Origin: Deltaproteobacteria bacterium
GTDB lineage: Bacteria; Myxococcota_A; Polyangia; DRWM01; JAAZOP01
Assembly: GCA_016930215.1 (NCBI GenBank)
Contig: JAFGHH010000409.1
Coordinates: 1-46,194 of the forward strand
Reading direction: 5' to 3'
Length of the DNA stretch: 46,194 nt
This document shows positions 1-46,194 of the stretch, in pieces; within the stretch, counting starts at the first letter, position 1; the number at the start of each line of letters is the position of its first letter. The notes under the pieces were generated by a model. That model was not told the origin of the DNA and searched no databases. It saw only the letters and a list, made by a program, of their open reading frames with translations. Position numbers and translations under genes: made by a program.

Positions 1-59
1 CCCTCCTCGATCGCGCGGTGGAGGACCTCGTACGTGCGAACGCGGAGACCTCCGGCCAC
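1..59 (-). CDS. Partial hypothetical protein (N-terminus only)
   Basis: A GTG at 57-59 on the minus strand opens a frame that stays open to the window edge and reads MAGGLRVRTYEVLHRAIEE. The helical, charged start is protein-like, and the frame continues the leftward operon 29 bases after the previous stop. Only 19 residues are visible, so no function can be given. A Shine-Dalgarno sequence is not obvious. Confidence 0.4.
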   Translation of the reverse strand, partial: MAGGLRVRTYEVLHRAIEE

Positions 60-88
60 CGGGCGACGGCGGCGACGTCGGGCGTGCT

Positions 89-418
89 TTATGGACGACC
101 TCCACCCGACCGCCGCGGACGGGCACGTCTCGCGCCGGCGAGCAACGCCAGGTAGCCGACGAGGTCGAGCAGCGTGTCCTCGTCGTCGCCTCCGCCGCGG
201 GCACCACGGGCAACGCGGCTGAGCTTGTCGTCGATGCGCACGCGGAGCTGTTCGTCGGCGGGCGCGCGGCTGAAGATACGGAGCGGGCAGCCGACGCTGT
301 CGCCGTCGGCCGCGTTCTTCTCGACGAGCGTCGTGCCGACTCGGTCGAGGAAGGCGAGCGCGCGGCGGAGCAGGGGCCCGGGACGCGGCGAGCGCGGCAG
401 GCGAGCGGGGCGGGGCAC
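89..418 (-). CDS. Small phage-type all-helical protein (DUF1599/MazG-like)
   Basis: This 109-residue protein starts at a GTG four bases after the stop of the upstream zinc-ribbon gene. Its second half carries RIDDKLSRVARG followed by DDEDTLLDLVGYLALLAG. That pattern of a charged helix with conserved D and K, then an E/D-rich helix ending in a hydrophobic DLxGYLxLL segment, is common in small phage proteins. Those are annotated as DUF1599 (nucleotide-modification-associated) or MazG-like. By family, a role in nucleotide metabolism or DNA-base modification is possible, but the exact family and any activity are inference. It is the last complete gene of the leftward operon in this window. Longer in-frame starts exist but overlap the upstream gene heavily, so the coupled GTG is preferred. 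Confidence 0.65.
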   Translation of the reverse strand: MPRPARLPRSPRPGPLLRRALAFLDRVGTTLVEKNAADGDSVGCPLRIFSRAPADEQLRVRIDDKLSRVARGARGGGDDEDTLLDLVGYLALLAGARRARPRRSGGGRP

Positions 419-420
419 CG

Positions 421-969
421 TCAGTCCTCCTCCGCCCTGCCGAACCCCTGGATTACGCCGGCGTTGCGGATCGCGCAGAACCGACAGATACGGTTCCCCG
501 GGTTCGTGCTCCAGAACAACTTGCCGCAGCGGAGGCAGGGGCGACGTTGCTTGGCGTTGGTCGGGACGTCGTCCGAGTCCCGCGGCAGCGGCTCCCGGAA
601 GACCGCGAGGCACCCGTCCAGTCGGGCGAGGACCACGCGCACTCCCTGCGCCGCGAGCTGCTCGAACCAGCGCCACGCGAAGCGTTCGTCGGTACCGGCG
701 CACCAGGTGGTCACGCGGCCATCCTCGGAAAGCGGTAGGGCGCCGCCGGCGGGCGCGCTGTCCGCCAAGACCACCGCCTCCTCGAGCGGCCGGGTAGGGC
801 GGACAAGCGGCGGGTCCCGCCCGTCGGCCGGCAGCGCGGCGGCGAGGGACGGCGACTGCGGGGGCGCAGGGCGGGAACGGCCGGTCCCGGCCAGAGCCGT
901 CGCGCGAGCCGATGGCGCAGCGAACGCCGCGGTCCGCTCCACCGGCTCAGCCGAGCGACAGCTGGCCAT
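421..969 (-). CDS. Zinc-ribbon protein of the mobile element
   Basis: A 182-residue protein. The first 100 residues are rich in Ala, Pro and Arg and look unstructured at the start. The C-terminus carries a four-cysteine motif at C145-x2-C148 and C162-x2-C165, within CLRCGKLFWSTNPGNRICRF. That arrangement, with GNRIC before the second pair, recurs in small zinc-binding proteins of phages and proteobacterial elements and implies one structural zinc. The gene overlaps the upstream small gene by 23 bases, which suggests translational coupling. A DNA-binding or regulatory role is plausible from the zinc ribbon but not shown. The start ATG at 967-969 is the first available in frame; a later start is possible. 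Confidence 0.7.
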   Translation of the reverse strand: MASCRSAEPVERTAAFAAPSARATALAGTGRSRPAPPQSPSLAAALPADGRDPPLVRPTRPLEEAVVLADSAPAGGALPLSEDGRVTTWCAGTDERFAWRWFEQLAAQGVRVVLARLDGCLAVFREPLPRDSDDVPTNAKQRRPCLRCGKLFWSTNPGNRICRFCAIRNAGVIQGFGRAEED

Positions 970-1177
970 CGGCTTCCCCTCCGCGGTCGGTCGCGTCGCC
1001 GAGCGGCTCGAACGCCAAGCAGTGAGCGATCGCGACCAGTAGGTTCGGGTCGAGCGCCTTCGCCATCCCGCAAACCACGTTGTGGCTGCAGCGCAGGCAG
1101 AGGTGGGTCTCGCGGTGGAGCGCCTTCATCTCGCCGAGCGGCAACTCGTCCAAGGGTCGTTCGGCACCGGTCGTCAT
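947..1177 (-). CDS. Small Cys-containing hypothetical protein
   Basis: A 76-residue protein starting at an ATG that shares the ATGA overlap with the end of the RuvC gene, so the start is well fixed. It holds CLRCSHNVVCGMAKALDP, a CxxC followed by a third Cys, plus one later Cys, with His residues before and after. These could ligate a metal. No family is recognised. It lies between RuvC and the zinc-ribbon protein in the leftward operon and is probably translated with them. Confidence 0.7.
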   Translation of the reverse strand: MTTGAERPLDELPLGEMKALHRETHLCLRCSHNVVCGMAKALDPNLLVAIAHCLAFEPLGDATDRGGEADGQLSLG

Positions 1178-1695
1178 GGCGAACCTCCGGCCGCTCGCAG
1201 GAGCGGCAACCGCGCCGCGTGGCAGATCGCGGCGGCAAGGGCGTCGGCGGCGTGCTCCGGGCGCGGCGGCTCGCGCATCCCGAGGTGCACCGCCACCGTC
1301 TTCTGCACCTGGGCCTTCGTGGCGTTTGCGTAGCCGACGACCGCGCGCTTGATCTCGCGGGCCGAGTACTCGGCGACCGGGATGCCCCGTGACCGGAGCG
1401 TCTCGCGCAGCATCCCGACGACGTTCGCCACCTGGAGCGACGACGTGACCGCCTTGCCGTAGAAACGGAACTCCTCGATCGCCGCCTCGTCCGGGTGCTG
1501 GTCGTCGAGGACCGCCTGGAGGCCGCACGCGAGTTCGCCCAGACGAACGGCGAGGTCGCGGCCGATCACCAAGCCGGGTCGGCGTTCCGTGCGGAGTACA
1601 CCAAAGGCGAGGGCCTGGATGCGGTCATCGTGCGCGCGGACGATGCCCCAGCCGAGCGCGGCCAGCCCCGGATCGAGGCCGAGGAGGACGGTCAT
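1174..1695 (-). CDS. ruvC: RuvC-type Holliday junction resolvase
   Basis: A 173-residue protein with the RNase H-fold signature of RuvC. GLDPG near the N-terminus gives the first catalytic Asp (D8). AIEEF supplies the catalytic Glu. The stretch REIKRAVVGYANATKAQVQ matches the conserved basic segment, and HAADALAAAICHA carries the last acidic residues. RuvC cuts four-way DNA junctions symmetrically as a dimer. The length equals the bacterial family norm, but the setting, next to a Cas4-like nuclease and without ruvA or ruvB, indicates an element-borne resolvase acting on replication or recombination intermediates. A strong Shine-Dalgarno AGGAGG sits 7 bases before the ATG. The start overlaps the stop of the upstream nuclease gene by one base. 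Confidence 0.9.
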   Translation of the reverse strand: MTVLLGLDPGLAALGWGIVRAHDDRIQALAFGVLRTERRPGLVIGRDLAVRLGELACGLQAVLDDQHPDEAAIEEFRFYGKAVTSSLQVANVVGMLRETLRSRGIPVAEYSAREIKRAVVGYANATKAQVQKTVAVHLGMREPPRPEHAADALAAAICHAARLPLLRAAGGSP

Positions 1696-2876
1696 CACCG
1701 CACCTCCTTGGCGTAGAAGCGCGGTACGACGGTCTTCTCCGCGACCGCATCGAGGTGCGCCTTGAGCATCCGGTGCTTCGCGCGGTTCATGTTGCGGGCG
1801 AGGTCCTTGACGAGCGCGTCGAGGCGGCCCTTGTCCACGACGAGGAGGCGGTCGCGCGCACGGTCGGGTGCCAGGCCTGCAAGCTCCTCGAGCACCGCGA
1901 GGGTCGGCCCGACCGGGTACGACGCCTGCGTCGCGCGGCTCATCTGGTAGACGACGCCGGCGAGCTCGAGCGTGTCGCGGCCCTCCAGTTGCGCCTTCAG
2001 GACCTCCTCCAACTCCGCCTTCCGGGCGTAGAGGATCTTCGCGAGGTGGGCGACCTGCTCCCGTTCCCGTGCGACGGCCTCCAGATCGTCGGGCGACGAC
2101 CTCACCACCTCGACGCGTCCCGCCACCGCGTCGCGGTAGGCAGGGCACTGGTTGCGGTGGTCGCAATACGAACAGTTCGCGTTGAGGCGGGCCGGGTAGT
2201 CGATGGCGGCCTCGGTCTGGCGCCCGAGCGCGATGATGTAGTCGCGGGCGGCCTCGACCTGGGCCTCCGTCCGCTCGGTCTCCATTTGGATCCCGTGCCG
2301 CAGTAGGTGGAAGACGAGCCGCACCTTCGCGGCCCATGGCCAGAGCTGGCGCGCGGCCATCAGGTAGACGGTGAGTTGGAAGTCGGAGTCGACCTCGTCG
2401 CGGGTGAAGATCAGGCGGTTGGTCTTGTAATCGATGATCGCGATGGTCTCGTCGTCGATGCGGTCCACGCGGTCGATGTAGCCGAGCACCTCGAACGCGC
2501 CGGCCGGCAGGCGAAACTCCTGTTCGACGGCGAGGACGTTGCGGTGGTCGACCTCGCCGTGCTCGCCCAGGTACGCATGCAGGATGTCCACGCCTTCCTG
2601 GAAGACGGCGAAGCCCGAGAGGCCGGAGCGTTGCCACTCCTCGCGGTACACCTCCAGCGCGCGTGCTTCCTCGATCCGGCCGGCGAACTCCTCGTCCACC
2701 ACCCAGCGGTAGAGCCGCTCGAGCACGGCGTGCAGAAGGCTCCCGAACCGCAGCGCGTCGTTCGGCTCGGCCTTGAGCTGGTCGACGTAGTGCAGCTTGA
2801 ACGAAAGGGGACACGACTCGAACCTCCTGAGGCGCGAGACGCTGAGGTGCTTGTTGGCGAACCCGTTCGAGTTCAT
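1695..2876 (-). CDS. PD-(D/E)XK nuclease with Fe-S cysteines (Cas4/RecB-like)
   Basis: A 393-residue protein of the RecB/Cas4-like nuclease superfamily (PF12705-type). Visible motifs in order are a Cys at position 22 (SRLRRFESCPLSF), a His in FGSLLHAVLE, the acidic GYIDRVDRID, IIDYKTN (the DxK of the active site), and the Gln motif DFQLTVYLMAA. The C-terminal CSYCDHRNQC completes the C-x(n)-C-x2-C-x5-C set that holds a 4Fe-4S cluster in Cas4, AddB and Dna2-type nucleases. Expected activity is single-strand exonuclease, often 5' to 3'. No cas genes or CRISPR array are present, so a role in element recombination or end processing alongside RuvC is more likely than spacer acquisition. It overlaps the upstream Cys-rich gene through ATGA. 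Confidence 0.88.
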   Translation of the reverse strand: MNSNGFANKHLSVSRLRRFESCPLSFKLHYVDQLKAEPNDALRFGSLLHAVLERLYRWVVDEEFAGRIEEARALEVYREEWQRSGLSGFAVFQEGVDILHAYLGEHGEVDHRNVLAVEQEFRLPAGAFEVLGYIDRVDRIDDETIAIIDYKTNRLIFTRDEVDSDFQLTVYLMAARQLWPWAAKVRLVFHLLRHGIQMETERTEAQVEAARDYIIALGRQTEAAIDYPARLNANCSYCDHRNQCPAYRDAVAGRVEVVRSSPDDLEAVAREREQVAHLAKILYARKAELEEVLKAQLEGRDTLELAGVVYQMSRATQASYPVGPTLAVLEELAGLAPDRARDRLLVVDKGRLDALVKDLARNMNRAKHRMLKAHLDAVAEKTVVPRFYAKEVR

Positions 2877-3472
2877 GACGCTTCCTTTCGCAGCTTCTCG
2901 AAGGCGACGACCTGCGCGCCGGGGAAGGCATCGACGATGAGCCGCAGCGTGGCGGCGTGCTCCGGCGTGATCTCTCGCCGGTCGCGCTCCGTGTACTCGG
3001 GGACCAGCCAGACGTCGCCGAGCGCGTCCGACCGCAGGCAGACCTCGACGCCGAGGGCCTTGAACGAGGCGATGTCCTCGTCGGAGATCCGTGGGATGGG
3101 TTCGCCAGGCGCGACCTCGGCCGGCGGCGTCGGGGGTGGTGACGCGACCCGCTCCGGTTTCCTCTTCGCCGGCCGCTTGGGAGCCGGTGGCGCGATGGGC
3201 ACGCCGAACAGGTCACGCGCCACATCGTCGGGCTTCGCTGCCGCTGGCGGCGGCTCCGTCGGCGCCGGCGCCTCCACGTGAACCGCTGAGGACCCCGGCT
3301 TCTGGCCGTTGGCCTTCAGCCACTCGGAGCACATCAATTCGTCCGCGAGCGCGCACGCGCCGTTGTCGAGGTAGTGCTGGCAGCGCTTCGAGCCCGGGAT
3401 CGGGCGGTAGTTCGGGCACTCGTAGGTGGATGCGGAGGGCTGGCGCACGGCGAGACGGTCGACGAGGCTCAT
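2873..3472 (-). CDS. Cys-rich hypothetical protein
   Basis: A 199-residue protein in three parts. The N-terminal 50 residues carry four cysteines (ECPNYRPIPGSKRCQHYLDN, then GAC and LMC), likely a metal or Fe-S site. A Pro/Ala/Lys-rich linker covers roughly residues 60-125. The C-terminal 70 residues have a mixed alpha/beta pattern, with GVEVCLRSDALGDVWLVPEY. No family is recognised with certainty. The position directly upstream of the Fe-S nuclease, with an ATGA overlap, suggests a shared function such as an accessory subunit, but this is inference. It is the first gene after the 3473-3821 control region and is therefore a candidate first gene of a transcript starting there. Confidence 0.75.
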   Translation of the reverse strand: MSLVDRLAVRQPSASTYECPNYRPIPGSKRCQHYLDNGACALADELMCSEWLKANGQKPGSSAVHVEAPAPTEPPPAAAKPDDVARDLFGVPIAPPAPKRPAKRKPERVASPPPTPPAEVAPGEPIPRISDEDIASFKALGVEVCLRSDALGDVWLVPEYTERDRREITPEHAATLRLIVDAFPGAQVVAFEKLRKEAS

Positions 3473-3821
3473 GACCGAGCCTCCTGCCGGGCCCCGCGCG
3501 AGTCCGGGCAGGTTACCGCTTCGAGCCGGTATCCTGCCGGAAGCCCGGTATCGAGAATCCCCTGCGCCTGCGGGCGGTTACCGGCAAGTTGCCAAGCTAC
3601 CGGGTTTTCGCGTGGCTGATGCCGCGCGTATGGAGCGTGATCGAAATTTTTTTTCGCGGGGTCCGCCCCCACGAATGTGAATTCCTCGCGCGCATACGTA
3701 GCTTCAGATCTTGATAGATCGGTATCTTGGTAACTTGAAAGGGAACCCCCCGAACCTCCGGCGTTTTCGACCAACGCAGCAGCCGGTAGCCTGGCGGTAA
3801 GATACCGGTAACTTCGGGGGG
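3473..3821. repeat. Gene-free control region with eight GGTAWC sites and an A/T tract
   Basis: This 349-base gap splits the leftward operon. GGTATC occurs at 3528, 3547 and 3721, and reversed at 3801. GGTAAC occurs at 3729 and 3807, and reversed at 3512 and 3577. Close variants are at 3596, 3785 and 3796. Some sites are spaced 19 bases apart (3528 and 3547), others 8 (3721 and 3729). In the middle is the A/T tract aaatttttttt (3645-3655) in otherwise GC-rich DNA. A cluster of short sites around an A/T-rich segment is what is expected of an operator array or a replication origin. Which of the two is unknown. Confidence 0.7.
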
Positions 3822-6800
3822 TCATCGGTCGTCCTCGCGCGCGGTCCAGCCGCTCGGGGAACCGGCGCGCTCGCCGCCCCAGGTACGGTCCTGCTGGATG
3901 GGGAACTCCTCGACGTCGAGGGACTCGGGGACCTTCTCGGGGTCGATGGCGACCGTGCGAACGAACTGGTCGCCGAGACTGACTCGCTTGTCGACCTCAA
4001 CCACATAGCTCTTGCGCTCGAGCTTCTCGCGGACGATCCGCTTGAGCGCCCGCAGGCCGTTCGTGTCGTCCTCCTGGTGGGCGCGCCCTCGCTCGGTCAG
4101 GTAGACCTGGTAGCAGGTCGGCAGATGCAGGCAGAGGAGGCCGTTCACCATCGCGTAGTGGCGGCTTTCCTGGAGCGCGCCCATGAGGGCGTAGGTGGAG
4201 AGCGCCTCAAGGAACTGGTCGAACGGATCCTTCGCGCCGCCGTCGCCGTCGAGGAGGTCCACGATGCAGGCGTTCGTGGCCGGGACGATGTCGAGTTCCG
4301 GCAACGTGACCCCCAGCGATTCCGCGAAGGCCTCGAACATGGTCAGGCCGAAGACCGTGACGACGAGGTTGTCGTGGCACCGCGGCGGGATGGGGGTGGC
4401 GTTGGGAATCTCGGCGACCAGCGAGTCCGTGACCGCGCGCGCCTTCCGGATGTCGGCGGCTGCGTCCCGCCCCAGGGCGAACTGGATGTACGGGGCGGCG
4501 AGCCCGCCGAGGTCGAGTTGCCGCACGCGCTCGAACGCGGCACGGTGCTCCGGGTGCGCATCGAGCCGGTTCTTGTTGGGCGAGACCGAGATCATCCGCT
4601 CGACGAGCGCCGCGTCGCCCTCGGGGCGGCTCTCGCCGGCGAGGCACACGGGTGCGGAAAGCGCATAGCTCGCGACCGTCAGGTCCGGGCGCCCGCGCTC
4701 CTCGGTCTCGCCTCCGTAGATGCGGCGGAGCAGGCGGTTCAGCCGGTCGAGCCGCTGCTTCGGCATGTCGCGCGGCTTGTACTCGTCGATGAAGATCGGC
4801 ACGGAGTCGGTCGACGACAGGAGCTTGATGAGGGCGAATTCGGTCTCGGTGGCGCTGAACGGATCGGTCTTGTTCACCACGCCGAAGAGCGGCCAGAGAA
4901 CTTCCTTGACGATGGACGTCTTGCCCGACCCCTGCGTGCCCCAGATGACGAGGATCGGGAAGTGGCCGAGCAGCCGCAGCAGGCGCGGCCGGAAGGGCGT
5001 GGCGAAGAACCAGCCGATGATCGGGAGCATCACGGCCGGCTCGTTCAGCTCAAGGAGCGCCGGCAGCACCTGGGCTGCGAGCGCACGCGCTTCTGCGAGA
5101 GGTGTCGGTGCGTAGCGGAGCCGCTTGGCGAACGACGAGGGGTTGGGGACGTAGAGAACCTCGTCGGCGTCCCGGAAGCCGTCGGGGGCGATGACGACGC
5201 CGGGCGCCACCCAGCGCGGGCCCGCGGCGGTCTCGATGTAGCCGAGGTTCAGCGTGCCTTGCCGGCGGGGAACCTTGTGCGACGAGAGCAGCCGCAGGAG
5301 GCCCTGCACCTGGTCGTCGGAGCCGGTCCACTGCAAGTCGGGCGACGGCAGCGCGCGCAGGAGGTCGCGCTTGGAGTGCCAGGCCGTCTTCGGGAAGAGG
5401 ACGTCGTGCAGGACGCTGCCGCCCTCGGTCCGCATGTCGCCGACGAGCAGCTCATCGCTCTCGCAGACGACGCGCTGGGTCGGCACGATGCTGAAGGAGG
5501 ACAGGACCTCGATGTCGCCGTCCCGGTTGATGACGTAGTAGTGGCCGGGCTCCTCGAATACCTCGCCGCGGACCCGTTCGCCGCGCTCGCTGGCGGCGGT
5601 GCCTCTCTCCGGCGAGCTCACCTTCTCGCTCCGCTCCTTGGGCATGAGCTGCCTGAGCAACTGGCCCAGCGTGCGGCGCTTGATCCCGAACCGCTTGCCG
5701 ATGGTGTCGAGGTAGCCGTCGCGCTCGAGCGGCACCGCGGTCGCGATCGCCTCCAGCACGGGGCGGAGCAGCGCGGTCAGGTCGGCCGGCGCCGTGCTGT
5801 GCGGGATGCGCTCGATCAGGTGTTCGGGGTAGCGCCTGGCGGCCGCGAGCACGGCCCCGAGCTCGTCCGGCGTGTGTGCCTTGAGGAACTCGTTGAGGTC
5901 GATCTTGTCGGCGCCGTCCGGGCGCGGGAGCAACGCGATGCGGACGTCGCGGCCCTCGCGGTGCAGCGCCGCCGCGGTCTCGATCGCCCCGGCCTCGCCG
6001 GCGCCGCTCGACTCCGCGTCGTTGCAGATGACGATCTTCTTCGCCCAGCGGGTGAGCCCGAGGAGCTTCGGCAGGTCGCGCTCCCGGAAGCGGGTCGTGA
6101 CGGGCGAGATGCACGCGAGGCCCGCCTGCATCGCGGAAATACAGTCCGTCACGCCCTCGGTGACGACCAGCTCCTCCGCGCCGCGCGCCGCATCCTCGTT
6201 GTAGAAGTAGTCATTGCCGACGGTCGGCGACACGTAGGCATGCTTCTCGGAGTGGGTGAGCAGCTTCTTGTACTTGGCCTTCTCCCACTCCTCGTCGCCC
6301 GTGAACTGCGTGGAGCGCGCGATGAAGTAGACGACGTGACCGTTCCTCCAGTACGGGAAGACGAGACGGTCGCAGAAGAAGTCCTCGATATGGCCGCCGG
6401 CGACGACGACGAAGAGGCCGGTCTTGAGCGCCAGCTCGCGCCCGACGCCGAGCCCCTCGCGGACGTGGTCGAAGAGGTGACCGTCGGCCCAGCCGAGGAG
6501 CAGACCGTCGATGGTCTCGTCGGTGAAGCCGTAATGGCTGCGGAACCACTCCTCGCGGATCTTCGTCGGCAGCACGCGGTGGTAGTGGGCGGCGGCCTGC
6601 CCGAGGAGGCGCTCGACGTCACGCCGCTCGACGAGCAGCGCCACTTCGCGCTGGTACTGCTCGTCGTCCTGGTCCGGGCGCCGGATGCCGGTACGCTCAG
6701 CCAGGGCGAAGAGCGCTTCCTTGAAGCCGCACTTCTCCCGCTCCTGGAGGTACGAGAAGACGTCGCCGCCAAGCCCACCGCCGTTCGAGAAGTCGTGCCA

Positions 6801-6971
6801 GGTCTGCGTGTCAGGCCAGACGACGAAGGACGGGTGTGTCTCCGTGTGGAAGGGCGACAGCCCCTTGAGCGTCTTGCCCGACGGTCGCAGCTCGATGTCG
6901 GCGCCGATGAGCTCGACGACGTCCGTCCGGCCGCGGACGGCCTCGACGAACTCACGGAAGCGGCTGCTCAC
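3822..6971 (-). CDS. Primase-helicase fusion with degenerate zinc ribbon
   Basis: A 1049-residue protein. Residues 1-90 match the DnaG CHC2 zinc-ribbon fold (LKGLSPFHTETHPSF, then HDFSNGGGLGGDVFSYL), but three zinc ligands are replaced: S39, D60 and N63 stand where Cys is expected, and only H42 remains. A TOPRIM domain follows near residue 265 (VTEGVTD, then ICNDAESSGAGEAGA), giving the metal-binding acidic residues of a primase. The C-terminal half is a P-loop ATPase with Walker A GTQGSGKTS near 678 and Walker B IFIDEY near 724, as in DUF927-type or superfamily 3-like phage helicases. Expected role: priming and unwinding at the element's origin. The GTG start is chosen because it shares a GTGA overlap with the upstream gene and directly precedes the conserved domain. 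Confidence 0.85.
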   Translation of the reverse strand: MSSRFREFVEAVRGRTDVVELIGADIELRPSGKTLKGLSPFHTETHPSFVVWPDTQTWHDFSNGGGLGGDVFSYLQEREKCGFKEALFALAERTGIRRPDQDDEQYQREVALLVERRDVERLLGQAAAHYHRVLPTKIREEWFRSHYGFTDETIDGLLLGWADGHLFDHVREGLGVGRELALKTGLFVVVAGGHIEDFFCDRLVFPYWRNGHVVYFIARSTQFTGDEEWEKAKYKKLLTHSEKHAYVSPTVGNDYFYNEDAARGAEELVVTEGVTDCISAMQAGLACISPVTTRFRERDLPKLLGLTRWAKKIVICNDAESSGAGEAGAIETAAALHREGRDVRIALLPRPDGADKIDLNEFLKAHTPDELGAVLAAARRYPEHLIERIPHSTAPADLTALLRPVLEAIATAVPLERDGYLDTIGKRFGIKRRTLGQLLRQLMPKERSEKVSSPERGTAASERGERVRGEVFEEPGHYYVINRDGDIEVLSSFSIVPTQRVVCESDELLVGDMRTEGGSVLHDVLFPKTAWHSKRDLLRALPSPDLQWTGSDDQVQGLLRLLSSHKVPRRQGTLNLGYIETAAGPRWVAPGVVIAPDGFRDADEVLYVPNPSSFAKRLRYAPTPLAEARALAAQVLPALLELNEPAVMLPIIGWFFATPFRPRLLRLLGHFPILVIWGTQGSGKTSIVKEVLWPLFGVVNKTDPFSATETEFALIKLLSSTDSVPIFIDEYKPRDMPKQRLDRLNRLLRRIYGGETEERGRPDLTVASYALSAPVCLAGESRPEGDAALVERMISVSPNKNRLDAHPEHRAAFERVRQLDLGGLAAPYIQFALGRDAAADIRKARAVTDSLVAEIPNATPIPPRCHDNLVVTVFGLTMFEAFAESLGVTLPELDIVPATNACIVDLLDGDGGAKDPFDQFLEALSTYALMGALQESRHYAMVNGLLCLHLPTCYQVYLTERGRAHQEDDTNGLRALKRIVREKLERKSYVVEVDKRVSLGDQFVRTVAIDPEKVPESLDVEEFPIQQDRTWGGERAGSPSGWTAREDDR

Positions 6972-7180
6972 CGGTTGCCTCCGTGAAGAAGGCCAAGGCG
7001 ACGGCGCGCCTCCTGGACCGCCCGGGCGAGGCTCGGCAGTTCCGTCGCGACGAGCTCGACCGCTGCATCGCGCAGCCGCGCATCGAGCTCGCGGTCGGAG
7101 AGCCTGTAGCCGCCGCCGGGCAGGTGAGGAGCCGGCGGACGACGCTGACCGCCATGGTCGCGTGTCGTCTTCGCGCTCAT
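6968..7180 (-). CDS. Small hypothetical protein upstream of the primase
   Basis: A 70-residue protein with an ATG start (ATGA overlap with the gene before it) and a GTGA overlap with the primase after it. The N-terminal 25 residues are polar; the remainder (ELDARLRDAAVELVATELPS and onward) should form two helices. Similar small helical proteins lie beside primases in many phages, but no family is recognised. Tight coupling at both ends supports that it is real and made in step with the primase. Confidence 0.65.
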   Translation of the reverse strand: MSAKTTRDHGGQRRPPAPHLPGGGYRLSDRELDARLRDAAVELVATELPSLARAVQEARRRLGLLHGGNR

Positions 7181-7458
7181 CGCTTCCCCCGATGCCTTGC
7201 CGGCGCACGTCCAGGGCCTTCGGGCTCGATCTCCGTCGGCTGATCTGGCACGTGCATTGCCGCGAGCCGAGCCTGGAAGCGCGCCAGGCAGGCCGGGTCG
7301 GGGAACTCCAGCTCCACGACGACGGCGCCCTCCTCGATGCACAGCGTCGGCATGTCCGTGTCCCAGGGGGACAGCGTTACGACCGGGTCCTGCAGCGTGG
7401 CGGTGACGCGCGTGCCTCCGACCTCGAGCGTGGGCGTGATCTGCTGCTTCAGCTCCAT
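7177..7458 (-). CDS. Small hypothetical protein, beta-rich
   Basis: A 93-residue protein starting at ATG with MELKQQITPTLEVGGTRVTA. Alternating hydrophobic residues across the first 70 positions suggest a beta-sheet fold, ending in a short helix (DPACLARFQARLAAMH) and a basic tail. No family is recognised. It lies 7 bases after the DEAH helicase stop and overlaps the next gene by 4 bases, so it belongs to the leftward operon. Confidence 0.65.
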   Translation of the reverse strand: MELKQQITPTLEVGGTRVTATLQDPVVTLSPWDTDMPTLCIEEGAVVVELEFPDPACLARFQARLAAMHVPDQPTEIEPEGPGRAPARHRGKR

Positions 7459-7465
7459 GGCGTCC

Positions 7466-8892
7466 TCACCGCAGAAGGTCCGCGTACAGGCGCCGTCGCT
7501 CGCGGTACTGGCGGTAGAGCACCGGCACGTTCGCGTCGACGACGTCGAACAGAACGGGTTGGTCCTTGCCCGGGTGGGGCCGCATGAGCCGGCCGAGCCG
7601 CTGCGTGGTGCGTCCGCGCGTTCGTCCGGGGTAGGCGAGGACGATCCGCTCGAGGCACGGGATGTCGAGCCCCTCATCCGCCAGCGTCGAGGCGACCAGC
7701 ACGTCGATCTTCCCGGCGCGGAAATCGTCGAGGAGCGTGCGGCGCTCCGCGCGCGGCGTAGGGCCCACGAGGGCCTTGGCCGACACGCCCTGCTGGCCCA
7801 CCAACTCGGCCAGGTGGCGGCAGTGGTCCACGCGGCCCGACAGAACGAGCACGGCCCGCCCCCCGACCGCCTCCCGTGCGACCAGGTCAGCGATGAGAGC
7901 GTTGCGCCCCGCGTCCGTCGCCAGGGCCGCGAGGCACCGCGCGTAGTCCTCGGGGCCGCCGTACTCGAAGGTGAAGTCGGTGAAGATCGGCCGTACCTCG
8001 GGCGCCTCGAGGTAGCCGGCGTCGCAGAGCTCGCGATATCCGATCTCGAAGAGGCGCTCGCCGAGCGTCAGGTCGACGAGCGGACCGAGGCCGTCCTCTC
8101 GTTCCGGCGTCGCGGTCAGCCCCACCCGCCAGCGGGCGGGGATTCGGGACAGGACCGTCTGGAACGTGCTGCAAGGGGAGTGGTGCGCCTCGTCGACGAT
8201 CACGACGCCGAAGCGGGCCGCGAGCCTGGCGAACGCGCCGCCGTCGAGACGCACCATCGTCTGCACGGTGGCCACGGTGACGGGTCCGGGCCGCACCTCG
8301 CCCTCGGTGACGACGCCCGCGACCAGTCCGAGGCGCTCGCGCAGCGCCGCGATCCACTGGTCGAGCAGGTCCCGGGTGTGAACGATGACGAGCGTGGTGC
8401 GGCCCAAGTCGCTGATGGCCGCGACGCCGACGACCGTCTTGCCGCCGCCGCATGGCATGACCACGGTGCCCTGCGTGCCACGGCGGATGGCCGCTACGGC
8501 CTCCGCCTGGTAGGGGCGGAGGTCGATCCGCGGCAGCCCCGGCAGTGGATCTCCGACAACTCGGCGGTCGTGGAAGCGGAGCGCATGCCCCGCTTGCGCG
8601 AGGCGCTCGCGCAGGCGCGCGACGGCGCCCCGAGGCACGTGGACCCAGCCATCCGGCGCTTCGGCCAGGCATTCGATGCGCTCGGGCGTTGCGCCCAGGT
8701 AGCGGCCCATGCGCTTGCGTGCGACGTACTCGGGGTTCGGGAACGAGAGGTCGTGACGGAGGCCTTCGAGCACTCGTGCGGGCAGCTTGTCACGACGCAT
8801 GGCGATGGTGCCCGCGACGACCGCGATCACCTGGCGCACGGCTGGCGCGGCCGCCGGCGCAGGTTCGACCCGCAGAGCGCACGCGCCCGTCA

Positions 8893-8896
<4 letters not shown>
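7466..8896 (-). CDS. DEAH-box superfamily 2 helicase (XPB/SSL2-like)
   Basis: A 476-residue protein. An N-terminal segment of about 130 residues precedes a helicase core: LRPYQAEAV, Walker A MPCGGGKTVV, HTRDLLDQW (motif Ia), VATVQTM, the DEAH box VIVDEAHHSP, GLTATPERED (motif III), then the second RecA domain with VLVASTLADEGLDIP and TTQRLGRLMRP (motif VI with its arginines). This order and spelling match XPB-like or restriction-helicase-type ATPases. The role is duplex translocation or unwinding, most likely in element replication or recombination. Two Met codons lie in tandem; the first overlaps the DinG gene stop (ATGA) and is taken as the start. Confidence 0.88.
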
Positions 8897-10815
<1,919 letters not shown>

Positions 10816-10829
10816 CCGTTCCTGCCTCT

Positions 10830-10997
10830 TCACCACGAGCGCACCCACGGCTCGCGCGCTCGACGCCGGGCTCGACCACCGGCGACTCCGGGTGTCCCGG
10901 CCATCGCGGGCCTCTGGGGCCTCCCGGTCTGTCGAGCCCGGCGCGGAACGCGCGAGTCCGTGCGGTCCTTCGTGCCTTCGACCGACATCGCCTCCAT
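10830..10997 (-). CDS. Possible small basic protein
   Basis: An ATG 10 bases after the SSB-like gene's stop opens a 55-codon frame (MEAMSVEGTKDRTDSRVPRR and onward) that ends 15 bases before the DinG start. The product would be Arg-rich. Spacing fits an operon gene, but the frame also lies over a long imperfect inverted repeat, its composition is low complexity, and the ribosome-binding site is poor. It may be fortuitous. Confidence 0.2.
   Translation of the reverse strand: MEAMSVEGTKDRTDSRVPRRARQTGRPQRPAMAGTPGVAGGRARRRAREPWVRSW
10851..10956. repeat. Long imperfect inverted repeat between SSB-like and DinG genes
   Basis: Three nested stems can be paired: 10851-10858 with 10949-10956 (8 bp), 10864-10876 with 10931-10943 (13 bp, perfect; CGCCGGGCTCGAC), and 10878-10882 with 10924-10928 (5 bp). 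Internal loops of 5 nt separate the outer two. The transcript of this intercistronic gap would fold into a long hairpin. It has no T-run, so attenuation, RNA processing or an RNA element are possibilities rather than a plain terminator. Confidence 0.6.
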
Positions 10998-11006
10998 GGC
11001 CGCCGA

Positions 11007-11744
11007 CTACGCGAAGGGATCGATCTCGCCCCCGCTCTTCTGCCCCTTGCCCTCGAGGGCCTCGACGAACGCCCGCGCGGCCTTCTCGTCGGATGCCTTG
11101 AGGTCGCGCACGCGCTGGACGCCGAACTTCTTGAGGAACGTGTCGACCGCATCGCGCGGCAGGACCTTGAGGCGCCCCACGAGCTCCGTGGCCACGCGCG
11201 GGTCGATGGGCTGGCCGGCCGCGCCGGTCTTGTCGTAGGAGCTGAAGTCTCCGCCCGCCTCGCCGCCGCCCGAGACGACCTTCTGCAGGTCGTGGAGCTG
11301 GAGCCCGGCGAGGTGGCCGCGCTGCTCGTCGGTGAGCCGCTCGTCGGGCAGGATCGTGTACGAGGTCTTCGGGTCGCCCGAGGCGCCGTGCCGCTCCACC
11401 TCGAAGGTCCAGCGGTCGAGGCCGTACTTGTCCCTGCACTTCAGGAGGTCCTTGAACCAGGTCGAGCCGCCCTCGATGACCTTCACCGCCTTCTCGGCGG
11501 GGACGTAGAAGTTCATCGAGACGCGGAGCGAGGGGCGCTTGCTCTCGGCGCACTGGCTGCACTTGTTCTCGGCGCCGGTGCACTCCTCGTAGCGCTCGCC
11601 CGTCCAGTGGACCTCGCGCGGGAGCGGATCGCCCAGGAACGCGCCGACGACCTTGTCGCCGTCGTTCGCGAGCCGGACGAAGATCCCGCCCGTGCTCGCG
11701 TGCTTGTCCGCCAGTCCCTTCGCCTTGTCCCATGCATCGCTCAT
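11007..11744 (-). CDS. Putative single-stranded DNA-binding protein
   Basis: A 245-residue protein. Residues 1-150 resemble phage gp32/SSB-like folds: a short strand-rich lead (GGIFVRLANDGDKVVGAFLG), a Cys cluster in ECTGAENKCSQCAESKRPS that may hold zinc, a hydrophobic core (RVSMNFYVP) and a DRWTFEVERHG strand. A helical segment follows at about 195-235 (DAVDTFLKKFGVQRVRDLKA), and the end reads GGEIDPFA, an acidic-hydrophobic tip like the partner-docking tail of SSBs. The assignment rests on pattern, not a confirmed family, and a recombination mediator is the main alternative. A strong Shine-Dalgarno AAGGAGGAGG precedes the ATG. It is the first gene of the leftward operon, just downstream of the tandem repeats. 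Confidence 0.6.
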   Translation of the reverse strand: MSDAWDKAKGLADKHASTGGIFVRLANDGDKVVGAFLGDPLPREVHWTGERYEECTGAENKCSQCAESKRPSLRVSMNFYVPAEKAVKVIEGGSTWFKDLLKCRDKYGLDRWTFEVERHGASGDPKTSYTILPDERLTDEQRGHLAGLQLHDLQKVVSGGGEAGGDFSSYDKTGAAGQPIDPRVATELVGRLKVLPRDAVDTFLKKFGVQRVRDLKASDEKAARAFVEALEGKGQKSGGEIDPFA

Positions 11745-12170
11745 CGGATTCCTCCTCCTTCCTGCTGCGGCCCGCGGCGTTCGCCGCGAGCCTGATGGGC
11801 GGTGGCCTTGAGCAAGGGGGATGCCGGCCCGTTCGGGCGACGGGAAACGCGGGAAATTCGCGATCATGCGGAACGGGCCCCGCCGGCGGCTGCCGTCGAA
11901 GAGGCGGTTTCGGGCGAGGACCCCCGCCGAGGAGCCGATTCGGGCCAACAAAGAACCGATGACCCCCAAGAATGAACCGATTGGCCCGAGAAATGAGCCG
12001 ATTGGCCCGAAGAATGAACCGCAAATGGCCCGAATCAGGGACCGCAAATGGCCCGAATCGGCGGCCATGGCCCGAAGCGGCGGCAGGTGCAAGCCCTGCG
12101 GATCCGGCCGGTTGCGGCGCGGGGCTTCCCTCTCGCGGGTCGGTACGCTCGTTGCTCAAGGGCCCGGTCG
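11745..12170. promoter_or_regulatory. Divergent control region with tandem repeats
   Basis: No gene is supported in this 426-base gap between the leftward replication operon and the rightward recombinase cluster. It should hold promoters for both, though no clear -35/-10 pair was found. It contains a perfect hairpin at 11773-11788 (CGCGGCG, TT, CGCCGCG) and the tandem repeats at 11935-12064. Frames running through the repeats on either strand only reflect the 21-base periodicity. Confidence 0.65.
11935..12064. repeat. Iteron-like tandem repeats, four of 21 bp and two of 23 bp
   Basis: Units start at 11935, 11956, 11977 and 11998 (21 bp each), then 12019 and 12042 (23 bp each); a partial seventh begins at 12065. 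The best-conserved form begins CCGATTGGCCCGAAGAATG; the 23-bp form begins CCGCAAATGGCCCGAATC. All share a GGCCCGA core apart from divergent units 1 and 2. A 21-bp period is two helical turns, so a protein would bind one face, as for replication initiators on plasmid and phage iterons. No spacers are present, so this is not a CRISPR array. Confidence 0.8.
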
Positions 12171-12413
12171 ATGGGCGACGCGAGCGGCCCCTGGTTTCCG
12201 GAGTTCGACTACGCGCCGGAGGAACGGCTCGCGGCGATCGCCGAGATCCTCTTGCATGGCATGCGGCGCATGCAGGCAGAGCGCAGGCGGGAGAGGACGA
12301 GGCGGTGGCGCGAGAGGAGCGCCGGCACGGGGAGGTTGAATCGAGTTGATGTTCCGACCGGAACGAGCCCTCGTGTTCGGGAGGAGGCAACACGATGCGA
12401 CGACAGGAAGTGA
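12171..12413 (+). CDS. Small hypothetical protein upstream of recombinases
   Basis: An 80-residue protein starting at ATG (MGDASGPWFPEFDYAPEERL). The middle (EERLAAIAEILLHGMRRMQA) is a clear amphipathic helix, followed by an Arg-rich stretch that could bind nucleic acid. It overlaps the next gene by 19 bases, so the two are likely translated together. No family is recognised. Being the first gene of the rightward recombinase cluster, a role in regulating or directing recombination is a guess from position only. Confidence 0.55.
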   Translation: MGDASGPWFPEFDYAPEERLAAIAEILLHGMRRMQAERRRERTRRWRERSAGTGRLNRVDVPTGTSPRVREEATRCDDRK

Positions 12414-12769
12414 CGGAGAGGAGGGCCGAGAGGGCGCCGTCGGTGCGGTGCGCCTCGTACGTGCGGACGGCGACGACGGACGAGAGCTCGATCACCCGGC
12501 AGCGCGAGGAAACGGGTGCCCTGGTCCGGATGCACGCCGCGGACGGGTGGGTTCTCGTCGCGCCGCCCTACGAGGATGTGGGCGTGAGCGGGCGGGAGGC
12601 GGACCGGCCGGGACTGATGCAGTTGCTCGGCGATGTCGAGGCGGGCTGCATCGACGTGGTGATCGCGGCGGACGTCGCCCGGCTCGGGCGAAGCGCGCGC
12701 CTCGTCGGGGAGATCCTCGCGCGGTTCGCGGCGCGCGGGGTTGCAGTCGTCCACCCGCTGTCGGGTTGA
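12395..12769 (+). CDS. Truncated serine recombinase lacking the catalytic serine
   Basis: A 124-residue protein that aligns with the resolvase catalytic domain only. The active-site segment YVRTATTDESS replaces the family's YxRVSTDEQ, so the nucleophilic Ser is Ala26. Other landmarks remain: ITRQREE, GVSGREADRPGLMQLL, IDVVIAADVARLGRSARL. The frame stops at VAVVHPLSG, before the long helix E and DNA-binding parts. It is preceded by a good Shine-Dalgarno (GGAGGAGG) and ends 4 bases before the full-length recombinase, which also begins MRRQ, so the pair probably arose by duplication. It may be a non-catalytic partner or directionality factor, or merely a remnant. Confidence 0.75.
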   Translation: MRRQEVTERRAERAPSVRCASYVRTATTDESSITRQREETGALVRMHAADGWVLVAPPYEDVGVSGREADRPGLMQLLGDVEAGCIDVVIAADVARLGRSARLVGEILARFAARGVAVVHPLSG

Positions 12770-12773
12770 AGTG

Positions 12774-14503
<1,730 letters not shown>

Positions 14504-14556
14504 AGCTTTCACGCGCGCCGCCACCGGCGACGCGCAACGACCCCACGAGACCTTCG

Positions 14557-14628
14557 TGGGCGGGACAGGGTTCGAACCTGCGACTTCCGGCTTGTAAGGC
14601 CAGCGCTCTTCCGCTGAGCTACCCGCCC
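14557..14628 (-). tRNA. tRNA-Val (TAC)
   Basis: The minus strand gives acceptor GGGCGGG paired with CCCGCCC, D-arm GCTCAGCGGAAGAGC, anticodon loop CTTACAA with anticodon TAC, and T-arm GCAGGTTCGAACCCTG. The discriminator is A and CCA is not encoded. It lies 53 bases upstream of tRNA-Asp and is probably co-transcribed with it. Confidence 0.95.
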
Positions 14629-14662
14629 GGACCACAGGCTCGGGCCCGCCCGAGCGGACGGT

Positions 14663-14691
14663 TCTCTAGCAGCGGCCCCGAGCCGTGTCAA
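14663..14691 (-). promoter_or_regulatory. Sigma70-type promoter of the tRNA-Val/tRNA-Asp unit
   Basis: On the minus strand, TTGACA (14686-14691) and TAGAGA (14663-14668) are separated by exactly 17 bases. Transcription would start near 14656, about 28 bases before the tRNA-Val 5' end. The -35 box overlaps the stop codon of the dipeptidase gene. Confidence 0.8.
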
Positions 14692-16424
14692 TACTCGCGC
14701 ACCGTTCCCCGCAGCCACACCGCCAGCTCGCCGAGCCGCACCGCCGCCGCGGGATCGGGCGCCGCGTCGCGCGTCGCGCGCGGCCGCACGGTCAACGTCA
14801 TCCGGCGCGCCGCGAGCTGCTCCGCCGTCAGCTCCAGCCGCCCGCTTCCCGCGGAGCCGACCAGCAGCTCCACCGCGTCCGTCTCCGCGCCGCCCTCCGT
14901 CGCCGTCTCGCCGGTCGCGCCGCCGGCCGGCTCCGCCCCGACCGCCAGCCGCGTCCCCGGCTCGCCCCACGCCTCCAGCGTCGCCGCCGTCGCCGCCCCG
15001 TCGTCCTCCCACTGCAGCTCCAGCACGGTGCCCGGCGCCAGCTCCGGCCCGTCGAGCACCCGCCGGTCGGACAGCCGCCCGCCCTCCTTGGCGCTCGGCG
15101 CACCCGCGCACGACAGCTCCGCCGGCCACTCGCGCGTCGGCCTCGGCCCGTCCACGGCCGCGTCCGCCGCGTCGAGCAGCCGCAGCACGTTCTCGCCGAG
15201 CAAGCCGCGCAACTCGGCCTCGCTCCAGCCCCGCTCGAGCAACCCCGCCGCCAGCAGCGGCAGCTCCGCGATCGTGTCGAGCCCCTCCGGCGGACGGATC
15301 CCGCCGTCGAGGTCCGAGCCGAGGGCCAGCGCCGCGCCCGCTCCGAGCGCCCGCGCGTGGTCGTAGTGCGCGAGAAGCGTCTCCAGCGGCACGCGCGTCC
15401 GGCCCTCGGGCAGCACGGCGAGGAACCCCGAGTGCCAGACCACTCCGAGCACGCCGCCGGTGCGGGCGAGCGCCAGGAGCTGCAGGTCGTCGATGTTGCG
15501 CGAGTGGTCGCGCAGCGCGCGCAACGCGGCATGGCTGACGAGCAGCGGCGAGCGCGAGAGCCGGTGGACATCCCAGAACGTCGCGGCCGAGGCGTGGGCC
15601 AGGTCGAGCAGCACGCCGGCGTCGTTGGCCCGCGCGACCAGCGCTCGCCCCGCCTCCGTCAGCCCCGGCGGCTCGCGCGGCTCGGCCGCCGCCTCGGCGA
15701 AGGCGTTCGAGTCGTTCCAGGTCAGGCCGAGATAGCGCAGGCCGAGGGCGGCGTACGGGTCGAGGTTCTCCGGATCGTCCCCCAGGCCGTCGGCCCCCTC
15801 CATCCCCAGCAACACCGACAGCGCGCCGCGCGCCGCCCGCTCGCGCAGCTCGGCCGAGGTCCGGACCAGCGCGAGCTGGTCGCCGGCCGACTCCAGCATC
15901 GCCTGGAACGTGCGCGCGTGACGCTTGAGCGACGCGGCGCGGTCGGTATCGGATCGCGGGAGCCACAGCGGGAAGAACTGCGCGTCCTCCCCGCCCCGCC
16001 GCGCCCGCTCGAGGGTCCACTCGCCGTCGCCCGTCGCGAAGTCCCGACCGCGGTCGGCGACCTGGTAGACCACGTCGGCGTGCAGGTCGATCACCAGCGC
16101 CTCGCGGAGCAGTCGCGCCGCCGCTTCCGCCGGGGACTCCGCGCCCGGCCCCGCGCCGGCGTCGGCGGGCGCCTCGCCCGTCGCTTCGGCCGCCTCCGTC
16201 GCGGCCGGAACGACGCTCGCCTCCACGTCGGCAGGTGTGGTGTCGGCGGCGCCGGTCGCGCCGCCGGTCTCCGGTGCGGCGACGGCCGGCGCATCGTCGT
16301 CGCCGGCGGTCGGTGTGTCGGACGAGCGGCAGGGGCCGAAGGCGAACAACGGAAGAGCGCACAGCGCGCCGAGCGCGGCGCGCAGGTGGAGCCGGGCCGA
16401 CGGGATGGAGGAGCCGCGGGGCAC
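14688..16424 (-). CDS. Membrane dipeptidase (M19, renal dipeptidase family)
   Basis: A 578-residue protein. A signal sequence (ARLHLRAALGALCALPLFAF, then GPC) is followed by an Ala/Thr/Glu-rich linker to about residue 95, then the M19 catalytic domain. All zinc-site landmarks are visible: LHADV near residue 113, LGMEGAD, LDLAHAS, LVSHAALRALRDHSRN and GSDLDGG. The enzyme hydrolyses dipeptides, often with D-residues, in the periplasm or at the membrane. About 170 residues beyond the domain form a beta-rich extension of unknown role. The FGPC motif is a poor lipobox because Pro precedes Cys, so lipidation is uncertain. The GTG start follows the upstream lipoprotein stop by 5 bases, which indicates an operon. 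Confidence 0.88.
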   Translation of the reverse strand: MPRGSSIPSARLHLRAALGALCALPLFAFGPCRSSDTPTAGDDDAPAVAAPETGGATGAADTTPADVEASVVPAATEAAEATGEAPADAGAGPGAESPAEAAARLLREALVIDLHADVVYQVADRGRDFATGDGEWTLERARRGGEDAQFFPLWLPRSDTDRAASLKRHARTFQAMLESAGDQLALVRTSAELRERAARGALSVLLGMEGADGLGDDPENLDPYAALGLRYLGLTWNDSNAFAEAAAEPREPPGLTEAGRALVARANDAGVLLDLAHASAATFWDVHRLSRSPLLVSHAALRALRDHSRNIDDLQLLALARTGGVLGVVWHSGFLAVLPEGRTRVPLETLLAHYDHARALGAGAALALGSDLDGGIRPPEGLDTIAELPLLAAGLLERGWSEAELRGLLGENVLRLLDAADAAVDGPRPTREWPAELSCAGAPSAKEGGRLSDRRVLDGPELAPGTVLELQWEDDGAATAATLEAWGEPGTRLAVGAEPAGGATGETATEGGAETDAVELLVGSAGSGRLELTAEQLAARRMTLTVRPRATRDAAPDPAAAVRLGELAVWLRGTVREY

Positions 16425-16429
16425 GGGAC

Positions 16430-16896
16430 CTAGTTCTTGTCGGAGTTGGCGACGGGGGTCGGAGGCGCCGGGGCGAGCGAGCTGGAATCGGGCTGGGTGG
16501 GCCGGGCCGGCTGCGGCGTCGGGTCCTGGATCACCCCGGTGCCGTCGAGGAAGCCGGTGGGCGTCAGCGGAGGCTTGTCGCCCGAGGACGACTGTCCGGC
16601 CGGCACGAGCATCCGCGGAACCACCGGCCGCTCGCCGAAGCTTCCCAGCACCTCCGCCGTGCAGCGGCACAGCGGCTCGCCCATCAGCATCCCGACCAAC
16701 TCGCCGGCGTCGTCGAGCACCGGCTCGAAAACCTCGGCGACCGCCAGGTCGTCGGCCGAGCAGGTCGGCAGCGCCTCGGCCTCGAGCGCCGCGCGGGTGA
16801 ACGGCGCGGCGGGGCCTTCGGGGGCTCCGACGCAGGCGCCGAGCGCCAGCGCGGCGACGAGCGCCGCGAGCGGTCCGAAGATCCGCAGATCGCGTT

Positions 16897-16900
<4 letters not shown>
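16430..16900 (-). CDS. Lipoprotein of unknown function
   Basis: A 156-residue protein with a textbook lipoprotein signal: MKRDLR, a hydrophobic core, then the lipobox LGAC. The mature part has a Cys-containing segment (LPTCSADDL and PLCRCTAEVLGSF) and a Pro/Ser/Thr-rich C-terminal tail, as for an exported outer- or inner-membrane lipoprotein with a flexible end. The ATG overlaps the stop of the AAA+ regulator by 4 bases and is followed closely by the dipeptidase. No function is recognised; co-expression with a periplasmic peptidase suggests an envelope role. Confidence 0.8.
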
Positions 16901-19566
<2,666 letters not shown>

Positions 19567-19819
19567 CCGTTCCGGCTTCCGGCTGTGACGCGGTTCCAAC
19601 AATCTCTCCGATGCTTAGTGTGGTCACGGTCGGGTCGGGACGCAAGGAAAAAAGTCGGGGGAGAGGGGAGACGGGGCGGAGGGTCGGCAGGCACGACCGG
19701 ACCCGGGTGTTCCGCGAGGGAGAGGGGCGGGGAAGAGGGGGTGGAATGGCGATTCCGGCGGGCGTCGAGGCGGGCTATGCTACGGCGGGCGGAGCGGGGG
19801 TGGTAGGGGAGTCGGGGCG

Positions 19820-21316
19820 ATGTCGTTGGCGAAGCTGAAGCAGCGGGTCGCGGAGTTGGCGGACCTCGGGGCCGCCGTCCATCTGCTGCACTGGGACCTC
19901 GAGACGTACATGCCGCCCGGCGCGGTCGGCGACCGGGCGTCGCAACTGGCGCTGCTCGGGCGGATGGAGCACGAGCTGTTCGTGGCGGACGAGGTTGGGG
20001 AGTGGCTCGACGCGGCGGCGCGGGAGCTCGAGGGGCAGCCGGCGGACGCCGACGACGTGCGCGCGGTGGCGGTGACGCGTCGGGACTGGGTCCGGGCGCG
20101 GCGCGTACCGGCCGCGTGGGTCGAGGAGTTCGCGCGGCTCGGGTCGCTGGCCCAGCACGCCTGGCGCGAGGCGCGGGCGGGGGCCGGGTTCGGGCACTTC
20201 CGCGGGCATCTCGAGCGGCTGGTGGCGGCGCGGCGCGCGTACGCCGAGTTCTTCGCCCCGTACGAGTCGGTCTACGACCCGCTGCTCGAGGACTACGAGC
20301 CCGGGATGACGGCAGCGCGGATCCGGGCGATCTTCGGCGAGCTGCGGCCGGTGCTGGTGGCGCTCGTGGCGGAGATCCGCGCGCGCGGCCAGCCGGTCGA
20401 TGCCGCATGCCTCGAGGGCGACTTCGACGAGGCGGCGCAGGAGGCGTTCGGCCTGTTCGTCCTGCGCCGGATGGGCTTCGACTTCGAGCACGGCCGGCAG
20501 GACCGCTCGACCCACCCGTTCACCTCGCCGCTGTCGCCCGGGGACGTGCGGATCACGACCCGCTTCGACCGCAAGCTGCTGTCGTCGGCGCTGTTCAGCT
20601 CGATGCACGAGGGCGGGCACGCGCTGTACGAGCAGGGGATCGCGGCGGAGTACGCGCGCGGGGCGCTGGGCCGCGCGAGCTCGCTGGGACTGCACGAGTC
20701 GCAGTCGCGGCTGTGGGAGAACGTCGTGGGGCGCAGCCGCGGCTTCTGGTCGCACTTCTACCCGGAGCTGCAGGCGCGCTTCCCCGCGCTGGACGCCGTG
20801 CCGCTCGAGACGTTCCACCGGGCGATCAACCGGGTCGAGCCGTCGCTGATCCGCGTCGAGGCGGACGAGGTGACCTACAACCTGCACGTGATGCTGCGCG
20901 CCGACCTCGAGCTGGCCCTGATGGGGGACGAGCTGGCGGTGGCAGACCTGCCCGCCGCGTGGAACGACCGGATGCGCGAGTACCTCGGGATCGTCCCGCC
21001 CGACGACGCGCGGGGCGTGCTGCAGGACATCCACTGGTCGGGCGGCTCGTTCGGCTACTTCCCGACCTACTGCCTGGGCAACCTGGCGGCGGTGCAGATC
21101 TGGGACGCGGCGGTGCGGGCCGACCCGGAGCTGCCGCAGGCGATCGCCCGCGGGGAGCTGGGACGCCTGCGGGAGTGGCTGGCCGCGAACGTGCACCGGT
21201 ACGGGCGCAAGTACGACCCGGACGAGCTGCTGCGGCGGGCCACGGGACGGCCGGTGGAGGCCGGGCCGTACGTGGCGTACCTCCGGACGAAGTACGGCGA
21301 GCTGTACGGTCTGTAG
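19820..21316 (+). CDS. Thermostable carboxypeptidase (M32, Taq type)
   Basis: A 498-residue metallocarboxypeptidase of family M32; bacterial members are about 500 residues. The HEGGH zinc motif is at 263-267 (SMHEGGHALYEQG), followed by the family signature GLHESQSRLWEN, which provides the third zinc ligand. The N-terminal LLHWDLETYMPPGA and the C-terminal GSFGYFPTYCLGN are also characteristic. It removes C-terminal residues from peptides in the cytoplasm. It is divergent from the AAA+ operon, with about 250 bases between starts. The Shine-Dalgarno is GGGGAGTCGGGG just before the ATG. Confidence 0.93.
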   Translation: MSLAKLKQRVAELADLGAAVHLLHWDLETYMPPGAVGDRASQLALLGRMEHELFVADEVGEWLDAAARELEGQPADADDVRAVAVTRRDWVRARRVPAAWVEEFARLGSLAQHAWREARAGAGFGHFRGHLERLVAARRAYAEFFAPYESVYDPLLEDYEPGMTAARIRAIFGELRPVLVALVAEIRARGQPVDAACLEGDFDEAAQEAFGLFVLRRMGFDFEHGRQDRSTHPFTSPLSPGDVRITTRFDRKLLSSALFSSMHEGGHALYEQGIAAEYARGALGRASSLGLHESQSRLWENVVGRSRGFWSHFYPELQARFPALDAVPLETFHRAINRVEPSLIRVEADEVTYNLHVMLRADLELALMGDELAVADLPAAWNDRMREYLGIVPPDDARGVLQDIHWSGGSFGYFPTYCLGNLAAVQIWDAAVRADPELPQAIARGELGRLREWLAANVHRYGRKYDPDELLRRATGRPVEAGPYVAYLRTKYGELYGL

Positions 21317-21432
21317 ACCGGGGCGGACGGGCTCCGCTCGCCGCGCCGTCCGCGGGGGCGCGCACGGATCCGCGGCCGCGGACCCGCGGTCCGGAGGTGG
21401 ACGACCGCCCGCGGTTTCGCTATGGTGGCTTC

Positions 21433-22200
21433 GTGCTGCAGAAGCTGCGCTATCTGCCGCCGAATCTCGCGACGTCCGCGTCGCTCCTGCTGGGGCTGGT
21501 ATCGATCCACCTCTCGTCGCACGGGCAGTTCAAGATGGCGGCCTGGTGCATCGTCTGGTGCGTGCTGCTCGACAAGGTCGATGGGGCGCTGGCGCGGTTG
21601 CTGCACGCGCAGAGCAGCTTCGGCGTCGAGTTCGACTCGTTCGCCGACTTCTGCGCCTTCGGCCTGGCGCCGGCGTTCCTGCTGGGCCAGCAGGGGCTGG
21701 CGCTGCCGGAGTTCGCGAGCGGGGCGCCGCGCGTGGCGATGTACGTCGCGGCGGGGGCGTACGCGGTGCTGGCGGCGGCCCGGCTGGCCCGCTACAACGT
21801 GCAGACGGCGGCGCTGGGGGACCGACTGTTCTTCGGCATGCCGAGCACGATGTCCGGCGCGCTGCTGTCGACGGGCTATTTGGTGGCGGCCCGGCATCTG
21901 GCGGGGCGGCCCGAGGCGGCGACGCTGGCGCTGCTGATCCCGCTGGTGCTGCTGACGGCCGGCGTGCTGATGGTGACCCGCTTCCCGCTCCCCAAGCTGA
22001 AGATGCGGCGGCTGCGGTGGTTCAACTACTTCCAGATGGCCAACATCGCGGTGGTCTACGTCCTGGCGCCGCTGATGCTGTTCCCGGAGTACCTGCTCCT
22101 GCTGTCGTTGTCCTACGTCACGGTCGGTGCCTACTACGGTCGACAGGTCGCGCGCGCGATCGAGGACGAGGGGCGCTTGTGCGACGCGGGGCAAGGGTGA
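21433..22200 (+). CDS. pssA: CDP-diacylglycerol-serine O-phosphatidyltransferase
   Basis: A 255-residue integral membrane enzyme. The CDP-alcohol phosphatidyltransferase motif is complete: D50-G51-x2-A-R, then G64, D68 and D72, within DKVDGALARLL and FGVEFDSFAD. Around six hydrophobic segments follow. It condenses CDP-diacylglycerol with serine at the inner membrane; the PssA assignment (rather than another alcohol) rests on the N-terminal LPPNLATSASLLLGL and the length of about 250. The GTG start is chosen because it sits just before the first hydrophobic segment; an upstream in-frame GTG near 21397 is also possible. Confidence 0.88.
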   Translation: MLQKLRYLPPNLATSASLLLGLVSIHLSSHGQFKMAAWCIVWCVLLDKVDGALARLLHAQSSFGVEFDSFADFCAFGLAPAFLLGQQGLALPEFASGAPRVAMYVAAGAYAVLAAARLARYNVQTAALGDRLFFGMPSTMSGALLSTGYLVAARHLAGRPEAATLALLIPLVLLTAGVLMVTRFPLPKLKMRRLRWFNYFQMANIAVVYVLAPLMLFPEYLLLLSLSYVTVGAYYGRQVARAIEDEGRLCDAGQG

Positions 22201-22344
22201 TACAAGGCGGCTCGACGGTGGGCGGTCGCGAGCGCTGCAACCTCGCGGAACCGCCCGGCTCGCTCGTGACGGGTCGGTGAGATCGGCGCGGGGCGACCCG
22301 AGAGCCCGCGCCGTGCGTTCGGACGGCGGGAGGACGGAGCGGTC

Positions 22345-25300
22345 ATGGACTATCAGGAACTCGAGCTGCACCACCGGCGCCTGGTCGAGAACCCGACGGA
22401 TCCCACGTCGTTCGCGGTGCTGCGGGACTTCTTCGCGCAGAGCGGGCAGAACTCCCAGCTGGCCGAGTTGTACGAGTTCCGGGCGGGGAACCTGGCGGAC
22501 CCGCGCGAGCGGGCGGAGCATCTGCTGCAGGCGGCGCTGGTGTGGCTCGACCGCGAGAACAACCGTCCCCGCGGCCAGCGCGACCTGGAGGAGGCGTTCC
22601 GCGTCCATCCGACGCACGAGGCGATCGGCGACAAGCTCGAGGAGGTCTACCGCGCCGACCAGAACCTCGGCGCCCTGGCCCAGCTCATCACGCAGCGCAT
22701 CCTCTCCGTGGAACAGCTGGGCGAGATCCCCGAGACGGCCCGGCTCCGCGGCCGGCTGTACCAGAACCTGGGCGAGATCAAGGAGCGCGTGGACAACGAT
22801 CCCAAGGAGGCGATCCGCTGCTACAAGCGCGCCTACGCCATCGACCCGTCCAACGTGCTGGCACTGTACCTGGCGCGCGAGATCTACCGCCGTGCCGGCG
22901 ACATGCGCAGCGCCTCGAAGCTGTACGAGCTGGAGATCAAGTCCGAGCCGACGGCGCAGCGCCAGGTGGCGCTGCTGCGCGAGCTGGCGACGATGCGCGC
23001 GGACCAGCTGCAGGACCTGGACGGCGCCGTGGAGGCGCTCGAGCGGGCGACGCAGATCGCCCCGACCGACGCCGACGCGTTGTACGACCTGTCGGCGATG
23101 TTCGCCCGCCGGGCCCAGGGCCCGAGTCCGCGGGCGGACGATGCCAAGCGCGCGGCCGACTGCCTCGTGCAGCTGGCGCGCGCCAGCGAGGCCGGCCAGG
23201 CGCTGGACTACCTGGAATATGCGCTGGACCTCAGTCCGGGGCACGAGGTCGCGCTTTCCACGTACGTCGAGTTCGCGATGCAGTCCGGCGCGGCCGACCG
23301 CATGGAGCAGCGCGTCCGCGGCTGGTACGCGGCGGCGGGCGGGCCGGCGCAGGCATCCTCGGCCCTGCTGCGGGCGATGGGGCAGATCGAATGGGACCTG
23401 CGGCACGACGCGGCGGCGGCGCGGCCGTTGTTCCAGGTGTTGGCCGAGCGGGGCGATGCGACGGGGGCGCAACGGCTTGCCGAGGTGGGCGGCGGGGCGA
23501 TGGTCGCCGGCGCGGCGCGTGCGGCGCCCCGCGCGGTGCCCAAGCTCGACGCGTTGCCCGACTTCGTCACCGCGCCGAAGGTCACCGAGCCCGGCGGCGA
23601 CGTCGATGCGCTGTTCGGCGGCGATGCGCCGATGCCGGCCGGCGTGCCCGAGGCGCCGACGCGGCTGATGCCGCCGGACATAGCCGACGAGCTTGCGGGG
23701 GCCGCGGGCGGTGCCCCGGAACCGGAGCCGGAGCCGGGCGGGGTGGTCGATGTCGAGCGGCTGCGCGACCAGGCCCAGAAGTTGCGGATGATGGGCAAGG
23801 ACGCGCAGGTCGAGCAGATCATGGAGCAGATCGTGGCGCAGCTGCCGGGCGACCCGGAGGCGGTGGCCTACCTCGAGCGCCGCTACCGCGCCAAGGGCAA
23901 CTTCGCCGGCCTGCACAAGATGCTGATCGAGGCGGGCATGTCGCGCACCCTGGCGCCCAACGCCCGCATCATGCGGCTCAAGGAGGCCGCCGCGCTCGCC
24001 GAGGGCCGCCTCAACAACCTCGACGGCGCCGTCATGGCCTGGCAGCGCGTGCTGGCGATCGACCCGCAGCACGGCGAGTCCCGCCGGTCGCTCGAGCGGC
24101 TGTTGCGCAAGCTGCAGAAGTGGGGCGAGCTGGTCGAGCTGATGGAGCAGATGGTGCAGCTGGCCGAGGACGAGGCGGAGAAGCTGACGCTGCTCACCCG
24201 CATCGCCGGCCTCCAGGAGTCCTCGCTCAAGGACCCCGCCGCCACCCTCGACACCGTCTGGCGCATCCACGCGCTCGAGGACCGCAACGTCAAGCACCTG
24301 CGCAAGATCGAGCAGCTGGCCGAGGCGACCGAGCGCTGGGACGACCTGGCGCGGGCGCTGCAGGCCGAGGTCGACGTCGTGGAGAACCCGGCGGAGAAGC
24401 TGCGGGCCCGCGAGCGGCTGCTGCTGGTGCAGCAGGAGAAGCTGGCGGCGTTCCACGAGGCGCTGGAGACGGTCGACTCGATCCTGGTCGACCACCCGGA
24501 CCACGTGGCGACGCTGCGCCGCCAGATCGACCTCCTGGCCGCCACGTCGCAGCCCGACCGCGCCGCCGACGCGCTCGAGGTGCTGATCGGCCGGCTGCCG
24601 GACCGCGAGAAGCCCGAGGCGCTGGGCCGGCTGGCCGAGCTGTCGCGGACCGAGCTGCAGGACCTGACGCGGGCCGCCGACGCCCTGCAGCGTGCGCTGC
24701 AGATCGATCCCGTCAACGAGAGCGTGCGCGAAGAGCTGCATCGCATGTACGACGAGCTCGGCCGGCACCACGAGATCGCCGAGTCCTACGAGACGTGGGC
24801 CAAGGCGGTCAAGGACCCGGCCAAGCGCAAGCAGCTCCTGCGCCGCGCCGCCCAGGTCCTCGACCAGCAGGTCGGCGACCTGGAGCAGGCCTGCGAACGC
24901 TACGAGATGATCCTCAAGGACGGCGACGACCAGGAGTCGCTCGAAGCCTTCGCCCGGCTCCACGAGATGCGGCAGGACTGGCCCGCGCTGGTCGACAACG
25001 TCGTGCGGCGCGCCGAGTTGGCCCCCGAGCCGGAGGACAAGGCCCGGCTGTTCACCGAGGCCGCCCAGTTGCTCGACGAGCGGATCGGGGAGCCGGCCAA
25101 GGCCGCCCTGCACCTCGAACGGATCCTCAAGGAGCTGAAGCCGGACCACCGCGAGACGCTGGGCCGCCTGGTCGATACCTACGTGAAGGCCGAAGACTAC
25201 GCCTCCGCCGCCCGGACGCTCGACCGCCTCCGCGAGGTCACCCCGGATACGGAGGAGCAGCTCAAGCACTCCGAGACGCTGGCGCAGTGGTACCGCGAGC

Positions 25301-27801
25301 AGCTGCAGGACGCGGTGAAGGCCATCGCCACCTACGAGGGGATCCTCGCGCAGTGGACGAGCCACGTGGGCGCGATGGTGGCGCTCTCCGAGCTGTACGA
25401 CGAGGTCAAGGACTTCGAGAAGCTGCTCAAGGTGCTGCGCGCGCGCTCCAAGGCAGCCGACCTGCCGCACGAGCAGGCGGCGTTGCTGCTGGAGGGGGCG
25501 AAGGCGGCCGAGGAGAAGCTGGAGGACGGCGAGCGGGCGTGGGGCTGGTACCAGGAGGCCCTCGCGCGCGACCCGGACTCCGGCGACCTGTTCGACTCCG
25601 TGTGCGAGGCCGCCCGGCGGCTCAAGCGATGGGACGCGCTGGCGGGCCTGTACGAGGGGGCGGCGACGCGGTCGAAGTCGGACGACGAGCGGGTCGACCG
25701 GCTGCGCCAGGCGGCGAAGGTGTGGGAGGAGGACGCCGAGCGTCCGGCGCAGGCGCTGGAGGACATCGTCGAGGCGGTCCGGACCATGCCGGGCGACGAC
25801 CGGCTCGTCGAGGAAGCCGACCGGCTCGCCCGGGTCAACGGCAGCTGGGAGCTGCTGGGCAAGGCCTACGACCACCTGCTGCGCCGGGCCGACCTGGCCG
25901 ACGACCGCGTGGCGCTGCTGCGGCGCTTCGCCGACGTCGTGTTGCAGGACGGCCGCCGACCCGAGTTCGCGCTCGGGCCGTTGCTGCGCGCGATGGAAGA
26001 GCACCCCGACGACCCGTCGCTGTTCGAGATGTACGAGCAGGCGGCGCGCGCCTCCGGGCACTACGAGGACCTGCTGCGCGCCTACGACAAGCGTTGCCGC
26101 GCGGCCCAGGAGCCGGCCGAGCGCTGGCCGCTGATGATGCACGCCGCCGAGATCTACGGCATCAGCATGAGGAACGCGCAGAAGGGCCTGCAGGTGCTGG
26201 CCCTGGCGATCAACCAGGACGTGTTCTCCGACGAGATGGCCGAGGCGGCGCTCAAGAGCGTCCGCGACATCGAGGATACCCTGACCGACGAAGAGAAGGG
26301 GACGGGCTGGAAGTTCCTCGTCGCCCACTACCAGCGCCTGGCCCAGGGCTACGACGTCACCGACCCGACCCGGATCGTCTTCCACCGGCGCATCGCCACC
26401 GCGCAGCTCGACGGGGCCGGCGACCCCGCCGCCGCCTTCGAGGCGCTGCGCACGGCGCACCTGCTGGCGCCCACCGACGAGATGCTGATCGAGGACCTCG
26501 AGAAGCTGGCGCGCGAGCACGAGTTCCTCGAGGCGCTGGCCAACCACTACGGCGACGCCCTGCAGCGCTCGACGCGGGTCGATGTCGCCAAGGACCTCCA
26601 CCGCCGCCGCGCCGCGGTTCTCGAGAACGACCTCGGCCGCATCGACGAAGCCGCCGACCACTACTGGCAGCTCCTCCAGCTCGACCCCGACGACGCCGAT
26701 GCCCGCCAGAAGATCGCCGGCTTCTACGAGCGCGTCGGTCGCTGGAACGACCTCGTCGTGATCCTCGAGGAGGACCTCGGCAAGGTCCTGTACGACGACG
26801 AGAAGGTCGACCTGCTGCTGCGGATCGGCAGGATCTGGGAGGAGAAGATCCAGAACCGCTACGAGGCGATCGACGTCTACCGCAAGGTGCTCAAGCTGCG
26901 GCCCGACGACGAGGAGCTGGCTGCGAAGATCAAGTCGCTGTCCGCTCCGCGGCTGGCCGCCGAGGACGAGGGCGACGACCTGCTGGAGGGCTACAAGCCG
27001 CCCAGCGAGGAGGAGCTGTGGGGCTCGGTGGGCAAGGAGCCGGAGCCCGGGGCGGCCCCGGAGCCGGGCCCGGAATCGGGCGAGGCGCCGGCGACGCCGG
27101 AAGGGGAGCCGGCGGGCGGCGACGCCTGGGGCGGTGAGCCCTCCGAGCGTCCGACACCGGTGCCGGGCGCGGAGGTCGCGCCCCTCGAGGAGCGCGAACG
27201 ACTCGACGGGTTCGGCGAAGCCGCGCCGGCAACCGGCGAGGGACTCGAGCCGGGGGCCCAGGGTGCCGCCTCGCCGGGCTACGACATCCTCCCCGAGGAG
27301 CCGGCGCCGGCCTTCGGCGAGCCGGGCGCGCCCGGGATCGCGGAGGACGAGGGCGCGGCCGTGCGGTCGCTCGACGAGCTCGCGGCCCGCGCCGCCGAGG
27401 CGGCGGACCTGCCCGCGACGGACGAGCCGCCGGCCGCCGGGGAGACGCCCGGACTGGCCTGGGACGAGCACGACGACTCCGCCAAGGTCGACCTGCAACG
27501 GCTCGAGTTCCTGCAGCAGCCGTCGGCGCCGGAGGCGGGCGGGCCGCCTGCGCCGGAGATGCCGGCCGCCGAGTCGGGCGACCTCGCGCCGTTCGACATC
27601 GGCGTGCCGGAGGTTGCGGAGGCGCCGAGCGAGGCGGTGGAGGTGCCGGTCGAGGCCGCGGACGTGCCGATCGAGGAGGATGCGGGCGAGCTGGTCACCG
27701 GCGAGATCCAGGTCGAGGAACTCGAGGAGGCACTGCCGGAGTCGCCGCGCCGCTCGTCGGTCCCGCCGCCGCCGCCGCGTCCCCCGCGCCGCAAGCGCTG
27801 A
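22345..27801 (+). CDS. Very large TPR-repeat protein
   Basis: An 1818-residue protein built almost entirely of helical TPR-like repeats (ALERATQIAPTDADALYDL, GAVMAWQRVLAIDPQHGES, AIDVYRKVLKLRPDDEELA and many more). A Pro/Glu-rich break at about 385-470 divides it into two repeat blocks. The last 270 residues are an acidic, Pro-rich disordered tail ending in PPPPPRPPRRKR. No signal peptide or membrane segment is visible, so it is probably a cytoplasmic scaffold. Giant TPR proteins of this style occur in myxobacteria, some linked to motility or social behaviour, but no specific function can be given. A clear GGAGGA Shine-Dalgarno precedes the ATG. It is convergent with the MerR-TPR gene, 13 bases apart. 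Confidence 0.85.
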   Translation: MDYQELELHHRRLVENPTDPTSFAVLRDFFAQSGQNSQLAELYEFRAGNLADPRERAEHLLQAALVWLDRENNRPRGQRDLEEAFRVHPTHEAIGDKLEEVYRADQNLGALAQLITQRILSVEQLGEIPETARLRGRLYQNLGEIKERVDNDPKEAIRCYKRAYAIDPSNVLALYLAREIYRRAGDMRSASKLYELEIKSEPTAQRQVALLRELATMRADQLQDLDGAVEALERATQIAPTDADALYDLSAMFARRAQGPSPRADDAKRAADCLVQLARASEAGQALDYLEYALDLSPGHEVALSTYVEFAMQSGAADRMEQRVRGWYAAAGGPAQASSALLRAMGQIEWDLRHDAAAARPLFQVLAERGDATGAQRLAEVGGGAMVAGAARAAPRAVPKLDALPDFVTAPKVTEPGGDVDALFGGDAPMPAGVPEAPTRLMPPDIADELAGAAGGAPEPEPEPGGVVDVERLRDQAQKLRMMGKDAQVEQIMEQIVAQLPGDPEAVAYLERRYRAKGNFAGLHKMLIEAGMSRTLAPNARIMRLKEAAALAEGRLNNLDGAVMAWQRVLAIDPQHGESRRSLERLLRKLQKWGELVELMEQMVQLAEDEAEKLTLLTRIAGLQESSLKDPAATLDTVWRIHALEDRNVKHLRKIEQLAEATERWDDLARALQAEVDVVENPAEKLRARERLLLVQQEKLAAFHEALETVDSILVDHPDHVATLRRQIDLLAATSQPDRAADALEVLIGRLPDREKPEALGRLAELSRTELQDLTRAADALQRALQIDPVNESVREELHRMYDELGRHHEIAESYETWAKAVKDPAKRKQLLRRAAQVLDQQVGDLEQACERYEMILKDGDDQESLEAFARLHEMRQDWPALVDNVVRRAELAPEPEDKARLFTEAAQLLDERIGEPAKAALHLERILKELKPDHRETLGRLVDTYVKAEDYASAARTLDRLREVTPDTEEQLKHSETLAQWYREQLQDAVKAIATYEGILAQWTSHVGAMVALSELYDEVKDFEKLLKVLRARSKAADLPHEQAALLLEGAKAAEEKLEDGERAWGWYQEALARDPDSGDLFDSVCEAARRLKRWDALAGLYEGAATRSKSDDERVDRLRQAAKVWEEDAERPAQALEDIVEAVRTMPGDDRLVEEADRLARVNGSWELLGKAYDHLLRRADLADDRVALLRRFADVVLQDGRRPEFALGPLLRAMEEHPDDPSLFEMYEQAARASGHYEDLLRAYDKRCRAAQEPAERWPLMMHAAEIYGISMRNAQKGLQVLALAINQDVFSDEMAEAALKSVRDIEDTLTDEEKGTGWKFLVAHYQRLAQGYDVTDPTRIVFHRRIATAQLDGAGDPAAAFEALRTAHLLAPTDEMLIEDLEKLAREHEFLEALANHYGDALQRSTRVDVAKDLHRRRAAVLENDLGRIDEAADHYWQLLQLDPDDADARQKIAGFYERVGRWNDLVVILEEDLGKVLYDDEKVDLLLRIGRIWEEKIQNRYEAIDVYRKVLKLRPDDEELAAKIKSLSAPRLAAEDEGDDLLEGYKPPSEEELWGSVGKEPEPGAAPEPGPESGEAPATPEGEPAGGDAWGGEPSERPTPVPGAEVAPLEERERLDGFGEAAPATGEGLEPGAQGAASPGYDILPEEPAPAFGEPGAPGIAEDEGAAVRSLDELAARAAEAADLPATDEPPAAGETPGLAWDEHDDSAKVDLQRLEFLQQPSAPEAGGPPAPEMPAAESGDLAPFDIGVPEVAEAPSEAVEVPVEAADVPIEEDAGELVTGEIQVEELEEALPESPRRSSVPPPPPRPPRRKR

Positions 27802-27814
27802 TTGGTTCCCGGAG

Positions 27815-28690
27815 TCAGCCGCCTTCGAGACGCCGGAGCCCCTCGCGGGCGTCCTCGGCGTACGAGCCGGCCGGATCGAGCTCGAGGCAGCGCTGCCAGA
27901 GCGTGCGCGCACGCTCGAGCTGCCCGAGCCGCTCGTACGCCAGGGCGAGGTTGTAGTACGCGTCGGGGAACTCGGGGTCGCGGGCCAGCGCCGCGTGCAG
28001 GAGCGGCACCGCGGCGCGCGGGTCCCCGCCGTCCAGCAGCAGGAACCCGACGTTGTAGTAGCCCTCGGCGCGGTCCGGCGCGATCGCCAGCGCCTGCTCG
28101 TACTGCCGCCGCGCCCCGTCCACGTCGCCGCGGCGATAGCGCAGGTTGCCGAGGTTGACCACCGCGGCCACGTGACTCGGGTCCAGCGCCAGCGCCCGGC
28201 GCAGCGCCTGCTCGGCCGCGTCGAAGTCCCCCGCGTCCTCCAAGGCACACGCCCGCTCGAACCAGTCGTCGGCCCGCCGCGGCGCCTCGCGCGCCGGCTC
28301 GAGACGCGCCACGACCTCCTGCGACAGCACCTCGACCTCGAAGTCGAGCAGCCGCTGGCCCGACTCGCCGTCGAACCGCCCCTCGCCGGCCCGCGACACC
28401 ACGATCCGGTCCCCGTCGCTGCTCACGCGCAGCTCCGACAGCGGATGCGTCACCTCCGGCAGCAGCGCGCGCAGCTGGGAGACCACCGAGCGGACGCGGC
28501 GGGCCTCGACGCCGGAGCCGGCCAGCCCCGCGTACGTCCGCACCGCGACCAGGTCCTGGAACGAGTAGTACCGGCGGCGGCCGTCGACGATCGTCGCCGG
28601 CAGCACCCCCTCGCGCTGCAATCGGCGCAGCCGCTCCAGCGGGATGCGGAAGATGCGCGCCACCTGCTCCGTCGTGTACCGCTGTCCCAT
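27815..28690 (-). CDS. MerR-type HTH fused to TPR repeats
   Basis: A 291-residue protein. The N-terminal 75 residues are a MerR-type winged helix (YTTEQVARIFRIPLERLRR, DGRRRYYSFQDLVAVRTY). Residues 80-150 form a linker domain of strands and helices. The C-terminal half has three to four TPRs (AEQALRRALALDPSHVAAVV and YYNVGFLLLDGGDP). There is no typical MerR effector-binding domain, so regulation would come through protein contact at the TPRs. It faces the giant TPR gene tail to tail, hinting at a linked pathway. A perfect 8-bp hairpin lies upstream at 28718-28736 (CCCCCGCG, CGC, CGCGGGGG) and may be regulatory. Confidence 0.85.
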   Translation of the reverse strand: MGQRYTTEQVARIFRIPLERLRRLQREGVLPATIVDGRRRYYSFQDLVAVRTYAGLAGSGVEARRVRSVVSQLRALLPEVTHPLSELRVSSDGDRIVVSRAGEGRFDGESGQRLLDFEVEVLSQEVVARLEPAREAPRRADDWFERACALEDAGDFDAAEQALRRALALDPSHVAAVVNLGNLRYRRGDVDGARRQYEQALAIAPDRAEGYYNVGFLLLDGGDPRAAVPLLHAALARDPEFPDAYYNLALAYERLGQLERARTLWQRCLELDPAGSYAEDAREGLRRLEGG

Positions 28691-28881
28691 CCAGATGCCC
28701 CGTACCGCGCCGACGCTCCCCCGCGCGCCGCGGGGGCGGAGGCTACCTCCGGGCACCTTCGGAGGTCCAGCGTCATCGACCGTCGGCCGGCCGTCGCACC
28801 GGATCGACCCGACCGGCAGCCTCGCCGGGTCGACCCACGGCAGGGCCACCACCACCGCTCCGGGCACCGACGCCCGGCCGC

Positions 28882-29421
28882 TCACGGCCGCGCCTCCCGG
28901 CCGGCCCCGCGCGCCGCACCGCCCCGCCCGCCGCGCTCGCCCACGACGCACGGCAGCTCCAGCCCGACTTCGATCACCACCGCACCCCCGTCCTGCGAGA
29001 TCGTCGAGGTCACCCGCGCCGTCCCCGGAACCACGTCGTACCCCCGGACGCACCCCGCATCCTCCCGCGCTCGACCATGGCCCGAACCGGGCTCGCCCAG
29101 CCGCCGCTCCGCCTCCTCACGCGCCAGCCGCATCAGCCGCAGGCGCAGCAGCGGGTGGGCCTCCAGGGTCCGGGCCAGCTCCGCGGAACCCATCTGCCGC
29201 ACCGCACGGCCGGCGAAGGCCGAGCGAACCCGCTCCAGGGGAAAGGTGAAGTAGGTCGACCCGAAGTAGGTCGTCGAGCTCGTCGAACGATCGAGCCTGC
29301 CCTCGCTCTGACGTTCGGCCAACGCCGCCAGCCGCTGTACGGCCGACGGCGGGATGCGGCGCAACCGCCGTTCCAGCACCAGCGACGGGAGCATGGCACG
29401 CATCGGTTGAGGCGGTTTCAT
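28882..29421 (-). CDS. Hypothetical protein
   Basis: A 179-residue protein of no recognised family. It is Arg/Leu-rich and helical in the first 115 residues (RLAALAERQSEGRLDRS and ELARTLEAHPLLRLRLMRLA), then has a strand pair (GTARVTSTISQDGGAVVIEV) and a Gly/Arg-rich tail. No signal peptide is seen. A strong promoter lies directly at the ATG, 8 bases upstream, so the message may be leaderless. Downstream Met codons (at residues 7 and 10) are possible starts if a normal leader exists. Confidence 0.65.
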   Translation of the reverse strand: MKPPQPMRAMLPSLVLERRLRRIPPSAVQRLAALAERQSEGRLDRSTSSTTYFGSTYFTFPLERVRSAFAGRAVRQMGSAELARTLEAHPLLRLRLMRLAREEAERRLGEPGSGHGRAREDAGCVRGYDVVPGTARVTSTISQDGGAVVIEVGLELPCVVGERGGRGGAARGAGREARP

Positions 29422-29428
29422 GTATGGT

Positions 29429-29458
29429 ATTATCCTACACAAAACCACACGAAGCCAA
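29429..29458 (-). promoter_or_regulatory. Promoter with the start codon at the predicted +1
   Basis: On the minus strand, TTGGCT (29453-29458) and GATAAT (29429-29434) have an 18-base spacer in a locally A/T-rich patch. The predicted transcription start is 7 bases past the -10 box, at or next to the ATG ending at 29421, so the mRNA would be leaderless. No Shine-Dalgarno is present before this ATG, which agrees. Confidence 0.6.
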
Positions 29459-29492
29459 TTCGATGGATTCGGTCGGCTTCTCGGCTTCTCGA

Positions 29493-29960
29493 CTATCTCC
29501 GCCCGGCGAGTCGGCGGGCGCGGAAGGAGCCGAGGCTGCCGTGGAACTCCTGTTCGATCCGGTCGAAGCCGTGGTCGAAGAGCAGGCGGGCGACGGATTC
29601 CGGGGCGGGTGGAGGTGGAAGGCGGAACAGCCCGGCGAGGAGGCGGCGGCAGAAGCCGCGGGAGCCGAGGCGGAGCGGGGCATCGACCGTGAGGCGTCCG
29701 TCGGCGGCGAGCACGCGGGAGCATTCGGCGACGGCGTTGCGGAGCTCGTCGGGCGGGAGGGCGGCATCGATCCGGGCCTCGGTGATCGAGCCGTCGCGGA
29801 TCGGCCAGGCGTCGGGGCGTGCGGCGGCGACGAGGGTCGTGGGGTTGCGGTTCTGCAGTGCGTGCGGGAAGGGGTGCAGGACGAGGGATGCCGGCGCGAG
29901 GGGGGGGAGTCTGCGGGAACGGGCGGCGGCGAGCAGCACGCGCCGGGATTCAGCGGGCAT
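29493..29960 (-). CDS. Truncated class I SAM methyltransferase-like protein
   Basis: A 155-residue protein that matches only the second half of a Methyltransf_11-type enzyme: RPDAWPIRDGSITEARIDAA resembles the motif after the SAM site, and LRNAVAECSRVLAADGRLTV matches the conserved post-motif helix and strand. The glycine-rich SAM-binding motif I is absent because the ATG starts after where it would lie. Either the gene is a remnant, or it encodes a cofactor-free regulatory relative. It starts 11 bases inside the end of the CNNM/CBS gene, suggesting a shared leftward transcript. Activity is doubtful. Confidence 0.6.
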   Translation of the reverse strand: MPAESRRVLLAAARSRRLPPLAPASLVLHPFPHALQNRNPTTLVAAARPDAWPIRDGSITEARIDAALPPDELRNAVAECSRVLAADGRLTVDAPLRLGSRGFCRRLLAGLFRLPPPPAPESVARLLFDHGFDRIEQEFHGSLGSFRARRLAGRR

Positions 29961-31248
29961 CGCGGGACTTGGGTGCGTCGGGGTCGTCCGCCGCCGGGGG
30001 CGGCCGGCGGATCTCGACGCGTCGGACGCGGCGTGCGTCGGCCTCGCGGACGGTGAAGCCGTATCCGCGCCATTCGAACTGGGCGCCGCGTTCGGGGAGC
30101 CGCCCGAGCTCATGGGTCACGAACCCGCCGAGGGTGCCGTAGTCGTTGTCTTCGGGGAACTCGGTGTGGAGGTGTTGGCCGAGGTCCCACAGGGGGACGC
30201 GGGCGTCGGCGAGCAGGTGGCCGTCGGCGTCCTCCTGGATCAGCGGCTCCTCGGCGTCGTACTCGTCCTGGATCTCCCCGACGATCTCCTCGAGCACGTC
30301 TTCCAGGGTGACCAGGCCGGCGGTGCCGCCGAACTCGTCGACCACGACGGCGAGGTGCAGGCGGCGGGTCTGCATCTCGCGGAGCAGGTCGGAGATCTTC
30401 TGGGTCTCGGGGACGAACAGCGGCTTGGGCCGTACGTGTTCCGTCCAGTCGAAGGTCTGGCAGGTCGTCACCTCGCCGACGTGCCGCAGCAGGTCCTTGA
30501 CGTGCAGCGTGCCGACCACGTTGTCGAGGCGGTCCCGGTAGACGGGGAAGCGGGAGTGCCGCGACTCGTTGACCATCCGCAGCACGTCGGCCAGCGGCGC
30601 CGCGATGCTGACCACGACCATCTCGGTCCGCGGCACCATGATCTCCTTGACCGTGGTGTCCTCGAATTCGAGCACCGAGCGGAGCATGTCGCCGTGCTGC
30701 TTCTCCAGCACCCCGTCGCGCTCGCCCAGATCGATCATGTGTTCGATCTCGGTCTCGGTGACCGTCGCGCCCTCGGTGCCAACGCCGGCCGCCTCGGCGC
30801 CGCGCACGGTGGCCCGGCCGAGGCCGGAGAACAGGAGCGACAGCGGGCGGAGCAGCCAGTCGAACAGGCAGACCCAGCGGATCACCTTCACGCCCCAGTA
30901 CGGCGCGGCCCGCTTGGCGAACACCTTCGGCGCCACCTCGCCGAAGCTCAGCAGCAGCAGCGTCATGATGCCGACGGCGGCGGCATCGGCCCACGAGCCG
31001 AGGTAGCGGTGGGCGATCCGGGCGCCGAACACCGAGGCGGCGACGTTGATGATGTTGTTGCCGACCAGCAGCGTGGCCATCATCCGGGCCGGGCGGTCGA
31101 GCCAGCGCTGGAAGTGCTTGCGGAGCGAGGGGTGCTCGTCCTGCAGTTGGCGGATGCGCGCCTCGGAGAGCGCCGTCAGGGCCGTCTCGGCGCTGGAGAA
31201 GAAAGCCGAGGCCAGCAGCAGCAGGAGGATGCCGACGAACTCGTACAT
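29950..31248 (-). CDS. CNNM/CBS-domain transporter-associated protein (hemolysin/CorC family)
   Basis: A 432-residue membrane protein. The N-terminal CNNM (DUF21) domain has three to four hydrophobic segments (FVGILLLLLASAFFSSAETA is its hallmark start). A linker carries HMIDLGERDGVLE. A tandem CBS pair follows (VKEIMVPRTEMV and LHLAVVVDEFGGTAGLVTLE), then the CorC/HlyC domain (VPLWDLGQHL, EDNDYGTLGGFV, WRGYGFTVREADARRVRRVE). Members are linked to Mg2+/Co2+ efflux; the older name hemolysin is historical. The start ATG precedes the first membrane segment directly. Divergent from the ferredoxin gene. Confidence 0.9.
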   Translation of the reverse strand: MYEFVGILLLLLASAFFSSAETALTALSEARIRQLQDEHPSLRKHFQRWLDRPARMMATLLVGNNIINVAASVFGARIAHRYLGSWADAAAVGIMTLLLLSFGEVAPKVFAKRAAPYWGVKVIRWVCLFDWLLRPLSLLFSGLGRATVRGAEAAGVGTEGATVTETEIEHMIDLGERDGVLEKQHGDMLRSVLEFEDTTVKEIMVPRTEMVVVSIAAPLADVLRMVNESRHSRFPVYRDRLDNVVGTLHVKDLLRHVGEVTTCQTFDWTEHVRPKPLFVPETQKISDLLREMQTRRLHLAVVVDEFGGTAGLVTLEDVLEEIVGEIQDEYDAEEPLIQEDADGHLLADARVPLWDLGQHLHTEFPEDNDYGTLGGFVTHELGRLPERGAQFEWRGYGFTVREADARRVRRVEIRRPPPAADDPDAPKSRDAR

Positions 31249-31335
31249 TGGCGCTTCGGGCAAGGCGGAACGTTCCTCCGATTCCTGGTTACCACGCGAT
31301 CCCCCGCAGGGGCAAGCGGGCGGCATCGCGGACCG

Positions 31336-31365
31336 TTGACACGACCCGGGCCCTCCGCCTATACG
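31336..31365 (+). promoter_or_regulatory. Sigma70-type promoter of the ferredoxin gene
   Basis: TTGACA at 31336-31341 and TATACG at 31360-31365 are separated by 18 bases. Transcription would begin near 31372, about 40 bases before the ferredoxin ATG, whose Shine-Dalgarno GAGGAGGAGG lies about 5 bases before it. It probably also drives the radical-SAM gene that follows without a gap. Confidence 0.75.
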
Positions 31366-31411
31366 GGCCTCGGTCGCGGCCCGGCCGGGCCGCGCCGAGG
31401 AGGAGGCCAGC

Positions 31412-31705
31412 ATGTCCACGAAGATCACCGAAGAGTGCGTCAACTGCGGTGCCTGCGCTCCCGAGTGCCCCAACGAGGCGATTACCGAGGACGAGTCGCT
31501 CGGGCGCCACGTCATCGACCCGGCGAAATGCACGGAGTGCGTCGGCTTCTTCGACCACGAGAAGTGCCAGGAGGTCTGCCCGTCCGAGTGTTGCGTGCCG
31601 GACCCGGACATCCAGGAGACCGAGGAGGTCCTGATCGCCCGGGCGAAGAAGCTCCACCCCAACAAGGACTTCGGCGCCGGCTTCCCGTCCCGCTTCCGCA
31701 AGTAG
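31412..31705 (+). CDS. 2[4Fe-4S] ferredoxin (Alvin/YfhL type)
   Basis: A 97-residue electron carrier. The first cluster site is CVNCGACAPECPN. The second is CTECVGFFDHEKCQEVCPSE, where eight residues separate the second and third Cys, an insertion typical of Alvin/YfhL-type ferredoxins, plus an additional Cys pair (ECC). A C-terminal extension of about 20 residues ends in basic residues. It is a likely donor to the radical-SAM enzyme immediately downstream, which is consistent with the zero-base spacing; that partnership is inference. Confidence 0.92.
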   Translation: MSTKITEECVNCGACAPECPNEAITEDESLGRHVIDPAKCTECVGFFDHEKCQEVCPSECCVPDPDIQETEEVLIARAKKLHPNKDFGAGFPSRFRK

Positions 31706-34360
31706 TTGCTGCGGACTCGCGACCGCGCCCCGTCGAGGTCGGCCTCGCATCCCGAGCTGCTGGCGCTGGTCGAGCGTCCCGCGCGCTACGCGGGGGGCGA
31801 GTACGGTGCGGTGCGGCGTCCCGACCCGGCGGCGCTCGCCGGGACCTGCTGCCTGGTCTTCCCCGACGTCTACGAGGTCGGGATGAGCCACTTCGGCCTG
31901 CGGATCCTGGCGGCCGAGGTGAACGCCGAGCCGGACCTGTGCGCCGAGCGGGCGTTCGCGCCGTGGCCCGACCTGGCGGCGGCGCTGCGCGCCTCGCGCA
32001 CCCCCCTGTGGGCGCTCGAGTCGGGCCGGCCCGTCCGCGACTTCGACGTCGTCGGCATCACGTTGCCGCACGAGCTGGCCGCGGCGACGGTGCTGGGGAC
32101 GCTGGAGCTGGCCGGCCTGCCGCTCCGCGCGGCCGATCGGGCCGACCGCGACCCGGTGGTCCTCGGCGGCGGCACCTGGGCCTCCCATCCCGCGGCGCTC
32201 GAGCCGTACTTCGACGCGCTGTTCGTCGGCGACGGCGAGGGGGCGTTGCCGGGGCTGGTCCGCGAGGTCGGCGAGGCGCGTCGGCGGGGCGTGCCGCGCC
32301 GGGCGCTGCTCGAGCGGCTCGGCGAGCGGCCCGAGATCCTGATTCCGGCGCTGCGCGGCACCGAGGCTCCCGGGGCCCGCGCCGTGCAGCGCCGCCTGCG
32401 CGAGCTGCCGGACTCGCAACCCTACGCCTCCGGGCCGATCCCCGGGCCGGCCGCCGTCTTCGACCGCGTGACGCTCGAGATCGCCCGCGGCTGCGGCGGC
32501 GGCTGCCGTTTCTGCCAGGCCGGCTACGTCTATCGTCCCGAGCGGACGCGCGGGGTGGACGCGGTGTTGGCCGAGGCGGCGGCCTCGTTGCGCCACACCG
32601 GCTACGACGAGCTGTCGCTGACCTCGCTCTCCACGGCCGATTACCCCCGGCTCGGCGAGCTGCTCGAGCGGCTGGCGCCGTCGTGCGCGGGCCGCACCGT
32701 GGCGCTCGGCGTCTCCTCGCTGCGTGCCTACGGCCTGCCCGAGTCGGCGCTGCGCGTGCTGGCCCACACCCGCCGCACCGGCCTCACGCTCGCCCCGGAG
32801 GCCGGGACCCAGCGGCTGCGCGACGTGATCTCCAAGTCCGTCGGCGAGGTCGACCTGCTCGAGGGGGTGCGGCGCATCGCCGCCGCCGGCTGGCGCCGCG
32901 TCAAGCTGTACTTCATGCTCGGGCTGCCCACCGAGACCGACCAGGACCTGCACGGGCTGATCGACCTCGTGCAGCGCGTCGTCTCCGCCGGCCGGTCCGC
33001 GGGGCGGGGCGTGTTCCAGGCGAACGTCTCGCTCTCGACCTTCGTGCCCAAGCCGCACACGCCGTTCCAGTGGGAGGCGATGCCGCCGCTCGAGGAGCTC
33101 CGCCGCCGCCAGGAGCTGCTGCGCCGGCGGCTCCGTTCGCGCACCGTCGAGGTGGCGGTGCACGACGCCCGGGGCAGCACGCTCGAGGCGCTGCTCGGCC
33201 GCGGCGACGCCCGCGCCGCCGACGCGGTGCTCGCCGCCCATCGCGCCGGCGCCTATCTCGACGCCTGGACCGAGCACTTCTCCTGGGACCGCTGGCAGGC
33301 GGCGCTCGCGGAGGCGGGTATCGACCTCGGGGAGGCGGCACGGCCGTCCGACCCCGCCGCGCCCACGCCCTGGGACCACGTCCGGACCGGGATCGCCCCG
33401 GCCTTCCTGCTCCGCGAGCGCGAGCGGGCGTACGCGGCACGGCCCACGCCGCGCTGCGACCCTTCGCCGGAGCGGTACCTCTGTGTCGCCTGCGGGCTCG
33501 ACTGCCCGCCGCCGCCGACGCCCGCGCCGGTCGCGGCGCAGGAGCCGTCGTCCGCGGTGCTGCCGGCCGCGCCGGTCGCGGGGGACGTGTCCGTGCCGGA
33601 CGCGGCGGAGCAGGGGCCGCCCGCGGCGCCGTCGCTGCTCTCCGGGACTGCGGCCGCGGTGGCCGCCCCGGCGCCGCTCACCTGGTGGCGCCTCGTGCTG
33701 CGCAAGTCCGGCCCGGCCGTCTGGCTCGGGCACCTCGACTTCGTCCGCGCGGTGGTCCGTGCGATGCGGCGCGCCGGCCTGCCGCCGGCCTACTCGCGCG
33801 GCTTTCATCCGCAGCCGCGGCTGGTCGTCGGCGCACCGCTGCCGCTGGGCCTGCTCGGGCTGGCCGAGCCGGCCGACGTGCAGTTCGAGGCGCCTCCCGA
33901 CGACCCTGCCGCCTGGCCCGCGCGCCTGACGGCGCGGGCGCACGAAGGCGTCGAGTTCCTCGAGCTGCGGGCGATGGGCGAGGCGAATCCCCGCCTCGGC
34001 CGGGCGCTCGACGCCGCCGAGTACCTCGTGGCGGCTCCGGGACGGTCCGAGGCGGACGCGCGGCAACGGGCCGCCGCGGCGTCGGCGGCGGAGCGCTTGG
34101 TCGTGCGCGACCCGCGTCGCGAGGCGTGGAGCGAACGGGACGCCCGCCCGGCGCTGCTCGCCGTCGAGCCCGTCGACGTCGCCGAACGGCTCGGAACGCT
34201 GGCTCCGCCCGACGTGTGCTGGGGCCTGCGGCTCGTTCTGCCCGTGCAGGGGTGCCCGCCCCTCGCGGCGTTCGGCGCCCTGCTCCTCGAGGCCGTGCCC
34301 GGGTCGGTCACGGCCGGCCGCGTCGCGCTCCTGGACGCGAATCGGGTTCCGCTGCGCTGA
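31706..34360 (+). CDS. B12-binding-like radical SAM protein fused to DUF2344
   Basis: An 884-residue protein. The N-terminal 225 residues have a B12-binding-like fold (LVFPDVYEVGMSHFGLRIL, then VVLGGGTWASHPAALEPYFD). The radical SAM core has C263-x3-C267-x2-C270 (ARGCGGGCRFCQAGY), with GVSSLRAYGLP and LAPEAGTQRLRDVI after it. A Cys pair, CVACGLDC, lies near 595, then an Ala/Pro linker to about 650. The C-terminal DUF2344 domain reads WWRLVLRKSGPAVWLGHLDF and AYSRGFHPQPRL. The order matches the TIGR03960-TIGR03936 fusion common in deltaproteobacteria; the substrate is unknown and RNA or tRNA modification has been proposed by context. The start is an inferred TTG directly after the ferredoxin stop, so coupling is likely. 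Confidence 0.85.
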   Translation: MLRTRDRAPSRSASHPELLALVERPARYAGGEYGAVRRPDPAALAGTCCLVFPDVYEVGMSHFGLRILAAEVNAEPDLCAERAFAPWPDLAAALRASRTPLWALESGRPVRDFDVVGITLPHELAAATVLGTLELAGLPLRAADRADRDPVVLGGGTWASHPAALEPYFDALFVGDGEGALPGLVREVGEARRRGVPRRALLERLGERPEILIPALRGTEAPGARAVQRRLRELPDSQPYASGPIPGPAAVFDRVTLEIARGCGGGCRFCQAGYVYRPERTRGVDAVLAEAAASLRHTGYDELSLTSLSTADYPRLGELLERLAPSCAGRTVALGVSSLRAYGLPESALRVLAHTRRTGLTLAPEAGTQRLRDVISKSVGEVDLLEGVRRIAAAGWRRVKLYFMLGLPTETDQDLHGLIDLVQRVVSAGRSAGRGVFQANVSLSTFVPKPHTPFQWEAMPPLEELRRRQELLRRRLRSRTVEVAVHDARGSTLEALLGRGDARAADAVLAAHRAGAYLDAWTEHFSWDRWQAALAEAGIDLGEAARPSDPAAPTPWDHVRTGIAPAFLLRERERAYAARPTPRCDPSPERYLCVACGLDCPPPPTPAPVAAQEPSSAVLPAAPVAGDVSVPDAAEQGPPAAPSLLSGTAAAVAAPAPLTWWRLVLRKSGPAVWLGHLDFVRAVVRAMRRAGLPPAYSRGFHPQPRLVVGAPLPLGLLGLAEPADVQFEAPPDDPAAWPARLTARAHEGVEFLELRAMGEANPRLGRALDAAEYLVAAPGRSEADARQRAAAASAAERLVVRDPRREAWSERDARPALLAVEPVDVAERLGTLAPPDVCWGLRLVLPVQGCPPLAAFGALLLEAVPGSVTAGRVALLDANRVPLR

Positions 34361-34418
34361 GTGTGGTAAAATCCGCAGGTCGCGGGGCGACCTGCGCCGC
34401 CGCGGGCACGGGTGCAAG

Positions 34419-37400
34419 ATGAAGGACGGGAGCGGTCGAGCCGACAACGGTGGGGAACTCGATCTGGTGCTCGTCGAACGGCGGGCGGCGGCCTCGTGGG
34501 CGAGGGGGCGGACCCGCCGCGTCCGCGTCACCTACGGCTGCCACTGCGGCACGCTGGCCGGCACCGAGGCGGTCGCGGTGCTCAACGTCCAGGAGCATCC
34601 GGACCAGGCCGAGGAGCTCCTGTCGGGCGCGCTGAACCGCTGCGCCTGCCCGGCCTGCGGGGCGGACCATCTGCTCCGCGTGCCGGTCATCGTGCACGAC
34701 CCGGCCGGCCGCCGGGTCGTGCTGTGCGCCGGCGAGGGCGACCGCCATCGCGCGCTCGACCTCCTGATCCACTACCTCGAGGGGTTGCGCGACCAGCCCG
34801 GCGATTCGGTCCCCGCCTACGCGCTCCAGCCGGAGATCGCCTTCGGGCGCGCCGCCTGGCGCGAGCACCTCGGCGCCCCCGCCCGGTCGGCCGTGCATGC
34901 CGAGCAGGCGGCGCTGCAGACGAAGACCCGCGAGCTCGAGGACCGCGGCCGGGCGCTCGAGCAGCGCCAGGCCACGCTCGCCGCGAACCAGCGGGACATC
35001 GAGACGGCGCGCGCGGCGATCGAGAGCCAGCTCCGCATCGTCGGCGACCGCACCGCCGGGCTCGAGGCCCGCGAGGCCGAACTGGCGCGCCGCGAGGTCA
35101 TCCTGGCCGAACAGCGACACCACCTGGACGAGGCCGACCGGCGGCTGCACCAGGAACAGCACAAGCTCCAGCTCGCCCGCGAGGAGGTCGAGATCCTCCG
35201 GTCGGCGATCGAGGACCGCGAGGCGGTCCTCCGGCGGCGCGAGGAGGACCTGACGCAGGCGGAGGAGCAGCTCGACCGGCGGGAGACGTCGGTTCCGGCG
35301 GCTCCGCTGCGGACGGCGCCTCCCGCGTCGTCGAAGGCTCCGGCCCCGGCGACTCCGGTGGCACCGGCCCCCGCGACGCAGCCCGCCCCGGCGGCCCCGG
35401 CGCCGGCCCGGCCGATGCGGGTGGCCTCCTCGCTGGAGGACCTGCTGCCCGCGCTGCTGGCGACCCAGGACGATGCGCCGATGGAGGTCGGCGAGGCGGA
35501 TGTCGTCGCCGAGCGGATGCTCGAGCCGGACACGGAGGTCTCGCGCCGGTCGGCGCGCCAGGTGGCGGAAGCCCGCGCGGCGGCGGTCCCGGCTCCGGCG
35601 GCCCCGGCTCCGGCGGCCCCGGCTCCGGCGGCCCCGGCTCCGGCGGCCCCGGCTCCGGCGGCCCCGGCCCAGCCCGCGGCGGAGGAGGCGGTGGTCGAGG
35701 TGCGCGACTCGGACCTGCTTCCGGATGCCGGGGTGGTGGAGGTCGACCCGAGCGACCTGGGGGAGGTCGAGGAGGAGAGCGAGCCCGGGGTGGGCTACGA
35801 TACCTCGCCCCGCATCCCCAAGACGCCCCGGATCCAGGTGCCGGACCACCTGCGCGACTGGCTGGCCGGGGAGCTGACGACCTGCGCGCTGCGGATGGAC
35901 GACGGCGTGCGGCTGTACCGTCGCAGAGGAGCCGGCCGGCCGCTGGCGGGCCGCGCGGGGCTCGAGCTGGCCTGCCGGCTGTTCGTCCACGACGAGGTTC
36001 CGTGGTTCGAGGTGTCCGCGGTGGCGGGGGCCGAGGCGGCCGTGGAGTGGGTCGAGTCGTGGCTCGTGCACTTCGAGCTGGTCGATGACGCGGCGGTGGT
36101 CCGGGCCCTGGGGGAGCGGTTCGAGGCGCGGCTGATCGAGGTCGACGAGCAGGGTCGCGTGGTGTGGGACCAGTTGCTCCAGGCGCCGCTGGCGCGCAAC
36201 GCGGTCCGCATCCGCCAGGCGGCCGGTCGGCGGGACGCGCGGCGCAAGGGGGACCGCGGGGCGGCCCTGGCGGCGGCGCGGGCCGAGGCCGGGGCGTGGC
36301 TGGAGCGGGAGGCGATGCCGGCGTTCGACGCGCCGGAGCCGACGACGCCGGGGGAGACCCAGCAGGCGCTGGTCCAGCTGACGCCGTGGATGACGGAGGA
36401 GGCCGAGGAACGGCTGCTCGTGGAACGCTCGGTCCCGGCGGACGAGGTCGACGGCTACCGGCGGCGGACGCTGGCGGCGGCCGTCAAGGCCGGGTTGTGG
36501 CTGCCGCCGGACCTCGCGCAGCGGGCGGTCCAGGACGGGCTGGCGCCGACCCCCGCGCGGCTGACGGCGCAGCTGGTCGAGGGGTTCTACCGGCTGTGCG
36601 GGCGACGTCACGACCTGGGCCGCGACGCGGTGGCGCGGAACTGGTTGTACCTGTCGCGGGACGCCGAGCAGCTCGGGCTGCTGCTGGAGCCCCCGCGGCT
36701 GGCCTGGGTCCACGCCCTGCTGCGCGCCGCCGGCCTCGGCGAGGGCCCGGCGCCGGCCGCCGCCGGGCCGGAGAGCGCCCAGGGGGAGATGGAGCTGCTG
36801 TTGCGCTGGCTGGCGGTGCCGGACGGCCGGACGGCGGCCTTGCGCGAGCTGCAGCGCGGGCGCCTGGCCGACTACGCGCCCGACCTGGCCGTCGCCCTCG
36901 ACACCCTCGACCCGCTCGACCTGCTCGATGCCCTGCTCGAGCTGCGCTCCAACGAGGATCTGGTGGCGGACCTGCTGATGGCCGGGCTGGACGCCCACGG
37001 GCGGCCGTTGCGGCTGGCGTCGGCGGTGGGGCTGGGTGGGCTGGGGTTGCGCCGGGCGATCGTGCCGTTGGTGCACCTGCTGCTGCGCGCCGACTCGGCC
37101 GACTGGCGCTTCGTCGGCTCGGCGATCGCCTCCTACGGCGCCACCGGCGTCAAGGCGCTCGAGCCGATGCTGTCCGACCCGCGGGGCAAGGAGGACCGGC
37201 TGGCCTGGACGCTGGCCGGGTTCCAGGGCGCTGCGGCCAAGCGCCACGTGCACGCGCTCACCGAGAGCGGCGAGATCCTCACCGCCGCCATCGCGCGCCG
37301 TGCGGCCGAGCTCCGTGCGGACGTCGAGGCCTTCCGCGCCAGCCTCCAGACCGACGACGGCGTCCGGGACGCCCGTGCGCTCGTCCGGCTGGTGCCCCGC

Positions 37401-37478
37401 GTGCTGGGCGAGGAGGAACCCGCAGCGGTGCGCGAGGCGCTGGCCGGGATGCGGTCGCAGGGCGGGATGGACATCTAG
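34419..37478 (+). CDS. CpXC domain, coiled coil and repeat-domain protein
   Basis: A 1019-residue protein. Residues 35-150 contain a CpXC-type zinc domain (GCHCG at 40-44 and CACPACG at 75-81). Residues of about 165-290 form a long Glu/Arg coiled coil. An Ala/Pro linker near 390-415 is built from tandem repeats. The C-terminal 500 residues are helical, ending in HEAT-like repeats (GLRRAIVPLVHLLLRADSAD and PMLSDPRGKEDRLAWTLAGF). It appears to be a scaffold without a visible active site. No membrane segment is seen. A weak -10 (TAAAAT at 34367) precedes it. No specific function can be assigned. Confidence 0.8.
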   Translation: MKDGSGRADNGGELDLVLVERRAAASWARGRTRRVRVTYGCHCGTLAGTEAVAVLNVQEHPDQAEELLSGALNRCACPACGADHLLRVPVIVHDPAGRRVVLCAGEGDRHRALDLLIHYLEGLRDQPGDSVPAYALQPEIAFGRAAWREHLGAPARSAVHAEQAALQTKTRELEDRGRALEQRQATLAANQRDIETARAAIESQLRIVGDRTAGLEAREAELARREVILAEQRHHLDEADRRLHQEQHKLQLAREEVEILRSAIEDREAVLRRREEDLTQAEEQLDRRETSVPAAPLRTAPPASSKAPAPATPVAPAPATQPAPAAPAPARPMRVASSLEDLLPALLATQDDAPMEVGEADVVAERMLEPDTEVSRRSARQVAEARAAAVPAPAAPAPAAPAPAAPAPAAPAPAAPAQPAAEEAVVEVRDSDLLPDAGVVEVDPSDLGEVEEESEPGVGYDTSPRIPKTPRIQVPDHLRDWLAGELTTCALRMDDGVRLYRRRGAGRPLAGRAGLELACRLFVHDEVPWFEVSAVAGAEAAVEWVESWLVHFELVDDAAVVRALGERFEARLIEVDEQGRVVWDQLLQAPLARNAVRIRQAAGRRDARRKGDRGAALAAARAEAGAWLEREAMPAFDAPEPTTPGETQQALVQLTPWMTEEAEERLLVERSVPADEVDGYRRRTLAAAVKAGLWLPPDLAQRAVQDGLAPTPARLTAQLVEGFYRLCGRRHDLGRDAVARNWLYLSRDAEQLGLLLEPPRLAWVHALLRAAGLGEGPAPAAAGPESAQGEMELLLRWLAVPDGRTAALRELQRGRLADYAPDLAVALDTLDPLDLLDALLELRSNEDLVADLLMAGLDAHGRPLRLASAVGLGGLGLRRAIVPLVHLLLRADSADWRFVGSAIASYGATGVKALEPMLSDPRGKEDRLAWTLAGFQGAAAKRHVHALTESGEILTAAIARRAAELRADVEAFRASLQTDDGVRDARALVRLVPRVLGEEEPAAVREALAGMRSQGGMDI
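35588..35662 (+). repeat. Five tandem 15-bp coding repeats
   Basis: The unit CCCGGCTCCGGCGGC repeats five times without change and encodes the APAAP-type linker of the CpXC protein. Identical 15-base units allow slippage, so linker length may vary between strains in steps of five residues. Confidence 0.9.
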
Positions 37479-37506
37479 GGCGGACCCCTCCATAATCCCC
37501 TCCGGC

Positions 37507-38244
37507 ATGCGCCTGGGCATCTTCTCCGACGTCCATGCGAACCTCGAGGCCCTGGTGGCGGTGGTCAACGCCTACCGCGACGAGGCCATCGACGAGTACT
37601 ACTCGCTGGGCGACACGGTGGGGTACGGGGCATCGCCGAACGAGTGCTGCGACATCGTGCGCAAGCTGGTCAAGGCCACGGTGCTGGGCAACCACGACGC
37701 CGCGGTGGCCAGCCGCATGGACTACTCCTACTACTACGACGCCGCCCGCGCCGCGCTCGACTACCACGCCCGCCTGCTCGACCCCGACCACATGGCCTGG
37801 TTGCGCGAGCTGCCCTACACGCATCCGCTGCCGGACCACGAGGTGCTGTTGAGCCACGGCTCGCCGCTGCAGGCCGACGACTTCGACTACGTGTTCACCG
37901 AGGACCAGGCGCGGACGCTGCTGGGGATGTTCGACCGCCTGCCGCGCGTGACGTTCATCGGCCACTCGCACCTGTGCCGCGTGTTCGCGCTGTCCCGCGA
38001 CCGCGCCTACGAGATTCCCGTCGGCCGCCACATCCTCGACCCGGGCCGCAAGTACGTGATCAGCGTCGGCTCGGTGGGCCAGCCGCGCGATTTCGACAAC
38101 CGCGCCTCGTACACGATCTACGACACGAACAGCTCGGTGATCGAGTTCCGCCGCGTGCCGTACGACATCGAGCGCTGCGCGGCGAAGATCTTCCGTTCGC
38201 CGCTGGCGCCCAATTTCGGCAACCGGTTGTTCCTCGGCTTGTGA
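37507..38244 (+). CDS. Calcineurin-like metallophosphoesterase
   Basis: A 245-residue protein with all metal-binding landmarks in order: FSDVHANLEAL (D8, H10), SLGDTVGYGASP, LGNHD, LLSHGSP and FIGHSHLCRV. This is the YfcE/serine-threonine phosphatase-like branch; the GYG after GD is typical of small bacterial PP2A-like or diadenosine-tetraphosphatase-like enzymes. The substrate is unknown. The ATG follows the CpXC gene stop by 28 bases; a poor Shine-Dalgarno and a CATAAT box just upstream leave its transcription start open. Confidence 0.88.
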   Translation: MRLGIFSDVHANLEALVAVVNAYRDEAIDEYYSLGDTVGYGASPNECCDIVRKLVKATVLGNHDAAVASRMDYSYYYDAARAALDYHARLLDPDHMAWLRELPYTHPLPDHEVLLSHGSPLQADDFDYVFTEDQARTLLGMFDRLPRVTFIGHSHLCRVFALSRDRAYEIPVGRHILDPGRKYVISVGSVGQPRDFDNRASYTIYDTNSSVIEFRRVPYDIERCAAKIFRSPLAPNFGNRLFLGL

Positions 38245-38256
38245 GGGGGGGCGGGG

Positions 38257-39285
38257 GTGCCGCGGAGCGTTCGTCGTTCGCCTTCCGGTCGCGTCGTCGC
38301 GGTGACCGGCACGCGCCTGTTCCTGGGACAGGAGCTGGTCGCCCGCTTCGAGAGCGACCCGTCCTGCGCCGCCGTCCTGGCGCTCGATGCGCCCCTCGGC
38401 TCGACCGTCTCCCCGCGCGTCACGGCCCACGAACTCGAGCTGGCCCGCCCCGGGGCCGACCAGCGGCTCGCCGCGGTGCTCCGCAACGCCGGGGTGGACA
38501 CCCTGGTGCACGCCGCGTTCGTCCCGGCGCCGACGCACGAGATCGAGCTGTCGCACGAGCTCGAGTCGATCGGCACGCTCAACGTGCTGGCGGCCTGCGA
38601 GGCCTCCGGCGTCCGGCGGCTCGTCGTCTGGAGCCAGACCGTGCTCTACGGCGCCCATCCGGACAACCCCGCCCTGCTGCCCGAGAGCTGGCGGCTGCGC
38701 GGGGCCGCCGACAGCCCGTTCCTGCGCGACAAGCTGGAGGCCGAGCGGCTGGTGCGGGAGTTCGCCGGCCGCGTCCCGCGCGTGCGCACCGCCGTGCTGC
38801 GCACCGCGCCGATCGTCGGGCCTCATGCCGTCGGCCTGATCCCCGCGCTCCTCGAGCGGCGGTTCGTGCCGGTGGCGGCGGGCTACGACCCGCTGATGCA
38901 GGTCGTCCACGAGTACGACGCGCTCGACGCCTTCAAGTGCGCCGTCGACCGCGAGGGCGACGGACCGTTCAACATCGTGGCCGAGGGGGTGCTGCCGATC
39001 CGCACCGCGCTGCTCGTTGCGGGCCGTGTGCCGGTGCCGGTGCCGCCGAACACCCTGCGCCGGCTGCTGGCGATGCTCTGGGCCGTCCGGGCCAGCGAAG
39101 CCTCGGCGCCGTTCGTCGACTACCTGATGTATCCGTGCGTCGCCGACGGCGGACGCGCGGCCCGGGAGCTCGGGTTCCGGCCGACCTACTCGACGCAGGA
39201 ATCGATCGGCGACCACCTGGCGCGGTGCAGCGCGGGGCGCGCCCGGCCCGCCGGCGCCGCCGCGGGTTCCTGCGGGGGAGAGTGA
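38257..39285 (+). CDS. NAD-dependent epimerase/dehydratase-like SDR protein
   Basis: A 342-residue extended short-chain dehydrogenase. The nucleotide site is VTGTRLFLGQELV. DTLVHAAFVPAP, VVWSQTVLYGAHP and the YxxxK position follow. At that position the sequence is SPFLRDKLEAE, so the catalytic Tyr is Phe155 with Lys159 retained. This suggests weak or altered chemistry, or an NAD(P)-binding structural role. Similar proteins are annotated as nucleoside-diphosphate-sugar epimerases. GTG start 12 bases after the phosphoesterase stop. Its stop overlaps the acyltransferase start (GTGA), so the two are coupled. Confidence 0.82.
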   Translation: MPRSVRRSPSGRVVAVTGTRLFLGQELVARFESDPSCAAVLALDAPLGSTVSPRVTAHELELARPGADQRLAAVLRNAGVDTLVHAAFVPAPTHEIELSHELESIGTLNVLAACEASGVRRLVVWSQTVLYGAHPDNPALLPESWRLRGAADSPFLRDKLEAERLVREFAGRVPRVRTAVLRTAPIVGPHAVGLIPALLERRFVPVAAGYDPLMQVVHEYDALDAFKCAVDREGDGPFNIVAEGVLPIRTALLVAGRVPVPVPPNTLRRLLAMLWAVRASEASAPFVDYLMYPCVADGGRAARELGFRPTYSTQESIGDHLARCSAGRARPAGAAAGSCGGE

Positions 39286-40547
39286 GCCGCGTGGCCAAGG
39301 GACTGCTCGGCGACAACCCGTTCCGCGACGAACCTCGCGCCGAGGCGCCGCCGGGGGAAGGCTCGCGCCAAGACGCGAAGGACCAACCACGTCGATCCGA
39401 TCGATCAGCCCGGCCAACGGCCAAACGCCGGGAGCCAGGAGCCTCGCCCCGAACGGCCAGACACCAAGGGCCTGCAGCATCGTCCCGAACGACCCCGCCG
39501 GCCGTCGGCAGCTCGCTGACGACGCTCGAGGTGCGCTTCGAGGAGACGCTGCGCGACGTGCAGCGGCGACTGGAGACGGAGGCGGGGCTGGAGGCCGGCA
39601 CGCGCCGGCGGCTGGAAGAGGAGCTGCGGCTGTTCGGCGACCGGATGGCCGAGCGGCTCGAGGAGCTGCGCCCGGGCGACGTGCGCGACCGGCGGCTGGT
39701 GGCCAACACCCGCGAGCTGCTGACGCTCGACATGCTGCTACGGCTCGCGACCCGCTCCTGGCTGCGGCGTCGGTCGCTGGTGGTGGACGCGTTCGGCTAC
39801 GACCCGGTCGAGGCGCGGAACCTGGAGCCGCTGGTGGCGACGCTGGTGGAGAAGTGGTTCCGGGCCGACGTGCGGGGCGTGGAGTCGATCCCGGAGGAGG
39901 GGCCGGCGCTGGTGGTGGCCAACCACGCGGGCGCGATCCCGTTCGACGGCCTGGTGTTGTCGCACTCGGTGCGGCTCCACCACCCGCGGCGGCGCGACGT
40001 GCGCTGGCTGGCGGAGAACGAGGCGCACCACTTCCCGTTCTTCGGCGCGTTGATGTCGCGGCTCGGGGCGGTCCGGGCCTGCCCGGAGAACGCCCAGGCG
40101 CTGCTCGAGCGCGGGCAGGTGGTCGCCGTGTTCCCGGAGGGCAACACGGCGCTGCGCAAGACGTACGGCGAACGCTACCGCCTGCGGCGCTTCGGGCGCG
40201 GCGGCGCCGTCAAGCTCGCGCTGCGGGCCGGCGTGCCGATCGTGCCGGCGGCGATCGTCGGCGGCGAGGAGACCTACCCGCTGCTGTGGCGCACCCAGCT
40301 GTTCGCGGACTGGCTGGGCGTGCCGTTCCTGCCGGTCACGCCGCTGTTCCCGCTGCTCGGGCCGCTCGGCCTGCTCCCGCTGCCGGTCCGCTGGCGGCTG
40401 GTCTTCGGCGCGCCGATCCGGCTCGAGCTGCCGCCGTCCGCGGCGAACGATACGGCGGTCGTGAGCCGGATCAACGAGCAGGTCCGGGGCGAGGTCCAGG
40501 CGCTGCTCGCCGAGCTGCTCGGGCGGCGCCGCGGCGTGTTCTGGTAG
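39282..40547 (+). CDS. Lysophospholipid acyltransferase (PlsC-like)
   Basis: A 421-residue protein. Residues 1-100 are basic and disordered. A helical segment follows, then the acyltransferase domain: VANHAGAIPFDG (His215 with Asp six residues on), AENEAHHFPFFGALMSRLG, FPEGNTALRKTYGERY (acyl-acceptor motif), GVPIVPAAIVGGEE and a hydrophobic stretch near FLPVTPLFPLLGPLG. The His-Asp spacing is that of the DGAT/MGAT-type branch rather than classical PlsC. It probably transfers acyl groups to glycerolipids at the inner membrane. GTG start in a GTGA overlap with the SDR gene implies co-translation and possibly a joint lipid or glycolipid role. Confidence 0.85.
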   Translation: MSRVAKGLLGDNPFRDEPRAEAPPGEGSRQDAKDQPRRSDRSARPTAKRREPGASPRTARHQGPAASSRTTPPAVGSSLTTLEVRFEETLRDVQRRLETEAGLEAGTRRRLEEELRLFGDRMAERLEELRPGDVRDRRLVANTRELLTLDMLLRLATRSWLRRRSLVVDAFGYDPVEARNLEPLVATLVEKWFRADVRGVESIPEEGPALVVANHAGAIPFDGLVLSHSVRLHHPRRRDVRWLAENEAHHFPFFGALMSRLGAVRACPENAQALLERGQVVAVFPEGNTALRKTYGERYRLRRFGRGGAVKLALRAGVPIVPAAIVGGEETYPLLWRTQLFADWLGVPFLPVTPLFPLLGPLGLLPLPVRWRLVFGAPIRLELPPSAANDTAVVSRINEQVRGEVQALLAELLGRRRGVFW

Positions 40548-40583
40548 GCTCCCGAGCTCGGCAGATGCAGAGAGGAGACGCGG

Positions 40584-41537
40584 ATGGCCAACACGGGGAC
40601 GCACAAGGGTCACAACTACGTCGTCAGCTACGCCACCGACAACGACTGGCCCGTCACCTCGGTGCGCGTCATGCTGCGCCGCACCCTGCCGGTGGGCGTC
40701 GCGGTGCATCCGCGCGATGCCACGCCGTGGTCGTCCGGGCGGATCAGCCCGCGCCCCGCCGCGACGGGTGACGGTGCGTTCGACAACCGGTTCGGCGTGC
40801 GCGCCGACCGCCCCGCGGACCTCAAGTTCCTCGGGCCCGAGGTGCGCGGGGCGTTGCGCCGTGCCTACGACGACCACCCGGGGCTGTGGCTGGGGCACGA
40901 CGGGCTGGTGTGCGTCGAGCGCGGGCACCTGCGCGACAAGGGGCGTCTGACGGAGCTGCTCGACGAGCTCGTGCAGCTCGCCGTGCTCGTCGCCGGCGCG
41001 GCGGACGGCGGCGGCACCGCGCGGCGGGCCGAGGGCGGCGCCGCGCACCGGGCCAAGGGCGGCGCGGAGCGCCGGGCCGAGGCGGAGCGGGAGCCGGCGC
41101 CCGCCGCCGCCTCGTTCCGCATCGATGCCGAGCCGGCCGGGCCGGCGGCCTCGGCCGCGCCCGGGGACGTGCAGGCCTTCATCCGGGCCTGCTTCGACCG
41201 ACGGGTGGCCTCCTATGAGGTCAACCGGCGGATGAAGCAGGAGTGGCTCGGACGCAAGATCCACGGGCACGGGCGCGTCCTCCAGAGCATGCCGTTGGGC
41301 GGCCACGACTTCGACTTCGCCGACCTCAAGGGGCACCGCTTCGAGCTGCAGGTGGCGGGACCGGAGGAGCTGGCGCCGCACGTCCGCGTGCGGCTGCAGG
41401 TCGAACCGTCCGGTCGGGCGGCCGCCGACCCGCCGCAGCCGGGCCAGACGGTGCGTTTCGAGGGCCAGTTGCTGGCCGCCAACCCGCTCCTGTTCCTGGT
41501 ACAGCTCGTCTCGGCCGAGCTGTCCGCCTCGCGGTAG
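40584..41537 (+). CDS. Hypothetical protein with two folded regions
   Basis: A 317-residue protein. The N-terminal 130 residues are mixed alpha/beta (NDWPVTSVRVMLRRTLPVG, then GLVCVERGHLRDKGRLTELL). A charged Ala/Glu/Arg linker covers about 140-190. The C-terminal 110 residues include a helix (FIRACFDRRVASYEVNRRMK) followed by strands resembling a small beta-barrel (VRLQVEPSG, TVRFEGQLLAANPLLFLVQL). No family is recognised. A clean Shine-Dalgarno (GAGGAG) precedes the ATG. Not obviously linked to its neighbours. Confidence 0.7.
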   Translation: MANTGTHKGHNYVVSYATDNDWPVTSVRVMLRRTLPVGVAVHPRDATPWSSGRISPRPAATGDGAFDNRFGVRADRPADLKFLGPEVRGALRRAYDDHPGLWLGHDGLVCVERGHLRDKGRLTELLDELVQLAVLVAGAADGGGTARRAEGGAAHRAKGGAERRAEAEREPAPAAASFRIDAEPAGPAASAAPGDVQAFIRACFDRRVASYEVNRRMKQEWLGRKIHGHGRVLQSMPLGGHDFDFADLKGHRFELQVAGPEELAPHVRVRLQVEPSGRAAADPPQPGQTVRFEGQLLAANPLLFLVQLVSAELSASR

Positions 41538-41590
41538 CACCGCGGATCACCGACTTGGTGGACCGGATGACGCCGCCCGTGGAGGTAGCG

Positions 41591-41609
41591 GCGCGGCGCT
41601 GGGCCGCGC
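41591..41609 (+). terminator. GC hairpin after the hypothetical gene
   Basis: GCGCGGC (41591-41597) pairs with GCCGCGC (41603-41609) over a 5-base loop. It lies 53 bases after the preceding stop codon. There is no T-run, so it is a weak candidate for termination or transcript end protection before the ATP synthase promoter. Confidence 0.3.
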
Positions 41610-41684
41610 GAGGCGCGGGCCGAGCCCGCCGGCCCGCCGGCGAGGCACCCCCCGACGCGTCCCCCCGAAGGGGTCCGGCGCACC

Positions 41685-41714
41685 TTGACCCCGGGTCGGT
41701 TCGCGTGGTAACTG
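41685..41714 (+). promoter_or_regulatory. Probable promoter of the F0 gene cluster
   Basis: TTGACC at 41685-41690 and TAACTG at 41709-41714 are 18 bases apart. The -35 box is near consensus, the -10 is weak. The 276-base gap 41538-41813 otherwise holds only the GC hairpin. Transcription would start near 41721, about 93 bases before the first F0 gene. Confidence 0.5.
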
Positions 41715-41813
41715 CGGCCCAATCCCGTGGGGGCGGGTCGAGGGGGCAGGCGGTCGCGCACCGGGTCGTGGGGGGAGCGTTCGTGCGCGGGCTTGGCCCT
41801 CCGGGGAGTGGGA

Positions 41814-42086
41814 GTGGCGAGCGGGCGTCGGGCGCGCAGTCCGTGGCAGGAGGCCATGGATGTCGGCTCGGTCGGCCTGGAGATGGGCGCCGCCATCGCG
41901 ATCGGGTACTTCGGCGGGCGCTGGTTCGACGGGCTGTGCGGGACGCGACCGGTGCTCCAGTGGGTCGGCTTGGCGCTCGGGATCGTCGCGGCGGGGATGG
42001 CGATCGTGAGGGTTTCGCGGCGGTACTTGAGGGATGCGGACCGAAGCGACGACGGCGGCACGGGAGACGGGAACGCTGGCCTATGA
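41814..42086 (+). CDS. AtpI/AtpZ-like F0 assembly protein
   Basis: A 90-residue protein with two membrane segments (GLEMGAAIAIGYFGGRWFD and WVGLALGIVAAGMAIVRV) and a short basic turn. The pattern is that of AtpI/AtpZ, which helps ion supply or c-ring assembly of the ATP synthase. The GTG start is chosen because it precedes the RSPWQEAMDVGSVGLE segment typical of the family; ATG at 41856 is an alternative. The stop falls 53 bases inside the next gene. Confidence 0.78.
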   Translation: MASGRRARSPWQEAMDVGSVGLEMGAAIAIGYFGGRWFDGLCGTRPVLQWVGLALGIVAAGMAIVRVSRRYLRDADRSDDGGTGDGNAGL

Positions 42087-42453
42087 CCTGCTGGTCGTGG
42101 CCGCGGCGCTCGCGTTGACCGTGGTGGGCACGCTGCTCTGGGGCGTGGGGCGCGAGGCGCTGGCCGCCGGCCTCGGCGGGACCCTCGCCGTCCTCAACTG
42201 GCTCGGCCTGCGTTGGGTCGGCGCCCGCCTGCTCGGCGCCCGGCCCGCCGGCGGCACCCGTCGCAGGGTGCTCCTGGGCGTGTTGTTCGTGCTGAAGTTC
42301 GGCCTGGTGATCGGCGTGGTCTGGGCGTTGATCCGCTGGGCCGGCCTGGAGCCGATGGGCCTGGCGCTGGGCTACTCGGCGCTGGTCGTGGGGCTGCTCG
42401 GGGCGGCGTTCCTGTCGGGGCGGGAGCGCGCCGAGGGAGGCTCGGATGCCTGA
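42034..42453 (+). CDS. atpI: ATP synthase subunit I-like protein
   Basis: A 139-residue protein with four hydrophobic segments: LLVVAAALALTVVGTLLWGV, LAAGLGGTLAVLNWLGLRWV, VLLGVLFVLKFGLVIGVVWA and LALGYSALVVGLLGAAFL. The layout fits the ATP-synt_I family, which assists c-ring assembly. Overlaps the upstream AtpZ-like gene by 53 bases and atpB by 8, so all are on one message. The ATG start is the first in frame; a shorter start is possible. Confidence 0.8.
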   Translation: MRTEATTAARETGTLAYDLLVVAAALALTVVGTLLWGVGREALAAGLGGTLAVLNWLGLRWVGARLLGARPAGGTRRRVLLGVLFVLKFGLVIGVVWALIRWAGLEPMGLALGYSALVVGLLGAAFLSGRERAEGGSDA

Positions 42454-43249
42454 GCACCAGTCCTGGTTCGCCTTCCTGCCGAACTACGACGCGCTGGTGG
42501 CGTTCTTCGAGGGTCGCCTCGGACAGTCCTACATCGCCCACCAGTCGCTCGACCTGCAGCACGTCTTCGGCGCCGCGCTGGTGTTCCTGATCCTGCTCGT
42601 CTTCGGCCTGCTGGTCTGGGGCAAGGTCCGCGATGCGAAGCAGGCGCTGCTCCCCGAGGCGAAGCTGACGCCGCGGACGTTCGCCGAGTTGCTGACCGAG
42701 ATGGTGCTGGGGCAGATGGAGTCGATGATGGGAGCCAAGGAGGCCCGTCATTTCCTGCCTCTCATCGGCACCTGCGCCTTCTTCATCCTGTTCTCCAACT
42801 CGATGAGCCTGGTCCCGGGCTTCCAGCCGCCGACCTCCAACCTCAACACCACGCTCGCCTGCGCGGTGATCGTGGTGCTGGCCAGCGAGTTCTACGGCTT
42901 CAAGCGCCACGGGATCGGCTACCTCAAGGAGTTCATGGGTCCGCTGCACAAGCCGATCCACTTCCTGACCGGCCTGCCGATCCTGATGTTCGTGATCGAG
43001 CTGATCGGCCACCTGGCCCGGATGGTGTCGCTCTCGATGCGGCTCCTGGGCAACATGTACGCGGACCACACCGTGGTCGGGATCTTCACCACGCTCGTGC
43101 CGTTCGTGCCGCTCGTGGTTCCGCTGCCCGTGATGGTGCTGGGGGTGCTGGTGATCGTGGTGCAGGTGGCGGTGTTCTGCCTGCTGTCGATGGTCTACAT
43201 CAGCCTGGCGGTGGCCGGGGAGGAAGCCGAGGAGCACGGAGCGCACTGA
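42446..43249 (+). CDS. atpB: ATP synthase F0 subunit a
   Basis: A 267-residue membrane protein of the expected length. Hydrophobic segments include VFGAALVFLILLVFGLLVWG and LPIGTCAFFILFSN-like stretches. The essential Arg lies in MRLLGNMYADH, and the conserved PTSNLNTTLACAV and GHLARMVSLS are present. It forms the ion half-channels against the c ring. Starts 8 bases before the end of the atpI-like gene; atpE follows 21 bases downstream. Confidence 0.95.
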   Translation: MPEHQSWFAFLPNYDALVAFFEGRLGQSYIAHQSLDLQHVFGAALVFLILLVFGLLVWGKVRDAKQALLPEAKLTPRTFAELLTEMVLGQMESMMGAKEARHFLPLIGTCAFFILFSNSMSLVPGFQPPTSNLNTTLACAVIVVLASEFYGFKRHGIGYLKEFMGPLHKPIHFLTGLPILMFVIELIGHLARMVSLSMRLLGNMYADHTVVGIFTTLVPFVPLVVPLPVMVLGVLVIVVQVAVFCLLSMVYISLAVAGEEAEEHGAH

Positions 43250-43270
43250 GGCTTCGCGAGGAGGTGTCCG

Positions 43271-43633
43271 ATGAAGAAGTTCGTGGGTCTGCTGGTGGTC
43301 GCGGGATTGTTGGTCGGCACGGTGAGCCTCGCCGTGGCGCAGCCGGAAGGGGCTGCCGCCGCCACCGCGGAGGGCGCCGCGGCGCAGGTGGAGGGCGAGT
43401 CGCTGAACAAGGGCCTGATCGCCGTCGCCGCCGCGCTCGCCATCGCCATCGCCGCCTTCGGCGGGGCGCTCGCCCAGGGCCGCGCCGCCGCCGCGGCGCT
43501 CGAGGGCATCGCGCGGAACCCCGGGGCCCGCAAGGACCTGTTCGTGCCCTTCATCCTGGGCCTGGCCCTGATCGAGTCCCTCGTCATCTACGCGCTGATC
43601 ATCGCGTTCATGCTCAGCGGCAAGGTCGGCTAG
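43271..43633 (+). CDS. atpE: ATP synthase F0 subunit c with signal peptide
   Basis: A 120-residue c subunit. A signal peptide ([20 protein letters not shown], cleavage after AVA) and an acidic, Ala-rich N-terminal part precede the two-helix hairpin. The ion-binding Glu is E102 in [12 protein letters not shown], with Q69 in ALAQG, S103 and Y107 placed as in Na+-binding c rings. The polar loop is EGIARNPGA. The b, delta, alpha, gamma, beta and epsilon genes do not follow, so the operon is split as in many deltaproteobacteria. Confidence 0.93.
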
Positions 43634-43706
43634 CGGCCCGCCCCGCCGCGGGGCCTCCGGCCCGGGGACGGCATCGCCCGTCCGGGTCGCGTCGTGCCGT
43701 TTTCGC

Positions 43707-44273
43707 ATGCGTCGTTCTCCCCGCGACCGCTTCCGCCTCGAGGGCGCCGTGCCGGCGTCCGACGGCCGCCCGCGCCTGCGCTGCCCGCCGCTCCGCCCGC
43801 CGCTCGAGCTGGTCCTGGTCGAGCCCGAGATCCCGCCCAACACCGGCAACGTGGCGCGGCTGTGCGCCGCCACCGGCAGCCGCCTGCATCTCGTCGGCTC
43901 GCTCGGCTTCCGCATCGATGCCCACGCCGTGCGCCGCGCGGGACTGGACTACTGGTCGGCGGTGGAGGTGGAGATCCACGACGACTTCAACGCCTTCCGC
44001 CAGAAACGGCCGGAGGCGCCGCTGTTCCTGTTCTCGGCGCGCGCCGAGCGGTCGTACCTCGCGGCGTCGTGGGTGCCGGGGGCGGCGCTGGTGTTCGGCC
44101 GCGAGTCGACCGGGCTGCCGGAGGAGCTGCTGGCGCGGTTCCCCGACCGTATCTGGGGGATCCCGACCTGCGGCCCGGTCCGCAGCCTGAACCTCGCCTC
44201 GGCCGCCGCCGTGGTCCTGTACGAAGCCCTCCGCGCCCTCGGGACGCTCGACCCCGCCGCCCCGGCCCCGTGA
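43707..44273 (+). CDS. trmL: tRNA (cytidine/uridine-34 2'-O)-methyltransferase
   Basis: A 188-residue SPOUT methyltransferase. The family motifs are clear: PPNTGNVARLCAATG (motif 1), FGRESTGLPEELL (motif 2) and PVRSLNLASAAAVVLYEALR (motif 3, part of the trefoil knot). It 2'-O-methylates the wobble base of certain leucine tRNAs with SAM. An N-terminal extension of about 30 basic residues is unusual. It follows atpE by 73 bases and may be co-transcribed; a GC hairpin at 43641-43653 lies between. Confidence 0.9.
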   Translation: MRRSPRDRFRLEGAVPASDGRPRLRCPPLRPPLELVLVEPEIPPNTGNVARLCAATGSRLHLVGSLGFRIDAHAVRRAGLDYWSAVEVEIHDDFNAFRQKRPEAPLFLFSARAERSYLAASWVPGAALVFGRESTGLPEELLARFPDRIWGIPTCGPVRSLNLASAAAVVLYEALRALGTLDPAAPAP

Positions 44274-44310
44274 CCGCGGGCCCGTGCGCCGAATCCGGAT
44301 TCAGCCGCTC

Positions 44311-44340
44311 TTGACAAGACGGGCCTCCGCCCGGTACACA
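44311..44340 (+). promoter_or_regulatory. Promoter of tRNA-Pro
   Basis: TTGACA (44311-44316) and TACACA (44335-44340) are separated by 18 bases. Transcription would start near 44347, about 12 bases before the mature tRNA 5' end. Confidence 0.75.
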
Positions 44341-44358
44341 ACGTCGGCCATGGCGTGC

Positions 44359-44435
<77 letters not shown>

Positions 44436-44530
44436 GTTCGGATCGCACCCGCGGGGACGACGGGCCTAGGCCCGGCGCCCTTCGGGCATCGTAGGTTGCC
44501 GCGGCCGTCGGGCGGCGGAGGAGGCGCGGG

Positions 44531-45085
44531 ATGACGACCATCGACGACAAGTGCCTCGACATCTTCCCCCATTGGCTCAACGCGCTCGGGGACGACCTGT
44601 TGCTGCTGCTGGGCGTGGTCGAGGTCAAGCAGTTGCCGGTCGAGGCGCGCCAGGCGCTGGTCGGCGCCATGAACTACGTCTTCAAGTCGCTCGACCTGGT
44701 CCCCGACGGGATCGACGAGATCGGGTACCTCGACGACGCCTTCGTCCTGCGCCTCGGGGCCGCCCGCGCCGTCCGCGAGAATCTCGACGGGCTGGCGGGC
44801 GAGAAGCTGGCGGCGCTGGAGAAGCTGGCGGCGGAGGCCGAGCAGGTCCGCGACTTCCTCGGCCTGGCGCTCTACAAGCGCTTCGACACCTATGTCGTCG
44901 CCCTGGCCCGCGGCGCGGCTCGCGGCCGCGCGGCGACCGACATCTGCGCCAACGACGACGTGTTCCGCGAGTTCGCCTCCGATGTCCGCTCGTTCAGCAA
45001 GGGCTACCAGAAGCCCAGTTTCGGCAAGGACCGCCGCAGCCTGATCAAGCTGCGCGCGTTCTTCGAGGCCAAGCTGCCCGAATGA
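44531..45085 (+). CDS. DUF1232 (YkvA-type) domain protein
   Basis: A 184-residue protein. The middle carries the DUF1232 signature LVPDGIDEIGYLDDAFVLRL, preceded by a helical lead (PVEARQALVGAMNYVFKSLD). The C-terminal 80 residues are helical and charged. There is no clear membrane segment, although many DUF1232 proteins are membrane-linked. Function is unknown. It lies 95 bases after tRNA-Pro with its own Shine-Dalgarno (GGAGGAGG). Confidence 0.8.
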   Translation: MTTIDDKCLDIFPHWLNALGDDLLLLLGVVEVKQLPVEARQALVGAMNYVFKSLDLVPDGIDEIGYLDDAFVLRLGAARAVRENLDGLAGEKLAALEKLAAEAEQVRDFLGLALYKRFDTYVVALARGAARGRAATDICANDDVFREFASDVRSFSKGYQKPSFGKDRRSLIKLRAFFEAKLPE

Positions 45086-45164
45086 GGCGGGGTGCGGGGG
45101 CCGGCCTGCCCGTCGTCGCCGTCGTGTCCCGCTCCGGGACGCCGTCCGCCGTGAGGAGTGAGCC

Positions 45165-46194
45165 ATGAATCCGGTCGCGATGGGAATCCTGCTGGCCGTG
45201 GCGTGGTCCGCGTTCTTCTGGTCGGTGGCCCGGCGCTTCAAGCTGATGATGGTCGGCAAGCCGGAGGCCCGCTGGGACCGCCTCTGGGAGCGCCTGATCG
45301 GCACCGTCAAGTTCGCCTTCGTCCAGTGGAAGATGCCCCGCTACCCGCTCACCGGCCTCGCCCACATGCTGATCTTCTGGGGCTTCCTCGTCCTGCTCGT
45401 CCGCTCGCTGATGCTCTGGGGCCGCGGCTTCTCCCCCGAGTTCGACCTGTGGTTCCTGGGCCTGGACACCCTCCCCGGCAAGCTCTACTCGGTGCTCAAG
45501 GACGGCGTCGCGCTCGTCGTGCTCGCGGCCGCCGCGGTCGCGCTGTTCAACCGCGTCGTGCTGCGTCCCAAGCGGATGACGCAGTCGTTCGAGGCGGCGT
45601 TGATCCTGCTGATCATCATCACGATGATGGTCGGCGACGTCCTCTACGACGCCGCCGAGATCTCGCTCAGGCACCTCGCCGCCGGCTCCCCCGTCGTGTT
45701 CCACAAGTCCGAGCCCGCCGGGTCGGCCCTCGCGATGGCCCTGGCGCCGCTGCACCTTTCCGGCGGCACGCTGCACGCGCTGGTCCACGTCGGTTTCTGG
45801 ACCCATTCGGTGCTGGTCCTGCTGTTCCTCAACCTGCTCCCCTACGGCAAGCACTTCCACGTCGTGACCTCGATCCCCAACGTCTTCCTGCGCGACCTGC
45901 GTCCCCGTGGCCGGCTGGTCCCGATCCCCGACATCGAGAACCAGGAGGTCTTCGGCACCTCGAAGATCACCGACTTCTCCTGGAAGGCGATGCTCGACAT
46001 GTACTCGTGCACCGAGTGCGGCCGCTGCACCGACCGCTGCCCGGCCAACCGCACCGGCAAGAAGCTGTCGCCCAAGGAGCTGACGCTGCAGCTGCGCGAC
46101 AACCTCAAGGCCCGCGCGCCCGAGCTGATCGGCGACGTCGAGTCCGGCAAGCCGACGAGCGAGCCGGCGCACGAGGAGCCGGCCGGGGAGAGGC
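45165..46194 (+). CDS. Membrane Fe-S oxidoreductase (HdrD/NarI-like), partial
   Basis: The first 343 residues of a gene cut by the window edge. Five or six membrane segments (AMGILLAVAWSAFFWSV, LTGLAHMLIFWGFLVLLV, VALVVLAAAAVALF, ALILLIIITMMVGDVL and WTHSVLVLLFLNLLPYG) form a NarI-like domain with several His residues that may bind haem. A 4Fe-4S site follows at CTECGRCTDRCPAN, near 285-296. Full-length relatives continue with a second Fe-S site and CCG domains, as in heterodisulfide-reductase-like (HdrD) oxidoreductases that pass electrons to quinone. The Shine-Dalgarno is GAGGAGTGAG before the ATG. Confidence 0.88.
   Translation, partial: MNPVAMGILLAVAWSAFFWSVARRFKLMMVGKPEARWDRLWERLIGTVKFAFVQWKMPRYPLTGLAHMLIFWGFLVLLVRSLMLWGRGFSPEFDLWFLGLDTLPGKLYSVLKDGVALVVLAAAAVALFNRVVLRPKRMTQSFEAALILLIIITMMVGDVLYDAAEISLRHLAAGSPVVFHKSEPAGSALAMALAPLHLSGGTLHALVHVGFWTHSVLVLLFLNLLPYGKHFHVVTSIPNVFLRDLRPRGRLVPIPDIENQEVFGTSKITDFSWKAMLDMYSCTECGRCTDRCPANRTGKKLSPKELTLQLRDNLKARAPELIGDVESGKPTSEPAHEEPAGER

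Follow-up and report, generated by a model that had tools for sequence, protein, structure and literature searches.

A cluster of GGTAWC sites as the probable iteron origin of an integrated virus-like element

Between two genes of a replication operon, eight copies of the word GGTAWC (W, A or T) crowd into 301 bp. What reads them, and for what purpose? The original prediction, made from the letters alone, proposed a repressor or initiator array and, with it, a second promoter within the operon. Here we analyse the cluster within the window, that is, the whole 46,194-bp contig of a 6.4-Mb assembly in 611 contigs, and compare it with arrays found near related helicases. An integrated virus-like element probably (probability roughly 0.75) starts its replication at this cluster, whose sites would act as iterons bound by the winged helix of the primase-helicase next to it, on the pattern of the SaPI/PICI islands. 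For the window itself, we infer binding by its own protein, melting of the spacer and origin activity.

Organization of the operon and the element

The left ~12 kb of the window hold a minus-strand replication/recombination operon that encodes a DinG-like helicase, an SF2 helicase, a primase-helicase, the protein P199, a PD-(D/E)XK exonuclease and RuvC. The array is located between the stop codon of the primase-helicase (3822–3824) and the start of P199 (3472), and its nearest exact site ends at 3812. The features are:

1174–1716, minus strand: RuvC resolvase (PF02075)
1695–2876, minus strand: PD-(D/E)XK exonuclease (PF12705)
2873–3472, minus strand: P199, a conserved 199-aa protein downstream of the array, present in 23 of 317 class genomes (a count that takes in the genome of the window)
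3469–3825, minus strand: open frame of 118 aa, judged non-coding from codon use
3512–3601, no strand: left iteron block, with GGTAWC at 3512–3517 (−), 3528–3533 (+), 3547–3552 (+) and 3577–3582 (−), and the near match GGTAGC at 3596–3601 (−)
3602–3720, no strand: spacer of 119 bp between the blocks, candidate melting site, with an A/T run at 3644–3654
3721–3812, no strand: right iteron block, with GGTAWC at 3721–3726 (+), 3729–3734 (+), 3801–3806 (−) and 3807–3812 (+), and the near matches GGTAGC at 3785 (+) and GGTAAG at 3796 (+)
3822–6974, minus strand: DnaG-type primase (zinc ribbon, Toprim) fused to an AAA+ helicase, the proposed initiator (Pfam and fold; the 5′ end of the frame is uncertain, as it is open to 7208)
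3945–4157, minus strand: winged-helix-like domain at the helicase C terminus, the proposed GGTAWC reader (structure model residues 489–559 and alignment; role inferred from type A relatives)
4017–4055, minus strand: second helix of this domain, the candidate recognition helix (structure model and alignment)
7466–9184, minus strand: SF2 helicase of the same operon (Pfam)
12741–14468, plus strand: large serine recombinase adjoining tRNA-Asp (14427–14503), the probable right end of the integrated element

Because the large serine recombinase and tRNA-Asp follow at 12.7–14.5 kb, the element is probably integrated and phage-like, and cut by the left end of the contig. A 124-aa stand-alone resolvase N-terminal domain (12395–12766, plus strand) directly precedes the full recombinase. 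P199 has no match in Pfam or PHROG. Searching viral_contigs with the whole window primase matched five stretches, none of them confirmed as a close relative, and searches with the C-terminal half of the primase and with P199 matched nothing in the three genomes of the same genus.

Density and layout of the GGTAWC sites

Eight of the 16 GGTAWC sites in the window fall within 3512–3812, the number originally reported for these ~300 bases. With GGTAWC, chosen post hoc as the test word, 0.05 sites would be expected in 301 bp from the density of the other eight (Poisson P = 1.4 × 10−15), and local dinucleotide shuffles yielded eight in 0 of 5,000 trials (mean 0.34, largest 4); the earlier estimate from composition was fewer than one. 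An unrestricted search over 6-mers with one wildcard is much less extreme (best family CCGG.A with 11 sites; 11 or more in 13 of 1,000 shuffles). The plain exact-7-mer score of the cluster is moderate (−8.3, with two other places in the window scoring stronger) because the GGTAWC word is degenerate. One-mismatch matches number eight against 2.2 expected in 333 bp; two of them (GGTTAC) are overlap artefacts of GTTACC sites, and three retain the GGTA core (GGTAGC at 3596 and 3785, GGTAAG at 3796), which agrees with the three near matches noted before. The A/T run described at the centre of the cluster lies between the two blocks.

The exact sites occur in both orientations, and successive sites start 16, 19, 30, 144, 8, 72 and 6 bp apart. 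Across the 6.4-Mb genome, directly repeated GGTAWC pairs occur 15 times and the reversed pattern twice, and only one of the direct pairs is inside the cluster. The array divides 4|4 by exact sites, with 144 bp between the facing exact sites, or 125 bp if the near match at 3596 is taken as a site. This layout recurs elsewhere: each of the 24 arrays measured, for which borders and words were chosen manually after the arrays had been found, forms two near-equal blocks whose facing sites start 71–144 bp apart (mean 105, s.d. 15). Under uniform placement of sites, a mean of 7.2 arrays out of 24, and at most 16 in any of 2,000 trials, were this balanced. In 18 of the 24 arrays the A+T content of the spacer exceeds that of the blocks, and in six it does not; the spacers of the Halorubrum virus CGphi46, L184 and L197 are instead rich in alternating CG/CA. 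In the window the bias is modest (45% A+T in the spacer, 39% in the blocks and 31% in the flanking genes).

Arrays at related helicases

The C-terminal half of the primase exists as two types, A and B, that share no BLAST similarity. Type A was detected in 40 of 317 class genomes (E 1 × 10−20) and type B, to which the window belongs, in 17 of 317 (E 1 × 10−15). An array was called when a 7-mer score of −9 or lower was reached within 1.5 kb downstream of the helicase match, a cut set after the scores had been seen. By this measure, arrays lie downstream of 34 of 89 related helicase domains and upstream of 0 of 88. These totals combine 53 loci (34 with an array downstream; 0 of 51 upstream) with 42 more, 36 of them evaluable downstream, that gave no array. 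The 34 positives include near-duplicates (for example, L189/L191 and L197/L198) and L175, whose AATAGCA repeat, 0.9 kb off, may be unrelated; L174 was scored past its array. Among 22 control DnaG loci, one reached −12.1 (a purine run) and the others scored −8.5 or weaker.

The arrays are unevenly distributed between groups. Within 1.5 kb downstream they were found at 11 of 30 type A loci from class genomes plus vir525, at 16 of 17 type A loci from IMG/VR and at 7 of 8 loci of the GGTAAC-like group with CGphi46. Next to the primase, 0 of 19 type B class loci (window included) and 0 of 4 type B loci from IMG/VR pass the −9 cut; the window (−7.1) and G120 (−8.6) miss it because their words are degenerate. 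None of 11 annotated phages with related helicases (phiCbK, Colossus, Lana, UAntarctica, D69, Arash, RpAliso, ESSI2, SHOU24, K468a and Mea-Yong924-1) has an array within 1.5 kb downstream, and three of them have a dense word cluster beyond that distance.

The word itself differs from locus to locus. The order primase, array, P199 recurs in G037, G085, G276 and G120 with a different word each time; the primase–P199 interval contains AAGTCCGGC in G085, AAGTCGGCG/AAGTCGTC in G037 and CAGATCT in G276. A AAGTCCGGC array also lies 2.5 kb after the primase in G079. Dense 7-mer scans at other related helicase genes returned arrays of ACGTTCC, GGGAACC, ATCCCCC, AGAACCC and ATCACCC, and two Myxococcus genomes carry AAGTCCG arrays ~1.5–2 kb upstream of the primase match. 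Outside the bacteria, CGphi46 has an ATGTTAC/GGTGTAAC array in the 449-bp gap after its primase, a Methanosarcinales virus has a GCGGGTA array and a Natronococcus plasmid has a TGTGAAA array in the gap before a DUF927 gene. In L154, L155, L156 and L171, four IMG/VR contigs retrieved by scanning with helicase alignments, the arrays at type-B-like helicases use GGTAAC itself. Conservation of the sites in homologous elements, the check put forward with the original prediction, has a divided outcome: the GGTAWC word is lost in relatives, which was named as a result that would refute the prediction, yet arrays persist there with other words.

Most type B relatives have an array of KGGACA words upstream of P199 and not beside the primase. 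Eleven P199-upstream regions from ten type B genomes other than the window's each contain 6–12 KGGACA sites within 1.3 kb of P199, compared with 0–5 over ~2 kb on its other side; G160 has zero KGGACA in its P199-upstream region. Where both genes are on one contig, the primase is 6–10 kb from the P199-upstream array, except in G120, where GGGACG/GGGACA words are arranged as in the window. In 20 other P199-upstream regions, GGTAWC occurs zero times in 16, once in three and twice in one, so that the word is not conserved. Since the P199-upstream region of the window has eight GGTAWC sites and no KGGACA, and since G120 has the same arrangement with other words, the window appears, from these sequence comparisons, to have re-worded its array. 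P199 was considered as the array reader and dropped, as several array-bearing loci have no P199 match.

The array word follows a helix residue in type A relatives

Among type A proteins, the L183 family (73–100% identical pairwise) allows close relatives to be compared. Thr in the helix GDRSQRxRLGKAL goes with ACGTTCCCC arrays in five elements; another five (including two copies) have Ile at the same position together with mixed ACATTCCCC/ACGTTCCCC arrays, and one with the helix HSRRIRLGKSL has a ACACTCCCC array. With sites counted over whole loci, and with L191 (a copy of L189) and L053 (a distant relative) left out of the Fisher count, G occupies N in 66 of 67 ACNTTCCC sites of the Thr group (5 elements) and in 22 of 57 of the Ile group (4 elements); the Fisher value overstates the link because sites within one element are non-independent. 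Nine of the 601 columns of the C-terminal alignment separate the Thr and Ile groups, eight of them in the tail encoded by the array and one being the recognition-helix residue.

More distant type A helicases pair Thr with GTTCCC words (G200, G253) and Ile with ATCCCC (G084). Ser at this residue accompanies AAGTCCGGC, AAGTCGGCG and CCCGGCA words, but TTACAAC in L184; because Ser goes with several words, other residues matter too. L182 has the type A helix, and no array was found there. The link of residue to word in type A points to the winged helix as the reader. The arrays of L183, L186–L193, L195 and L196 overlap the 3′ end of the helicase frame, where translation gives GER/RSP-like repeats.

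Predicted fold of the window helicase

The window primase-helicase matches PF01807 and PF13155 in its N-terminal half, and its helicase and winged helix are seen in the structure model. This model (mean pLDDT 81) has winged-helix topology at residues 489–559. A fold search retrieved SCCmec Cch (Z 22.7, r.m.s.d. 6.8, 474 residues aligned) and SaPIbov1 Rep (Z 21.2, r.m.s.d. 5.9, 449 residues aligned), with alignments that span model residues 19–575 and both extend into the winged helix; the next best match was MCM (Z 14.1). The model of the L154 helicase (mean pLDDT 58.6) is confident only in parts, which include the winged helix. Shared architecture and predicted fold, rather than sequence similarity, thus make the window's winged helix the candidate reader of GGTAWC.

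Comparison with known origins

SaPI Rep uses its C-terminal domain to read iterons directly downstream of its own gene (PMC7581432), and PICI origins are described as always having two iteron sets flanking an AT-rich region (PMC6092414). The window resembles these islands in three respects: its array is immediately 3′ of the proposed initiator gene (a position that most type B relatives do not share), a spacer is flanked by two sets of short iterons, and the proposed initiator, the counterpart of Rep or Pri-Rep in the islands, is in the predicted model an AAA+ helicase of the Rep/Cch kind with the winged helix at its C terminus. However, the window primase is DnaG-type (zinc ribbon and Toprim) and fused to the helicase, whereas the SaPIbov1 and SaPI5 primases belong to the AEP family (PMC7581432). 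The element also differs from SaPI/PICI in carrying an exonuclease, RuvC and a serine recombinase, and its named array-bearing relatives are Myxococcus, a haloarchaeal virus, a Methanosarcinales virus and a haloarchaeal plasmid.

Other replicons share single features with the window. The P4 origin carries iterons, and P4 alpha, as in the window, unites Toprim primase and helicase in one protein. Iteron plasmid origins of the RK2/R6K/P1 type have long (~17–22 bp) direct repeats in one orientation, unlike the short sites of the window with their steps of 6–144 bp and both orientations. The P4 alpha primase is of the Toprim type (PMC4234260) and fused with the initiating helicase (PMC7145576). 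In plasmids of the pRN1 type, the origin follows the gene of a replication protein that carries a winged helix at its C terminus, as the array does in the window, but that origin is described as a ~100-nt stem-loop without iterons (PMC4234260). In the PLE satellites of Vibrio cholerae, which have a RepA_N initiator and three ~30-bp iterons where the window has an AAA+ helicase, origin and initiator covary and diversify (PMC7145576, PMC8263062), as the array words do here. Altered iterons in Vibrio satellites escape an origin-directed helper-phage nuclease that cuts at iterons (PMC8263062); by analogy, an iteron-cutting nuclease is one possible driver of the word changes at these arrays.

Among literature titles and abstract openings, no description of this array family in myxobacterial prophages or CGphi46 was found, and the portion of PMC10544981 that mentions the CGphi46 primase-helicase does so without the word iteron.

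In the mechanism that we propose, about eleven iterons (core GGTAWC, wider form roughly CCGGTAWC) would stand in two blocks around the ~119-bp spacer, directly after the primase-helicase gene. The C-terminal winged helix of the primase-helicase would bind them, and the bound initiator would load helicase rings on each side. The spacer would be melted, and the fused DnaG-type primase would then start synthesis.

Alternative readings of the array

The origin iterons might at the same time autoregulate the operon, as they do in many iteron replicons. The position of the array within the operon, between two replication/recombination modules, suits such a double role, against which stands that no promoter was found; we regard it as possible and hold it tentatively. 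A scan of 3300–4000 for sigma-70-like sites, the one promoter type covered, found none, and the second promoter once proposed to separate the nuclease-RuvC half of the operon from the primase half has no support.

A pure operator, at which a repressor of the element or P199 would bind GGTAWC and control a promoter for P199, the exonuclease and RuvC, is unlikely. P199 has four cysteines at its N terminus, and an array is found upstream of its gene both in the window and, composed of different words, in the majority of type B relatives. However, tblastn detected no P199 match in the array-bearing loci L039, L040, L048, L138, L139 and L144–L147 (some of them short contigs), the L183-family array lies partly within the helicase reading frame, the word tracks a helicase residue in relatives and the promoter scan was empty. 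A better operator candidate is a second array in the window, seven copies of GCCCGAA at 11832–12076 (three on the minus strand, then four on the plus strand, these last four 19–23 bp apart), located at the divergent head of the operon. Its stretch, bounded by the replication operon on one side and the serine recombinase on the other, shows no coding signal and is likely an operator or control region. As for the pair "repressor or initiator array" in the original prediction, the recurring layout, the residue–word link in relatives and the helicase fold favour the initiator; the GGTAWC array could also serve a repressor, because initiators can also regulate.

That the array is part of a real 118-aa gene, its sites a by-product of protein repeats, is highly improbable: the open frame has ATGA overlaps at both ends (with the primase-helicase stop and the P199 start), but its GC3 of 0.58 falls below the 0.88–0.93 of P199, the exonuclease and RuvC, its codons score −0.27 in log-likelihood where those three genes (on which, among others, the codon table was trained) score +0.26 to +0.43, it matches no Pfam family at E 0.01 and nothing by tblastn in two sets of related loci (10 and 22), and the GGTAWC sites lie in both orientations. 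The stretch was first described as containing no gene, which holds for coding signal and not for the reading frame, since an open frame does span it. This frame might help ribosomes to travel across the array as far as P199.

Implications of the origin reading

If the array is an iteron origin, an unexplained cluster becomes a testable origin with a named likely reader. A layout known from staphylococcal and enterobacterial islands would extend, with a different primase, to Myxococcus-type prophages and archaeal viruses. The two-block plan, said in 2018 to occur in "no other known bacterial replicon" than the PICIs (PMC6092414), would be widespread outside them. We put at about even odds the broader proposal that a family of primase-helicase replicons (prophages, archaeal viruses and a haloarchaeal plasmid) follows one plan, with two blocks ~105 bp apart, and that its word has been repeatedly re-set through small changes in the winged helix, in which single residues can map to single bases. 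The many natural pairs of word and helix would then form a dataset on how an initiator changes its target along with a dozen sites at once. Such pairs bear on incompatibility, superinfection exclusion and iteron-cutting nucleases, and could supply sequence-specific origins for vectors in under-served hosts.

Further word clusters

Additional clusters were observed at several of the loci. Two genes downstream of the primase, Vibrio phage SHOU24 (L162) has seven CTGAAAC at ~8000 and Vibrio phage K468a (L168) eight CAGTTTC at ~7000; Microcystis phage Mea-Yong924-1 (L158) has eight TCGGACA at 8476–8876, ~3 kb downstream of its primase. A cluster of four to five GTTACCA lies 1.3–1.6 kb downstream of the ACRTTCCCC array in L187, L189, L190 and L192 (at ~5600) and in L196 (at ~2230). 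In L145 (G101), two arrays adjoin at 1987–2818, with the words ATCACCC and CCCCGCA, the second within tandem copies of ~117 bp.
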